In this document: positions 1 through 50,824 of the stretch, in pieces | How the letters are laid out: every line of letters starts with the position of its first letter | Numbering within the stretch: position 1 is the stretch's first letter | Origin: an uncultured Anaerolineae bacterium | GTDB taxonomy: Bacteria; Chloroflexota; Anaerolineae; JACIWP01 | Assembly (NCBI GenBank): GCA_938049385.1 | Contig: CALIBQ010000017.1 | Coordinates: forward strand, 1-50,824 | Reading direction: 5' to 3' | Length of the DNA stretch: 50,824 nucleotides | Program-made: the position numbers and the translations under genes | The notes under the pieces: generated by a model | Seen by the model: only the letters and a program-made list of their open reading frames with translations | Told to the model about the DNA's origin: nothing | Databases searched by the model: none

Positions 1-1
1 T

Positions 2-133
2 GTGGAGCGCTGTTTTGCTTGGATGGACAACTGCCGTCGTTTGGTAGTTCGCTATGACCGTGATGTGCATATGTATAAAGCCTTTTGCTTGATTGCCATC
101 ATTCTATGGTGCATCGATCGAATTATGAAATAG
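2..133 (+). CDS. IS5-type transposase, C-terminal end (cut by window edge)
   Basis: An open frame runs from the window edge to TAG at 131-133 and encodes 43 residues. The peptide reads VERCFAWMDNCRRLVVRYDR and then continues to a hydrophobic end with AFCLIAIILW. This is the pattern of the C-terminus of IS5-family DDE transposases, in which a conserved ERxFAW-x4-RRL-x3-Y block holds the catalytic Glu. The rest of the gene lies left of the window, so intactness cannot be judged. The outer end of the element is probably near 200, where the opposite strand reads GGGTGTGGGCAAAATAATAA, but no partner end is available to confirm it. Bases 134-340 hold no other gene that I can support. Confidence 0.6.
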   Translation: MERCFAWMDNCRRLVVRYDRDVHMYKAFCLIAIILWCIDRIMK

Positions 134-355
134 GTTCTACATACCATTCGCCAGCTCGTCAACTTTAGGCTGAGAAGGTTTATTATTTTGCCCACACCCC
201 ACGAGTGAGGGCATGGGATATTCCATGTACCGCATCCCGGCCGGCGCAGAGGAAATGCCGGCTGATGACCAGTCCGGGGCCGAGTTGACGAAGGGCTGGG
301 CTTGTGGTAGCCTTGTGCCAGTGAGCAGTCCGGGCGCGGCAGGGAGGAGAAGCGG

Positions 356-1255
356 GTGAACATTAAGGCACTGCAAACCTTTCTCACGGTGCTGGAGGCC
401 GGCACCCTTTCCGCCGCGGCGCATCAACTCGATATCAGCCAGCCGGCCATTTCCAAGCAGTTGAAGGCACTGGAGACAGAACTAGGCACCCAACTGTTGG
501 TGCGCGGCCGGCGCGGGGTGATCGAGCTGACGTCGGCCGGTCGGTTGCTACGCGAGTATGCCGAAAATGTCCTGCGGCAGTATCAATCCCTGCTGGCAAC
601 CCTCACCGCGCTCAAAGAGCAGGGCGCCGGCATCCTGCACATCGCCGCCAGCACCACTCCTGGCCACTTCTTCCTCCCCAAATGGCTATCGGCGTTCCAG
701 CAGAGCCATGCGGAAATCCAGACGCATCTGTTCATCACCAACAGCGCCGGCGTCCTGGAGCGGTTGGGAGCCGGCCAGGCAGACCTGGGCTTTATCGGGC
801 GCGAGGTTTCTGACCCCGAACTGGTCTGCACCCCGGTGGTGGAGGACGAGATTGTGCTGGCGGTGCCGGCGGGGCATCCTTTCGCTTCCCGTGACATGGT
901 TTCCCGCGAGGAACTGCTGTCCGAACGCCTGATTTTGCGCGAGCCGGGTTCCGCCACCCGCCAGTTCGTGGAAGGACAGCTTTCCCCTGAGGAAAGGGAG
1001 CGCCTGTCCCAAGCCTCGGTGCTGGAACTGGGAAGCACCCATGCGGTGCTGGCGGCGGTGGCCGCCGGTGCCGGCATCGGCTTCCTCTCCCGGCGGGCAT
1101 TGGACGAGCGCGGCCGGCCGGATGTGGTATCGGTGCGCGTGCAGGGCATTGACGGCCGGCGGCATCTATATCTGGTATATCCCCGGAACCGGGCGCAGTG
1201 GCCACCCCTGCGCGCCTTTGTGGATTTCATCCTTCAGGCGCGCGGGCCGGCCTGA
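356..1255 (+). CDS. LysR-family transcriptional regulator
   Basis: A 299-residue LysR-type regulator of normal family length. Residues 1-60 form the winged helix-turn-helix (ALQTFLTVLEAGTLSAAAHQ, then SQPAISKQLKALE), and the rest is the periplasmic-binding-like effector domain. The GTG start at 356 is preceded by AGGGAGGAGAAG at 341-352, a good ribosome-binding site. It resembles the CysL/YeiE/CbbR branch, but the effector cannot be read from sequence. No divergently transcribed target lies beside it: a transposase fragment is upstream and tetR converges from the right. The two regulators overlap tail to tail by 22 bp. Family is certain; the regulon is unknown. Confidence 0.9.
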   Translation: MNIKALQTFLTVLEAGTLSAAAHQLDISQPAISKQLKALETELGTQLLVRGRRGVIELTSAGRLLREYAENVLRQYQSLLATLTALKEQGAGILHIAASTTPGHFFLPKWLSAFQQSHAEIQTHLFITNSAGVLERLGAGQADLGFIGREVSDPELVCTPVVEDEIVLAVPAGHPFASRDMVSREELLSERLILREPGSATRQFVEGQLSPEERERLSQASVLELGSTHAVLAAVAAGAGIGFLSRRALDERGRPDVVSVRVQGIDGRRHLYLVYPRNRAQWPPLRAFVDFILQARGPA

Positions 1256-1860
1256 CCCAGTCCGTCCCCCTTCCAGCCCCAACTGACCAGCAACAGCCGC
1301 ACCGCTTCCTGCGTCAGTGTCTCCCAATCTTCCTTATTCGGCTCCAGCAGTCCCTGCAGGATCAGCCCCACCGCCAGCGAGATGATCATTTGGGCGGCGA
1401 GTTCCGGCTGGACGTGCTGGAAATCGCCGGCGGCGATGCCGGCGCGGATGAGGTCGGCGAAAAAGGCGCGGTAGCGCTGGAAATGGGAAATGGTGGCATG
1501 CCAGACCTCCGGCTCGCGGATGGCCTTGCTCCAGAATTCAAGGAAGATGGGGAGCCGGCCCTCGGCGACGCGGAAAATGATAGGGATCATGCCGGCCATG
1601 TGCAGGATGGCGGCCGGGGCACTGCCGGCATGCTGGCGAACCTGGTGTAGCTGGGCATCCAGCCCTTCCAGCCAGCGGGAAAGCAGGGCTTCAAAGACGG
1701 CCGCCTTGCTAGGGAAATGGTGGTAGAAGGCGCCTTTGCTAACGCCGGCGCGCTGGCAGATTTCCGCAACCCCTGTGGCATCGTATCCATAGCGCGCGAA
1801 GCAAAGCTCTGCCTCGCGCAGAATGCGCTCGTATGTCTCTTCGCCGCGATGTGTGGCCAT
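1234..1860 (-). CDS. TetR/AcrR-family transcriptional regulator
   Basis: A 208-residue TetR-family repressor. Residues 5-55 are the DNA-binding domain, with the hallmark helix GVAEICQRAGVSKGAFYHHF followed by PSKAAVFEALL. The helical C-terminal ligand domain resembles the AcrR/YsiA type. The open frame extends 113 codons further upstream, but ATG at 1860 is preceded by AAAGGAGGC at a normal distance and starts the conserved domain (MATHRGEETYERIL), so I take that start. An extended -10 (TGTTATAAT) lies about 45 bp upstream. The 3' end overlaps the convergent lysR gene. No operon partner is present, so it may act on its own promoter or at a distance. Confidence 0.9.
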   Translation of the reverse strand: MATHRGEETYERILREAELCFARYGYDATGVAEICQRAGVSKGAFYHHFPSKAAVFEALLSRWLEGLDAQLHQVRQHAGSAPAAILHMAGMIPIIFRVAEGRLPIFLEFWSKAIREPEVWHATISHFQRYRAFFADLIRAGIAAGDFQHVQPELAAQMIISLAVGLILQGLLEPNKEDWETLTQEAVRLLLVSWGWKGDGLGQAGPRA

Positions 1861-1902
1861 GATGCCTCCTTTGCCGGCGCGCCGGCGGTCTGCATTGCGC
1901 CC

Positions 1903-1911
1903 ATTATAACA
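1903..1911 (-). promoter_or_regulatory. Probable tetR promoter (extended -10)
   Basis: On the minus strand TGTTATAAT is a consensus extended -10. No good -35 is seen. It sits 43 bp upstream of the chosen tetR start. Confidence 0.45.
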
Positions 1912-2004
1912 CAAGGCGAGAAAAAAAGAGGGTCGAAAGAAGTGTGGGGCGTGCCGGCGGGGGAAGGCGACAGCCCAGCGGGCTTTGGAGTATGAGCCTG
2001 GAGC

Positions 2005-2188
2005 GAGGGTGTTGGAAAGAGTCCAAACATACAATTTGTGGAAGCGGTCTGGCGGCTGAAGCCACGGCAACAACTGCGAAGCCTGCCGGCGCAGGCTTGG
2101 CGAAGTCGGCGTAGGCCGACTTCGCAGGTACACAACCGCAGTTTTAACTGCCAGGCGATGAGCCAATACCCGCTTTTTCAACACCCTC
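2005..2188. mobile_element. MITE-like element, copy A, with target-site duplication
   Basis: This 184-bp non-coding element begins GAGGGTGTTGGAAAGAG and ends CTTTTTCAACACCCTC, forming imperfect terminal inverted repeats of about 16 bp. It is flanked by the direct repeat TGGAGC (1999-2004 and 2189-2194), as expected for a target-site duplication. The interior holds two stem-loops, one built on GAAGTCGGC/GCCGACTTC. A second copy lies at 9755-9925 in the same orientation with a different flanking duplication. No transposase is encoded, so movement would need one supplied in trans. It lies between tetR and the zinc-ribbon gene. Confidence 0.75.
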
Positions 2189-2274
2189 TGGAGCTTCATC
2201 CCCAGGCGAGCGAACCCTCTCCCCCAGGCCCATACGGTACGCGCGGCCTCCGCTCTCCGAAGGTCCCGGAATCC

Positions 2275-2304
2275 CTTTAACCCATCTTTAACCTCCCTTT
2301 TACC
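2275..2304 (+). promoter_or_regulatory. Three 11-bp direct repeats (Pho-box-like) before the zinc-ribbon gene
   Basis: CTTTAACC occurs at 2275 and 2286, and CTTTTACC at 2297, an exact 11-bp period (one helical turn). A TACAAT -10-like hexamer follows at 2325-2330 with no separate -35, so the last repeat would occupy the -35 position. This layout is known for activators of the OmpR/PhoB family, and the unit resembles the cyanobacterial Pho box (CTTAACCT with 3-bp spacers). Assignment to a phosphate regulator is inference. Confidence 0.45.
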
Positions 2305-2376
2305 CCGCTCCTACCATCGGACAATACAATCACTATAAGTCGCTCTGGCAACATTGTCTTAGGGAGAGGATTCCGC

Positions 2377-2697
2377 ATGCACATTGTCTTTCTCGACAAA
2401 ACGCTGGTGTGCGAGGACTGCGGCAAGGAGTTCATCTGGCCAGCCGGCGAGCAGGAATTTTTCGCCGTTATGGGGTTTGACAACATCCCCAAACGCTGTC
2501 CGGAGTGCCGCAAACAGCGGCGCTATCGGCACCGCCGTCCCCCGGTGATGTACGAGACCACCTGCGCCCAGTGCGGCGAAGTCACTGTGGTGCCGTTCGT
2601 GCCCACCCAGGGCCGGCCGGTCTACTGCCGCTCCTGCTTGGAGATGATGAAAGAGGGCTCGCAGGGCGGAGAGGATCACCCCAGCGCGGCGGCATAG
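2377..2697 (+). CDS. Small double zinc-ribbon protein
   Basis: A 106-residue protein with four CxxC pairs: C12/C15, C41/C44, C63/C66 and C84/C87. They form two tandem treble-clef or zinc-ribbon units of the probable zinc-binding (zf-trcl/CxxC-x17-CxxC) type. The central stretch KQRRYRHRRPP is very basic and suggests nucleic-acid binding. ATG at 2377 follows AGGGAGAGG at a normal distance. Such proteins are widespread in Chloroflexota and Firmicutes, usually without assigned function, and I do not assign one. The gene stands alone, with gntR converging from the right, and its promoter region carries three 11-bp repeats, suggesting tight control. Confidence 0.8.
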   Translation: MHIVFLDKTLVCEDCGKEFIWPAGEQEFFAVMGFDNIPKRCPECRKQRRYRHRRPPVMYETTCAQCGEVTVVPFVPTQGRPVYCRSCLEMMKEGSQGGEDHPSAAA

Positions 2698-2752
2698 GGC
2701 CGGCAGGATTCGCCCCATTCTGTCAGCAGTGTTCTGCCGCGCCCGACGCCGG

Positions 2753-3502
2753 CTACTCGTTCAGCGTGGCACTGAGCGCCAGCAGGTGCTGACGCATCGT
2801 GGATTCCGCCAGCTCCGCATCGCCACGTTCGATGGCATCGTACAGGGCCTCATAGTGCTTGAGGAAAAAGCTGGCATTGCGGGGCGAGAGATAAATCTGC
2901 CGCATCATCCTCTGCCAGGTAGGCGACTGCACCGCCCGGGCAATCGCCTCGCCGAACTGCGCCAGCACCGGGTTCTTGCTGGCACGGGCAATGATGGCAT
3001 GCAGGCTGACGTTGAAATTCTCCGGCGGAAGATGGGGGCGCGTGGAGCAGTTTTGGAAGCGCGCCGGCAGTCCTGTCGCCACCCGTTCGATATCCACCAT
3101 CGCCAGCTCCGGCGAACAGCGCATTTCCCTCAGATCCTCTTCGGTGCGCCGCAGGGCCGCCAATCGGGCACACATCGGCTCATAGGCCAGGCGCGCTTCC
3201 AGGATATCCTCCGCGCTCGCCCAGCCCAGTTCGATGGTCTGACGGGCGGCATGCGTTTCCTGTGGGGGCGGCGGCTCTTTGACAAAACAGCCGGCGCCCG
3301 GCCGCGATTCCACCAGCCCAAGGATTTCCAACGCCGCCAGGGCCTCCCGCACCGAAGGCCGGCTGACCCTCAGCGCCTCCGCCAGCTCCTGGGTCGTGGG
3401 GAGCTGGTCGCCGGGGCGCAGTTCCCCGCTCTCAATGAGCGAGCGGATCTGCTCCACCACCCGCATGTATACCTTTTTGGTTTCCACTGGCCGCAGGGGC
3501 AT
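2753..3502 (-). CDS. GntR/FadR-family transcriptional regulator (FCD domain)
   Basis: A 249-residue GntR regulator of the FadR subfamily. Residues 8-75 form the winged helix (VEQIRSLIESGELRPGDQLP, then the recognition helix VSRPSVREALAALE). The C-terminal all-helical FCD domain carries the expected acidic and histidine metal-ligand positions (EARLAYEP, SLHAIIARASKN). The frame allows a start 12 codons earlier, but ATG at 3502 is preceded by AAAGGAGG seven bases upstream and is preferred. The gene diverges from the corrinoid-protein gene, and palindromes lie over both promoters, so that gene and gntR itself are the natural targets. The inducer is unknown; FCD proteins generally bind small organic acids. 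Confidence 0.92.
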   Translation of the reverse strand: MPLRPVETKKVYMRVVEQIRSLIESGELRPGDQLPTTQELAEALRVSRPSVREALAALEILGLVESRPGAGCFVKEPPPPQETHAARQTIELGWASAEDILEARLAYEPMCARLAALRRTEEDLREMRCSPELAMVDIERVATGLPARFQNCSTRPHLPPENFNVSLHAIIARASKNPVLAQFGEAIARAVQSPTWQRMMRQIYLSPRNASFFLKHYEALYDAIERGDAELAESTMRQHLLALSATLNE

Positions 3503-3545
3503 GATATGCCTCCTTTCGGTAAAAGCCGGCGCCGTCACGCTTCCG

Positions 3546-3573
3546 GTTATACAAACCCTCTACAGAAAGTCAA
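3546..3573 (-). promoter_or_regulatory. gntR promoter with candidate operator
   Basis: On the minus strand TTGACT, 16 bp, then TATAAC. The inverted pair TACAG (3561-3565) and CTGTA (3579-3583) brackets the -35 and could be an autoregulatory operator. Confidence 0.55.
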
Positions 3574-3600
3574 GTTTACTGTATAGCAGACCAGATTGAT

Positions 3601-3629
3601 TTGACAAAATTGTCGAAACCAGGTATACT
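3601..3629 (+). promoter_or_regulatory. Corrinoid-protein gene promoter with palindrome over -35
   Basis: TTGACA (3601-3606), a 17-bp spacer and TATACT (3624-3629). The palindrome GACAA-AA-TTGTC (3603-3614) overlaps the -35 and the start of the spacer, so a bound repressor such as the adjacent GntR protein would block RNA polymerase. The leader to the ATG at 3762 is about 125 bases. Confidence 0.7.
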
Positions 3630-3761
3630 GCGCATGTACGTCCGCGGAGCACTGCCGGCTCCGGCATCCATCGGGCATTCGCGCTGTGCCCCACCGCCAT
3701 GGTGGCCCAGCGTGGGAATATTGTATCACCAAATCACCACACAGGGAAAGGAGTAGGAACG

Positions 3762-4400
3762 ATGGATCTGCTCAAAGACATGGCCGAAGCCCTTTACAAA
3801 GGCGACGCCGCCAAGGTTACCGCCCTCGTCAAGCAGGCCCTGGATGCCGGCATGAGCGCTGGCGAGATCCTCAACAACGGCCTCATCGAGGGCATGAACG
3901 TCGTCGGCAAGGACTTCCGCGACGGCATCCTGTTCGTCCCCGAGGTGCTCATCGCCGCCCGCGCCATGCAGGCCGGCATGGACCTCCTCAAGCCCCTCCT
4001 GGCAGAAAGCGATGTCCAGCCCATGGGCACCATGGTCATCGGCACCGTCAAGGGCGACCTGCATGACATCGGCAAGAACCTCGTCGCCATGATGATGGAA
4101 GGCGCCGGCTTCCAGGTAGTCAACCTGGGCACCGATGTGCCGGCGGAGAAATTCGTGGAGGCCGCCAAGAAGCACAACGCTGACCTGGTCGGTATGTCCG
4201 CCCTGCTTACCACCACCATGGTGCACATGAAGGACGTCATCGAGGCCTTCCAGGAGGCTGGCCTGCGCGATAAAGTCAAGATCATGGTCGGCGGCGCCCC
4301 GGTCACCCAGAAGTTCGCCGAAGAGATCGGCGCCGACGGCTATGCGCCCAACGCCTCCGCCGCGGTTGACAAGGCCAAGGAACTGTTGGGCAAGAACTAA
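3762..4400 (+). CDS. Methyltransferase corrinoid protein (MtaC/MtbC type)
   Basis: A 212-residue corrinoid carrier protein. Residues 1-85 are the helical cap domain (B12-binding 2). Residues 88-210 are the Rossmann B12-binding domain, with D99-L-H101-D-I-G104 (the DxHxxG signature whose His ligates cobalt base-off), the SxL segment around S146 and the GG at 177-178. In known systems it shuttles a methyl group between a substrate-specific methyltransferase and one acting on tetrahydrofolate or coenzyme M. No methyltransferase or reductive activator is encoded nearby, so partners must be elsewhere. ATG at 3762 follows GGAAAGGAG; the upstream frame extension lacks homology. The adjacent GntR regulator probably controls it. 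Confidence 0.93.
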   Translation: MDLLKDMAEALYKGDAAKVTALVKQALDAGMSAGEILNNGLIEGMNVVGKDFRDGILFVPEVLIAARAMQAGMDLLKPLLAESDVQPMGTMVIGTVKGDLHDIGKNLVAMMMEGAGFQVVNLGTDVPAEKFVEAAKKHNADLVGMSALLTTTMVHMKDVIEAFQEAGLRDKVKIMVGGAPVTQKFAEEIGADGYAPNASAAVDKAKELLGKN

Positions 4401-4422
4401 TACTGGATTCACCCGCAACACC

Positions 4423-4448
4423 GCCCGGCCTCTGCGCCGGGCTTTTTT
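4423..4448 (+). terminator. Rho-independent terminator of the corrinoid-protein gene
   Basis: GCCCGGC (4423-4429) pairs with GCCGGGC (4436-4442) and is followed by TTTTTT. It lies 22 bp after the stop codon. Confidence 0.9.
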
Positions 4449-4463
4449 GTTCCCCGCCGGCCG

Positions 4464-5345
4464 CTAGCCCAGAATCACGCACCATACCCCGGCTATGATG
4501 AGGAGCGTGCCGGCGATGATCCGCCGATTGACCCGCTCACCCAGGAAGACCACCGACATGGGCGTGGAAAACAAGGGAGAGGCGGCCATCAGCACCGCGG
4601 TGACCGTCGCGCCGGCATCCCGCAGTCCCCAGAAATACAAGATGGAGCCAATGCCGCTCCCGCTCAGCCCGCCGGCGATGAGCTGGAGCCACTCGCGGAA
4701 GGTCAGCTTCTCCAACTGGCGGAAGCCGGCCGGCTTCGGCATCACGCTGAGGAACATGATGGCGGTCAATGTCTGGCGCAGGAAGTGGGCCGGCACGGCG
4801 CTGATGCGGTGCGACGCCGGCGTGAGCACCACCGAGCCGGCGGACCAGAACACCGCCGCGGCAGTGGCGGCCAATACGCCCAGCAGGTCATCCCGGTTCG
4901 GGGAAATAAGGCGCACCGGCCAGCGCAGGGAGAGCATATAGACGCCGGCCAGGATCAGCCCACCCCCTACGCCGGTCGCCAGGGAAATGCGCTCCCTTAG
5001 GAAGAGCGAGGCGAGCAGGCAGGTGAACAGGGGATAGATCATGCTCAGGGGCATGGCGCGCGCCACGCCGATGCGCTTGGTAGCGATGAAGAAGCTGGTG
5101 TCGCCGGCGCCCAGGGTAATGACCACCGAGGCGACGATGCGGGCCAGCGTTTCCATATCCAGATGCCGCAGTTCGTCCCAATTCCCGCCGGCGAACAGCA
5201 GAGCTAAGAGAAAGCTGGAGGCCGACAGGGCGCGCACGGCGCCGATGGCCAGGATATGGACCTTGCGGTTGATGTTGGTCAGCAGAACGCCGGTCAGCGC
5301 CCAGGTCAGCGCCGCCCCCAGCGCGCTCAATTCCCCTATTGGCAC
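4464..5345 (-). CDS. DMT/EamA-family permease
   Basis: A 293-residue drug/metabolite transporter of the EamA family, a duplicated five-helix unit giving about ten membrane segments. The first repeat begins LGAALTWALTGVLLTNINRK and the second near residue 155 with AATAAAVFWSAGSVVLTP. The GTG start at 5345 is preceded by AGGAGG at a normal distance. It is the last gene of the leftward aldehyde-oxidoreductase cluster, 78 bp after the SDR gene, and ends 16 bp from the corrinoid terminator. It may export or import a metabolite of that pathway, but the substrate cannot be deduced from sequence. Confidence 0.88.
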   Translation of the reverse strand: MPIGELSALGAALTWALTGVLLTNINRKVHILAIGAVRALSASSFLLALLFAGGNWDELRHLDMETLARIVASVVITLGAGDTSFFIATKRIGVARAMPLSMIYPLFTCLLASLFLRERISLATGVGGGLILAGVYMLSLRWPVRLISPNRDDLLGVLAATAAAVFWSAGSVVLTPASHRISAVPAHFLRQTLTAIMFLSVMPKPAGFRQLEKLTFREWLQLIAGGLSGSGIGSILYFWGLRDAGATVTAVLMAASPLFSTPMSVVFLGERVNRRIIAGTLLIIAGVWCVILG

Positions 5346-5423
5346 GACGCGAAGGCCTCCTGCGCTGAAGCAGTAACGTCACCCGATTGTAGCGCAGGAG
5401 GCCCAAAGCGCAAAGCCGGCGGA

Positions 5424-6215
5424 TTACCAGAGCGTCCAGCCCCCATCTACCTGCAGGACCTGGCCGATGACATGCTCCGAGGCATCCGAGGCCAGGTAGA
5501 CCACCGCACCCTTCAGGTCAGTCTCGTTACCGCTCCGGCCGTCGGGCGTCAGCAGGGAATATTTGCGCTCCCACTCATCCGGATAAGTGCCGGGCTTCCA
5601 GAAGCCGCCCGGGCTGATGGCGTTGACCCGCACGCCGCGTCGTGCCCAGGCGGTGGCCAGATAGCGCGTCATCTGGATGACGCCGGCCTTGGCCACCCCG
5701 TACGGCAGAGGATTGCGCTGTTCCGGAGAGGGATAGAGCAGTTCCATCGGCGGCACGACGATGCCGTACTTGGAGGCAATGTTGATGATACAGCCTTTGC
5801 CCTGTGCCAGCATCTGCTTGCCGATGACCTGGTTCAGGTACCACATCGCGCTCAGGTTGTAGTGGATACTGCGCTCCCATTCCTCCACGGTCAGCTCTTC
5901 GGGAGTGCCAGGCACGCCGATGGCCATGGAACAGACCAGGATATCAATTTTGCCGAACTCCGCCAGCACCGCGTCGCGCAGGTGCTCCACCGAGGCGTAG
6001 TCGCCGGCGTCCACCCCCACGGCAATGGCGCGGGCAAAGCGCTGGCTCAGCTCGTCCGCTTTCTCCTGACATTTGCGCACATCGCGCGAGGCAATGACCA
6101 GGTTCGCGCCGGCCTCCGCCAGGGCGGTGGCCATCTGATAGCCCAGCAGGCCGGCGCCCCCCACCACAATCGCTACTCGGCCAGTGAGGTCAAACAGCTC
6201 CTGAACGGTACGCAT
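5424..6215 (-). CDS. SDR-family NAD(P)-dependent oxidoreductase
   Basis: A 263-residue classical short-chain dehydrogenase. The cofactor-binding turn is VGGAGLLG (residues 18-25) instead of the usual TGxxxGxG, a variant seen in gluconate-5-dehydrogenase-like proteins. The catalytic residues are S148, Y172 and K176 (NIASKYG, then PYGVAKAG), and it ends with the typical VDGGW. The ATG at 6215 follows GAGGAGG. It lies 18 bp downstream of the amidohydrolase gene and is surely co-transcribed with it and the AOR gene. It probably interconverts an alcohol and a ketone or aldehyde in the same pathway; the substrate is unknown. Confidence 0.9.
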
Positions 6216-6233
6216 CGCATCATCCTCCTCGAT

Positions 6234-7832
6234 TTAATCTCGGCGCAGAACGCGTCCGGGCAAGGCACCTGTATGTTCGCCGGCGTATATCACCCACTGC
6301 CCGTTGACCATGACATAGGGGATGCCCTCGGGATACTGGTGCGGCTGTTCGAACGTGGCCCGATCGCGGACCGTCTCCATATCGAACAGTACCAGGTCGG
6401 CGGCATATCCGGGGCGGACCAGGCCGCGATCCGAAAGCCCCAGCCGTTCCGCCGGCCGGCCGCTCATCTTCGCCACCGCTTCCTCCACCGACATCAGTCC
6501 CATCTCCCGCACGTAGCGCCCCAGCACCCGTGGGAAGGCGCCGTAATAGCGCGGGTGCACCTTCACATGGGAAAGCGGTCCATCGGCAGAGACGGCACAG
6601 CCATCCGACCCCACCATCCCCAGCGGATGCCGCAGGAAGAACTGCATATCCTCCTCGGTGCGGTTGAACATGACGGCCGAGAGGCCGTCCTCCGTCTCGT
6701 CAATCAGGCGCAGGAAGGCCCCCTTTGGCTCCACGCCCCAGGCATCGGACAGCTCCTGGATGGAGCGGCCGGCCCAGGCCGGGTCCCCCTTCGACCCTGG
6801 GGAGGCGATGATGATCTTGTCCCATGTCCAGGGCAGGCCCTGGAACCAGCCCTGGTCCAGCTCCGCCAGGATGCGGGTGCGCGTCGGGGGATGGCGCAGG
6901 CGTGCCAGCATGGCCTCTGTGCCGCCCTCCTGCACCCAGCCGGGCAGGAACTGGCTCAGGGCCGAGCCGGCGGCCACGTAGGGATAGACGTCATACGTGA
7001 CATCCACGCCGGCGGCGCAGGCACGCTCCAGGATGCCGGCCAGCTCCGCCGCCTCCCCCCAGTGTCGCGGGTCAATAATGGCCAGGTGGGATATATGCAC
7101 GCGGATACCGGCGCGCCGGCCGATCTCCACCGCCTCCTCGGCGCCCTTGAAATGCCAGCCGGCCCAGAAGCGCCCATGGGTGTCGTACAGGCCGCCGTAT
7201 GCTGCGGCCGTCTTTGCCAGTTCCACGACTTCGTCTGTGCCGGCGAAGCATCCCGGGGAGAGTGTCAGCCCCGTGGACAGCCCGAAGGCACCCTGTTCCA
7301 TGGCTTCCGCCACCAGCCAGCGCATCCTCTCCAGCTCTTCCGCCGTGGGTGCACGGTTCTCATACCCCATGACAGCAGCGCGCACCACCCCGTGCCCGAC
7401 CAGCGGCGCCACATTGAGGGCAATGCCCTGGCGCTCCAGCCGTGCGGCATAGCCGGCCAGGTCGTGCCAGTCCACATCCTCGACGACGGCGGTATAGGCG
7501 CCTTCCATGGTAGAGCGCGGGATAGTGGGATAATAGCCGGCCAGCGGGAAGGGGGAAAGGCCGCACTGGCCGATCAGCTCGGTGGTGACCCCCTGGCGCA
7601 CCTTGCTCTGACCGCGCGGGTCCTGCATCAGGGACAGGTCGGAGTGGGAGTGCATATCAATGAAACCGGGGGCCAGGTGCAGGCCGCGCGCATCCAGTGT
7701 CTGGGCCGCCGGCGCTTCTCCCACATCCCCTACGGCCTCGATGCGGCCGGCGCGAACCGCTACATCGCCGCGGAATGCCGGCCGGCCGTTCCCATCTACA
7801 ATCACCGCCTGGCGGATCAAGATATCGAACAC
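6234..7832 (-). CDS. D-aminoacylase-type amidohydrolase
   Basis: A 532-residue metal-dependent amidohydrolase of the N-acyl-D-amino-acid deacylase family. It has a small beta domain at both ends and a TIM barrel. The HxH metal motif is H61-S-H63 in GFIDMHSHSD. The family cysteine ligand is C90 (LIGQCGLSP), and the later Asp is in the GMVGSDGCAVS block. The GTG start at 7832 is preceded by AAAGGAG. It is 27 bp downstream of the AOR gene and 18 bp upstream of the SDR gene. The family includes D-aminoacylases, D-glutamate deacylases and dihydropyrimidinase-like enzymes; an N-acyl or cyclic amide substrate is likely but the exact compound is not readable. Confidence 0.88.
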   Translation of the reverse strand: MFDILIRQAVIVDGNGRPAFRGDVAVRAGRIEAVGDVGEAPAAQTLDARGLHLAPGFIDMHSHSDLSLMQDPRGQSKVRQGVTTELIGQCGLSPFPLAGYYPTIPRSTMEGAYTAVVEDVDWHDLAGYAARLERQGIALNVAPLVGHGVVRAAVMGYENRAPTAEELERMRWLVAEAMEQGAFGLSTGLTLSPGCFAGTDEVVELAKTAAAYGGLYDTHGRFWAGWHFKGAEEAVEIGRRAGIRVHISHLAIIDPRHWGEAAELAGILERACAAGVDVTYDVYPYVAAGSALSQFLPGWVQEGGTEAMLARLRHPPTRTRILAELDQGWFQGLPWTWDKIIIASPGSKGDPAWAGRSIQELSDAWGVEPKGAFLRLIDETEDGLSAVMFNRTEEDMQFFLRHPLGMVGSDGCAVSADGPLSHVKVHPRYYGAFPRVLGRYVREMGLMSVEEAVAKMSGRPAERLGLSDRGLVRPGYAADLVLFDMETVRDRATFEQPHQYPEGIPYVMVNGQWVIYAGEHTGALPGRVLRRD

Positions 7833-7859
7833 GGCATGCTCCTTTCGCGCGAGGTCGGC

Positions 7860-9725
7860 TTATCTTCGCCACAGATCGTCGGCGATATCGTGCAGGCCGA
7901 GCCGGCGCAGGGTTTCCTCAGTGGGGATGGCGGCATCCAGCGTCCATCCCATTTCGCGCAGATGCTCCTGGATCATGGCCTCCACCTCGACCGTGACGCC
8001 GGCGGTCGGGCCGTCGGGGAGCGGCGGCCGGCCCAGGATGCGGTCCGGGAGCGGCCGTTGGAGCGGGTTGATGCCCTCCCGCACGTTGAAGGCCTGGCGC
8101 ACGTTGGCGATACGCTCGCCCACGGTCAGCACATCCTGCAGGGTATAGGTATGACCGGTGACGGCGGTCAGGAAATCGGGCATGAAGCTCACCGAAGTGG
8201 AGAGATACCCGAACAGGCACAAGCCGCTGGCGTTGACCACGTGGCAGAGACAGCTCGCCTCCTTGACCCATTTGCCGCGCCCCCTTTGCTGGGCGCGGTT
8301 GTCGCCGTAGGCCGGCCGCTGGGTGGGGAAGCCGGCCGCCACGTAGTACTGGCTGGCCTGGGTATGCCGGCCGGGGGTAGCGTCCATCTGGTAAATGACC
8401 GCCATGGCCGGCTCACAGCGGGGATCGTGCGCCGGCACTTCCTGGCCGCCGACGTGCATGGCCAGCGGCACAGCGGCCGGCCCGATGCGCTCCGCCGCCC
8501 GCATGACGCCGTCCGCCAGCAGGTCCCCAATGCCCTCGCGCCGGGCGATCATCTCCGTCAGGCGCACCGCCGCTCGACGGTCCCCCCAGCACAGTTCCAG
8601 CCCACCGGTGTCCTGCACCGTGATCAGTCCCTGCTCGAAGCAGTCGAAGGCGAAGGCCACCGCTGCGCCAGTCGAGATGGTGTCCAGGCCGGCGCGGTTG
8701 CAGATGTCATTGACCTTCGCCAGGGTAACATGGTCGTCAATCAGCAGGTTACTGCCGAACATGGACTCCGTCTCATATTCCGGTTGGTGCGCCCAGAACC
8801 TCTCGCCCTCCCACTCCATCTCGACCGTGCCCCAGCAGGCGATGGGACAGCGCCAGCAGTTCTCGCGCTCCTTGCGGTACTTGACCAGCTCCTCGAAGCG
8901 CAGAGGGGCGGAGCCGCGCGGCATATGGATGGTGCTGATGGCCCAGTTGCGGGTGGGCGAATCCCCCAGTTCGATGCAGAGCGCAGTAGCACCAGGTGTG
9001 CCGGTGGTGCGGTAGAAGTCGGAGAAGCCAACGCCGGCATTGATCTCCCCCACATATTTCTTGCGCGCCGCCTGCACCGCCTCGGGGTCCGCCACAGGCA
9101 CCTCGCCTTCCAGGAAGGCGACGACGGCTTTCACCTTTTTGGCGCCCATGGCCGCGCCCAGGCCGGAGCGGGCGGCGGCTCGGCCTTTCAGGGTGATGAC
9201 GCCGGCGATGCGGGACTGCTTCTCGCCGGCCGGCCCGATGCAGGCCACCTCCGCCTTCGGCCCGAACTCCGCCTTGACCCAATCCTCGACCGCATAGGTA
9301 TCCATGCCCCAAAGATGAGAGGCGTCGCGCAGTTCCGCCTGCCCATCCCGCAGGAAGAGATAGACTGGCTTCTCTGCCTGGCCGGTGAAGAAAATCATGT
9401 CGAACCCTGATTGCTTCATCGCCACGCCGAAGTTGCCGGAGCCGTTGGCATCTCCCCAAGTGCCGGTGAGCGGCGATTTGCCGAAGACGCCCCAGCGGGT
9501 GCCGGTGGGTGCCGGCGTGCCGGTCAGCGGCCCAGTAAAGAAGCCGAAGATGCTCCCCGGCGCCAACGGGTCGAGGCCTGCCGGCTGGCGGCTGTACAGG
9601 ACGCGTGCCGCCACGCCGTACCCGCCGACAAAATCGCGCAGGAGCGAGTCATCCGGGGTTTCCACCTTCATCTTACCCGTGCTGAGGTCCACCCAGAGGA
9701 ACCGGCCGGCGTATCCACCCAACAT
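7860..9725 (-). CDS. aor: Aldehyde:ferredoxin oxidoreductase (tungsten/molybdenum)
   Basis: A 621-residue AOR-family enzyme, close to the usual length of about 605-620. The N-terminal domain (GRFLWVDLSTGK, GFFTGPLTGT) binds the bis-pterin cofactor. The [4Fe-4S] ligands are C290-x2-C293-x3-C297 and C503, matching the spacing of the characterised Pyrococcus enzyme. QEVPAHDPR (428-436) is the conserved cofactor-binding stretch. The enzyme oxidises aldehydes to acids, or reduces acids, with ferredoxin in the cytoplasm. ATG at 9725 is chosen because the upstream frame extension (MFGLFPTL) is read from a MITE and because GGAGG precedes this ATG. It is the first gene of an operon with an amidohydrolase and an SDR. 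No MoaD-like or ferredoxin gene adjoins. Confidence 0.95.
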   Translation of the reverse strand: MLGGYAGRFLWVDLSTGKMKVETPDDSLLRDFVGGYGVAARVLYSRQPAGLDPLAPGSIFGFFTGPLTGTPAPTGTRWGVFGKSPLTGTWGDANGSGNFGVAMKQSGFDMIFFTGQAEKPVYLFLRDGQAELRDASHLWGMDTYAVEDWVKAEFGPKAEVACIGPAGEKQSRIAGVITLKGRAAARSGLGAAMGAKKVKAVVAFLEGEVPVADPEAVQAARKKYVGEINAGVGFSDFYRTTGTPGATALCIELGDSPTRNWAISTIHMPRGSAPLRFEELVKYRKERENCWRCPIACWGTVEMEWEGERFWAHQPEYETESMFGSNLLIDDHVTLAKVNDICNRAGLDTISTGAAVAFAFDCFEQGLITVQDTGGLELCWGDRRAAVRLTEMIARREGIGDLLADGVMRAAERIGPAAVPLAMHVGGQEVPAHDPRCEPAMAVIYQMDATPGRHTQASQYYVAAGFPTQRPAYGDNRAQQRGRGKWVKEASCLCHVVNASGLCLFGYLSTSVSFMPDFLTAVTGHTYTLQDVLTVGERIANVRQAFNVREGINPLQRPLPDRILGRPPLPDGPTAGVTVEVEAMIQEHLREMGWTLDAAIPTEETLRRLGLHDIADDLWRR

Positions 9726-9754
9726 TTCTGCACCTCCACGAAAATTGAGAATAG

Positions 9755-9925
9755 CGAGTGTTGGAAAAAGTCCAAACATTATATCTGTGGAAGCGGCCTA
9801 GCGGCAACGACTGCGAAGCCTGCACAGGCAGGCTTCGCGAAGTCGGCGTAGGCCGACTTCGCAGGCACACAGCCGCAGTTTCAACTGCCAGGCGATGAGC
9901 CAATACCCGCTTTTTCAACACCCTC
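9755..9925. mobile_element. MITE-like element, copy B, inserted in the AOR operon leader
   Basis: A 171-bp relative of the 2005-2188 element in the same orientation. The right end CTTTTTCAACACCCTC is identical; the left end reads CGAGTGTTGGAAAAAG. The interior shares long identical blocks, including GAAGTCGGCGTAGGCCGACT. It is flanked by AGAATAG at 9748-9754 and again at 9926-9932, a 6-7 bp target duplication. It sits between the AOR promoter (9990-10018) and the AOR start codon (9725), so every AOR transcript should carry its stem-loops. Confidence 0.8.
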
Positions 9926-9989
9926 AGAATAGGGCCCTGCGCAGGAGAAATGGGCTGATATGTCTGCTGGTCAGACCGACTCGAGGGTC

Positions 9990-10018
9990 ATTGTAGCATG
10001 CTTTGCACGCGCTGTCAA
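9990..10018 (-). promoter_or_regulatory. AOR operon promoter
   Basis: On the minus strand TTGACA (10013-10018), a 17-bp spacer and TACAAT (9990-9995). The spacer holds the imperfect inverted repeat GCGTGC-AAA-GCATGC, a possible operator. The leader to the AUG at 9725 is about 260 bases and includes MITE copy B. Confidence 0.75.
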
Positions 10019-10035
10019 TACGTCCTAGAACAACC

Positions 10036-10068
10036 AAAAAGGGGCCTGGCGACCAAGCGCCAGGCCCC
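10036..10068 (-). terminator. Rho-independent terminator of the tannase gene
   Basis: A perfect 11-bp stem GGGGCCTGGCG (10041-10051) and CGCCAGGCCCC (10058-10068) with a 6-base loop, followed on the minus strand by TTTTT (10036-10040). It lies 24 bp after the tannase stop and 18 bp before the AOR promoter. Confidence 0.93.
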
Positions 10069-10092
10069 AGCAATGCCCCCCGAGATCGGTAT

Positions 10093-11598
10093 CTATTGGG
10101 TGATAGACTCAATCCAGGCAAAGAGCTCGTCGAGGTCGTAATTCCCGCCGTGCCCCCGTCCCCACGGTAGAGCGAAATCAACATCATGGCCGGTGTTCAT
10201 CAGCTTGGTGGCTAGGATGATGGGGATGGCGATAGAGGTATCCCGGTCGACCGCGCCATGTCGAATTCGCCAGTAGTGCGAAGATCGGGCACCAGGGGCG
10301 CCGATATAGTACATGGGATTCATCATTTTCACGATCTGCCAGTCAGCGAGAGGAGCATGCCAGGTCGCATATGGTGTGGTGAAGCTGTACCATGTGAAGT
10401 GCTGATTGTCAATGGTAGCCGTGCCGAAAAGGTTGTTCTCCCAGGTCGGTGCGTAGATGCTGTCGAAGGCCGGCGCCGGCTTCATGCGTGTCGCATAGGC
10501 CACATACGCGGCAAAGTCAATGTCGGTGACGACACCATCCACGATCGTGATCCAGGATAGGCCGGACAGGTCCACTCCACTGTCCAGTGCTTTTTGGGCA
10601 GAGGCGATCACAAACGACTTGACGTAGTCCTTGAAAGGCCCTTCCCCCTCGGCGTCCAGTGTCAGCATTGTGCCCTGTTTGAGCTGTCCGTATGCATGCC
10701 GCAGGCCGATGCCGTGGTCATTCCTGGGTTCGGAGTACCACAAGCCAAGGCTGTTCACATAGGCGGGGAACATGTCCTTCAGCTCTTTTGAGACGATAAG
10801 CCGGTCTCCGGTCATGGTCCCGCCGCCCATGAACGTATAGTCATTCAGGCCGTAGAACAGCCATTCGTACGCGGTGTCCGAATTGTCCAGGTTGGTGATA
10901 GGACAGTATGCGTTGGTAGCGAAGATGTCGTCTCTTTCCTTGGCGGCACCGATTTCATTTAAATAGGGTTCATAATCTTTGTGATTGCCGGTAGCGCCCA
11001 ACAATGCGGAGAGCGCGCCGCCGGCGCTGGTGCCGCTGGAGATGATCTTCTCCGCATCTCCTGGCATGATCTTGTCGTTATAGCGCAGGTAGCGGACGGC
11101 GGCTTTCAGGTCCACGATGGCGGCCGGCGCCTTGCCGTTGTAGATACCCGTGGCATCTTTGTTCGTACGGCCGCGCACACCCGGCGCTACCACTACATAG
11201 CCCTTGGCGAGGGCTGTGGCCACTTCGATGCGGGTCGGTTCGGCCGGCAACCCCGGGTTATATCCGCCCACCGCGTTCGGGAAGAAAATCGGGCCGTTAT
11301 GCGTCTTATAAGCCTCCAGCGGGATATCTATGGGTACATAGACGTTGAGCTTCTGGTATACCGTGTTGAGAGGATAGACGATCTGAGCGGGGTTAGTAAC
11401 ATAAACGATGTTTCTGTAGGCCCGGAAGGTAACTGTCTGACCTCCCACTGTGACGGTTTCCACGGTGAAGTTGTTGGGATCAAATACCAGACTCTTTTCT
11501 TTGACTTGAGGCAGTGGAGGAGCGGCGACAACGGTCAGTACTGAGCTAACCAGCAGGACGAGCGTCATAACAAAGGCCAGCCAGTTGCGCGCTTTCAT
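10093..11598 (-). CDS. Secreted subtype-B tannase (alpha/beta hydrolase)
   Basis: A 501-residue exported serine esterase. Residues 1-26 are a signal peptide (basic MKARN, then a hydrophobic run ending VVAAP). The nucleophile elbow is G189-T-S191-A-G-G194. The motif GAVDRDTS holds the candidate acid (D451), and H483 lies in GRGHGGNYD. The 32-residue gap between D451 and H483 equals that between Asp419 and His451 of Lactobacillus plantarum tannase as I recall them. The family hydrolyses galloyl esters of hydrolysable tannins. ATG at 11598 follows AGGAGGCG. The gene is monocistronic, with its own terminator. Substrate assignment is by family; another aromatic ester is possible. Confidence 0.82.
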   Translation of the reverse strand: MKARNWLAFVMTLVLLVSSVLTVVAAPPLPQVKEKSLVFDPNNFTVETVTVGGQTVTFRAYRNIVYVTNPAQIVYPLNTVYQKLNVYVPIDIPLEAYKTHNGPIFFPNAVGGYNPGLPAEPTRIEVATALAKGYVVVAPGVRGRTNKDATGIYNGKAPAAIVDLKAAVRYLRYNDKIMPGDAEKIISSGTSAGGALSALLGATGNHKDYEPYLNEIGAAKERDDIFATNAYCPITNLDNSDTAYEWLFYGLNDYTFMGGGTMTGDRLIVSKELKDMFPAYVNSLGLWYSEPRNDHGIGLRHAYGQLKQGTMLTLDAEGEGPFKDYVKSFVIASAQKALDSGVDLSGLSWITIVDGVVTDIDFAAYVAYATRMKPAPAFDSIYAPTWENNLFGTATIDNQHFTWYSFTTPYATWHAPLADWQIVKMMNPMYYIGAPGARSSHYWRIRHGAVDRDTSIAIPIILATKLMNTGHDVDFALPWGRGHGGNYDLDELFAWIESITQ

Positions 11599-12194
11599 TT
11601 TTCGCCTCCTAATGTACTTACGATTGGACCCCGATCTTCAGCACTGCCTCATCCCGGAGGGGTATCTACGGCGGCAGATTTTGCCAGTTTATCACCTCCT
11701 TTCCGCCCTCAAGCTTGTCCACGCCGGCATGGACATGCCATCTCTCATCACCACTTACCGAGGCCCTTATCCCGTCGGCTAGCCTTGCTTTTCTCCCACA
11801 ACGGTGAAGCTCGTGGTCATCTAGCAAACAAGGCATCATGTATCTCTATATGAAACTATATTTCATAATATGAGACAAGAGAACCCCATTAAAAAAGCTC
11901 TGAGGAGCATAGGCTATGAGCCGCTAATGAAAATTACATGGACGAAAAGGCAGAGAGCACAGCACCTAACAGACAGGGTTAGCTACAAAGTTACGAAGAT
12001 ATGAGGAGCACAGGACAGCGCTGAAGAGACGGAGTAGCCCGGCTCGCTGATAAAATACCACCCAATCCCATTGCCTGAAAACCAAAATGTTTTAATTCCA
12101 ATTCTAATTATAGCATAAGTATTGATGGCTGTCAATAGGCATTACTCCATTTTCCAGCACCTCGTAAGCCATGTTTCCTACCCCTTTCAACTCC
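11599..12194 (-). other. AT-rich, gene-free leader of the tannase gene
   Basis: No gene is supported here. The region is much more AT-rich than its surroundings between 11820 and 12135. It holds the inverted repeat TATGAAA-ctata-TTTCATA (11849-11867), a weak hairpin with six T on the minus strand (GCTC-ctca-GAGC, near 11893-11906), and an unusually long Shine-Dalgarno match AAAGGAGGTGAT on the minus strand (11691-11702) about 95 bases before the tannase ATG. That site could serve a short CTG-started 12-codon reading frame. Confidence 0.4.
12107..12135 (-). promoter_or_regulatory. Consensus leftward promoter upstream of the tannase gene
   Basis: On the minus strand TTGACA (12130-12135), 17 bp and TATAAT (12107-12112), a perfect consensus. 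The tannase start is about 500 bases downstream, so either the gene has a long leader or a separate small transcript begins here. Confidence 0.65.
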
Positions 12195-12387
12195 CGGAGG
12201 GTGTGGAAAAAGAGAGGTGTGGGCATAATCTCCCTTTTTGAAGGGGATAAAGCGGCTGCTTTAGGGTCAGCGAACGAGCGTTCCCCAGTTTCCTCAAAGC
12301 ATGGGCCCAGGCATAGTGTCCTTCCCCAACCTTCTCACCGAGTTACCTTAAAGATGCTCGATTTTCCAGACCTTTTCAACACCTCCG
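12195..12387. repeat. MITE-like element with similar ends, copy C
   Basis: The left end CGGAGGGTGTGGAAAAAG and the right end, read on the minus strand as CGGAGGTGTTGAAAAGG, form an imperfect inverted pair of about 17 bp resembling the ends of the elements at 2005 and 9755. The interior is different and no flanking duplication is visible, so this is a distant or decayed relative. It ends about 25 bp before the -10-like sequence of the next operon. Confidence 0.45.
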
Positions 12388-12460
12388 TATTTCTCCCCTC
12401 TGCCTGGTTTATGGTATCATGCAGGAGGCCGGCCGCACGGCCGCTGAATCATCTCGGGAG

Positions 12461-14338
12461 ATGGGAGAAACATTGTCGACTGCCCGGCTACAGAAACTGG
12501 TACTGCGATTACTGCCCTGGGGCGTGTTCGCCGCCGGCCTGGGCCTCTATACCGCTACCCTGGCGCCGACCGTTGTCACGATTTTCGATGACAGCCCGGA
12601 GTTTCAGCTCGTCTGCTACCGCCTAGGCGTGGCACATCCGACCGGCTATCCCCTGTACACCCTACTGGGCTGGCTGTTCACCCGGCTTCCTTTTGGTGAT
12701 GTGGCCTATCGGTTGAATCTGCTGTCGGCGGTCTGCGCCGCCGGCGCGCTGGCCGGCCTGTTCGTCCTCGTGCAGGAGCTGACCGGACGCCCGCTGGCCG
12801 GCCTGCTGTCCGCCCTAGCGCTGGCACTCTCCCCCGTCTTCTGGTCCCAGGCCACCATCGCCGAGGTCTATGCCCTGCACCTCTGCATCACCGTCTGGCT
12901 GTTGGCGGCGCTGGCGCGCTGGGAGGCGACCGGCGCGGAGCGATGGCTGGTCATCGCCGCCGGCCTCTTCGGCGCCGGCCTGGCCCATCACCGCACCATC
13001 ATCTTCCTGCTCCCCGGCCTGGCCCTGACGCTGGTTTTGCCGGCCAGCAAGGGGGAATCCCGCCGGCCGTGGCGGAGATATCCTTGGTGGAAGACAGCGC
13101 TGGCCGGCCTCCTTCCGCTCCTGCTTTATGCCTATATCCCGCTCATCGGCGCGCGTGCCGGTTCCCTGGACGGCACGTACCGCAATACCTGGGAGGGGTT
13201 CTGGCGCCATGTGCTGGCGCTGGACTACAGCGCCTTCCTGACCGGCAATCCGCTCTCCCAATCGCGAAGCGCCGGCGATTACCTGCACCTGTGGCTGGCG
13301 CAGTTCGGGATAGTCGGGGGATTGGCCGGCGTCCTGGGGCTGATATGGTCCGGCCGCCGACGGCGCACCGCCTGGGCACTCCGCCTGACTGGCCTGATAT
13401 GCCTGGCCTTCGCCGTGATGTACCGGGTGGCAGATATCGAGGTCTTCCTCCTGCCGGCCTTCCTGGTCGGCGCAGCCGGCATCGGCCTGGCGTTCGACTG
13501 GCTGGCGGCACGATGCCAGGTACTCCCCCCTCGCGCGGGGCTTCGCCAGTTCGCGGCCGGCGCAGTGGCGCTGGCGCTGGCCGGCCAGGCCCTCTGGATG
13601 GGCATCCATACCTTCCCACAAGCGGACCGCTCCGACGATTGGGAGGTGCACGATTGGGCGGTGCAGGCGCTGTCCGCGCCCCTGCCGCAGGATGCTGTCG
13701 TCATCGGCATCCTGGGCGAGATGACCGTCCTGCGCTATTACCAGGAGACGCACGGCCTGCGCCCTGATATCCGCACCACTGCCGCCGACCAGGAGCCGGC
13801 GCGCTGGGCGGCCATCGAAAAGGCGCTGACGGAGACGGGCGAGGCCTATCTCACCCGCGGCATGGCCGGCCTGGCCGAGCGCTATCACCTGGATGCCGCC
13901 GGCCCACTGATCCGGGTGCGGCCCAAGCCGGTGCCGGCGGAACACCCTTCCTGCGCCGGCGTCGAACTGCTCCCTGGGCTGTGCCTGCAGGATTGGAATA
14001 CTGCCCTGCGCCGCATGCCGGGCGGCTGGCACGCCGGCATCTCCCTGGAATGGCAGGCCCTGCAGGCCCTCGACCAGGATGTGCGCTTCTCCCTGCGCCT
14101 GGTGGCCGGCGACGGCAGTACCATCGCCCAGCATGACCGCCGGCCGGTGCACGAGGCCTATCCTACCACCGCCTGGCAGGCCGGCGAAAGCGTGTCCGAC
14201 TGGCACGACCTGCTGGTACCGCCGACTGCTCCACCCGGCGCGTACGAAGCCATCCTCATCCTGTACGACCCCGCCAGCGGCCAGGAATGGGCGCGCTGGA
14301 GCCTGGGGCAGGTGAATGTGCCGGCGGAGGCATCATGA
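12461..14338 (+). CDS. DUF2723 membrane glycosyltransferase-like protein
   Basis: A polytopic membrane protein of 625 residues from this start. The N-terminal 200 residues match the DUF2723 family (related to protein O-mannosyltransferases): LGLYTATLAPTV, then a loop with DDSPEFQ whose acidic pair is the usual catalytic site, then AHPTGYPLYTLLGWLF. About ten membrane helices are followed by a soluble C-terminal domain. The start is uncertain: an extended -10 (TGGTATCAT) ends at 12420, so ATG at 12419 is unlikely. I chose ATG 12461; TTG 12473, after GGGAG, is equally plausible. It overlaps the next gene by ATGA and is paralogous to the gene at 43940-45367. The sugar donor and acceptor are unknown. 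Confidence 0.8.
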   Translation: MGETLSTARLQKLVLRLLPWGVFAAGLGLYTATLAPTVVTIFDDSPEFQLVCYRLGVAHPTGYPLYTLLGWLFTRLPFGDVAYRLNLLSAVCAAGALAGLFVLVQELTGRPLAGLLSALALALSPVFWSQATIAEVYALHLCITVWLLAALARWEATGAERWLVIAAGLFGAGLAHHRTIIFLLPGLALTLVLPASKGESRRPWRRYPWWKTALAGLLPLLLYAYIPLIGARAGSLDGTYRNTWEGFWRHVLALDYSAFLTGNPLSQSRSAGDYLHLWLAQFGIVGGLAGVLGLIWSGRRRRTAWALRLTGLICLAFAVMYRVADIEVFLLPAFLVGAAGIGLAFDWLAARCQVLPPRAGLRQFAAGAVALALAGQALWMGIHTFPQADRSDDWEVHDWAVQALSAPLPQDAVVIGILGEMTVLRYYQETHGLRPDIRTTAADQEPARWAAIEKALTETGEAYLTRGMAGLAERYHLDAAGPLIRVRPKPVPAEHPSCAGVELLPGLCLQDWNTALRRMPGGWHAGISLEWQALQALDQDVRFSLRLVAGDGSTIAQHDRRPVHEAYPTTAWQAGESVSDWHDLLVPPTAPPGAYEAILILYDPASGQEWARWSLGQVNVPAEAS

Positions 14339-15795
14339 GGGGCATACGGATTCGTCCACTGCCGGCCCTTTCGCCCCGTCATGGGCTGTGGGCAGTGCGA
14401 ATCTACGCACTGCTCCTCATCTTCCTGCACCTCGCCGCGCCCTATCTTCCGGAAGAGCAGAGCTGGGGCATTTTCCCCTTCACGTACTGGCCCCGCTGGC
14501 TGCAGTGGCTGGCCGCCGGCATTGGTATGGCATTGTGCGTGCCGGCGGCCAATGCCTGGCTGCGCGCGGCGCTGGGCCGGCTGGGCCGGCGCTCCCCCAG
14601 CCGCCCCAACCGCAGGTGGTGGTTCGCCGCCTTCAGCTTGACCCTGGCGCCCTTGTTCTGGGCCTGCCGGCTGGTGCACACCCGCTGGGGCGACGCCTAT
14701 ATCCTGGTGAATGCCATCGCCCATCCCGAGGTACGGCTGACCTATACCTGGCAGGCACCGCTGGACCTCTTCCTGCATGCCAAGGCCTGGGGGCTGACCC
14801 ACCGCTGGTGGGGATGGGACGTGATGCAGACCTATCAAGCCCTGAGCGTCGCGGCTGGCGTGGCCTTCGTCTTCCTCCTGCTGTGCATAGCGGACGAGAT
14901 GGGCCGCACGCCTGCGGAGAAGATGCTTTTCGCCGGCTGGGTCGGCACCCTGGGGCTGATGCAGTTCTTCTTTGGCTATGTGGAAAACTACGTCTGGATG
15001 ACCATCGGCATCCTGGCCTATCTGCGGCTGGGAATGCGCGCCGCGGAGAGCCGGACCGACATCCTCCCGCCGGCCGGCGTGCTGGGCCTGACCCATGCCT
15101 TTCACCCCTCCACTATCCTGGGGCTGGAGGCCTCCCTGGTCTGGTTGTGGTGGCGCCGCTGGAAGAGGGAGAGGGAGTGGCGCCGGCGGCTGGCAGTGAC
15201 CTTGCGGATTGTGCTCCCCATGCTCGTCATCCTGGCCGGCGTGGTGGTGCTGATGGAGGCCGGCGGACACGGCATCCAGGCCCTACTGGAGGAGGACGCG
15301 CCCGGCGGAGGGGACCACCGCTGGTTCGTCCCCCTGACGCAGACCACCACGCGCTGGGAGCGCTACACCATGTTCTCGTGGGGGCATTTCCTCGATTGGG
15401 CCAACGAGCAGTTGTTGGTGGCGCCCTTCTCGCTGGTCCTGGTGCTTGTCGCGCTGACCACCCGCGCCGGCCGGCGCACCCTGCGCCAACCTGCCGGCCA
15501 GTTCCTGGCGGTCGCGGCGCTGAACTACCTGCTGTTCGTCAGCGTCTGGAACCCCGACTACGGCGGCCGGCGGGATTGGGACCTGTTCGCGCCGGCGGCC
15601 CTGCCGCTGACCTTGCTGGCGGCGTATCTCTGGCGCGGCATGGCGGCACCCGCCGGTACCACCGAAGGGGACACGTTAGCGCTGTCCCAGGAAGAGCTGG
15701 CCGAGGCGGTTCTGCTGGTGGCCGGCGTCTCCGCCATCTTCACCGCCGCTTGGGTCTATTCCAACACCATCCCCTGGTCATGGCCGGGGACATAA
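14335..15795 (+). CDS. Polytopic membrane protein coupled to the DUF2723 gene
   Basis: A 486-residue integral membrane protein with about ten hydrophobic segments. ATG at 14335 overlaps the previous stop in ATGA, implying translational coupling. The first luminal loop carries HTRWGDAYILVNAIAHPE, whose position and acidic residue recall the active loop of GT-C fold transferases, but I do not recognise a named family. A second external loop (residues about 310-345) is acidic and glycine-rich. The likely role, from context, is partnering the DUF2723 protein in lipid-linked sugar transfer. That is inference. Confidence 0.7.
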   Translation: MRGIRIRPLPALSPRHGLWAVRIYALLLIFLHLAAPYLPEEQSWGIFPFTYWPRWLQWLAAGIGMALCVPAANAWLRAALGRLGRRSPSRPNRRWWFAAFSLTLAPLFWACRLVHTRWGDAYILVNAIAHPEVRLTYTWQAPLDLFLHAKAWGLTHRWWGWDVMQTYQALSVAAGVAFVFLLLCIADEMGRTPAEKMLFAGWVGTLGLMQFFFGYVENYVWMTIGILAYLRLGMRAAESRTDILPPAGVLGLTHAFHPSTILGLEASLVWLWWRRWKREREWRRRLAVTLRIVLPMLVILAGVVVLMEAGGHGIQALLEEDAPGGGDHRWFVPLTQTTTRWERYTMFSWGHFLDWANEQLLVAPFSLVLVLVALTTRAGRRTLRQPAGQFLAVAALNYLLFVSVWNPDYGGRRDWDLFAPAALPLTLLAAYLWRGMAAPAGTTEGDTLALSQEELAEAVLLVAGVSAIFTAAWVYSNTIPWSWPGT

Positions 15796-15885
15796 AACTG
15801 TGGATTTCGCGGAACGAAAGGAAGGGGGCATGCGTTTTATACATGTGACCATCGCTGGAGGAGAAGAGGAGTTCGCGGATACACT

Positions 15886-18800
15886 ATGAGACCCCGTAGA
15901 GCATATCGCTATCCGGAGCAGTATCATGCGCCGGCCGCAGAGCCTGTGCGGCGTGCCGGCGCATCGCCGTCGGAAGGATCGGGCTGTCTGCCGCGCCTGC
16001 TTCAGGGCTTTTTCACCGCCTTCTTGGTCACCTTCGCCCTAGGAGCGCTGGCGCTGGCCGTTGGCCTGTTCGGCTATGTGTACATCGCGCTGCAGCTTCC
16101 TCCCCCGGAGGAGCTGACCAGCAGGGCCGCCTCGTTCGTCAGCACCCGCATCTACGACCGCAACGGTGTCCTGCTGTACGAGATTGATGACCCGCGCGGC
16201 GGCCGACGCACCCTGGCCAAACTATCAGAAATCTCCCCCTATCTGATCCAGGCCACCATCGCCACGGAGGACGCCAACTTTTATCAGCATCCTGGTGTGG
16301 ACCCGGTGGGCTTGGCGCGCGCCGTGTACCGCGCCGTGCGGGATCGCGAAGCGACGGTCGGCGGCAGTACCATCCCCCAGCAGTTGGTGAAGCTAGTGTT
16401 CCTCAGTCCGGAGCGCACCATCCGCCGCAAGATCAAAGAGGCGGTGCTGGCGGCGGAGATTTCGCGCCGTTATTCCAAGGACCAGATACTGGAAATCTAT
16501 CTGAACGAGATTTATTACGGCAATCGGGCCTACGGCATCGAGGCCGCCGCGGAGGTGTATTTCGGCAAGCGGGCCGCCGATCTCACGCTGGCGGAAGCGG
16601 CTCTGCTCGCCGGCATCCCTCAGGCGCCGGCGGTGTACGATCCCTTTACCAACCCGGAAGCGACCCGCGAGCGCCGCTCCCAGGTCCTGCGCCTCATGGT
16701 GAAGAACGGCTATATCACCGAGGCGGAGGCGCGGGCCGCGGAAAACGAGCCGCTGCCCACAGCGCGCGTCCCATTGGACCTGAAGGCGCCCCATTTCGTC
16801 ATGTATGTGCGCCAGCAGTTGGAACAGCGCTACGGGCCGGAGGTGCTGTACAAGGCCGGCCTGCAGGTCACCACCACCCTGGACTACAACCTGCAGGTTA
16901 TTGCTGAGGAACAAGTGCGCCAGCACGTGCTGGCCCTGCAGGACCGCCATGTCACCAACGGCGCGCTGGTGGCCATCCAGCCGGCCACAGGTGAGATACT
17001 GGCCATGGTGGGGAGCCGCGGCTTCTTTGACCCGGACATTGACGGGCAGGTCAACGTGGCGGTGCGGCCGCGCCAGCCCGGCTCCGCCATCAAGCCGCTG
17101 ACCTATCTGGCGGCGTTCGAGAAGGGCTGGACGCCGGCCACCCTCATCTGGGATGTGGAGACCGAGTTCCCAGACGGCGCCAACCCGCCCTATAAGCCCA
17201 CCAATTACGACGGCAAGTTTCACGGCCCGGTGCTGGTGCGGCAGGCGCTGGGCAACTCGTACAACGTGCCGGCAGTGAAGGCCCTGCAGTTCGCCGGCAT
17301 CCCAGGTCTGCTGGACATGGCGCGCCGGCTGGGCATCACCACCCTGAACCGGCAGGACTACGGCCTCTCCTTGACCCTGGGCGGCGGGGAGGTCACCCTG
17401 CTGGAACTAACCTCGGCCTATGCGGTGCTGGCCAACGGCGGCGTGCGCGTGCCGCCGGCCGCCATCCTGCGCATCGAGGACGCCCACGGCCGCGTGCTGG
17501 AGTCCTATACGCCGGCGGGCCAGCAGGTCGTCTCTCCTCAGCACGCTTACCTCATCACCCATATCCTGGCCGACAACGATGCCCGTCAGCCAACCTTCGG
17601 GCCGAACAGCGTCCTGCGGCTGAGCCGGCCGGCGGCCGTCAAGACCGGCACCACCAACGACTTCCGCGACAACTGGACCGTCGGATACACACCCGACCTG
17701 GCGGTGGGGGTGTGGGTGGGCAACAACGATAATTCCCCGATGCAGAACGTCTCCGGCGTGGCCGGTGCCGGCCCCATCTGGCACGACTTCATGGAACGCG
17801 CTCTAGCGAACACGCCCCCGCGGGACTTCCAGCGGCCGGCCGGCATCGTAGAGATCGAAATTTGCGCCGATTCCGGCACCATCCCCAGCGAGGCCTGTCC
17901 CCAGCGGCGCATCGAGATCTTCGCCGAGGGCCAGGGGCCGCTCGGGCCGGAGCACGACATCCATCAGATGGTCGCCATTGATGTCAGCACTGGCCAGTTG
18001 GCGACGGAATTCTGTCCGCCCGAGCTGGTGGAGCGCCGGCCGATGGAGGTGTATCCACCGGAGGCACTGGAATGGGCACGCGCCAACAACCGGCCCATTG
18101 CGCCGACGGAACCCTGTTCCCTCCATACCACGCCGGCACACCTGGAGATTTTCGAGCCGAAGGACGGCCAGGTCGTGGCCGGCCAGGTCCCCATCTTTGG
18201 TGTGGTGCAGGTGCCCGGCCTGGCGGAATTCAGCGTAGAGTATGGGGAGGGGCCGGCGCCTATCGGGTGGGGGCACGTTGCCGGCCCCTTCTATCAGCCG
18301 GTGGACGGCGGCATGCTGGCGGTATGGGACACGACGGCGCTGAAGGATATGGATTATTCCCTACGGATCATCGCCCGCGACAGCGCCGGCCATGCCTATG
18401 AAGCGCGTGTCCACGTCTGGGTGCAGAACCAAGGTCAGGAGACGCCGACGCCTACGCCGGAACCGACGGAAGAGCCGTCGCTGGAGCCCAGCCCCACGCT
18501 CGAGCCTACCCCCTCGGCGGAACCGCTGACGGCAAAACTGCGCTGGCCGCAAGAGCGGTCAGTGGTAGGCGGACTGCTGTTGGTGCAGGGCAGCGCGGCC
18601 GGCGAGGGGTTCATGAGCTATCGGCTGGAATACGGCGCCGGCGAGGAGCCGGCCGAGTGGCTGATGCTGGTGGAGAGCGAGGTGCCGGTGTCAGCCGGCG
18701 CCCTGGCCCAATGGGATACCACGGCCGTCCCGGATGGGCTGTACACCCTCCGCCTACGAGTGATTGGACGCGACAGCATGAGCGCACAGGCCAGCGTGCT

Positions 18801-19089
18801 GTGCAGTGTGGACAACACGCCGCCGGCGGTGCGCATCCTCTCGCCGGCTCCAGACCAGCGCGTGCCGGCGGGTCAGCCGCTGACGGTGAAGCTGGAAGCC
18901 TCGGACAACCTGGGCATCGGCCGGGTGAAGATATTGCTGGATGGACAGCTCCTGGCGACCCTCACGGGCGCTCCCTTCGAATGGACATGGTCAGCGCCGA
19001 CGGCTGGGACACATCAGCTCCAGGCCGCGGCGTATGACCTGGCCGGCAATGTCTCGTACAGCGATGTCGTTACGCTGAGGGTGGAATAG
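15886..19089 (+). CDS. Class A penicillin-binding protein (PBP1A) with Ig-like C-terminus
   Basis: A 1067-residue bifunctional peptidoglycan synthase. Residues 38-70 contain the membrane anchor. The GT51 glycosyltransferase domain spans about 100-290, with E128 in ATEDANFYQHPG and GGSTIPQQLVK (159-169). The transpeptidase domain has S400-A-I-K403, S458-Y-N460 and K586-T-G588. After about residue 750 come three beta-sandwich Ig-like repeats, with a linker rich in TPTPEPTEEP between the first and second. Usual PBP1A proteins are 700-850 residues, so the extension is notable. It polymerises and cross-links peptidoglycan at the outer membrane face. ATG 15886 follows GGAGGAGAAGAGGAG. It shares a terminator with the convergent LysM peptidase. 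Confidence 0.95.
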   Translation: MRPRRAYRYPEQYHAPAAEPVRRAGASPSEGSGCLPRLLQGFFTAFLVTFALGALALAVGLFGYVYIALQLPPPEELTSRAASFVSTRIYDRNGVLLYEIDDPRGGRRTLAKLSEISPYLIQATIATEDANFYQHPGVDPVGLARAVYRAVRDREATVGGSTIPQQLVKLVFLSPERTIRRKIKEAVLAAEISRRYSKDQILEIYLNEIYYGNRAYGIEAAAEVYFGKRAADLTLAEAALLAGIPQAPAVYDPFTNPEATRERRSQVLRLMVKNGYITEAEARAAENEPLPTARVPLDLKAPHFVMYVRQQLEQRYGPEVLYKAGLQVTTTLDYNLQVIAEEQVRQHVLALQDRHVTNGALVAIQPATGEILAMVGSRGFFDPDIDGQVNVAVRPRQPGSAIKPLTYLAAFEKGWTPATLIWDVETEFPDGANPPYKPTNYDGKFHGPVLVRQALGNSYNVPAVKALQFAGIPGLLDMARRLGITTLNRQDYGLSLTLGGGEVTLLELTSAYAVLANGGVRVPPAAILRIEDAHGRVLESYTPAGQQVVSPQHAYLITHILADNDARQPTFGPNSVLRLSRPAAVKTGTTNDFRDNWTVGYTPDLAVGVWVGNNDNSPMQNVSGVAGAGPIWHDFMERALANTPPRDFQRPAGIVEIEICADSGTIPSEACPQRRIEIFAEGQGPLGPEHDIHQMVAIDVSTGQLATEFCPPELVERRPMEVYPPEALEWARANNRPIAPTEPCSLHTTPAHLEIFEPKDGQVVAGQVPIFGVVQVPGLAEFSVEYGEGPAPIGWGHVAGPFYQPVDGGMLAVWDTTALKDMDYSLRIIARDSAGHAYEARVHVWVQNQGQETPTPTPEPTEEPSLEPSPTLEPTPSAEPLTAKLRWPQERSVVGGLLLVQGSAAGEGFMSYRLEYGAGEEPAEWLMLVESEVPVSAGALAQWDTTAVPDGLYTLRLRVIGRDSMSAQASVLCSVDNTPPAVRILSPAPDQRVPAGQPLTVKLEASDNLGIGRVKILLDGQLLATLTGAPFEWTWSAPTAGTHQLQAAAYDLAGNVSYSDVVTLRVE

Positions 19090-19107
19090 GAAAAAAGGCC
19101 TCGATAG

Positions 19108-19140
19108 AAAAGGCCTGCCGAGGAAGCCGGCGGGCCTTTT
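19108..19140. terminator. Bidirectional-type terminator between PBP1A and LysM peptidase genes
   Basis: AAAAGGCCTGCCG (19108-19120) pairs with CGGCGGGCCTTTT (19128-19140) across a short loop. There are T runs on both strands, so it can end both convergent transcripts. Confidence 0.85.
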
Positions 19141-19144
19141 TGAT

Positions 19145-20185
19145 TTACGGGAGGAAACCGAGGGGATTGCGCTGGACATCGCGCTGCCATATCTCGAAGT
19201 GCAGATGACTACCCGTGGAGCGGCCGGTGGAACCCACCAGCCCGATTTTCGCCCCGCGCGCGATGGGGGTGCCGGCGGAGATCAGGATTTTGCTCAGGTG
19301 AGCATAATAGGTGACGAAACCGTTGCCGTGATTGATGATGATCAGGTTGCCGTAGCCGGTATCATCCCAGCCGGCAAAGACCACACAGCCCGAGTCGCTG
19401 GCATAGACCGGCGCGCCGGTACCGGCGCCGATGTCCACCGCCCGATGCAGGCTCCAGTATCCTTGGGTGATATGGCCCTGCGCCGGCCAGATGAAAGCGC
19501 CGCTCCCTTTCGGTGCATTGGCCGGCAGTGCCGCATCAAAGCGGTGAAGCCGGCGCGGCACATAAGGCTTCACGCCGTCGGGGATGATGAGCTTCTGGCC
19601 GACATTTAGCTCGCCGCCGGCGCCAAGCCGGTTCAAGGGGTAATTCCGGATAGCCTCCGGCGTGACCTGATATTTCTCCGCCAGCCTTTCCAGCGTGTCG
19701 CCGGCTTTGACCTCGTGATACACCCCTGACACAGGCAAGATGATCAGCTCCTGACCAATACGCAGGTCGTCGGGATGGTACTCCAGGTCGCCGTTGGCCC
19801 ACAGGATGGTCTCTGGTGAGATGCCGAAGCGTTCTGCCAGCCCAAAGACCGTGTCGCCGGCCTGCACGGTGTAGGTGATGATTTCCAGCCGAGGCCGCTC
19901 GGGGATAATGGTGTGAGGGACCGCGGCGCGAATGAGCACGGCCGTGTAAGGTGGGAGGTCTGCCGACCGCGCCGGTGTCGCGCTTGGCCTCGGGGCCGGC
20001 GCTGTCATTTCAGCAGGGGTCGCGGCGGCGCGCACCGAACGGCTGACCGGCCAGTGCGGCAGTCTCTCCCGCGCCGCAAAGAGGCCGGCCAGCACAATCG
20101 CTACCAGCAGGATATGCGTGCTGAAACGTTGCCAGAACGGCGTCGGCGGTTCGTCATTCGGGCCGCGAAATCGGGGAGGGGACAC
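19145..20185 (-). CDS. LysM-domain M23 peptidoglycan hydrolase
   Basis: A 346-residue envelope protein. One membrane segment (about 23-38) is followed by a Pro/Ala-rich linker. Two LysM peptidoglycan-binding repeats follow (about 104-150, starting TYTVQAGDTVFGLAERFGIS, and about 156-202). The M23/LytM domain spans 225-340, with zinc ligands H247-x3-D251 and H327-x-H329 (SHLHFE) and H296 in TYYAHLS. All catalytic ligands are present, so it is likely an active endopeptidase on peptide cross-bridges or an amidase activator. The GTG at 20185 is preceded by AAAAGGTGG. It lies 40 bp after rho and is probably co-transcribed with it. Confidence 0.93.
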   Translation of the reverse strand: MSPPRFRGPNDEPPTPFWQRFSTHILLVAIVLAGLFAARERLPHWPVSRSVRAAATPAEMTAPAPRPSATPARSADLPPYTAVLIRAAVPHTIIPERPRLEIITYTVQAGDTVFGLAERFGISPETILWANGDLEYHPDDLRIGQELIILPVSGVYHEVKAGDTLERLAEKYQVTPEAIRNYPLNRLGAGGELNVGQKLIIPDGVKPYVPRRLHRFDAALPANAPKGSGAFIWPAQGHITQGYWSLHRAVDIGAGTGAPVYASDSGCVVFAGWDDTGYGNLIIINHGNGFVTYYAHLSKILISAGTPIARGAKIGLVGSTGRSTGSHLHFEIWQRDVQRNPLGFLP

Positions 20186-20225
20186 GCATGTCCACCTTTT
20201 GCCGTGAGCCTCGGGAAAGCGCCGG

Positions 20226-21725
20226 CTATACCACGTCTTTGTTCAACGTGGCCAGGAATTCCCGGTTGCTTCGCGTGCGGCGCAGGCGCTCCAGGAGCGG
20301 TTCCAGCGCCTCCGTGCCGCCGATAGCCGACAGCATGCGGCGCATGGTCCAGACCTTGGCCAGGGTATCCGGTTCGAGCAACAGCTCCTCCCGCCGGGTG
20401 CCGGAGCGCTCGATATCGAAGGCGGGGAACACACGGCGCTCCGCCAGCTTGCGGTTGAGGTGCAGTTCCATGTTGCCGGTGCCCTTGAACTCCTCGTAAA
20501 TCATGTCATCCATGCGCGAGCCGGTGTCCACCAGACAGGTGGCGATGATGGTCAGGCTTCCGCCTTCTTCCAGGTTGCGGGCGGCGCCGAAGAAGTGCTT
20601 GGGCGGGTAAAGGGCGGCGGGATCCAGGCCGCCGGACAGGGTGCGCCCGCTGGGCGGGACGGTCAGGTTGTAGGCGCGCGCCAGACGCGTGATGGAATCA
20701 AGCAGGATGACGACATCCTTCTTGCACTCCACCAGGCGTTTCGCTCGATGAAGCGCCATCTCGGCCACCTTGACGTGCTGTTCGACCGGGTCGTCAAAGG
20801 TGGAGGAATACACCTCCGCCTCGACGGAGCGGTCCATATCGGTGACTTCCTCCGGGCGCTCGCCGATGAGCACGACCATCAGGTGGACATCGTCGTAGTT
20901 CGCGGAGATGCCGTTGGCGATTTGCTTCAGGATGGTGGTTTTGCCGGCCTTGGGCGGGGAGACGATGAGGCCGCGCTGGCCGCGCCCGATGGGAGCCACC
21001 AGGTCAATCAGGCGGGTGGCCAGCACATCGGGGGTGGTCTCCAACCTAAACTGGCGGTTGGGAAAAATGGGCGTGAGCGATTCGAAATGGGGCCGGCGTT
21101 TGGCCACCTCCGGGTCCAACCCGTTGACCGCCTCCACGCGCAAAAGCCCGTAGTATTTCTCCGATTCTTTCGGCGCACGCACCTGCCCCACCACCAGGTC
21201 GCCGGTGCGCAGGCCGAAGCGGCGGATCTGCGATTGGGAGACGTAAATGTCGTTCGGACCGGGAAGCAGGCCGTCAGCGCGCAGGAAGCCAATGCCCTCC
21301 GGTGTGATCTCCAGCACACCGCCGCGGAAAACATAGCCGCGCTGTTCGGCCTGCGCTTCCAAGATGCGCATGATGAGATCGTTCTTTTTCAGGCGCGTGT
21401 AGCCGGTGATGCCCATCTCGCGCGCTAGAGAGCGCAGTTCGTCGAGGGTCTTGCGCTCCAGCTCAGCGATGGTGAGCCGCACCTCTTCCACTTCCACGAC
21501 GGGCGACGGTTCCGGTATGGGAGCCGGCTCCACAGTTTCGACAGGCTCGACCTCTTCGATGACCGGAAGCTCTTCCGGTGCCGGCCCCGCCGGCGCAGTG
21601 ACGGACACGGCGCTCTCCTGCTCGTACCCGAAGCTTGCGTCCGTGTCCGGCATGTCATTCAGCTCAGTGTCCACCATATTCTCCTCATCCTGATAATTCA
21701 CATACATCTCATCCTGCATGTCCAT
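20226..21725 (-). CDS. rho: Transcription termination factor Rho
   Basis: A 499-residue Rho. Residues 1-80 are an acidic, Pro/Glu-rich extension absent from E. coli Rho (419 residues). Rho_N follows at about 84-126, the RNA-binding cold-shock-like fold at 130-200, and the RecA-like ATPase with Walker [10 protein letters not shown] (256-264), then [11 protein letters not shown] and the RNA-binding loop [20 protein letters not shown]. The hexameric helicase ends Rho-dependent transcripts. ATG at 21725 follows AAAGGA. A TTGACT-16-TATAAA promoter lies 184 bp upstream, leaving a leader of about 175 bases that could allow autoregulation, as known for E. coli rho. Confidence 0.97.
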
Positions 21726-21908
21726 AGGTGATTTCCTTTGGTCAGTGAAATGGTGGTGTGCTCACAGGGTAAGGGGCTGTCTGCCAGATGGGAGATATTG
21801 GTGGGAACGCCGGCGGTTTGGGAAAGGGGGATCAAGGTGATCAGACATTCCGGCCATTGGCCTGCGACACCAACGGGACATATCCCATCATTACCGCGGG
21901 CGGCTCCG

Positions 21909-21936
21909 TTTATACAACATCCATCATGGCAGTCAA
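21909..21936 (-). promoter_or_regulatory. rho promoter
   Basis: On the minus strand TTGACT (21931-21936), 16 bp and TATAAA (21909-21914). The 21737-21908 leader contains no gene that I can support; two overlapping small rightward frames there lack ribosome-binding sites. Confidence 0.6.
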
Positions 21937-22159
21937 AACAGTCCCAATTTCTGCACGCTGCGTTGCTGATTCCGACTCACTTGAGAGGTCAGGCTGGCTG
22001 AGAAACCTATGCATTCAGAAGCTCTGAACAAATACGCCTTGTGACGTGCAATGGATAGGGGAGCACACCTTCTCGTCGAATGCTCAATATAATTATATCA
22101 TTTTTTCGCGCCGGCGTCAAATATTGCAAGTACTGCCTTGGCATTCCACTGCCGAATTA

Positions 22160-22188
22160 TTGCCACAGCTCACCCTTTCCGGTATACT
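22160..22188 (+). promoter_or_regulatory. mtaD promoter
   Basis: TTGCCA (22160-22165), a 17-bp spacer and TATACT (22183-22188). It sets the start of the next gene at 22238 and rules out the longer reading frame that begins at 22046. Confidence 0.7.
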
Positions 22189-22237
22189 CCCGCATCGATA
22201 CAAGAGGATATATCATCTTCTTCAAGGAGTCCCGCAT

Positions 22238-23596
22238 ATGCACGAGCAGGCCGACATGCTGATCCTTGGCGGCACCATCCTGACCATGGATGACCAGGGC
22301 ACCATCATTCATAACGGCGGCATCGCCATCCGCCATGGGGCGCTCCTGTACGTCGGTACAGAGGAGGAAGCTCGCCGGCGCTTTCAGGTCCCGGAAACCC
22401 TGCGCGCCGATAGCTGTCTGCTCATCCCAGGCCTCATCAACGCCCATACCCACGCGCCCATGACGGTCTACCGCGGGCTGGCGGACGATCTGCCGCTGGA
22501 CGTCTGGTTGAAGGAATACATCTGGCCGGCCGAGGGCCGCACCGTGAACCCCCACATGGTCTACTGGGGCACCCTGTTGGCCGCCGACGAGATGATTCGC
22601 GCCGGCACCACCTTGTTCGTGGACATGTACTTCTTCGAGGACGATATCGGCCGCGCCGCCAGCGACGCCGGCATGCGCGCCCTGCTGGGCGAGGCGCTGG
22701 TGGAATTCCCCTCGCCCAACACCAAGACGCCGGCCGAAGGCCTGGCCTACGTGCGCGCCTCCCTGGAGCGCTGGGCCGGCCATCCCCTGGTGCGCCCCAT
22801 CCTCCAGCCCCATTCGACCTATGCCTGTTCCCCCGACCTGCTGGTGAAGAGCAAGGCATTGGCCGATGAGTTCGGCGTGCCCTGGCTGATTCACTGCTGT
22901 GAGACACAGCAGGAGGTGGAAGATGTGCGCCGGCAGACCGGCAAACCGCCGGTGGCCCTGCTGGAGTCCCTGGGCATCCTCGATTCCCGCGTGGTTTTCG
23001 CCCACGGCGTGCACCTGACGGAGGAAGAAATCGCGCTTTTGGCGGAGCGCGGCGTCAGCATCGTGCACTGTCCGGAAAGCAACATGAAGCTTGCGTCGGG
23101 CGTGGCGCCTGTGCCCCAGCTTCTGCGCGCCGGCGTGAACGTGGCCTTCGGCACCGACGGCGCGGCCAGCAACAACGACCTCAGCTTGTGGGGTGACATG
23201 CAGACGGCGGCCATGCTGCATAAAGTGGCGAGCGGCGACCCGACGGTACTGCCGGCGCGTCAGGTGTTTTGGATGGCGACGCGCGGCGCGGCAAGGGCGT
23301 TCGGGCTGGATGATCGGTTGGGGTCGCTGGAGGCCGGCAAGCGCGCCGACGTGGTCATGGTTGACCTGTGCCGGCCGAACCTCATCCCCATGTACGAGCC
23401 CTATTCCCACCTGGTGTATGCCCTGCACCCCTCCGATGTGCGCACGGTCATCATTGAGGGGCGTCTGGTGATGCGGGATTGGGAGATCCTGACCTTTGAT
23501 GAGGAAGAGGTATTCTGCAAAATTAGCGAGATGGCGCAGGAACTGGGCCGGCAGTGGGGACGCGACACCAACTGGCGGAAGACCATAGGGCAATAG
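22238..23596 (+). CDS. mtaD: MTA/SAH deaminase-type amidohydrolase
   Basis: A 452-residue amidohydrolase of the 5-methylthioadenosine / S-adenosylhomocysteine deaminase branch (Atz/Trz superfamily). The HxH metal motif is H70-T-H72 in LINAHTHAPMT. The later ligands are in LIHCCETQQE and FAHGVHL, and the Asp in FGTDGAASNNDLSLW is followed by the family's typical SNNDL. The enzyme deaminates MTA or SAH to the inosine analogue in nucleoside salvage. Start at 22238 is set by the promoter just upstream and by AAGGAG nine bases before the ATG. Related enzymes deaminate guanine, cytosine or triazines, so the exact substrate is likely but not proven. Confidence 0.88.
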   Translation: MHEQADMLILGGTILTMDDQGTIIHNGGIAIRHGALLYVGTEEEARRRFQVPETLRADSCLLIPGLINAHTHAPMTVYRGLADDLPLDVWLKEYIWPAEGRTVNPHMVYWGTLLAADEMIRAGTTLFVDMYFFEDDIGRAASDAGMRALLGEALVEFPSPNTKTPAEGLAYVRASLERWAGHPLVRPILQPHSTYACSPDLLVKSKALADEFGVPWLIHCCETQQEVEDVRRQTGKPPVALLESLGILDSRVVFAHGVHLTEEEIALLAERGVSIVHCPESNMKLASGVAPVPQLLRAGVNVAFGTDGAASNNDLSLWGDMQTAAMLHKVASGDPTVLPARQVFWMATRGAARAFGLDDRLGSLEAGKRADVVMVDLCRPNLIPMYEPYSHLVYALHPSDVRTVIIEGRLVMRDWEILTFDEEEVFCKISEMAQELGRQWGRDTNWRKTIGQ

Positions 23597-23613
23597 CGGC
23601 CATCAGTAATCAA

Positions 23614-23648
23614 GCCTCCGCAGGTCTGTAAACCTGCGGAGGCCTTTT
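23614..23648 (+). terminator. Rho-independent terminator of mtaD
   Basis: A perfect 12-bp stem GCCTCCGCAGGT (23614-23625) and ACCTGCGGAGGC (23632-23643), loop of 6, followed by CTTTTC. The convergent permease gene ends at 23648. Confidence 0.93.
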
Positions 23649-24424
23649 CATTTCCACCCCGGGATATGCACCACCCCGGAAAGCTGAAGCGCCATAATCA
23701 GCACCGCCACGACCAGCATGATGCGCACCACCCTCTCGCCCTTCTCCACCTGGAAGCGGCTCCCGAACCACCCCCCTAGCGCGTTCCCGACCCCCAGCGC
23801 GATGCCCAGCGGCCAATCCACCTTGCCTTCGATGGCGAACATGATGAGGGCCACGAGGGTCAGCAAGCCAATGATGAAGACCTTGAGGGCATTGGTGCGC
23901 ACCAGGTCCAGGCCGGTCAGGAAGACGATGAAGGCGATGATCAGGAAGCCCACGCCGGCCTGCAGGAATCCTCCATACGCTCCGATCAGGAAAAATCCCA
24001 CCACAGCGATAACCGCCCGCAGAGGAGTCAGTTCCCGGTTCACCTTTCTCATGCGTCTGGCAGGGTTCCACAATACGATGACCAGCACGACCACCATGAC
24101 GATGGCCAGCACGCGCCGGAACAAGGCATCGGGCAGGTCTATGGCAATGCGGGCGCCGACGATAGAGCCGATAATGGCCGGCACGGAAAAGAGCAGGCTC
24201 AGCCGCAGGTCCGATACCCCTTTACTACGAAAGCCCATCACAGCGAAGATGTTCTGCGCGGTGACCGCAACGCGGTTCGTGCCATTGGCGACGGCGGACG
24301 GCAGTCCCAGGAAGATAAGCAGGGGCAGGGTCAGCAGTGAGCCGCCGCCGGCGAAGACGTTGATCCAGCCGGCGACCGCCCCAATCACCAGTACCAGCAC
24401 CCCTTTCAACGCAAGGTCGGTCAT
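23648..24424 (-). CDS. TauE/SafE-family anion permease
   Basis: A 258-residue membrane protein with about eight helices and the TauE/SafE signature. Each half carries a glycine-rich loop: AGWINVFAGGGSLLTLPLL and GFLQAGVGFLIIAF. The family exports sulfite, sulfoacetate and related anions. The open frame starts 83 codons earlier, but that region has no membrane segment and overlaps a promoter and leader hairpin. ATG at 24424, after CAGGGGATAC, begins the conserved first helix. It is monocistronic and convergent with mtaD. The substrate is unknown. Confidence 0.88.
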   Translation of the reverse strand: MTDLALKGVLVLVIGAVAGWINVFAGGGSLLTLPLLIFLGLPSAVANGTNRVAVTAQNIFAVMGFRSKGVSDLRLSLLFSVPAIIGSIVGARIAIDLPDALFRRVLAIVMVVVLVIVLWNPARRMRKVNRELTPLRAVIAVVGFFLIGAYGGFLQAGVGFLIIAFIVFLTGLDLVRTNALKVFIIGLLTLVALIMFAIEGKVDWPLGIALGVGNALGGWFGSRFQVEKGERVVRIMLVVAVLIMALQLSGVVHIPGWK

Positions 24425-24463
24425 GGATGTATCCCCTGAACGATGAAATCGAAAACACACAAA

Positions 24464-24497
24464 GACGGAGGATATGCTGGATACATTATCCTCCGTC
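24464..24497 (-). promoter_or_regulatory. Leader stem-loop of the TauE/SafE gene
   Basis: A perfect 11-bp inverted repeat, GACGGAGGATA (24464-24474) and TATCCTCCGTC (24487-24497), with a 12-base loop, lies between the promoter and the ribosome-binding site. On the minus strand it is followed by the T-rich TTTGTGTGTTTTC, so it may act as a leader attenuator. Confidence 0.55.
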
Positions 24498-24510
24498 GGA
24501 TGGCGCCCGC

Positions 24511-24546
24511 AGTATAGCACAAGAGAACAATAGCCGCAAATTGCGG
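24511..24546 (-). promoter_or_regulatory. TauE/SafE gene promoter with palindromic operator
   Basis: On the minus strand TTGCGG (24534-24539), 17 bp and TATACT (24511-24516). The perfect palindrome CCGCAA-A-TTGCGG (24534-24546) overlaps the -35, the expected place for a repressor site. Confidence 0.6.
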
Positions 24547-24582
24547 CGGCTGAACAAAGTTCACCAACACCTGAGCAGAGAG

Positions 24583-24650
24583 ACTGCCTGGCGGCTGAAG
24601 TCGCGGCAGCATCTGTGAGGCCTGCCTCCGCAGGCTGTTTAAAGTTGGCG
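24583..24650 (+). repeat. Fragment related to the MITE-like family, copy E
   Basis: The segment with CTGGCGGCTGAAGTCGCGG and GCCTGCCTCCGCAGGC aligns with the left half of the 2005-2188 element (CTGGCGGCTGAAGCCACGG, GCCTGCCGGCGCAGGC). Terminal repeats are lost. It lies between the divergent TauE/SafE and S1 promoters. Confidence 0.5.
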
Positions 24651-24666
24651 CAAGTACTCATATCGG

Positions 24667-24696
24667 TTGACAATTCTGATACTCATGGTGTATAAT
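24667..24696 (+). promoter_or_regulatory. Promoter of the S1-domain gene
   Basis: TTGACA (24667-24672), an 18-bp spacer and TATAAT (24691-24696). Transcription should begin near 24703, which excludes the ATG at 24695 and supports the start at 24770. Confidence 0.85.
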
Positions 24697-24769
24697 GGCG
24701 TTGCCCCTGTACGGGTATGTTACCCTGTACATGATGCAGCGACGCGATTTTGTTTTTACGGAGGTTGGC

Positions 24770-26278
24770 ATGCAGGAGGGAGTCGACAGGAGATTCCCAG
24801 CGGATGGGTCGGATGCAGAAGCTGAGGAACCAAACCGAGCCGTGACAGCCGGCATCACAGCAGAAGCAGTCCCACAGGAAAACGTGGCACAGCAGTCGGG
24901 TGACCAGACCCCAAACCCCATCGAAAATCCCTTGAAGGGAGAAGAAGAGACGAGCGTGCAGGACGACGAGATGATCTCAAACGTGGCAGAGGCGGTAGAC
25001 CCTTCCCTTGACCTCGATCCAGCCGCGCTCCCCCCATTGAAGCGGCCAGGGCTTGAGGAGCCAGAGGAAGAAGATTTCAGCACCATGGAGGAGCTCCTCC
25101 AGCAGGAAGAATACGGCATGGTACAGCCGCGCCGCGGCGATGTGCTCACTGGCCGGGTGATTTCGGCTTCTTCCGAGGGCCTGTTGGTGGATGTTGGGCT
25201 GAAGCGGGAGGGTATTGTGCCGGCGGCGGACCTGAACCGGCTGGACGCTAAAACCCGTTCCAACATCAAAGTGGGCGATGAAATCCCCGTATACGTTCTG
25301 CGCACCAGCGACCAGGACGGCAACCTCATCCTCTCTGTGCATCGCGCCCAGGCGGAAACGGACTGGCTGCGCGCCCAGCAGATGAAGGAGAAAGAGGAGC
25401 TGTGGGAGGGGAAGGTCACCGGGTACAACCAGGGAGGACTGGTAGTGCCGTTCGGCCGCATCCGGGGTTTCCTGCCGGCCTCCCAGCTCGTTGGCTTCCC
25501 GCGCCGCCTGACCGGCGAAGCCCGCACGGCTCGATTGGCCAAACTGGTCGGCGAGACCCTGCCGCTTAAGGTCGTAGAGGTAGACCGCCGGCGCCGGCGG
25601 CTCATCTTCTCCCATCGCGCCGCCTGGTGGGAATGGAAAGAACACCAGCGCCAGCGCCTGCTGGACGAAATCCAGGAGGGCGAGGTTCGGCACGGTGTCG
25701 TCAGCAGTCTGCGCGATTTCGGAGCGTTCGTGGACCTCGGCGGCGTCGACGGGCTGATCCATGTCTCCGAACTCTCCTGGGAGCGGGTCGAACATCCACG
25801 CGACGTGCTCAAGGTCGGCGATGAGGTGGACGTGTATGTCCTCAACGTTGACCGCGCCAGCGGCCGTATCGGGCTGAGCCTGAAGCGGCTCATCCCTGAA
25901 CCATGGTCCCAGGTTCCCGACAAATATCACGTCAACCAGCTCGTGGAGGGGATTGTCACGCGTGTCACTGACTTTGGCGTGTTCGTCAAGCTGGAAGAAG
26001 GCGTCGAGGGATTGATCCACCGCTCGGAGCTGGCGGATATTGAACCTCAGCGCCCGCGTGACCTGGTGAAAGAAGGCGATCTGCTTCTTCTGCGGGTGAT
26101 TCGGGTGGAGCCAGAGCGCCGGCGTATCGGGCTGAGCCTGCGCCAGGTCTCGGAAGAGGAATGGAGCCAGTGGGCCGCCTCCTACCACGGCGTGGAAACA
26201 GCCGTGGCTCCCGCCGATCCAATCACCGAAGCGGATTCGGATAATGCACCCCTGACTGACCAGTCCCCTGCCGAATAA
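24770..26278 (+). CDS. rpsA: S1 RNA-binding domain protein (ribosomal protein S1-like)
   Basis: A 502-residue protein with an acidic, low-complexity N-terminus (1-120) and four S1 domains at about 122-192, 210-282, 304-373 and 390-460. The last two are the most canonical (HGVVSSLRDFGAFVDLGGVD, then GLIHVSELSW). Four-domain S1 proteins are usual outside Proteobacteria, where S1 has six. It probably binds mRNA at the 30S subunit. ATG at 24770 is preceded by GGAGG and lies about 70 bases after the predicted transcription start. A DksA-type gene follows 70 bp downstream in the same direction. Ribosomal S1 is the best call, but a free RNA-binding role is possible. Confidence 0.85.
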   Translation: MQEGVDRRFPADGSDAEAEEPNRAVTAGITAEAVPQENVAQQSGDQTPNPIENPLKGEEETSVQDDEMISNVAEAVDPSLDLDPAALPPLKRPGLEEPEEEDFSTMEELLQQEEYGMVQPRRGDVLTGRVISASSEGLLVDVGLKREGIVPAADLNRLDAKTRSNIKVGDEIPVYVLRTSDQDGNLILSVHRAQAETDWLRAQQMKEKEELWEGKVTGYNQGGLVVPFGRIRGFLPASQLVGFPRRLTGEARTARLAKLVGETLPLKVVEVDRRRRRLIFSHRAAWWEWKEHQRQRLLDEIQEGEVRHGVVSSLRDFGAFVDLGGVDGLIHVSELSWERVEHPRDVLKVGDEVDVYVLNVDRASGRIGLSLKRLIPEPWSQVPDKYHVNQLVEGIVTRVTDFGVFVKLEEGVEGLIHRSELADIEPQRPRDLVKEGDLLLLRVIRVEPERRRIGLSLRQVSEEEWSQWAASYHGVETAVAPADPITEADSDNAPLTDQSPAE

Positions 26279-26348
26279 TGCACTGAGGTGTGCTGGTTTC
26301 AGGTACCGCCCGTCCGTGGTTCGTGCGCCAGTCGTCAGGAGTGAGAAC

Positions 26349-26675
26349 ATGCTGGATATGCAGGCCATGCGTGACCGGCTCGAGACAGAGCGTCAGCAGG
26401 TCTTGGAAGAGATTGCGGAGCTGGACCGCCGGCTGGAGGTGAAGCCGGACTACAGCCTGGGCGCCGGCGACCCAGCCGTATATCAATGGGAGTTCAACCT
26501 GGCACTGCGCCAACAGGCACAGGAGAAGCTCGAAGAGATCGAGGATGCCCTGCGCCGGCTGGACGAAGGACGATACGGTATCTGCGAAAAATGCGGGGGG
26601 AAGATCGAGTGGGAGCGCCTGGACCTCCTGCCCACCACCCGCTTCTGCGCCACCTGCGCGCAGTCAAAATCATAA
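26349..26675 (+). CDS. DksA/TraR-family C4 zinc-finger protein
   Basis: A 108-residue protein with a coiled-coil N-terminal half (DRLETERQQVLEEIAELDRR) and a C4 zinc finger, C79-x2-C82 and C100-x2-C103 (YGICEKCGGKIEW, RFCATC). This matches the YteA/TraR branch of DksA proteins, which bind in the RNA polymerase secondary channel. The coiled-coil tip acidic motif of true DksA is not evident, so ppGpp-linked activity is uncertain. ATG at 26349 follows AGGAG. It is the second gene after the S1 promoter and ends in a strong terminator. Confidence 0.88.
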   Translation: MLDMQAMRDRLETERQQVLEEIAELDRRLEVKPDYSLGAGDPAVYQWEFNLALRQQAQEKLEEIEDALRRLDEGRYGICEKCGGKIEWERLDLLPTTRFCATCAQSKS

Positions 26676-26691
26676 GCCCTACAGAGCCAAC

Positions 26692-26722
26692 AGCCCCTGG
26701 CCGAAACGCCAGGGGCTTTTTC
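26692..26722 (+). terminator. Rho-independent terminator after the zinc-finger gene
   Basis: A perfect 10-bp stem AGCCCCTGGC (26692-26701) and GCCAGGGGCT (26708-26717), followed by TTTTTC. Confidence 0.93.
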
Positions 26723-26749
26723 ATTGGCAGGACGCCGGCCGGCGTCAGC

Positions 26750-27022
26750 TCACGCCAGGCCGCAAATCAGGTCCATGAAGCTCTCCATATCCTGACAGGC
26801 ATACTGGCGCATGAGACAGTCCAGACGGGCCACTTCCTGGGCGCCGAGCCATTCCTCGGCCTGCTGGCGTGAAATGGCGCCGGCCATGTACTTCTCGGCA
26901 ACCTTCTGGCGGAACAGCTCCTGGACGCCGATATCCAGCGCCATGCCCAGGACATCCCGTTCTGACAAGCCCATTTCCTGTGCCAGAAACGCCAGCCGCT
27001 CACCAAACGAAAGAGTAGACAT
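26750..27022 (-). CDS. Unknown 90-residue protein, helix-turn-helix-like
   Basis: A small protein with no family I can name with confidence. It is predicted largely helical; the stretch EKYMAGAISRQQAEEWLGAQ recalls the C-terminal helix pair of UPF0175-type antitoxins, but no toxin gene adjoins. It has its own promoter (TTGAAA-17-TATAAT at 27071-27099), and ATG at 27022 follows AGGAG seven bases upstream, so it is very probably expressed. The longer open frame (to 27172) would start upstream of that promoter. It sits alone between the zinc-finger terminator and the divergent serS promoter. A Cys pair near the end (about residues 69 and 75) is unusual for antitoxins. Confidence 0.65.
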   Translation of the reverse strand: MSTLSFGERLAFLAQEMGLSERDVLGMALDIGVQELFRQKVAEKYMAGAISRQQAEEWLGAQEVARLDCLMRQYACQDMESFMDLICGLA

Positions 27023-27070
27023 ATTCCCGCTCCTGGATGCATTCCGCTCCATCACCGCCTGCACATTTTC

Positions 27071-27099
27071 ATTATACCGGATTCGACCGTTTATTTCAA
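27071..27099 (-). promoter_or_regulatory. Promoter of the 90-residue protein gene
   Basis: On the minus strand TTGAAA (27094-27099), 17 bp and TATAAT (27071-27076). Start of transcription is about 42 bases before the ATG. Confidence 0.7.
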
Positions 27100-27165
27100 C
27101 CACGGCACTGCCAGGCAGGTTAGATGCAAACCTCTCACATGCGCGGCTTCCCAACGCGCTCCGCG

Positions 27166-27194
27166 TTGACACTTTCTCACCCGCGTGCTATAAT
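27166..27194 (+). promoter_or_regulatory. serS promoter (perfect consensus)
   Basis: TTGACA (27166-27171), 17 bp and TATAAT (27189-27194). Transcription should begin near 27201, giving a leader of about 116 bases. Confidence 0.88.
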
Positions 27195-27212
27195 CGTTGC
27201 TAACGTTGAGCT

Positions 27213-27284
27213 GAGGGACGGGCGGCACAGCCGCGGCGGGCTTCTCCTCCTTTCATCAGCGAAAGGGGTGCAAGCCCGTTTTAT
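27213..27284 (+). promoter_or_regulatory. serS leader with attenuator-like terminator hairpin
   Basis: A first hairpin GCGGC-aca-GCCGC (27222-27234) is followed by a long stem: CGGGCTT (27237-27243) pairs with AAGCCCG (27272-27278), with an inner stem CTCCTTTC/GAAAGGGG, and then TTTTAT. This is a rho-independent terminator placed before the start codon. The 5' part (GGGCGGCA-CAGCCGCGG) faintly recalls the T-box antiterminator, but the leader is too short for a Stem I with a specifier codon. Mechanism is unknown. Confidence 0.6.
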
Positions 27285-27316
27285 ATGAGCGGCCGGCCCC
27301 GAAGGGAGATGCACAC

Positions 27317-28585
27317 ATGCTGGACCTCAATTACATCCGGGAGCACACCGACGAGGTGCGGGAAGGCCTCCGCAAACTGCACCTGGACGCCCCCATTGAC
27401 GAAATCCTGGAGACGGATGCCCGCCGGCGCCAGCTCCTGCAGGAGGTCGAAAGCCTGCGCGCCCGCCGCAACGCTGTCTCCAAGGAGATCGGCAAGATGC
27501 GCGACGAGGCCGGCCGGCAGGCCCTCATCGCCGAGATGCGCCAGGTGGGTGACCAGATTGACGCCCTCGAAAAGGAACTGCGGCAGGTGGATGCCCGCCT
27601 GGAACAGCTCCTCCTCGAAGTCCCCAACATGCCGCACCCTTCCGTGCCGGAAGGCAGAGACGAAAGCGAGAACATCGTGGTGCGGCAGGAGGGCACCTTC
27701 CGCCAGTTCGACTTTGAGCCGCTCCCCCACTGGGAGCTGGGCACGACGCTGGATATCATTGATTTCGAGCGGGCGGTGAAAATATCCGGCACCCGCTTCT
27801 ACGTCCTGAAGGGCGCCGGCGCGCGCCTGCACCGCGCCCTGGTGGCCTGGATGATTGACCTGCACGTGCAGAAGCACGGCTACACCGAGGTGCTGGCGCC
27901 GTACCTGGTGCGCCGGGAATGCCTGCTCGGCACCGGCCAACTGCCCAAGTTCGCCGAGAACCTGTACTTCGACGCGGAGGATGACCTGTGGCTCATCCCC
28001 ACCGCGGAGGTATCGGTTACCAATCTGTTCCGGGATGAGATACTGCCGGCGGAGGCCCTGCCTATCAACCTGGTCTCCTATTCCGCCTGCTTCCGCCGGG
28101 AGAAGATGTCCGCCGGCCGCGATGTGCGCGGCATCAAGCGCGTCCACCAGTTCGATAAAGTGGAAATGGTCAAAATCGTGGCGCCGGAGACCTCCGAGGA
28201 AGAGCTGTTCAAGCTGATTGACAACGCCGAGGACGTGTGCCGCGGGCTGGGTATCCCACACCGCGTGGTGCAGATGTGCACCGGAGACCTGAGCTTCACC
28301 GCCTCGGTCAAATACGACATTGAGATGTGGGCGCCCGGCTCCCAGGAATGGCTGGAGGTCAGCTCCTGCTCGCTCTTTGGGGATTTCCAGGCGCGTCGGG
28401 CCAATATCCGCTATCGGCCGGCGGCCGGCAAAAAACCGCGCTATGTGCACACACTCAACGGCTCCGGCCTGGCCCTGCCGCGCGTCATGATCGCTGTCAT
28501 GGAAAACTACCAGCAGGCTGACGGCTCCATCGTAATACCGGAAGTCCTGCGCCCCTACATGGGTGGGCAGGAAGTCATCCGGTAG
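27317..28585 (+). CDS. serS: Seryl-tRNA synthetase
   Basis: A 422-residue class II aminoacyl-tRNA synthetase of normal length. Residues 1-110 form the coiled-coil arm (MLDLNYIREHTDEVREGL, then RRRQLLQEVESLRARRNAVS) that contacts the tRNA long variable arm. Motif 2 is in SACFRREKMSAGRDVRGIKR and motif 3 in NGSGLALPRVMIAVMENYQ. It charges tRNA-Ser in the cytoplasm. ATG at 27317 follows GAAGGGAG. The consensus promoter and the terminator-type leader just upstream suggest attenuation control. lipM and a DUF503 gene follow closely and are likely in the same transcript. Confidence 0.97.
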   Translation: MLDLNYIREHTDEVREGLRKLHLDAPIDEILETDARRRQLLQEVESLRARRNAVSKEIGKMRDEAGRQALIAEMRQVGDQIDALEKELRQVDARLEQLLLEVPNMPHPSVPEGRDESENIVVRQEGTFRQFDFEPLPHWELGTTLDIIDFERAVKISGTRFYVLKGAGARLHRALVAWMIDLHVQKHGYTEVLAPYLVRRECLLGTGQLPKFAENLYFDAEDDLWLIPTAEVSVTNLFRDEILPAEALPINLVSYSACFRREKMSAGRDVRGIKRVHQFDKVEMVKIVAPETSEEELFKLIDNAEDVCRGLGIPHRVVQMCTGDLSFTASVKYDIEMWAPGSQEWLEVSSCSLFGDFQARRANIRYRPAAGKKPRYVHTLNGSGLALPRVMIAVMENYQQADGSIVIPEVLRPYMGGQEVIR

Positions 28586-28618
28586 CCATATCCCAGCGAC
28601 GTATCAGCACGGCACAGC

Positions 28619-29482
28619 ATGGACATGGAACCACAGCAAGAGGATGGGACATTGACATATCCGCCGGCGCGCTGGCGCTTGCTCATCGCTGGCTTCGCCG
28701 ACGGCGCCACCAACATGGCCGTGGACGAAGCCATCATGCGCGGGGTGGCGGAAGGGATCGCGCCGCCTACCCTGCGCTTTTACGGCTGGGAGCCGCCCTG
28801 CGTGTCCATCGGATACGCCCAGTCGCTGGAAAAGGAGATTGATCTGGCGCGCTGTGCTGACGCCGGCGTGGACTGGGTGCGCCGGCCCACTGGCGGACGC
28901 GCCATCCTGCATGTGGACGAGCTGACGTACAGCGTGGTGACGCGGCTGGACGACCCGCGCGCCGCCGGCGGCGTGGTGGAGTCCTACCGCCGGCTCAGCC
29001 GGGGCTTGGTGGCCGGCCTCTCCCTGCTGGGCGTCCCGGCTGTCCAGGCGGAGTACCAGCGGAACGAAAACGCCAGCGGCTTCAGCTCCGCCTGCTTCGA
29101 CGTCCCTTCCCATTATGAGGTGACGGCGAACGGCAAGAAGCTGGTGGGCAGTGCGCAGGTGCGCCGGCAGGGCGTCCTGCTCCAGCACGGCACCCTGCCC
29201 CTCTACGGGGACATCACCCGGCTGGTGGATTATTTGCGCCTGGAGAGCGAAGAGGAACGGGAAGCCCTGCGCCGCAAGCTGGCACAGCGGGCCGCCACCC
29301 TGGAAATGACATTGGGGAGACGTGTGGAGTTTGCGGAAGCGGTCCGGGCCATGGCGCAGGGGTTCGCCCGGGCGCTGAACCTGGAGCTGGTCGCCGGCGA
29401 GCTGACGCCCCAGGAGCGGGAATGGGTCGAAGAAAGCCGGCGCCAGCGCTATGCCAACCCGGAGTGGAACGCACAGCGGTAG
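28619..29482 (+). CDS. lipM: Octanoyl/lipoate transferase of the LplA/LipM family
   Basis: A 287-residue BPL/LplA-fold protein. Conserved blocks are ATNMAVDEAIMR, VRRPTGGRAILH and the substrate-lysine loop GKKLVGSAQVRRQG. The Cys in SSACFDVPSHYEV sits where LipM/LipL octanoyltransferases have their acyl-cysteine. This favours octanoyl transfer from acyl carrier protein to lipoyl domains over ATP-dependent lipoate ligation. It lies 33 bp after serS. No strong ribosome-binding site precedes ATG 28619, and ATG 28625 is an alternative. The choice between LipM and lipoate ligase A is the main uncertainty. Confidence 0.85.
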   Translation: MDMEPQQEDGTLTYPPARWRLLIAGFADGATNMAVDEAIMRGVAEGIAPPTLRFYGWEPPCVSIGYAQSLEKEIDLARCADAGVDWVRRPTGGRAILHVDELTYSVVTRLDDPRAAGGVVESYRRLSRGLVAGLSLLGVPAVQAEYQRNENASGFSSACFDVPSHYEVTANGKKLVGSAQVRRQGVLLQHGTLPLYGDITRLVDYLRLESEEEREALRRKLAQRAATLEMTLGRRVEFAEAVRAMAQGFARALNLELVAGELTPQEREWVEESRRQRYANPEWNAQR

Positions 29483-29488
29483 GACACC

Positions 29489-29779
29489 ATGAGCATGATT
29501 ATCGCCGCCTGCACTATGGTACTGCGCCTGCCGGGCAACGGCTCGCTCAAAGGCAAGCGCAGTGTGGTCAAATCCATTGTGGCGCGCCTGCACCAGGAGT
29601 TCAACCTCTCGGTTGCGGAAGTGGGGGCGCAGGATGTCTGGCAGGAAGCTGTCATCGGCATGGTCTGCGTCTCCAGCGACCGGGATTACGCCCATGGGCT
29701 GTTAGAGCGCGCCGTGCAGTGGGTGATGCTGAACCGCCCCGACGTGGAAGTGCTCGACTATTCCATCGAGTGGTGCTAG
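29489..29779 (+). CDS. DUF503 (YlxP-like) protein
   Basis: A 96-residue protein matching DUF503/YlxP: it opens IIAACTMVLRLPGNGSLKGK, continues KRSVVKSIVARLHQEFNLSV and AEVGAQDVWQEAVIG. It has a ferredoxin-like alpha/beta fold. The family is often encoded beside infB/rbfA and thought to touch ribosome assembly; here it follows lipM by 6 bp, an unusual location. Start at ATG 29489 gives the conserved N-terminus. Confidence 0.88.
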   Translation: MSMIIAACTMVLRLPGNGSLKGKRSVVKSIVARLHQEFNLSVAEVGAQDVWQEAVIGMVCVSSDRDYAHGLLERAVQWVMLNRPDVEVLDYSIEWC

Positions 29780-29814
29780 CTCTGCGGGCAGTCTCTCCCT
29801 CAAGTTTCTCCCGG

Positions 29815-29935
29815 GCGGGAGACGCTTGGGCTGAAAGAGCGAAGCTCTGTGGGCTACTATCCAGCCCTCGAAAGGGGCTTCGCCTGCTCGGCCAGGCGGT
29901 TCAGCGACTGGCGGGACGCACAGAGCGGCATTAAC
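29815..29935. repeat. Structured intergenic segment, degenerate repeat
   Basis: Within the 388-bp gap before gyrA this stretch holds several short stems (GAGC-gaa-GCTC at 29837-29847, AGCCC/GGGGCT). It shares the string GGGGCTTCGCCTxCTCxGCC with 37175-37198, inside another MITE-like region. I see no gene. It may be a decayed copy of the same family or a structured RNA element; neither is proven. Confidence 0.3.
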
Positions 29936-30121
29936 ACCCAAAGGAAACCGCCAGCCCTTCGTTCTCTCCAGATAGTGCTGTGCCGGCAAGCCTTCCTGGC
30001 CCACTCCCAACCGCGCATGATTTCTACATTATTATTTGATCATGCTGAACTGCCGTAGGACAAGCTTTTCCCTGACCGCGCGTCTGACAGGTTCGGAATA
30101 GGCCGGCCGCCCCGTTCCGGG

Positions 30122-30127
30122 TATAAT
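30122..30127 (+). promoter_or_regulatory. gyrA -10 element
   Basis: A perfect TATAAT with no clear -35. It lies 40 bp before the chosen gyrA start. Weak -35 dependence would suit supercoiling-sensitive control, known for gyrase genes elsewhere. Confidence 0.55.
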
Positions 30128-30167
30128 ATGTCTGTCGCAACCATCTTTGCGGAATTTGTGGAGAACC

Positions 30168-32660
<2,493 letters not shown>

Positions 32661-32702
32661 CGCCGGCGGCCGGATGACGGCCGGCTGATAAGGAGGTTCG
32701 TC

Positions 32703-34076
32703 ATGGCACCCAACTCGTTCTGGAAACGCACCCCGGGACAGATGATGGAATTTCTCCTGGGGTTGGATGTCAATTACCTGGCGGAGACCCTGGTGGCCTT
32801 CGCTAACGCCGACGGCGGCACCATTGTCGTCGGCATGGATGCCAGCGGGGAACGCGAGGAAGGCATCTTCCTGGACGATGTGGCGATGGCCCTGCAGAGT
32901 GCCCAGAGCCGCTGTCGGCCGCCGGTACCGGTCGAATGGCATCCCTCGGAGACGCCGGACGGCCTGCCGGTCCTGCTGGAGGTCCAGCGCAGTCCGGACT
33001 TGCACAGCCTGGATGACGGCCGTGTGCTCGTCCGCTCTGGCCGGCTGAACCGCCCTCTGGGCGGCGAGGAAATCCTGCATCTGGCCTCCGGCAAGGGTCG
33101 CGGCGAGTTCGAACTGGAGCCAGTGCCCGGCGCCACATTAGACGACCTTGACCCTGACATCATCGAAGAGTACCTGGACAAGCGCAAGAAGCGTTCCCCG
33201 CGCGCCATTGCGGAGACGCCGGAGCAGGTGCTGGTGGAGATCGGGGCGCTGGACGCGCAGATGCGCCCTACTGTTGCCGGCATGCTCCTGTTCGGCCGGC
33301 ATCCCCAGGTGTTCCTGCCCAAGACCGGCGTCCAGTTCGTGCGCTTTCTGGGCAGTCGGAGCGAACCCGGTTCCCAGCGGGCCTCGGACCAGTACGGCCG
33401 GCGCGAGGAGATGGTCGGCCCTCTGCCTCGGCTCATTCAGGAGACCTGGGAACTGCTGTGGCAGTACCTCAACCCCACCGAAGAGGTGAACGGTCTGGCA
33501 CGGCAGGAGCACAGCGATTACCCACCTATCGCCGTGCGCGAAGCATTTATCAACGCCGTCGCCCACCGGGATTACCGCATCCGCGGCCGGCAGATCGAGA
33601 TTCACATGTACGATGACCTGCTGGAAATCACCAGCCCCGGCGGCCTGCCCGGCTACATCACCCTGGACAACATCGTGGACGAGCACTTCTCGCGCAACCC
33701 GCGCATCGTCAACGGCTTGTACTACTGGGGATACATTGAGGAACTCGGCACGGGTATTGACCGCATGATGTCCGAAATGGCCCGCGCCGGCCACCCGCCC
33801 CCCGTCTTCCACGAGACACCCTTCTCTTTCACGGTTACGCTGTACAGCCGGCGCGATCGCGCCCCCATCCCCGTCTGGGAAGAAGACATGAACGAGCGCC
33901 AGTTGAAGGCGCTGAACTACATCGCCCAGCATGGGCGCATCACCAACCGCGAGTACCGCCAGCTCTGCCCCGATGTCACGCCGGAGACCATCCGCCTGGA
34001 CCTGGCGGATTTGGTGGCACGTGGCATCCTGCTGAAAATCGGCGACAAGCGCGGCACATATTACATCCTGAAGTAA
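32703..34076 (+). CDS. AlbA_2 / HATPase_c_4 / winged-helix regulator
   Basis: A 457-residue protein of the family often labelled ATP-binding or RecG-like transcriptional regulator. Residues 15-115 are the AlbA_2 (Schlafen-type) domain (TLVAFANADGGTIVVGMD). Residues about 270-390 are a HATPase_c_4 module (PIAVREAFINAVAHRDYR, ELGTGIDRMMSEM). Residues about 396-457 form a winged helix (GRITNREYRQLCPDVTPETI). Such proteins combine nucleic-acid binding with a GHKL-type ATPase fold. AAGGAGG precedes ATG 32703. It follows gyrA by 42 bp and precedes the NACHT-FGE gene, whose promoter carries repeats it could bind. Direct regulation is inference. Confidence 0.85.
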   Translation: MAPNSFWKRTPGQMMEFLLGLDVNYLAETLVAFANADGGTIVVGMDASGEREEGIFLDDVAMALQSAQSRCRPPVPVEWHPSETPDGLPVLLEVQRSPDLHSLDDGRVLVRSGRLNRPLGGEEILHLASGKGRGEFELEPVPGATLDDLDPDIIEEYLDKRKKRSPRAIAETPEQVLVEIGALDAQMRPTVAGMLLFGRHPQVFLPKTGVQFVRFLGSRSEPGSQRASDQYGRREEMVGPLPRLIQETWELLWQYLNPTEEVNGLARQEHSDYPPIAVREAFINAVAHRDYRIRGRQIEIHMYDDLLEITSPGGLPGYITLDNIVDEHFSRNPRIVNGLYYWGYIEELGTGIDRMMSEMARAGHPPPVFHETPFSFTVTLYSRRDRAPIPVWEEDMNERQLKALNYIAQHGRITNREYRQLCPDVTPETIRLDLADLVARGILLKIGDKRGTYYILK

Positions 34077-34134
34077 GCCGGCGAAATTTTAGCTTAAGAA
34101 GGGGTGCAGCGCGCTGTGCCGGCCGCCGGAACGC

Positions 34135-34163
34135 TTGACAATAACATATGCCGTCGCTACAAT
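34135..34163 (+). promoter_or_regulatory. Promoter of the NACHT-FGE gene
   Basis: TTGACA (34135-34140), 17 bp and TACAAT (34158-34163). The predicted start near 34170 lies just before the TATCCCAAA repeats. Confidence 0.8.
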
Positions 34164-34173
34164 GATAGCAGAA

Positions 34174-34219
34174 TATCCCAAACCGATATCCCAAATATCC
34201 CAAAGGGGATATTTGGGAT
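34174..34219 (+). promoter_or_regulatory. TATCCCAAA iterons and perfect hairpin (operator or leader)
   Basis: TATCCCAAA occurs at 34174, 34187 and 34196. The last two form the left arm of a perfect 14-bp inverted repeat: ATCCCAAATATCCC (34188-34201), a 4-base loop and GGGATATTTGGGAT (34206-34219). At DNA level this offers four copies of one half-site. At RNA level it is a stable stem just before the ribosome-binding region. Confidence 0.7.
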
Positions 34220-34243
34220 TGCGCATCTGCGGTTCAGAAAGGG

Positions 34244-36985
34244 TTGAGGCCGGCGGTGCGGAAGCTTGTCTCCCGACAGAGCAGGTACGTCTTCCTCTGG
34301 ACAATGCGGGTCGCTCAGGCCGGCGCTCTGCTCGCCGGCGCCCTGCTCCTGGCCGGCTGTCAGGCCGGCGGGGAAGAGATACCCCTTCCGCCGGGCAGTG
34401 ATGCCTTCAAGTACCTGCTGGCCTGGCTGGAGAAATACGGCCCCTGGGGCATCCTGGCCGGCCTGCTTTTGCTCTTCTTCGCCGCATTTTTCAACAAAGT
34501 CTTTGCCTGGGTCTCCGAGCGCTTCTTCCAGCGGGTGGTCACCGCCCACGACGAATGGCAGAGCGCGCGTCAGCGCGAGCGCCAGCTTGACACTGCCACC
34601 CAGGCCTATATTGACCACGTGCTGGCGCACTACACCCTGGTCAACCTGCGCGGCATCCGCTCCAGCCAGCCCTTCTCCCTGGAACTGGAGGATATTTACA
34701 TCCCCCTCAGCACCCTGCGGCCTATGCAGGAGCTGAACGCCGGCGATGGCGATACAGAGGCACACCGCCTGCCGGTGCGCGAGCGTCCTTTCTCCATAGA
34801 GCTGAAGGAGCTTCTGCCGCGCTGTAAGCGGCTGGTCATCCTTGGAAGCCCGGGCGCCGGCAAGACCACCTTCCTGAGCTATTTAGCGCTGACCTATGCC
34901 CGTCACCTGGACGGCCGCTGGCCGCGCCTGATGCAGGAACGCCTGGGGTTTGAGGAAGCACTGGTGCCGCTCCTGCTCCCTCTGCGCGACCTGGCGCGGC
35001 ACATCCGCGTGCGCTACGAGGAAGGGGTGGTAGAGGCCGGGCCGGCGGTGTTGATGGATTTCATCCGCCGGCACTTCGCCCAATGGAACCTGCCCCTGCC
35101 CGAGGATTTCTTCCCCCGCCTGCTGGAAGAGGGCCGGTGCCTGGTAATGCTGGACGGCCTGGACGAGGTGGCCGATTACGATGAGCGCGTCTTCGTGCGC
35201 GAGATGATCGAGGCTTTCGCGGCGCGCTATCCCCGCAACCGCTACCTGGTCACCTGCCGCGCCGGCGGCTATCATGACGCGGCGCGCCTGGCCAGTGGGT
35301 TCGTGGAATGCCACATCCGCGACTTCGACGGCGAGGATGTGCGGCGCTTCGCCCAGGTATGGCACCTGGCGGTGGAGGCGGCCACTGCCGGCGGCCTGAC
35401 CGATGCCGTTCGCCAGCGCGCGGAAAAGGCGGCGCAGGACTTCCTCAACGCTGTGCACAGCAACCCCCGCATCCGCGCCCTGGCCGTCAACCCCCTGATG
35501 CTGACCGTCATCGCCCTGGTGCACCGCTACCGCGCCACCTTGCCCCAACGCCGGGTGGAGCTGTACGACGAGTGCACAGAACTGCTCCTGGGTCACTGGG
35601 ATATGGGCAAAGAGGGAGAGGAGGCCAAATGGCTGGCCGAATGGGCCGGCATGGACATCCCCCTCGACCCTTCTGAAAAACGCTCCCTGCTGGAGCCGGT
35701 CGCCCGCTGGTACCACGAACACCGCCTGCTCAGCGCCGACGCTCAGCAGGTGGAGGAACTGCTGACCGAGCGGTTGGCGCAGTTGGTGGTGCCGGCCCAG
35801 CCGGCCCTGCCAGCACATTCTCGCCAGCGCGCCCGCGCTTTCCTCCAGTTCCTGGACGAGCGGAGCGGCCTGTTCCGCGAATGGGAGGCCGGCCGCTATG
35901 CCTTCACCCACCTGACCTTCCAGGAATACCTGACCGCGCGCGACATCGCCGCCGGCGACGATTATATCTCCGCACTGCTCCGCCACCTCGATGACCCTTG
36001 GTGGCGCGAGACCATCCTGCTCACTGCCGCGCATCTCAGCACCTCCAGCCGCTCGCGCGCTTCCCAGCTCGTGCGCGCCATCCTGGCCGCCGGCGTCAAA
36101 CGGGGCACGCGCTGGTGGCCGGCGGTCATCCTGGCCGGCGAATGCCTGGTGGACATCGGCAAATACCGCATCGATGCCCAGTTATGGCAGGATGTGGTGG
36201 ACGGCCTGGTGTGGATTGTGGAACACAACGGCGTCCCGCTGGCCGACCGACTGCAGGCCGCCGGCGTCCTGGGGGAGCTGGGCGACCCACGGCTGGGACA
36301 GACGGTCACCGTCCCGGGCGGGGATATCATTGTGACGAGCAGCGGCCGCATCCACCGCCTGTTCGTCGAACGCTTCGAGATGGACCGCCTGCCGGTCACC
36401 AATGCCCAGTTCGCGGAGTTCATCCAGTCCGGCGGCTACCGCACGCGCGAGTACTGGAGCGAGGAAGGCTGGCAGTTCATCCAGAGCAAGGGCATCCGCG
36501 CGCCGCGCTTCTGGGATGATCCCATGTGGAACCGGCCCAATTACCCGGTGGTGGGCGTGAGCTGGTACGAGGCGGAGGCATATGCCCGCTGGGCCGGCGG
36601 CGCTCTGCCTACGGAACTGCAGTGGCTGAAGGCCGCCGGCTGGGAGCCGGAAACGGGCCGCGTGCGGCGCTGGCCCTGGGGCGACGAGTGGAAGCCGGAC
36701 GCCGCGAACACCGCCGAACTGCGGTTGGAGCGCACCACGCCGGCCGGCCTCTTCCCTGGGGGAGCCAGCCCCTGCGGCGTGCTGGACATGATCGGCAATG
36801 TGTGGGAGTGGTGCGCCAACGTCTACGCGGAAGGGAACGCCGCCAACGGCACCCCTGCGCGCGCCCTGCGGGGCGGCTCCTGGTGCGAGGAGATGAACCT
36901 GGCGAACGTGGCCGGCCGCGACCGCGCCCTGCCTACCGCACGAGAAGCGGATATCGGCTTCCGCCTGGTATGGATAGAAAAATAA
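34244..36985 (+). CDS. Lipobox/TM-anchored NACHT NTPase fused to an FGE-sulfatase domain
   Basis: A 913-residue fusion. Residues 1-40 form a basic-hydrophobic signal ending in lipobox L36-A-G-C39, and a second membrane segment lies at 67-84. A NACHT/STAND NTPase follows, with Walker A GSPGAGKTT (201-209), Walker B VMLDGLDEV (301-309) and the sensor YLVTCRAGGY, then a helical arm to about 680. Residues about 690-913 are an FGE/SUMF1-type C-type-lectin fold (VTNAQFAEFI, GNVWEWC, RGGSW, IGFRLVW) without an obvious catalytic Cys pair. Start is uncertain: TTG 34244 keeps the basic stretch, GTG 34256 and ATG 34304 are alternatives, the last giving a minimal lipoprotein signal. Likely a nucleotide-switched sensor; role unknown. 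Confidence 0.82.
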   Translation: MRPAVRKLVSRQSRYVFLWTMRVAQAGALLAGALLLAGCQAGGEEIPLPPGSDAFKYLLAWLEKYGPWGILAGLLLLFFAAFFNKVFAWVSERFFQRVVTAHDEWQSARQRERQLDTATQAYIDHVLAHYTLVNLRGIRSSQPFSLELEDIYIPLSTLRPMQELNAGDGDTEAHRLPVRERPFSIELKELLPRCKRLVILGSPGAGKTTFLSYLALTYARHLDGRWPRLMQERLGFEEALVPLLLPLRDLARHIRVRYEEGVVEAGPAVLMDFIRRHFAQWNLPLPEDFFPRLLEEGRCLVMLDGLDEVADYDERVFVREMIEAFAARYPRNRYLVTCRAGGYHDAARLASGFVECHIRDFDGEDVRRFAQVWHLAVEAATAGGLTDAVRQRAEKAAQDFLNAVHSNPRIRALAVNPLMLTVIALVHRYRATLPQRRVELYDECTELLLGHWDMGKEGEEAKWLAEWAGMDIPLDPSEKRSLLEPVARWYHEHRLLSADAQQVEELLTERLAQLVVPAQPALPAHSRQRARAFLQFLDERSGLFREWEAGRYAFTHLTFQEYLTARDIAAGDDYISALLRHLDDPWWRETILLTAAHLSTSSRSRASQLVRAILAAGVKRGTRWWPAVILAGECLVDIGKYRIDAQLWQDVVDGLVWIVEHNGVPLADRLQAAGVLGELGDPRLGQTVTVPGGDIIVTSSGRIHRLFVERFEMDRLPVTNAQFAEFIQSGGYRTREYWSEEGWQFIQSKGIRAPRFWDDPMWNRPNYPVVGVSWYEAEAYARWAGGALPTELQWLKAAGWEPETGRVRRWPWGDEWKPDAANTAELRLERTTPAGLFPGGASPCGVLDMIGNVWEWCANVYAEGNAANGTPARALRGGSWCEEMNLANVAGRDRALPTAREADIGFRLVWIEK

Positions 36986-36990
36986 CGGGC

Positions 36991-37080
36991 TGGAGGGCGT
37001 TGAAAAAGTACTGCTGGCATCGGTAATTCAAAGCACGCCGTTCAGCCCACCCTTGCGATTTTTCCAAAACCATCCCCTTT
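36991..37080. repeat. Short element with MITE-like ends
   Basis: GGAGGGCGTTGAAAAAGT at the left and ATTTTTCCAAAACCATCCCC at the right form imperfect inverted ends around a 50-bp core. It begins a few bases after the NACHT-FGE stop codon and abuts the next repeat. Confidence 0.4.
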
Positions 37081-37083
37081 TTG

Positions 37084-37226
37084 GGGATGTTGAAAAAGCT
37101 CATCGCCCGGCAGTTGAAACGCTGGCAGTGCTTGCGAAACACTTCGCCTGGCGCTGAAGCGCCAGGCTTACGGTACCAAGTGCGGGGCTTCGCCTCCTCA
37201 GCCGGCGGCTTCCAGCCGCCGGCAAA
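37084..37226 (-). repeat. Degenerate MITE-like copy D (inverted)
   Basis: GGGGATGTTGAAAAAGCTCA and the following TCGCCCGGCAGTTGAAAC match, in reverse orientation, the right end of the 2005-2188 element (with a 10-bp gap). Two perfect 10-bp stems follow: GCCTGGCGCT/AGCGCCAGGC (37146-37167) and GCCGGCGGCT/AGCCGCCGGC (37201-37223). The other end is not recognisable. Confidence 0.5.
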
Positions 37227-37289
37227 CCTCCGACAAGCAGGCGACCGATCTCCTGGGCCAAATCGAGAGCGGCCAAGAAGGCACTGAAA

Positions 37290-37336
37290 CCTCATCCCTC
37301 TACACCCCTTCCCCGTGTAGGGGGATGAGGCGTTTT
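37290..37336 (+). terminator. Terminator-like hairpin downstream of the NACHT-FGE gene
   Basis: A 16-bp stem with one wobble pair, CCTCATCCCTCTACAC (37290-37305) and GTGTAGGGGGATGAGG (37315-37330), followed by CGTTTT. It lies about 300 bp after the stop codon and just before the next promoter. Confidence 0.65.
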
Positions 37337-37377
37337 GGGCCGCAGTCAACAACAATCTTTTTCCGCACCCTCCCTTT

Positions 37378-37406
37378 TTGACCTTCGCGCCGGCCTGTGA
37401 TATCCT
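37378..37406 (+). promoter_or_regulatory. Promoter of the membrane-anchored protein gene
   Basis: TTGACC (37378-37383), 17 bp and TATCCT (37401-37406). It supports the GTG start at 37445 over the ATG at 37397. Confidence 0.6.
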
Positions 37407-37444
37407 CAAACTATCCTTCCCATCACCATGGGGAGAGTGCCAGT

Positions 37445-39316
37445 GTGACATCTGCTCGCCGGCGAGTTGCGGGAACAATCTTTGCCCTTCTCATCATCTG
37501 TGCGATGGTCATCGGCGCCTGGGAATGGCAGAGCGGACGCTTCCCATGGCGCGTCCCTTCCCCCGGCGAAAAGCTGATCCTGGCATCGCCGGCCCCCGCG
37601 CACCTGACACCAGCAAGCTTTCCCAGCGGGCTTTTCCTGCTCCATGACAGCGCCTTCGGCCCACCCAATGCCGCGGACTGGCGGCGGAGCTATGCCGGCT
37701 GGGAAACCCTGGGCGGCTGGGTGGAGGTCACCTGGGAGGAGATCAACCCCACCGAAGGACAGTACGACTTTTCCCGCATCGTGGAGTACCTGAACGCGGC
37801 GGGGCAGAGCGGCCGGCCGGCGGCCGTCAGTGTGCTCTTTCACGGGGAATCCCCCAGCCCGTCCAAGCGCCTCGCCGACTGGACGCCGGCCTGGGTCTAT
37901 CAGGATATCCCCGGGCGTCCCGTGCTAGACGGCCGGCCCGTAGGACGCGTCCTCCTGCCAGAGGGATGCGATCGGCCGGCGGCCCTGCCCCTGTATGAAG
38001 ACCCGCGCTGGCAGGCCCACGCCGACGCTCTGCTGGAGGCGCTGGCACGCGAGTTCGACGCGCCGGACCGCTATCCCGCTCTGCTGGCCATCAGCATCGG
38101 TGAGGGGTTCGCCGGCCTGGACCAACCCACCCAGGACCTGGTCTGCGCCTACAGCGCCCAGCTTGAGCCGGCGGCGCAGGAAGGCTTCGAGCGCTGGATG
38201 CTCCACTGGATGACGCAGTGGGCGGAGCATTTCCCCCATCGGCTGGCCTGGCTGGTGACAACGCCGGCGCGTGCCGCCCAGCGGGCGGAGCAAATTGACG
38301 CTCATGTCGCCGGCCGCATCGGCCTGCTAGTGGAACAGCCGGCGGCCCAGGCTGAACTGCCGGCGCCGTCCGCGCTCACCCCGCGCCGCAGTACCATCCC
38401 CATCGGCTGGCGGCTGGCAGAACCGGACTCCCTCTCCCAGACCTACTGGGGAATCCTGGACGCCATCGGCGCCGGCATTGACTGGTTAGACCTGCCTTGG
38501 GCGCACATCACCACCGCCCAGACGATCCGTCAGGAGACCGGCCTGGACCTGCTGAAAATGGCCGGTGCCTATGTGGGGCACAGGGTCGCGGATGCGCCAG
38601 GGGTGTGGGTGCTCTTCGGTCTGCCGGCCGGCTCCGACGAGAAGGGGGAGAATGCCCGCGCGTTCGGCTTGGTGCCGCATGACGTGGATGTCTGGCGGGT
38701 GGTCTACCAGCCGGCCGCGCCGCGCTTCGGCGGCCTGCTCCTTTCCATGCCCGCCGGCCTGTACCTCGCTCCGCGCGGCGCTTCATCAGCCCTGGACCTC
38801 GAAATCTCCGATCCGTGGCAGGGGCGCGAGAGCGTCAAGACGGGCGGCCGGCTGGCCATCCTGCGGCTGGTGTACCTGGACCGCGGCACGGATGCCTTCC
38901 AGCTCACCTACCCCGCGCAGGACGGTGTGCTGGCCTCGCGCCGCGTGCAAAAGACAAATACCGGCGAATGGCGCCTGGCCGAGTTCCCGCTGGTCAAGCC
39001 GGACTGGGACGCGCCAACGTCCTTTGACCTGCGCCTTGACAGCGGTCAGGACGGGGAAGAGGTCATCCACTGGGTCGAAATCCGGGCCGTGCCGCCGGCG
39101 GAGCTGGGGCCGGTGCAGATGGCACAGGCCGGCTGGTCCTTCACGCGGGCGGAGAGCGCGCCGGCACAGACCGCATCCGCGCCGGCTGTCGCAGAAACGC
39201 GCCCATCTGTCGCGCTGCCGACGCCATTCATACCGCCCCTGGTGTGGGTGCTGGCGGGATTAGCCCTCGGCATCATCATCCTGGCGGTGCGACTGCTGGT
39301 CATCCAGGAGGACTAA
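37445..39316 (+). CDS. Membrane-anchored protein with glycosidase-like N-terminal region
   Basis: A 623-residue protein. Residues about 5-30 are a membrane segment after the basic TSARRR. Residues about 60-330 look like a TIM-barrel glycoside-hydrolase relative: WVEVTWEEINPTEGQYDFSR is the family-typical approach strand, followed by SVLFHG and ISIGEGFAG, where the Glu sits like an acid/base residue. The region after about 400 looks beta-rich, and a C-terminal helix near 597-617 would anchor it again. I do not recognise the exact family. GTG 37445 follows GGGAG and a promoter. Its 3' end overlaps the convergent gene by 57 bp. It may act on the surface polysaccharide made by the neighbouring operon. 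Confidence 0.7.
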   Translation: MTSARRRVAGTIFALLIICAMVIGAWEWQSGRFPWRVPSPGEKLILASPAPAHLTPASFPSGLFLLHDSAFGPPNAADWRRSYAGWETLGGWVEVTWEEINPTEGQYDFSRIVEYLNAAGQSGRPAAVSVLFHGESPSPSKRLADWTPAWVYQDIPGRPVLDGRPVGRVLLPEGCDRPAALPLYEDPRWQAHADALLEALAREFDAPDRYPALLAISIGEGFAGLDQPTQDLVCAYSAQLEPAAQEGFERWMLHWMTQWAEHFPHRLAWLVTTPARAAQRAEQIDAHVAGRIGLLVEQPAAQAELPAPSALTPRRSTIPIGWRLAEPDSLSQTYWGILDAIGAGIDWLDLPWAHITTAQTIRQETGLDLLKMAGAYVGHRVADAPGVWVLFGLPAGSDEKGENARAFGLVPHDVDVWRVVYQPAAPRFGGLLLSMPAGLYLAPRGASSALDLEISDPWQGRESVKTGGRLAILRLVYLDRGTDAFQLTYPAQDGVLASRRVQKTNTGEWRLAEFPLVKPDWDAPTSFDLRLDSGQDGEEVIHWVEIRAVPPAELGPVQMAQAGWSFTRAESAPAQTASAPAVAETRPSVALPTPFIPPLVWVLAGLALGIIILAVRLLVIQED

Positions 39317-41665
39317 CCGCCAGCCGGCCAGTGCCGCGCCGGCGTATATGCCGGCGCCGGCCAGCAGTACCGCTTGAAATCCCCATGACAGCGCCAGCAC
39401 AGCGGCCAGCACACTGCTGGTCACCGAGGCCACGCCGTTGGCCGCCCAGGCCCAGGGGATGAGCGCCGGCGCCCGCTCCCGCAGTCTGCTCACCAGCCGC
39501 GCCAACGGCATCCCCATGACCCAGCCGGCCGGCGCCAGCGCCAGCACCGTCAGCGCCGTACGCACCCACAGCGGCGCGCCCAACGCCGCGTGCACCAGCG
39601 GAGAAAGGCCGGCGGCCAGCGCCAGCGCCGCCAGGACCGTCCCGCCGAGGGCCAGGGCCGGCGGCATGCGCGCCGACATCATACTGCCCAGGCCGGAGAA
39701 TACCAGCAGGGCGAACAGCACCGTGGCAAAGGCATAGGTCGGTTGATCCAACAGAAGGATACACTGCTGGAGGAGCGGCAGTTCCACCATCATGAAGCCC
39801 AGGCCCAGGCAGGTGAAGGCCAGCAGTGTGCCGGCGCACAGGGGGCGCGGAGCCGCTGGCCCGCCGCGCAGTCCCAGCGGAAGCAGGACCAGCAGGATGC
39901 CGGCCAGCAGAGTCAACGCCAGCAAAGCGATCAGGACGAAATAGCCGCTCCCGCCGAAAGGCTGCCAGGTCATGCCCAGCGTCTGCCAGACCTCCGGCGC
40001 CTGCTTCCAGGTGAAGAAATGGAAAAAGAAAGGGCGGTTGTCCGTGGTCGGAGTGAGGTCAAAGGCGCCAGCGCGGTAGAACTGCCGGCGGTCCGGCGCG
40101 GAGAGCAAAGCCTGCCAGGCCCGGAAATAGAGCGGCTCCGCGAGCTGGTTGAAGCGGTTGGATTCCCCCTCCGTCATGCCGGCGTAGAACACCATGTCGA
40201 ACTGGCGTTCCTCGGCGAATTCCCGCACCAGCGCGATCTCCGCCGGCGTGAAGGGCCGGCGCCCGGCCAGGATGAGGCAGGTGGACCAGCTCCGCAGGGC
40301 AATGATGTGGCGCGCCGGCTCGCTGATACCCTCCGCCGCCAGTGCTTCCACCACCAGGGCGCCGGCCCGCACCGTCTCGGTCGGCGGGAGCTGAAGCCAG
40401 CGGGTGATAGCCAGGATGCCATCTGGCTTCAGGGCACGCAGGCCGGCGCGCACCGCCTCCACCGTCAGCAAATAGTTCTCCGACAGGCTGAAGGCCCCCG
40501 ACCGGATGGGGTGATAGCTGTCAGTGAGGGGGAACTGCACGAGGTCATACGCCGGCCCAGACCGCTGTAGGAAACTGCGCGCCCCGCCGAAAATGACCCG
40601 CACATTGGGCAGGCGGTAAGGGTTAGCCCCCGCCGGCGCTGTCTCTTCCACAGCCTGCCAGACCAGCGGGTTGGACATCAGCGCGGTGATTTGGCCAGCC
40701 CCGCCGTGCACGGCCTGCCACACCGCCAGGCCGGCCAGCGGCTCGACGATAACGATGTGCGCTCTCGGGCGGAGCCGGAAAAGCACCGCCTCCGGCAGGT
40801 AGTCAAGGAAGGCCAAATCCCCGCCGGTGCCCGACGTCTGAATGGGACTGAGATTGTCGCCGTCCACGAACAGGCCCATCTGCGCCGGCGGCGCCTGCGT
40901 GTAGCCCAGGCTCATGCCCGGCACCGAGCGGATTCCCTCCGCTTGTACCACGTCCACCCGCGAAAAGGCGTTCCAGCGCTGGAACAGGACCCGCGCCCCG
41001 GGATGGCGCAGGACCTGCATCAACGATTTGTACGGGGACAGACGGATCTCCCAGCTGGCCGGCGGGCGCACTGTCAGAACCCCCAGCAGGAGGCTCAGCG
41101 CCAGGACAGCGCCCAGGCGCCAGCGCCGGCCCTCGCCGGCCGCAAAGGCCAGCCCGCCCCCGCCGGCCAGCGCGGCACACGCCAGCAGGCTTCCCACACC
41201 CGCCAAATACGGCTGGAGCGCCAGGCTGAGCAGACAGCCGGCGCCGGAACCCATTAGATTGGCGGCATACACTCGGCCGGCGGGCAGATCGCCCCGCTCC
41301 AGCAGAGAAGCACTGATAAGGCCGGCGAAAAAGAAGGGCACCGTCAGGCTGAGATAATAGAGCGCCATGTAGAGCACCTGCACCGGTTCCCAGGCAATGC
41401 GGAAGGAGTCAAAGGGGATGAAATTGGCCGCCAGATAGCCGGCGGCAGTGCCCAGCGCCTGGCCGGCGGCCAGCAGTGAGAGGGGAGGGCGCCGGCGCAT
41501 CACCGCCAGGAAAGTGCCGCTGGCGCCGTATCCCAGCAGGGCCACGCTGATGGCCAGGAAGGCGAAGTGATACCACTGGGCCAGTGAGAACAGGCGCGTC
41601 AGGATAATCTCGCAGGCCAGCGCGGCCGCGGCGCTGAGAAACTGCCCCACCAGCCAGCCGCCCAT
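39260..41665 (-). CDS. Spermidine-synthase-like integral membrane protein
   Basis: An 801-residue protein. An N-terminal block of about seven helices (EIILTRLFSLAQWYHFAFLA) is followed by a soluble methyltransferase/spermidine-synthase-like domain (about 220-540) and a C-terminal block of about seven helices. In the soluble part the nucleotide-binding strand reads AHIVIVEPLAGLAVWQAV, and the usual GGGxG loop is missing, so catalysis is doubtful. DNRPFFFHFF is typical of this family. Related proteins are often annotated as fused MFS/spermidine synthase. ATG 41665 follows AAGGAGG. It is the last gene of the polysaccharide operon, 16 bp after a GT4 gene. No polyamine genes are nearby, so polyamine synthesis is unlikely. 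Confidence 0.8.
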   Translation of the reverse strand: MGGWLVGQFLSAAAALACEIILTRLFSLAQWYHFAFLAISVALLGYGASGTFLAVMRRRPPLSLLAAGQALGTAAGYLAANFIPFDSFRIAWEPVQVLYMALYYLSLTVPFFFAGLISASLLERGDLPAGRVYAANLMGSGAGCLLSLALQPYLAGVGSLLACAALAGGGGLAFAAGEGRRWRLGAVLALSLLLGVLTVRPPASWEIRLSPYKSLMQVLRHPGARVLFQRWNAFSRVDVVQAEGIRSVPGMSLGYTQAPPAQMGLFVDGDNLSPIQTSGTGGDLAFLDYLPEAVLFRLRPRAHIVIVEPLAGLAVWQAVHGGAGQITALMSNPLVWQAVEETAPAGANPYRLPNVRVIFGGARSFLQRSGPAYDLVQFPLTDSYHPIRSGAFSLSENYLLTVEAVRAGLRALKPDGILAITRWLQLPPTETVRAGALVVEALAAEGISEPARHIIALRSWSTCLILAGRRPFTPAEIALVREFAEERQFDMVFYAGMTEGESNRFNQLAEPLYFRAWQALLSAPDRRQFYRAGAFDLTPTTDNRPFFFHFFTWKQAPEVWQTLGMTWQPFGGSGYFVLIALLALTLLAGILLVLLPLGLRGGPAAPRPLCAGTLLAFTCLGLGFMMVELPLLQQCILLLDQPTYAFATVLFALLVFSGLGSMMSARMPPALALGGTVLAALALAAGLSPLVHAALGAPLWVRTALTVLALAPAGWVMGMPLARLVSRLRERAPALIPWAWAANGVASVTSSVLAAVLALSWGFQAVLLAGAGIYAGAALAGWRLVLLDDQQSHRQDDDAEG

Positions 41666-41681
41666 ACCGCCTCCTTCGCCG

Positions 41682-42806
41682 TCACCCGTTCAGCGGCCCC
41701 AGTCCCAGCACTTCGGCATAGACACGCTCCACGCCGGCGGCCATCCGCTCCAGCGTGAACCCCTCCTCGACGCGCCGGCGAGCCGCCTCCCCCATCCTGC
41801 GCCGTGCATCGGCATCGGCGAGCAGTGACAGGATGGCCTCTTGCAATGCGTCCGGGTCCGCCGGCGGCACCACCAGGCCGGTCTCGCCGTGCTGATTGAC
41901 CCACGAAGTGCCGGTGCCCAGCTCGGTGGTGATGACCGGCTTTCCACAGGCCATCGCTTCCAGCAGGACGGTGCCGAAGGCCTCACTGCGCAGGCTCGCC
42001 GGCAGTACGAATACATCGCAGGCGTGATAATAGGCCGGCAGGTCGGCATCCGGCACCTCGCCCAGGAAATGCACGCGGTCGGATGCGCCCAGTGCCGTGG
42101 TCAGCTCCTCCCACGGCCGGCGCATGGGTCCCTCCCCGACGATCAGCAGGTGCACGCCGGCAGTGCCGGCCGCCGCCCGGATGAGATGCTCCACGCCCTT
42201 ATAATAGCGCAGTCGGCCGACGAAGAGCAACAACGGGCCCGGGAAGCGCCGGCGGATATCCTCCACCTGCTCCATACGCACATCCCGCAGTCTACCCACA
42301 TCCACGCCCAGGGGCACAACACTGCATTTGCCGGCGAAAGCCCTCAGCCAGGGAGAAGTCTCCACATAGCGCGGGCTGGTGGCGATAATGCGCGCCGTTC
42401 TGTCCAATACCCGCTTCAGGAACGGACGGTAGAGGGTGCCCAGCAGACGCTGGCGCACGATATCGCTGTGATAGGTCATCACCCAGGGCACCGCCGGCCC
42501 ATACAGCAGAGCGGACAGCTCCCCCCATGGATAGGGGAAATGCAGATGAATAAGGTCAGGCCGCTGGCGGTGCAAGAGCAGGGGCATGGCCAGGCTGATA
42601 GGCGTGGAAGCCGGCGCCGCCAGCCGCGCCGCCTTGATGACCCGCACACCCCCATCATCCTCCTGGCGCGTGCGGCGGTCCAGGCTGGTCACCAGCACCG
42701 TTACCTGATGCCCCCGCGCCGCCTGCGCCTGCGCCAGCGCCCGGATGTGGTTCTCAATGCCCCCCAGCACGGGGAAATAATCCTTGTAGAGATGCAGGAT
42801 GTGCAC
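41682..42806 (-). CDS. GT4-family glycosyltransferase
   Basis: A 374-residue GT-B fold transferase. The acceptor domain opens HILHLYKDYFPVLGGIENHI, and the donor domain holds the E-x7-E motif EAFGTVLLE followed by AMACGKPVITT. It adds a sugar from a nucleotide donor to a growing lipid-linked glycan at the inner membrane face. The GTG start at 42806 is preceded by AAAGGA and lies 4 bp after the upstream gene's stop. Sugar specificity cannot be inferred. Confidence 0.93.
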   Translation of the reverse strand: MHILHLYKDYFPVLGGIENHIRALAQAQAARGHQVTVLVTSLDRRTRQEDDGGVRVIKAARLAAPASTPISLAMPLLLHRQRPDLIHLHFPYPWGELSALLYGPAVPWVMTYHSDIVRQRLLGTLYRPFLKRVLDRTARIIATSPRYVETSPWLRAFAGKCSVVPLGVDVGRLRDVRMEQVEDIRRRFPGPLLLFVGRLRYYKGVEHLIRAAAGTAGVHLLIVGEGPMRRPWEELTTALGASDRVHFLGEVPDADLPAYYHACDVFVLPASLRSEAFGTVLLEAMACGKPVITTELGTGTSWVNQHGETGLVVPPADPDALQEAILSLLADADARRRMGEAARRRVEEGFTLERMAAGVERVYAEVLGLGPLNG

Positions 42807-42810
42807 GACG

Positions 42811-43956
42811 TTATCCTTTCTGTGCCGGCCGGCCCAGCAGTTCGCGGTACGCGGCCAGGGTGGCGCGCGCTGCCGCCGGCCAGGTGAATTCAGCGGCGCG
42901 CGCCAGGCCGGCCTCTGCCAGGGCCTGCCGGCGTTCGGGCGCTGTCAGCAGTTCCAGCAGAGCACCGGCGATGGCCTCCTCGTCCTCCGGGTCGAAGAGC
43001 AGGGCGGCGCCGCCGGCCACCTCATTCAGCGCCGGCCGGTCCGCACAAGCCACCGGCACCCCACACGCCATGGCCTCCAGCACCGGCAGTCCGAAGCCCT
43101 CGTACAGGGACGGATGCACCAATACCTCCGCCCCCTGGTACAGCCGTACCAGGTCATCATCGGAGAGCCGGCCCAGCACGTACGCTGACTCTGCCTGCTG
43201 GAACGCTTCCAGGATGCCGCGAAAACGCTGGTCCTGCGGGCCAGCCCAGACCAGCGCCGGCCGCTCGCCCCAGGCATCTTGCCAGCGCGCCATGACCAGT
43301 GACCAGGCCTCGATAAGCCGCCCCAGGTTCTTGTGCGGCTTGTTGATGCCGGCATAGAGCACATAGCGCGCCGGCAGGCCGCGGGAACGCTTCCAGCGCT
43401 CCACCTCCGCATGACCCGCCGGCGGGCGAAAACGCGGGTCAGGCGCCGGGTACGTCACCCGCAGGCGCGCCGGCGGCACGCCCAGCAGTTCGGTCATATC
43501 CTTGGCGGTGGTGTGGGATATCGTCAGGCACAACCCGGCGCGCCGCACCGCCAGTCGGTGAAGCAGGTGATAGAGATGGCGCCTCCAGGCCGGCGAGAGA
43601 GCCGACGGCACCCGCAGGGGCACCAGGTCATAGACAGTCAGCACCGTCGGAAGGCCGGCCAGATACGGCATCAGGTAATAGGTAGCATGATACAGGTCTG
43701 CGTCCAGTGTCCGGAGCAGGCGTGGGATGGCAACCTGCCCCGCCGGCGAAAAGGGCGACCAGGGCGCCGGCACAAGCTTCAGATGGGGGAATTCCCCCGC
43801 CAGGGCACGCCAGGGCACATCCGCGCGCGGGTCGTGGAGCAGAAGGATTTCCAGCCCTGGGTCCTCCTGCGCCAGCGCTCGCGTCAGGTGATAGACATAG
43901 CGTCCGATGCCGGGGAAATACTCCCCTGCCGGCCGGCCGTCAAGGACAACCCGCAT
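42811..43956 (-). CDS. GT4-family glycosyltransferase (mannosyltransferase-like)
   Basis: A 381-residue GT4 enzyme. It opens MRVVLDGRPAGEYFPGIGRY, the typical start of the WbaZ/mannosyltransferase branch, has YAGINKPHKNLGRLIEA in the inter-domain strand and EGFGLPVLE as the E-x7-E motif. ATG 43956 follows GGGAGGGGG and lies 17 bp inside the 3' end of the upstream gene, implying translational coupling. Mannose-type transfer is a guess from the subfamily. Confidence 0.93.
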   Translation of the reverse strand: MRVVLDGRPAGEYFPGIGRYVYHLTRALAQEDPGLEILLLHDPRADVPWRALAGEFPHLKLVPAPWSPFSPAGQVAIPRLLRTLDADLYHATYYLMPYLAGLPTVLTVYDLVPLRVPSALSPAWRRHLYHLLHRLAVRRAGLCLTISHTTAKDMTELLGVPPARLRVTYPAPDPRFRPPAGHAEVERWKRSRGLPARYVLYAGINKPHKNLGRLIEAWSLVMARWQDAWGERPALVWAGPQDQRFRGILEAFQQAESAYVLGRLSDDDLVRLYQGAEVLVHPSLYEGFGLPVLEAMACGVPVACADRPALNEVAGGAALLFDPEDEEAIAGALLELLTAPERRQALAEAGLARAAEFTWPAAARATLAAYRELLGRPAQKG

Positions 43957-45367
43957 CCGCCCCCTCCCGCGGCGTCACTTGATAGAGCAGGCCCGCCGGC
44001 CGAACACAATACAACTGGGTCACCTCAGCGTCCAGGTAGCGGTCCAGCGCCGCCAGGAACACCGGCCGCCGGCCCAGTATGCCGGCGATAAAAGGCACCT
44101 GCCGGTCCTGCCCGCTGTATATTTCCACCACCAGCACATCGGGCCGCCGGCCCTCCACCTGCTGGAAGTAGAGCAAGTTCTGCCGCAGGGTGTGGTCGGC
44201 CAGCACCACCGCGTCCGCCGGCAGGGAAGCCAGGACTTCCTCGCCGTACTGGCGCGGGCCCCAGTACGCGGTTTTGGCCGGCCACAGATGGAACCAGTTG
44301 CCGTCGCGATACGGTAGCTGGCGCAGGCCCAGCGGGTTCCAGCCCAACGCGTTGAGCGATAAGGGCAAGAGGAGATAGAGCAGGACAGGGGCAAGCAGTG
44401 CGCCGGCCGCCAGACGCACAGGATGCTTCCAGCGGCGGAGAAGCCGCTCCATCCCCGATCCGATGCACAGCGCGGTGATGAAATAGGCCGGCAGGAAAAA
44501 GACATACCCGTCGGGCGCGGGGAACAACAGGGCGAAAATCACATCGCCCACCCAGGCCAGCGCCAGGAACCAGGCGGCCGGCCGGCGTTCCCACCGCAGT
44601 GCCCGCCACCCCAGCCAAGCCGCCGGCAGGGACAGTGGAAACTGATACAGGGCGAAACCGGCCGCCAACAGCGCACGCACCGGCAGGCCAGGCACTGCCC
44701 CCATCATCCCCGCCAGGGTCGCCGTCAGGTGCGCGCCCCAACCCGCGCCGGCCCCTCCCAGGCGGTGAAGCGCCAGGGTCGCGCCCAAACCAGCCAGCAG
44801 GCCGGCGGCTCCCATTACCGCTGGACGCCGACCCGGCGCGTGAAGCCAGAGCACGGCCAGTGCCGGCAGGGCGGTCAGCGCCAGCGGATGTACCGCCGCG
44901 CCCAGACCCAGCAGGAAGGCGGCCAGACCCAGCGCGGCTGGCCGGCTTTCCTCCAGCCAGCGCACGCCGGCCAGCAGAAAGCCAGCGAAAAGGCACAGGA
45001 ATGTGGTATAAACCTCGGCGCGCACCGAATGCATCCAGTATGCATGACTCACCGCCAGCGCGCCGGCGCCCAGGCCGGCGGTGAGCACGCTGGCATCCAG
45101 CCGGCGCAGAAGGACATAAGCCAGCGCAACACCCACTGCACCCCCCACCGCGGAACACAGGTTGACGCGGAAGGCCGCATCCTCGACGGGCAGTAAGGTA
45201 AAGAGGTGTGCCCAAAGGATATAGAGCGGATGGTCCCGCGGGCCGGGATTCCATTCCAGCAGGACAGCACGGCGCTGAAGCTCGGCATCGTCGCCCCACA
45301 GCACGGTGGGAGACAGCGTCGTCAGGTACAGCGCCAGGGCCAGGGCGCACGTCAGCACTGCGCCCAT
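43940..45367 (-). CDS. DUF2723 membrane glycosyltransferase-like protein
   Basis: A 475-residue polytopic membrane protein paralogous to the product at 12461-14338. Shared blocks are LALYLTTLSPTVLWGDDAEL (acidic pair DD in the first external loop), RDHPLYILWAHLF, FRVNLCSAVGG and YWMHSVRAEVYTTF. About ten helices are followed by a short soluble tail with PADAVVLADHT. The start is ATG 45367, preceded by AAGGGGG. The open frame extends 86 codons upstream through the previous gene, but there the sequence is basic and non-homologous. It probably transfers a sugar from a polyprenyl carrier on the outer face. Confidence 0.85.
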   Translation of the reverse strand: MGAVLTCALALALYLTTLSPTVLWGDDAELQRRAVLLEWNPGPRDHPLYILWAHLFTLLPVEDAAFRVNLCSAVGGAVGVALAYVLLRRLDASVLTAGLGAGALAVSHAYWMHSVRAEVYTTFLCLFAGFLLAGVRWLEESRPAALGLAAFLLGLGAAVHPLALTALPALAVLWLHAPGRRPAVMGAAGLLAGLGATLALHRLGGAGAGWGAHLTATLAGMMGAVPGLPVRALLAAGFALYQFPLSLPAAWLGWRALRWERRPAAWFLALAWVGDVIFALLFPAPDGYVFFLPAYFITALCIGSGMERLLRRWKHPVRLAAGALLAPVLLYLLLPLSLNALGWNPLGLRQLPYRDGNWFHLWPAKTAYWGPRQYGEEVLASLPADAVVLADHTLRQNLLYFQQVEGRRPDVLVVEIYSGQDRQVPFIAGILGRRPVFLAALDRYLDAEVTQLYCVRPAGLLYQVTPREGADAGCP

Positions 45368-45392
45368 GCTTCGTTTGCCCCCTTGGAGAAGG

Positions 45393-46529
45393 TCAGCCGC
45401 GGCCGGCCAACACTGTCTCATACACCTCCTCCATCCGTCGGGCCACCGCAGGAGCGGAGCAATGGGCCTCGACATGCGCCCGGCCGGCCTGCCCCATGCG
45501 CCGTCGGCGCCCCGCATCCGCACCCAGCTCCCGCACCGCTTGCACCACGCGCGCCACATCTCCCGGAGGGACCAGAATGCCCGTCTCGCCGTCCCGCACC
45601 ACGTCCGGCACGCCGCCGTCGGCAAAGGCTACCACAGGCACGCCGGCGGCCATGGCCTCCATCAACACCCGTCCGAAGGGTTCCACCCGCGCGGTATGCA
45701 CCAGGATGTCCAGCGCCGCCATCACCGCCGGCATATCTTCCCTGGCTCCCAGAAACTGACAGCGATCGCCCAGTGTGCAGGCCGCCCGCTCCTGTAGATC
45801 GGCCAGATAGCCGGCATAGCGGGCATCGGGGATATCCCCCACCACCCAGAAGCGGCTTTCCGGCAGGGCCGGCGCGGCATACGCCGCGACCTCCAGGAAC
45901 AGCTCGACCTGCTTCCAAGGGGCGATCCAGCCGGCGTTCCCGATGAGCAGGGCATCCTCCGGCACTCCCAGCTCGGCACGTAGCCGCCGGCGCGTTCCCC
46001 CGTCGGGCCGGAAGCGCTCTGTATCAATGCCGTTGGGGATGATGACGAGCTTGCGCCGCGCGCCGGCCGGCAGGGGTGCGGCCGCCGCCGAGGAGACGGC
46101 CACCACCGCCGCGCTCCAGGTGCTCATCCAGCGGCAGTACAGCCGCTCCTTGGCATAGATATCGTGCACGTGCCAGACCAGAGGCACGCCGGCCAGCCGA
46201 GCCGCCGGCGCGGCGTACAGGGATGCCCGCTGGGTGTTGCTGTGGATCATGTCAGCGTGCCGCCGCCGGACGAGCGCGACGAGCGAGGCAATCCCCTGCC
46301 ACCACAAACGCAGAGCTTGCGGTCCGCGCCGGCCGCGCAGGCGCTCCAACCGAAGCTGCGCTGTTTCCACACCGATCGCTTTCGCCGCCTGCGCCAGAGG
46401 GGATGCCGGCGCGGCGGCTAATATCGGCTCAAAGCGCCAGCGGTCCAGATGCGCCATCAGTAGGAGCAGGTTCTGCTCGGCGCCGCCCATCCAATCCGCG
46501 TGGTCCACGAACAAGACGCGCCGGCTCAT
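45393..46529 (-). CDS. GT4-family glycosyltransferase
   Basis: A 378-residue GT4 enzyme. It opens RRVLFVDHADWMGGAEQNLL, has the inter-domain block VIIPNGIDTERFRPDGG and the E-x7-E motif EPFGRVLME followed by AMAAGVPVVAF. ATG 46529 overlaps the stop codon of the preceding gene in ATGA, so the long upstream frame extension is rejected. It is 25 bp from the following DUF2723 gene. Its role is sugar addition in the same glycan pathway. Confidence 0.93.
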   Translation of the reverse strand: MSRRVLFVDHADWMGGAEQNLLLLMAHLDRWRFEPILAAAPASPLAQAAKAIGVETAQLRLERLRGRRGPQALRLWWQGIASLVALVRRRHADMIHSNTQRASLYAAPAARLAGVPLVWHVHDIYAKERLYCRWMSTWSAAVVAVSSAAAAPLPAGARRKLVIIPNGIDTERFRPDGGTRRRLRAELGVPEDALLIGNAGWIAPWKQVELFLEVAAYAAPALPESRFWVVGDIPDARYAGYLADLQERAACTLGDRCQFLGAREDMPAVMAALDILVHTARVEPFGRVLMEAMAAGVPVVAFADGGVPDVVRDGETGILVPPGDVARVVQAVRELGADAGRRRRMGQAGRAHVEAHCSAPAVARRMEEVYETVLAGRG

Positions 46530-47659
46530 GCGTTTCGCCTCCCACCGGCCAGCGCCTGGCGGTAAATCTCCGCTGTCTGCCGGGCGATCTGCGCATGGGT
46601 ATACCGCTCCAGCACCCGTGCCCGGCCGGCCTTGCCCAACTGTTCTCGCAGGGCCGGCCCTGTGCGCAACTGCTCCAGCGTCTGCACCAACGCCACCGCG
46701 TCCCCTTCCGGGAAGATCAGGCCGGCCGGCCCGATGACCTCCGGGATCGCGCCCGAATCGCTCCCCACTACCGGCACCTGGCACGCCATGGCCTCGATGA
46801 GCACATGACCGAACTGCTCCTTCCAGTTGGGGGTGGTGCGGGACGGGAGCACCAGTACATCCATGGCGCGCAAATACGCCGGCACATCCGCCACCGGCAC
46901 CGCTGGCACAAAGCGCACACGTCCGGCGATACCCAGCTCCACCGCCAGCTCCTGCAGTGCCTGGCGCATGGGACCGCCGCCCACGATCAACACCGATATA
47001 TCCGGCAGGCGCGCCGCGGCATGCAGGAGGACATCCACACCCTTTTGCGGCACCAGCCGGCCCACATAGCCGGCGACAAAGCCGGCCAGCCCCAGTGCCT
47101 GGCGCACGGCGGACCCGTCCCCCGGCGAAAACACCGTCGGGTCCAGCCCCATCTGTGGGAGCACGGCGGCCGGCCCATCATAGCCCCTGGCGCGCGCCGC
47201 ATCCAGCGCCTCAGAACTGCCGGCAATGAGGAAATCCACCCGAGACAATACCCAGCGCGCCAGCCGCTCCACGTACCAGCGGCGCCGGCGGCGGATGTTC
47301 TGCCAGGTGAAGAGCACCAACGGGGCCTGCGGTGCCCACAGCCGGCGCGCCAGCATCACTTGACAGGCGATCAGGCTGTCCGGCTCATCCTCCAGATGAA
47401 TGATATCCGGGCGGGCGCGCGCCGTGTACACATCGGGCGGCCAGTACAGGTAGCGGTGGATATCGTAGGTCGGGAAAGGACGCGCCAGGCACAGGGTGTA
47501 GCCCGCTGGCCGGCGCACCTCCTGCTCATAGCGCCGCAGTTCATCCCGCCAGCAAGAAGGCGCTACATGCCAGACCTCCAAGCCCGGCTGGGCCGCCAGG
47601 GCCTCGACCTTGCGGTGATGTTCGCGCTGGAGGTAGCGAGCAATGAACAGCACGCGCAT
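46526..47659 (-). CDS. GT4-family glycosyltransferase
   Basis: A 377-residue GT4 enzyme. It opens MRVLFIARYLQREHHRKVEA; the donor-binding strand is FVAGYVGRLVPQKGVDVLLH and the E-x7-E motif is EQFGHVLIE. ATG 47659 overlaps the previous stop by one base (TGATG), and its own stop overlaps the next ATG. This chain of overlaps shows a single, coupled operon. Confidence 0.93.
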   Translation of the reverse strand: MRVLFIARYLQREHHRKVEALAAQPGLEVWHVAPSCWRDELRRYEQEVRRPAGYTLCLARPFPTYDIHRYLYWPPDVYTARARPDIIHLEDEPDSLIACQVMLARRLWAPQAPLVLFTWQNIRRRRRWYVERLARWVLSRVDFLIAGSSEALDAARARGYDGPAAVLPQMGLDPTVFSPGDGSAVRQALGLAGFVAGYVGRLVPQKGVDVLLHAAARLPDISVLIVGGGPMRQALQELAVELGIAGRVRFVPAVPVADVPAYLRAMDVLVLPSRTTPNWKEQFGHVLIEAMACQVPVVGSDSGAIPEVIGPAGLIFPEGDAVALVQTLEQLRTGPALREQLGKAGRARVLERYTHAQIARQTAEIYRQALAGGRRNA

Positions 47660-48609
47660 CAGTCATCATCCCACTGCTGGCGCGCCGCCGTGATGCGCTG
47701 GTAATCCAGCCAGCGCTGGCGCAGGGTGGCCGGCAGATGCCATATGTTCCATCCGACCGCGTACAGCCAGATGCCGAAGTTCACGATGGGATGGGAAGGA
47801 CGCAGGCGGCGCGCGGCGAAATTGTGCGGGTCCACCCGCAGGAAGGGCAGGCATCCCTTGGCGAAATGCCGCGCGGCCTGATAGAGCACGCCGGCCGGCG
47901 AATCATGCTTGATCGCCAGCCGCAGATTGTTGCGGATCTGCAGTTTGGCCGCCCACAACAGCCGTTCGCCGAATGTCCCTCCGCCGTAATGCCACACCGG
48001 CACGTTGGCACGCGCGATGATGTAGCCAGCGCGCCGCGCCCGGATGACCAGGTCGTTGTCCTCGGCATAGGCGAAAAACCCCTCGTCAATCGGCCCCAGG
48101 ACATCGAACAGGGACATACGCACCAGCATGGCCATGCCGTCCACCACCTGCGCCGGCTCCCAGCGCGGCTCGCGCCGCTGACGCACAGCTTCCTCGAACG
48201 CGCGGGTATCCTCGCTCCCCCGCGCCTCATATATCTCGAACCCGACGATGCCGATGCGCCGGTTTGCCTCCGCCGCCTGCACCGCCGCCTTCAACCAGGC
48301 CGGATGCACCCGGACGTCGTTGTTGACCAGGGCGGCGTAACGCGCCCCCAGCTCGCGGGCGCGGGCGATGCCCAGGTTGTTGCCGACGGCCCAGCCGCGG
48401 TTGACCGCGCTCTCGATGATCTCCACCTGCGGGAAGTGCTCCCGCACCCAGGCCGTTGAGCCGTCCTGTGAGGCGTTATCCACCAGCAAGAGATGCATGG
48501 ATGGATATTCGGTAGCCAGCAGAGAAGGCAGGCAGTATGCCAGATGCCGGCGGCCGTTGTAGTTCAGCACGATGACACAGACCAACGGGTACTGCCCGGA
48601 TATGCTCAC
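47659..48609 (-). CDS. GT2-family glycosyltransferase (rhamnosyltransferase-like)
   Basis: A 316-residue GT-A fold transferase. It has CVIVLNYNGRRHLAYCL, LLVDNASQDGS and NRGWAVGNNLGI typical of the WcaE/rhamnosyl subgroup, with NND (ALVNNDV) in place of the DxD metal motif, and FFAYAEDNDL near the catalytic base. The GTG start at 48609 follows AAGGGAG; the open frame runs 206 codons further upstream but that extension is a shadow of the flippase gene. No membrane anchor is evident. Confidence 0.92.
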   Translation of the reverse strand: MSISGQYPLVCVIVLNYNGRRHLAYCLPSLLATEYPSMHLLLVDNASQDGSTAWVREHFPQVEIIESAVNRGWAVGNNLGIARARELGARYAALVNNDVRVHPAWLKAAVQAAEANRRIGIVGFEIYEARGSEDTRAFEEAVRQRREPRWEPAQVVDGMAMLVRMSLFDVLGPIDEGFFAYAEDNDLVIRARRAGYIIARANVPVWHYGGGTFGERLLWAAKLQIRNNLRLAIKHDSPAGVLYQAARHFAKGCLPFLRVDPHNFAARRLRPSHPIVNFGIWLYAVGWNIWHLPATLRQRWLDYQRITAARQQWDDD

Positions 48610-48626
48610 CGCACGCTCCCTTTTCC

Positions 48627-50090
48627 TCAGCCGGCGCACCTCGTCCCACTGCCCTTCAAGAGCGACCAGACCAGGGTCAGCCGCTCGCGCACAAGCTCCC
48701 GCTGGAGCAGGCCGGCCACGATGTAGAACGCCGCCGCGCTTATGCCGCCCTCGACGATCAGCCGCGCCAATGGGTGCCAGCCGGCAGTATGCACGAACTG
48801 CCGGCCGCTCCACCAGACGAGCAGGCCGGCGGCCAGCCCCAACGCCGGCACGCCGAAGGCCTGCTTCAACGATAGGTCCACCACCTGGCGGACGTACCAG
48901 TAATCGAGGATGATGCCGGCGAGAAAGGCGATGCCTACCGCCAACGCTGTGCCCGTCACCCCCCAGCGCCACGTCATCGGTGTGCCGGCCAGCACCAGCG
49001 TGACCGCCTGGACAGCCAGCACGGTGCTGATGCGGCGCGGCTGGCCCACGGCGTTGAACAGCGCGCCGGTGTCGTCCAGCAGGGGGCGGAGCATGGCCAC
49101 CCCTACCAGCAGGCGCAGTAGTCCAGCGCTGGGAAGCCAACGCTCGCCGAAAAGCACGCGCACGAAGTCGGGTGCGGTCACGAACATCGCCATAGCGATG
49201 GGCAGGGCCACCATGGTGATGAGCCACAGCGTCATGTTGAAGGCTTTGGAGAGCCGGCCGCGATCATCCTGCACCTTGGCGTAGGTCGGGAAAGCCGTGC
49301 GCGACACCACATGGGTAACCAGCCCGGTCGGCCAGACGGCGATCTTGTAGGCGCGCTCATAATACCCCAAGGCGGCGGCGCCGGCAAAGGTGCCGGCCAG
49401 GAAATAGTCATACTGAAGCAGGATGACGGCAGAGATGGAACCGACCGCCACGGCCAGGCCAAAGCGCAGCATCCACTTCGCCAGCTCCCATTGGAAAGCT
49501 TTTCGGAGCCGCAGGCGGCTCATCAACCACAGGCCGATGGTGGAGAAAAAGATGTTAGCTCCCGACTGCACCAGCAGGCTGACGATGCCGGCGCCCCGCC
49601 AGGCCAGGAGCACCGCCAGCGCGTTGGCGGCGATGAGCGAGCCAGTGATGACCACCGTGGAGCGGGCAAAGGCCAGTTCCTTTTCCAGCACCAGGCGTGG
49701 GGTGGTGCCGGCGGCCTCGACCAGGCCGATGCCGGCCAGCGCCGCCAGTATCCAGGGCAGGCGGGGGGAGTAGCCGGCCGCCACCAGCAAGGGGGAAGCA
49801 ACCAGCACTAGGATCAGACTGCCCAGGGACAGGGCGCACTGCAGGGCGAGATGGGTCGCCACCAGCTCATCGGTGGTCGGCTGGCGGTGCACAAAGGCGA
49901 AATCCAGTCCCATCTTATTGCGCAAATCCAAGAGAGAAAAGAAGAACGTCGCCAGCGCCAGCAGGCCAAAATCGTCCGGCGCCAGCAGGCGCGTCAGCAG
50001 GACGGTGGTGACAAACCCCACCGCCATATTGGTGTATGAGCTGGCCAGCACGATAGCCGTCCCGCGCACTGCGCGCTGTCCCAGGCTCAT
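48627..50090 (-). CDS. Wzx-like lipopolysaccharide/polysaccharide flippase
   Basis: A 487-residue membrane protein with about 12-14 helices, MOP/MATE superfamily, lipopolysaccharide O-antigen-export branch. It opens SLGQRAVRGTAIVLASSYTN and has VLLTRLLAPDDFGLLALATF, the family's first-helix signature. It should flip undecaprenyl-linked oligosaccharide across the inner membrane. ATG 50090 overlaps the previous stop (ATGA), and the next gene begins 17 bp after its stop. It makes this a Wzx-dependent assembly cluster; no Wzy polymerase is recognised inside the window. Confidence 0.93.
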   Translation of the reverse strand: MSLGQRAVRGTAIVLASSYTNMAVGFVTTVLLTRLLAPDDFGLLALATFFFSLLDLRNKMGLDFAFVHRQPTTDELVATHLALQCALSLGSLILVLVASPLLVAAGYSPRLPWILAALAGIGLVEAAGTTPRLVLEKELAFARSTVVITGSLIAANALAVLLAWRGAGIVSLLVQSGANIFFSTIGLWLMSRLRLRKAFQWELAKWMLRFGLAVAVGSISAVILLQYDYFLAGTFAGAAALGYYERAYKIAVWPTGLVTHVVSRTAFPTYAKVQDDRGRLSKAFNMTLWLITMVALPIAMAMFVTAPDFVRVLFGERWLPSAGLLRLLVGVAMLRPLLDDTGALFNAVGQPRRISTVLAVQAVTLVLAGTPMTWRWGVTGTALAVGIAFLAGIILDYWYVRQVVDLSLKQAFGVPALGLAAGLLVWWSGRQFVHTAGWHPLARLIVEGGISAAAFYIVAGLLQRELVRERLTLVWSLLKGSGTRCAG

Positions 50091-50824
50091 GACGTCATCC
50101 CCAGGATGCGGGCGTACGCTTCCACCAGCCGCCGGCCGTAAGCTTCCCAGGTAAAGGCCTCCACGCGCCGGCGAGCCGCCTGGCCCAGACGCCGGCGCAG
50201 TTCCTCGTCCTCCCGCAGGCGCTGGAGGGCCTCCATAATCGCCGTCACATCCCCCGGCAGGACGATCAACGCCTCCTGTTCGTGGCGCGCCACGGAGCCG
50301 GCCTGAAAGGTGGTGATCATGGGCAGGCCGCACGCCATAGCCTCATACGTCACCAGCGCACTGCCCTCTTCATGGGAGGGGAAGACAAAGACGTCCGCCC
50401 CGTGATACACTGCTATGGGGTCAGGCATATACCCCAACCAGCGCAGGCCGGGAAGGTCTGTATAGCGCCCTAACAGCCGGCGGATAGGGGTATCCGGCCG
50501 GCCCACAATCCACAGCTCGGCGTCACGCCAGTTCAGCCGGCGCCAGGCCTCCAGCAGTTCCAGCACCCCTTTGCGCGCAATGACCTGCCCGACGAAGAGG
50601 GCGCGGAAGGGATGGGCAGGGGAATGGTCGGGGTTTGCCGGCCGGAAGCGCGCGGTATCCACGCCGTAAGGCAAGAGCAAGAGCTTGTCGGGAGGGAAAC
50701 CGCGCCGGGTGAAGCTCTGGTGGACGAACTCCGAGGGCACCGCCACGTAATCGGTCAGCTCAAACTCCTCCAGCGCCCGCCGGACATGCCAGGCCGGCGG
50801 CCGGCCGCCGGCGCCGTACTGTTC
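50087..50824 (-). CDS. GT4-family glycosyltransferase (5' end outside window)
   Basis: The C-terminal 245 residues of a GT4 enzyme. The frame is open to the right edge, so the true start lies outside. Visible blocks are VAVPSEFVHQSFTRRGFPPD, YGVDTARFRPANPD, the donor-domain opening FRALFVGQVIARKGVLELLE and the E-x7-E motif EGSALVTYE followed by AMACGLPMITT. It is the first visible gene of the operon, and its stop overlaps the flippase start by 4 bp. Confidence 0.92.
   Translation of the reverse strand, partial: EQYGAGGRPPAWHVRRALEEFELTDYVAVPSEFVHQSFTRRGFPPDKLLLLPYGVDTARFRPANPDHSPAHPFRALFVGQVIARKGVLELLEAWRRLNWRDAELWIVGRPDTPIRRLLGRYTDLPGLRWLGYMPDPIAVYHGADVFVFPSHEEGSALVTYEAMACGLPMITTFQAGSVARHEQEALIVLPGDVTAIMEALQRLREDEELRRRLGQAARRRVEAFTWEAYGRRLVEAYARILGMTS

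Follow-up and report, generated by a model that had tools for sequence, protein, structure and literature searches.

MITEs (non-autonomous mobile elements) of one family recur at a single fixed spacing upstream of promoters in genomes of the class Anaerolineae and leave the promoter intact, a pattern that is strongly supported within the class. One member, which is close to certainly a recent MITE, was found in the leader of a gene for an aldehyde ferredoxin oxidoreductase (AOR) family protein (PF01314, PF02730) from an uncultured Anaerolineae bacterium (genome G000); the whole stretch of 50,824 nucleotides that carries it is called the window below. This copy is an exception in that it lies inside the leader, whereas the site of the family copies, if recognisable, is ahead of a promoter and does not separate it from its gene. 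The explanation that best accounts for the data as a whole, and that we hold to be highly probable, combines a recent MITE ahead of the AOR gene, mobilisation of the IS5/IS1182 type, targeting of promoters at a fixed spacing, and an AOR copy that landed off-target. The AOR leader contains the following features.

7860-9725, minus strand: AOR-family gene with its true start at 9725 (open reading frame list, orthologues, domains).
9731-9737, minus strand: ribosome-binding site GGAGGTG of the AOR gene (sequence and congener leaders).
9748-9754, no strand: left copy of the target duplication AGAATA(G), read in the sequence.
9754-9925, minus strand (the AOR strand): MITE copy in the AOR leader, non-coding, 172 bp (empty site in two congeners).
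9754-9769, plus strand: left terminal inverted repeat (TIR) GCGAGTGTTGGAAAAA (16-bp TIRs, imperfect).
9910-9925, minus strand: right TIR GAGGGTGTTGAAAAAG, the exact family consensus.
9926-9932, no strand: right copy of the target duplication AGAATA(G), read in the sequence.
9990-10018, minus strand: AOR promoter TTGACA-17-TACAAT, 11 of 12 consensus bases, kept in two congeners.
10041-10068, minus strand: terminator-like hairpin behind the preceding gene and upstream of the AOR promoter (scan).

An earlier note on this DNA had described a MITE with a target duplication, AGAATAG on both of its flanks and a TTGACA-17-TACAAT promoter upstream of it, and had placed the element between this promoter and the AOR start codon. 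It can be seen that, first, AGAATAG is indeed present at 9748-9754 and at 9926-9932. The duplication measures 6-7 bp: judged by the family TIR it is AGAATA, the final G of the left copy being the first base of the TIR. Secondly, promoter (10018-9990, minus strand), element and ATG (9725-9723) follow each other in the order proposed, and the assignment to MITEs is upheld by the TIRs, the duplication and many genomic relatives. The N-terminal extension of the AOR frame (MFGLFPTL...) is false, as the note had said: that frame begins at 9779, within the element, and same-genus orthologues share the ATG at 9725-9723 behind GGAGGTG. The note had also predicted that near relatives would have the same leader with a single AGAATAG, and this was observed in both same-genus genomes, G001 and G002, the AOR orthologues of which are 94% identical. 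Their leaders align on both sides of the insert, with the same −35 and −10 boxes, one TATTCT, a GGAGGTG-type site and the start codon, and without the element. The MITE probably entered the AOR leader in the line of this species, after its split from the two sequenced congeners.

At least 40 relatives of the AOR insert are present in its own genome (66 matches, 40 of them with E <1e-32; 40 of the 196 first-look candidates were scored). The TIR was matched there with at most 2 mismatches at 193 places (104 + 89), whereas the reversed control gave 2 (2 + 0). Pairing of TIRs over the 289 kb analysed yielded 64 elements of 123-442 bp; pairs with more than 6 summed TIR mismatches, a size outside 85-460 bp or an overlap with a better pair were left out. 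By blastn, 52 of the 64 have the interior of the AOR copy, and others combine the same TIRs with interiors of different hairpin modules. Exact duplications of at least 5 bp lie beside 22 of the 64 paired elements, compared with about 0.6 in shuffled pairings. Further elements of this kind in the window are listed here.

2005-2188, no strand: second copy of the same MITE, with a 6-bp duplication (match search, TIR pairing).
12197-12386, no strand: element whose TIRs are related but whose interior differs (TIR pairing).
36993-37372, no strand: a single element or two, possibly nested, that combine related TIRs with other hairpin modules (TIR pairing).

The interiors in stretches L063, L065, L070, L085 and L090 of G000 and at 37083-37372 of the window draw on a shared stock of small G+C-rich hairpins in varying order, as if hairpin modules had been exchanged between elements with the same TIRs. 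No Rfam match at gathering scores was obtained in the whole window, and when hairpin conservation was assessed by covariation, an alignment of 43 copies, bad in the loops and hence of little weight for or against, gave a poor consensus of 10 pairs with none changed on both sides. The AOR insert itself is short, without a transposase, and has 16-bp TIRs, a target duplication, many copies, and both filled and empty sites, as a MITE should; an autonomous partner with the same ends occurs as a broken one in G000 and as an intact one in G194, a genome of another genus.

The relation to promoters was analysed at 168 TIR ends of the own genome, hits with less than 60 nt of flank being left out. Perfect outward-reading TTGACA hexamers start 10-12 nt outside the TIR at 26 of these ends, and at every other offset up to 59 nt they were found at 0-1 end. 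At the same 168 ends no comparable peak was given by perfect inward or reversed hexamers; once one mismatch is allowed, a peak is also seen for hexamers largely identical to TTGACA, as expected. All promoters counted here are predicted ones, i.e. consensus matches. When whole promoters were scored (TTGACA, 16-18 nt, TATAAT, at most 2 of 12 mismatches), a sigma70-type promoter reading outward, the −35 box of which lies 10-12 nt beyond the TIR, was present at 42 of the 168 ends, compared with 18 of 20,000 random positions from the same stretches. Counted per element (at most 3 mismatches, 9-13 nt, a cut passed by 56 of 20,000 random positions per side), such a promoter lies at 36 of the 64 paired elements (31 at one end, 5 at both) and at 21 of 39 unpaired ends. 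The other 28 paired elements, including the AOR copy and the three other window elements, have no promoter at that spacing, which counts against targeting. Among the genes behind the promoters are tRNA genes (a tRNA-Met pair and tRNA-Val, behind C48:29000 and C15:17254) and one that we take to be recA, its reading frame having been recognised by eye. Five elements of G000 (C9:40550-40734, C10:4648-5002, C10:20462-20875, C13:84348-84522 and C38:10213-10398) are flanked by a divergent promoter on either side, each −35 box being 10-12 nt away from the nearer element end; the two −35 boxes of the original site were therefore only about 16 bp apart.

A simple possibility is that the sequence is read directly, with the transposase recognising a TTGAC-like stretch 10-13 bp away from the cut and RNA polymerase playing no part. 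TTGACA is the strongest signal outside the TIR, and the promoter matches at both ends of five paired elements are what a symmetric target would give. However, a −10 box stands behind 25 of the 26 TIR-adjacent TTGACA hexamers, compared with 30 of the 113 others in the same DNA, and of the 118 ends with at least 2 mismatches in the −35 box, 17 match TATAAT at 32-35 nt with no more than 1 mismatch. Direct reading of the hexamer is thus unlikely, and recognition of the promoter as a whole is preferred.

The pattern on which promoter targeting rests was also observed outside the genus. Of 298 genomes of the class, five are rich in the TIR at no more than 1 mismatch (G000 86, G076 119, G080 153, G094 87, G105 101); lower counts were obtained for G082 (13), G024 (9) and G194 (8), and the remainder have at most 5 (G001 1, G002 0). 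The promoter peak appeared in stretches of four other genomes, 1-2 nt farther out (at most 2 mismatches), with 6 of 22 ends in G080, 7 of 23 in G076, 2 of 9 in G094 and 1 of 11 in G105, the last two being small samples. Over 12 whole class genomes, an exact TIR end followed by TTGAC after 9-14 nt was found 106 times, compared with 7 times at the control spacing of 19-24 nt; 3 of the 106 matches repeat a flank already counted in the same genome, and 3 of the 12 genomes have zero matches at the test spacing. In G080, a genome with about 150 TIR ends, elements in stretches L182, L184, L187 and L189 are only about 90 bp long, barely more than two TIRs.

Selection instead of targeting might give a similar picture, if insertions occurred anywhere and the survivors sat just outside a promoter, or if a TIR placed there helped the promoter. 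A site upstream of the −35 box is harmless, and copies ahead of housekeeping genes would otherwise be costly. Avoidance of harm would permit any distance beyond about 10 nt, yet the counts fall to 0-5 outside a range of 3-5 nt, and in four other genera with different interiors the spacing is equal within 1-2 nt. It seems quite improbable, then, that selection is the explanation, and we keep to targeting.

Eighteen promoter-side flanks of the own genome were searched in G001 and G002 as one joined query. Seventeen were found there with the promoter conserved (C81:9946 via its G002 copy L172; two pairs among the 17 are the two ends of one element each). The fixed spacing is thus one to pre-existing promoters, as expected of promoter-targeted integration. 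At 12 of the 17 congener flanks there was no TIR remnant of at most 5 mismatches and no interior match. A possible decayed remnant was seen in one or both congeners at five (C37:1574, C48:29000, C49:8290, C10:4648 and C81:9946), the clearest being C10:4648 in G001, with 1 mismatch to the TIR; random stretches reach at most 5 TIR mismatches in 106 of 5000 cases. Some insertions would therefore be older than the species split, which is a point against the main explanation, and the family is one that was active both before and after this split. The congeners, without intact elements, keep apparent decayed TIRs at some of the same promoters (G001:C181 L153, L157; G002:C127; others), and from these sequences it would seem that they may have lost the family's activity.

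That the promoter belongs to the element, as an outward promoter carried along beyond the TIR, would give a constant spacing in itself, but the duplications directly abut the TIR, the first 10 nt outside it have no base preference and nothing is shared there except the two hexamers, and in congeners these promoters precede the same genes with no element present; on these flank sequences and element-free congener promoters we rejected it as having almost no likelihood.

One own-genome element carries a broken transposase with a DUF772 domain, and an intact transposase with this TIR was not found in that genome, where the broken copy is the only one. Transposase relatives were found in 8 of the 11 other genomes searched (23 loci) and not in the TIR-rich G076 and G094, both drafts. 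A first inspection took in 11 of the 23 loci; in it an intact transposase, an open frame of 428 codons (P0001; true start within), was seen between the TIRs of a G194 element. The G194 element has an 8-bp duplication, CGCTGAGC, on each side, and 13 nt separate its left end from the −35 box ahead of a tRNA-Leu gene. P0001 contains the domains DDE_Tnp_1 and DUF772 and passes the IS5 model NF033581 (151.3 bits, cut-off 140); it is below the IS1182 cut-off (212.4 bits against 270), yet its IS1182 score exceeds its IS5 score. After overlaps were merged, the 24 loci (the 23 plus the own-genome copy) gave 18 distinct places, of which 2 without an inward-facing TIR were left out; at 10 of the resulting 16 a promoter lies outside one or both ends (at most 3 mismatches, 9-15 nt). 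When the intact transposase was searched against the phylum, 5 of 400 genomes were hit at E ≤1e-40, the own genome among them, and the ends of the other four matches were not recognisable as pairs by this TIR. A contig scan with the same query returned 2 loci: one is the same G194 element (Anaerolineales bacterium UBA6128), and the other, from a Patescibacteria record, is distant. Most likely, the family is moved by a DDE transposase of the IS5/IS1182 type.

Far more often than by chance, one end of a family member lies at a constant distance from a sigma70-type promoter of the host that reads outward, the −35 box beginning 10-12 nt beyond the TIR (10-15 nt for other genera). The staggered cut accordingly falls near −42 to −47, and insertion seems to take place about 45 bp ahead of transcription starts. 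In the mechanism proposed, the transposase, alone or via a host protein, would recognise the promoter as a whole; RNA polymerase holoenzyme would most likely be on the promoter at recognition, and the element would be joined at the upstream edge of the complex, where its landing would spare the promoter. In general terms, transposons and the MITEs they move would select targets by recognising promoter-bound sigma70 RNA polymerase and insert at the upstream edge of the complex, about 45 bp before the start, and would be to bacteria what promoter-guided Ty integration is to yeast; to this proposal we give an even chance.

Yeast Ty1 and Ty3 integrate near tRNA gene starts, without harm to the gene, guided by the transcription machinery. 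The present family resembles them in its fixed landing place beside a promoter, guidance by the machinery being here something that we only infer. It differs in that elements, enzyme and polymerase are unrelated and that the sites are sigma70-type promoters of protein and tRNA genes. As in the IS5 family (NF033581), the intact transposase scores above the cut-off and has DUF772 and DDE_Tnp_1; we know of no promoter spacing as a feature of IS5. The transposase is also related to the IS1182 family (212 bits by the IS1182 model, cut-off missed). IS1272/TnSha1 of staphylococci, of the IS1182 family, chooses hairpin stems, often terminators, and not a sequence, and is reported to cut hairpins bluntly, without duplications, in the portion of the paper drawn on here (PMC4923244). 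As far as that portion goes, both have as target a kind of site rather than a sequence. Unlike IS1272, the present family shows duplications of 6-8 bp at sites on the upstream edge of promoters, which is not the pattern of hairpin targeting (stem insertion, no duplication).

In the sections of a prokaryotic MITE review considered here (PMC10969869), Correia, ERIC, RUP and BOX elements are short, non-coding and mostly intergenic, with TIRs and duplications, and some carry promoters. Concerning insertion sites these sections name intergenic preference and clusters and, unlike what is seen in this family, no fixed promoter distance. They also place a Correia element directly downstream of the mtrCDE promoter, and the AOR-leader copy is similarly placed downstream of its promoter. 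A literature search, which covered open-licence papers only and is thus weak evidence of novelty, gave no description of fixed-spacing insertion beside ordinary promoters in bacteria.

The AOR copy would be an off-target insertion in a transcribed leader. Two features within it are of concern for this leader.

9811-9864, no strand: two adjacent G+C-rich hairpins, mid-element (inverted repeat; RNA fold of the leader).
9778-9807, minus strand: promoter-like TTGCCG-18-TATAAT within the element (promoter scan; TATAAT in 1 of 43 aligned copies).

The insert lies about 64 nt downstream of the −10 box of the old promoter, and any transcript from that promoter therefore includes the element. The insertion would lengthen the leader by about 172 nt of hairpin-rich RNA and may supply a second promoter, located in the element. 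It may thereby have rewired expression or mRNA stability, as the earlier note had considered. The AOR copy is alone among the 43 in having TATAAT, most copies carrying TTGTAT there, and the start predicted from TTGCCG-18-TATAAT is about 46 nt ahead of the AOR start codon. Judged from this predicted promoter, transcription could also begin inside the insert, which comes near to something that the earlier note had named as speaking against its reading, namely a start downstream of the element. It is conceivable, at slightly less than even chances, that the insertion is neutral, with the old promoter still serving and the leader hairpins doing nothing: promoter, ribosome-binding site and frame are all intact, and no terminator-like site was found inside the insert by the scan. 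Against neutrality, the fold of the leader RNA is far more stable than that of shuffles (z −4.39), and the AOR copy has acquired a TATAAT. Directly downstream of the AOR −10 box, at 9960-9985 of the window (minus strand), the sequence GGTCTGACCAGCAGAC is kept in both congeners. We take it to resemble the operator of a FadR-type GntR regulator, and the AOR gene may be regulated there.

At the AOR gene, leaders that carry and that lack the element form a clean natural pair. How transposons find landing places that spare the host is a long-standing question, and fixed-spacing promoter insertion is a bacterial case of it. If it is the promoter or the polymerase that serves as signal, each insertion would mark a used promoter, so that promoters of uncultured bacteria could be mapped with such elements, and the transposase would offer a means of placing DNA at promoters.

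Follow-up and report, generated by a model that had tools for sequence, protein, structure and literature searches.

The locus described here raises the question of what is done, and on which side of the membrane, by a single polypeptide that combines a lipoprotein-like signal, a transmembrane (TM) helix, a NACHT NTPase and a C-terminal FGE-type domain. The gene lies in a 50,824-nucleotide stretch of DNA from an uncultured Anaerolineae bacterium, which in its entirety we refer to as the window, and an earlier note on this DNA had suggested that its product is a membrane-tethered sensor with a possible role in antiphage defence. The gene is as follows:

34244..36985, + strand: NACHT-FGE gene, encoding 913 aa from TTG 34244 or 893 aa from ATG 34304

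This open reading frame is real, as the earlier note had taken it to be, in that its product has 95% protein identity in two congeners (G001 and G002) and dN/dS is about 0.03-0.15 in every segment. The choice of TTG 34244 as the start also holds up: G002 has ATG at the position of the window's TTG 34244 and GTG at that of the window's ATG 34304, so that from this comparison the upstream start appears at least as likely as the downstream one. The export signal is kept whichever of the two is used, and residues are numbered here from ATG 34304 unless stated otherwise. Three segments make up the bulk of the protein:

34832..35365, + strand: NACHT NTPase, with Walker A GSPGAGKT and Walker B LVMLDGLDEV
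35384..36283, + strand: NLR-like helical part (aa 361-660), which together with the NACHT domain superposes on NOD2 and NLRP3 in the model
36299..36973, + strand: FGE-sulfatase/C-type-lectin domain, non-catalytic, the 3' end of which corresponds to the variable region (VR) of relatives with diversity-generating retroelements (DGRs)

Both named domains are confirmed by Pfam searches, with NACHT (PF05729) scoring 45.3 bits against a cut-off of 26.7 and FGE-sulfatase 164.8 bits against a cut-off of 23.3, and the window genome contains a single NACHT above cut-off. In an AlphaFold2 model built from 55 sequences (mean pLDDT 86, pTM 0.80), the NACHT domain and helical core align with NOD2 over 418 residues (Z 20.3) and with NLRP3 over 420 residues (Z 19.6), and NLRC4 matches the window protein with an E value of 2.5e-12. 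The modelled NACHT and helical domains thus superpose on those of animal NLRs such as NOD2, NLRP3 and NLRC4, but an FGE lectin fold takes the place of the LRRs, and a membrane anchor that of the CARD or PYD.

The FGE part of the model matches EgtB and FGE structures with Z scores of 24-30, and it also matches the Treponema DGR variable protein TvpA (2y3c) with a Z score of 23.6. The best alignment of the domain is to EgtB (Z 30.5, 41% identity over 231 residues), which is what might be expected of an active enzyme of FGE or EgtB type under the control of the fused NTPase, but the catalytic features are missing. The FGE active site contains two paired Cys residues close to the C-terminus (C336/C341 in human FGE), whereas the tip of the window domain has only one Cys (C861) in or after the RGGSW motif, in agreement with the impression in the earlier note that no catalytic pair is present. 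The N-terminal DinB-like iron-binding domain of EgtB has no Pfam match in the window protein, and the same position in the family is the DGR variable region in relatives. We therefore reject a catalytic FGE or EgtB, both the Cys pair and the DinB-type domain being missing, and regard a regulated enzyme of this kind as highly improbable.

The side of the membrane on which the FGE domain lies would be set by the N-terminus, which contains three features:

34304..34360, + strand: signal peptide with lipobox LLAG-C19 (Cys19 codon at 34358-34360)
34361..34435, + strand: short exported segment (aa 20-44) with a PLPPG motif, also present in L018 and L020
34436..34507, + strand: single TM helix (aa about 45-68), running on in the model as a helical stalk to aa 110

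The lipobox is present by pattern match, as had been reported; a lipobox at positions 12-35 arises in 1.9% of shuffles of residues 2-45, and a lipoprotein signal peptidase is encoded in the window genome. The TM helix that had been placed at residues 67-84 of the 913-aa form coincides with the strongest hydrophobic stretch of the protein (residues 45-72 in ATG numbering, KD up to 2.16), and beyond residue 72 the hydropathy never exceeds 1.46, which leaves one TM only. In the AlphaFold2 model a long helix (residues 48-110) joins the TM to the NACHT core, residues 1-80 being of low confidence (pLDDT about 40-65), and the Pfam search finds no family and no known effector domain in aa 1-180. With no second TM, we reject a location of the FGE domain outside the cell. 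The proposal of a membrane-tethered sensor is thus backed as to the tether, by the signal and the TM, but not as to sensing at the surface, since one TM would put the FGE domain in the cytoplasm.

The proposed topology of exported N-terminus, TM and cytosolic NTPase is predicted to recur in nine relatives that have a signal peptide, an exported stalk, a TM, NACHT and FGE (L012/L052, L018, L020/L056, L069, L073, L138, L140, L141 and L142), the signal peptides being assigned by eye and from hydropathy. Their exported stalks are mostly Pro/Thr-rich, and in L018 and L020 the PLPPG motif stands before the TM as it does in the window protein. Their signals are mostly of the SPase I kind, with Q-T-P or a similar sequence following the end of the signal, and a clear lipobox is seen only in the window protein, with the G002 contigs breaking over it (between window 34331 and 34389) and G001 cut at aa 176. 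Lipidation may therefore be peculiar to the window protein, with export followed by one TM as the recurrent trait. Other relatives (L061, L063, L095, L104, L110 and L143) have one or two N-terminal TMs and no signal peptide. In a 132-row FastTree tree the anchored proteins sit in at least four separate places, and a single origin of the signal-peptide and TM class is unsupported: the label needs six changes, at least five of them forced by starred branches, although one of the six is inflated because the incomplete orthologue L038 is labelled soluble.

The earlier note had held that homologues consistently without the N-terminal anchor would count against it, and this objection applies in part: by label the anchor is absent in 115 of 132, the reason being that the N-terminus is a slot whose contents are exchanged within the family. 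In the Pfam searches of 124 relatives this slot holds DUF4062 in 17, a calcineurin-like phosphoesterase in three, TIR in two or three, and a single instance each of caspase, SIR2 and AlbA, the last as an AlbA_2 domain fused in the slot. DUF4062 ('Swarozyc') has been reported as a TIR-like NADase in antiphage defence that also occurs beside NACHT in human proteins (PMC13174449); the window protein itself is without it. Because the same slot holds DUF4062, TIR, SIR2, caspase and phosphoesterase domains in relatives, the slot occupied by the membrane module is, judged by domain order across the family, the effector position. The membrane-proximal N-terminus being so placed, membrane clustering or permeabilisation would be the likeliest output, a step that we infer from position, as the N-terminus has no known effector domain. 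Alternatively, the N-terminus could be merely a localisation anchor, with the output made by a separate partner recruited via the stalk or helical region. Anchor sequences differ greatly among lineages (SPase I or lipobox signals, one or two TMs), and this variety suggests selection on location and not on a specific pore sequence, but the neighbours of the anchored relatives include no conserved partner gene besides the DGR RT. We give this explanation, which overlaps with the one we favour below, a substantial but minority share of the probability.

Of 118 family loci, 33 have a DGR-type reverse transcriptase, as do 21 of the 51 for which at least 8 kb of DNA is available; these enzymes adjoin the anchored relatives L018, L056, L142 and L073. 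Mismatches between TR and VR fall at TR adenines in 15 of 15 cases in L157 (G227), 20 of 21 in L063, 14 of 15 in L095, 12 of 12 in L089, and 7 of 8 in L156 (G008), and both L157 and L156 are signal-peptide and TM proteins. The variable and template repeats of L157 are at 10820-10928 and 12592 onward, and the five NACHT-FGE genes with clear VR/TR pairs are mostly from Chloroflexota. In L156 (G008, 6554-9403) the FGE C-terminus stops early inside the VR (CRPPRS) relative to L020, which may reflect a recent inactivation or frameshift. Repeat matches at L073, L159 and L057 are not TR/VR pairs and resemble an extended repeat of near-identical copies, a simple repeat and a paralogue. The locus DNA examined for L056, L158, L160 and L161 yielded no TR.

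The window protein does have a C-terminus of the DGR-target type, with a C-type-lectin/FGE fold, but we reject the window gene as a DGR target. RVT_1 has no match in three genomes of the genus (G000, G001 and G002; the window genome is 98% complete), in a search that was positive in G008 and G227. The best TR score near the gene is 16.8, which is noise, as compared with 52-92 in the DGR relatives, and a genome-wide search found nothing convincing elsewhere in the window genome. Since DGRs are common among relatives, their loss in the window genus is a simpler guess from these comparisons than that they were never present. The sensor tip has meanwhile been conserved. Against G002, dN and dS are 0.017 and 0.493 for NACHT, 0.015 and 0.351 for FGE, and 0.036 and 0.593 for the stalk and TM, and with both congeners the FGE dN is 0.015 with dS at 0.33-0.35. 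The whole protein, including the FGE tip, is under purifying selection. The absence of a DGR together with the conservation of the tip points to one constant ligand, and in the window genus this is probably one invariant molecule. The gene is also single-copy, syntenic and slowly evolving within the genus, a behavior less typical of arms-race genes.

For the control of the gene and its surroundings, the following features are relevant:

32703..34076, + strand: upstream gene with SLFN_AlbA_2, HATPase_c_4 and a DeoR-type HTH, a predicted regulator
34135..34163, + strand: sigma-70-like promoter (TTGACA-17-TACAAT), matching the consensus at 11 of 12 positions and conserved in G002
34174..34219, no strand assigned: three TATCCCAAA copies, immediately 3' of the promoter
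37397-39316: downstream gene, 639 aa, without a Pfam match; its product has a hydrophobic segment at the N-terminus and a TM at the C-terminus

For this promoter, shuffling the region gives 0.1. The second and third copies of TATCCCAAA contribute to a perfect 14-bp inverted repeat (34188-34201/34206-34219), the arms of which are identical in G002 with the loop changed from AAAG to CTTT, and a genome search finds the exact element to be unique within the genome. Folded as RNA, the repeat has a z of about -4 in the window and -3.4 in G002. Its role may be that of an operator, or of a hairpin in the 5'-UTR. The protein with AlbA_2, HATPase and HTH domains, which is 96% identical in G002 and was not found in G001, is a candidate regulator of the NACHT-FGE gene.

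Upstream lies gyrA, and farther away are genes for SerRS, rho and other housekeeping functions; an S1-domain protein and a PBP are also encoded in the window; downstream, at 41.7-50.3 kb, is a glycosyltransferase/polysaccharide (glycan-biosynthesis) cluster. The adjoining downstream gene is syntenic in G001 and G002, with a protein identity of 83% as compared to 95% for NACHT-FGE, and partial relatives of the 483-609 part of its product occur several times in the congeners. The window also contains two TMEM260-like/PMT_2 protein O-mannosyltransferase homologues (12419-14338 and 43940-45625), which are possibly relevant to glycosylation of exported stalks. PADLOC matches the NACHT-FGE gene to no defence model, the only hit being PDC-S73 over the P-loop (E 0.0084), and with housekeeping and glycan genes as neighbours in the annotated window we reject a defence island. 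The defence role suggested earlier is therefore plausible from the family, with its death-effector domains in the slot and its DGR-diversified sensors, but draws no support from the locus.

These observations can also be accommodated by an endogenous envelope-stress or developmental sensor that binds a constant host ligand, for instance a protein of the envelope or a glycan precursor, and governs an envelope or cell-cycle output. Purifying selection on the FGE domain, the absence of a DGR, the lone NACHT above cut-off in the genome, the glycan cluster downstream and a promoter of its own with a conserved inverted repeat are all consistent with such a role. However, the relatives have toxic effector domains and DGR-diversified sensors, the gene that adjoins NACHT-FGE has no Pfam family, and nothing links the NACHT-FGE protein in function to the glycan cluster. 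As to the source of the ligand, the relatives favour defence, whereas the quiet neighbourhood and slow evolution favour an endogenous role; taken as a whole, we consider the endogenous sensor unlikely.

The explanation that we favour, although by no means strongly, is that of an NLR-like STAND switch tethered to the inner membrane, its sensor being a lectin fold without catalysis that faces the cytosol and has a fixed ligand, in which oligomerisation leads to a membrane output. The NACHT and FGE domains would be located in the cytoplasm beneath the membrane, and binding of ligand by the FGE tip would release autoinhibition. ATP-driven oligomerisation would then gather the N-terminal stalk and TM segments into a ring, and the resulting membrane cluster would constitute the output, either by permeabilisation or as a platform for a partner. 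The outcome would be growth arrest or cell death in response to an intracellular invader or to damage, and the role of the window protein is probably, on our analysis, defence or stress-triggered cell death. Several relatives would renew the sensor tip by means of a DGR, whereas the window genus, without one, would keep its tip conserved.

The NACHT/STAND-FGS architecture, its link to DGRs, and membrane-placed examples have already been published (PMC8195603, PMC10907252, PMC7159879), and STAND-FGS systems have been proposed as invader sensors (PMC8195603, PMC10907252). As in the STAND NTPase-FGS counter-invader systems (Kaur et al. 2021, PMC8195603), a NACHT/STAND module is followed by a C-terminal FGS/FGE lectin fold, and these systems share with the family described here a swappable N-terminal effector or adaptor and, often, a DGR. 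The window protein differs from them in that its N-terminus is an export signal and TM, not a listed EAD or enzyme, and in that neither a DGR nor an EAD partner was found. An EAD or known effector is common but not universal in the published set, which includes members with uncharacterised N-termini, and CLec-STAND proteins lacked experimental characterisation as of that report (PMC10907252). The DGR 3 targets of Thiohalocapsa PB-PSB1 (PMC10907252) likewise have NACHT fused to a CLec sensor and an N-terminal extension without known domains, one being predicted to have cytoplasmic NACHT and CLec and one to be periplasmic. In contrast to these, the window gene lacks both an RT and a TR and has been conserved throughout its genus, and the relatives and congeners of its product are Chloroflexota (Anaerolineae). 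The tripartite order of N-terminal effector, central NACHT and C-terminal sensor is also that of bNACHT antiphage proteins (PMC12169576), although those bNACHT proteins that have been characterised contain a nuclease effector together with NCH1, or else SNaCT domains, whereas the window protein has an FGE domain, a signal peptide and a TM. We found no reports of a recurrent signal-peptide, stalk and TM form in Chloroflexota, nor of a fixed member in a DGR-diversified lineage, within a literature coverage that is incomplete.

A broader proposal, which we put forward as doubtful, is that there is a distinct, recurrent Chloroflexota class of type-I-membrane NLR-like receptors, composed of signal peptide, exported stalk, TM and cytosolic NACHT-FGE, that are often DGR-hypermutated at the sensor, with the window genus having a 'germline-fixed' member that has lost its DGR and recognises one ligand, its N-terminal membrane module acting as a death effector and its expression subject to a dedicated regulator at the inverted repeat. 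Should the reading given here hold, NLR-like receptors would be built into the bacterial inner membrane, in a family that holds both DGR-hypermutated and fixed versions of the sensor. The two would then offer a ready-made comparison by which to learn what STAND sensors with a lectin fold recognise, because hypermutation makes the ligand hard to identify, whereas the fixed version should have a single ligand that can be found.
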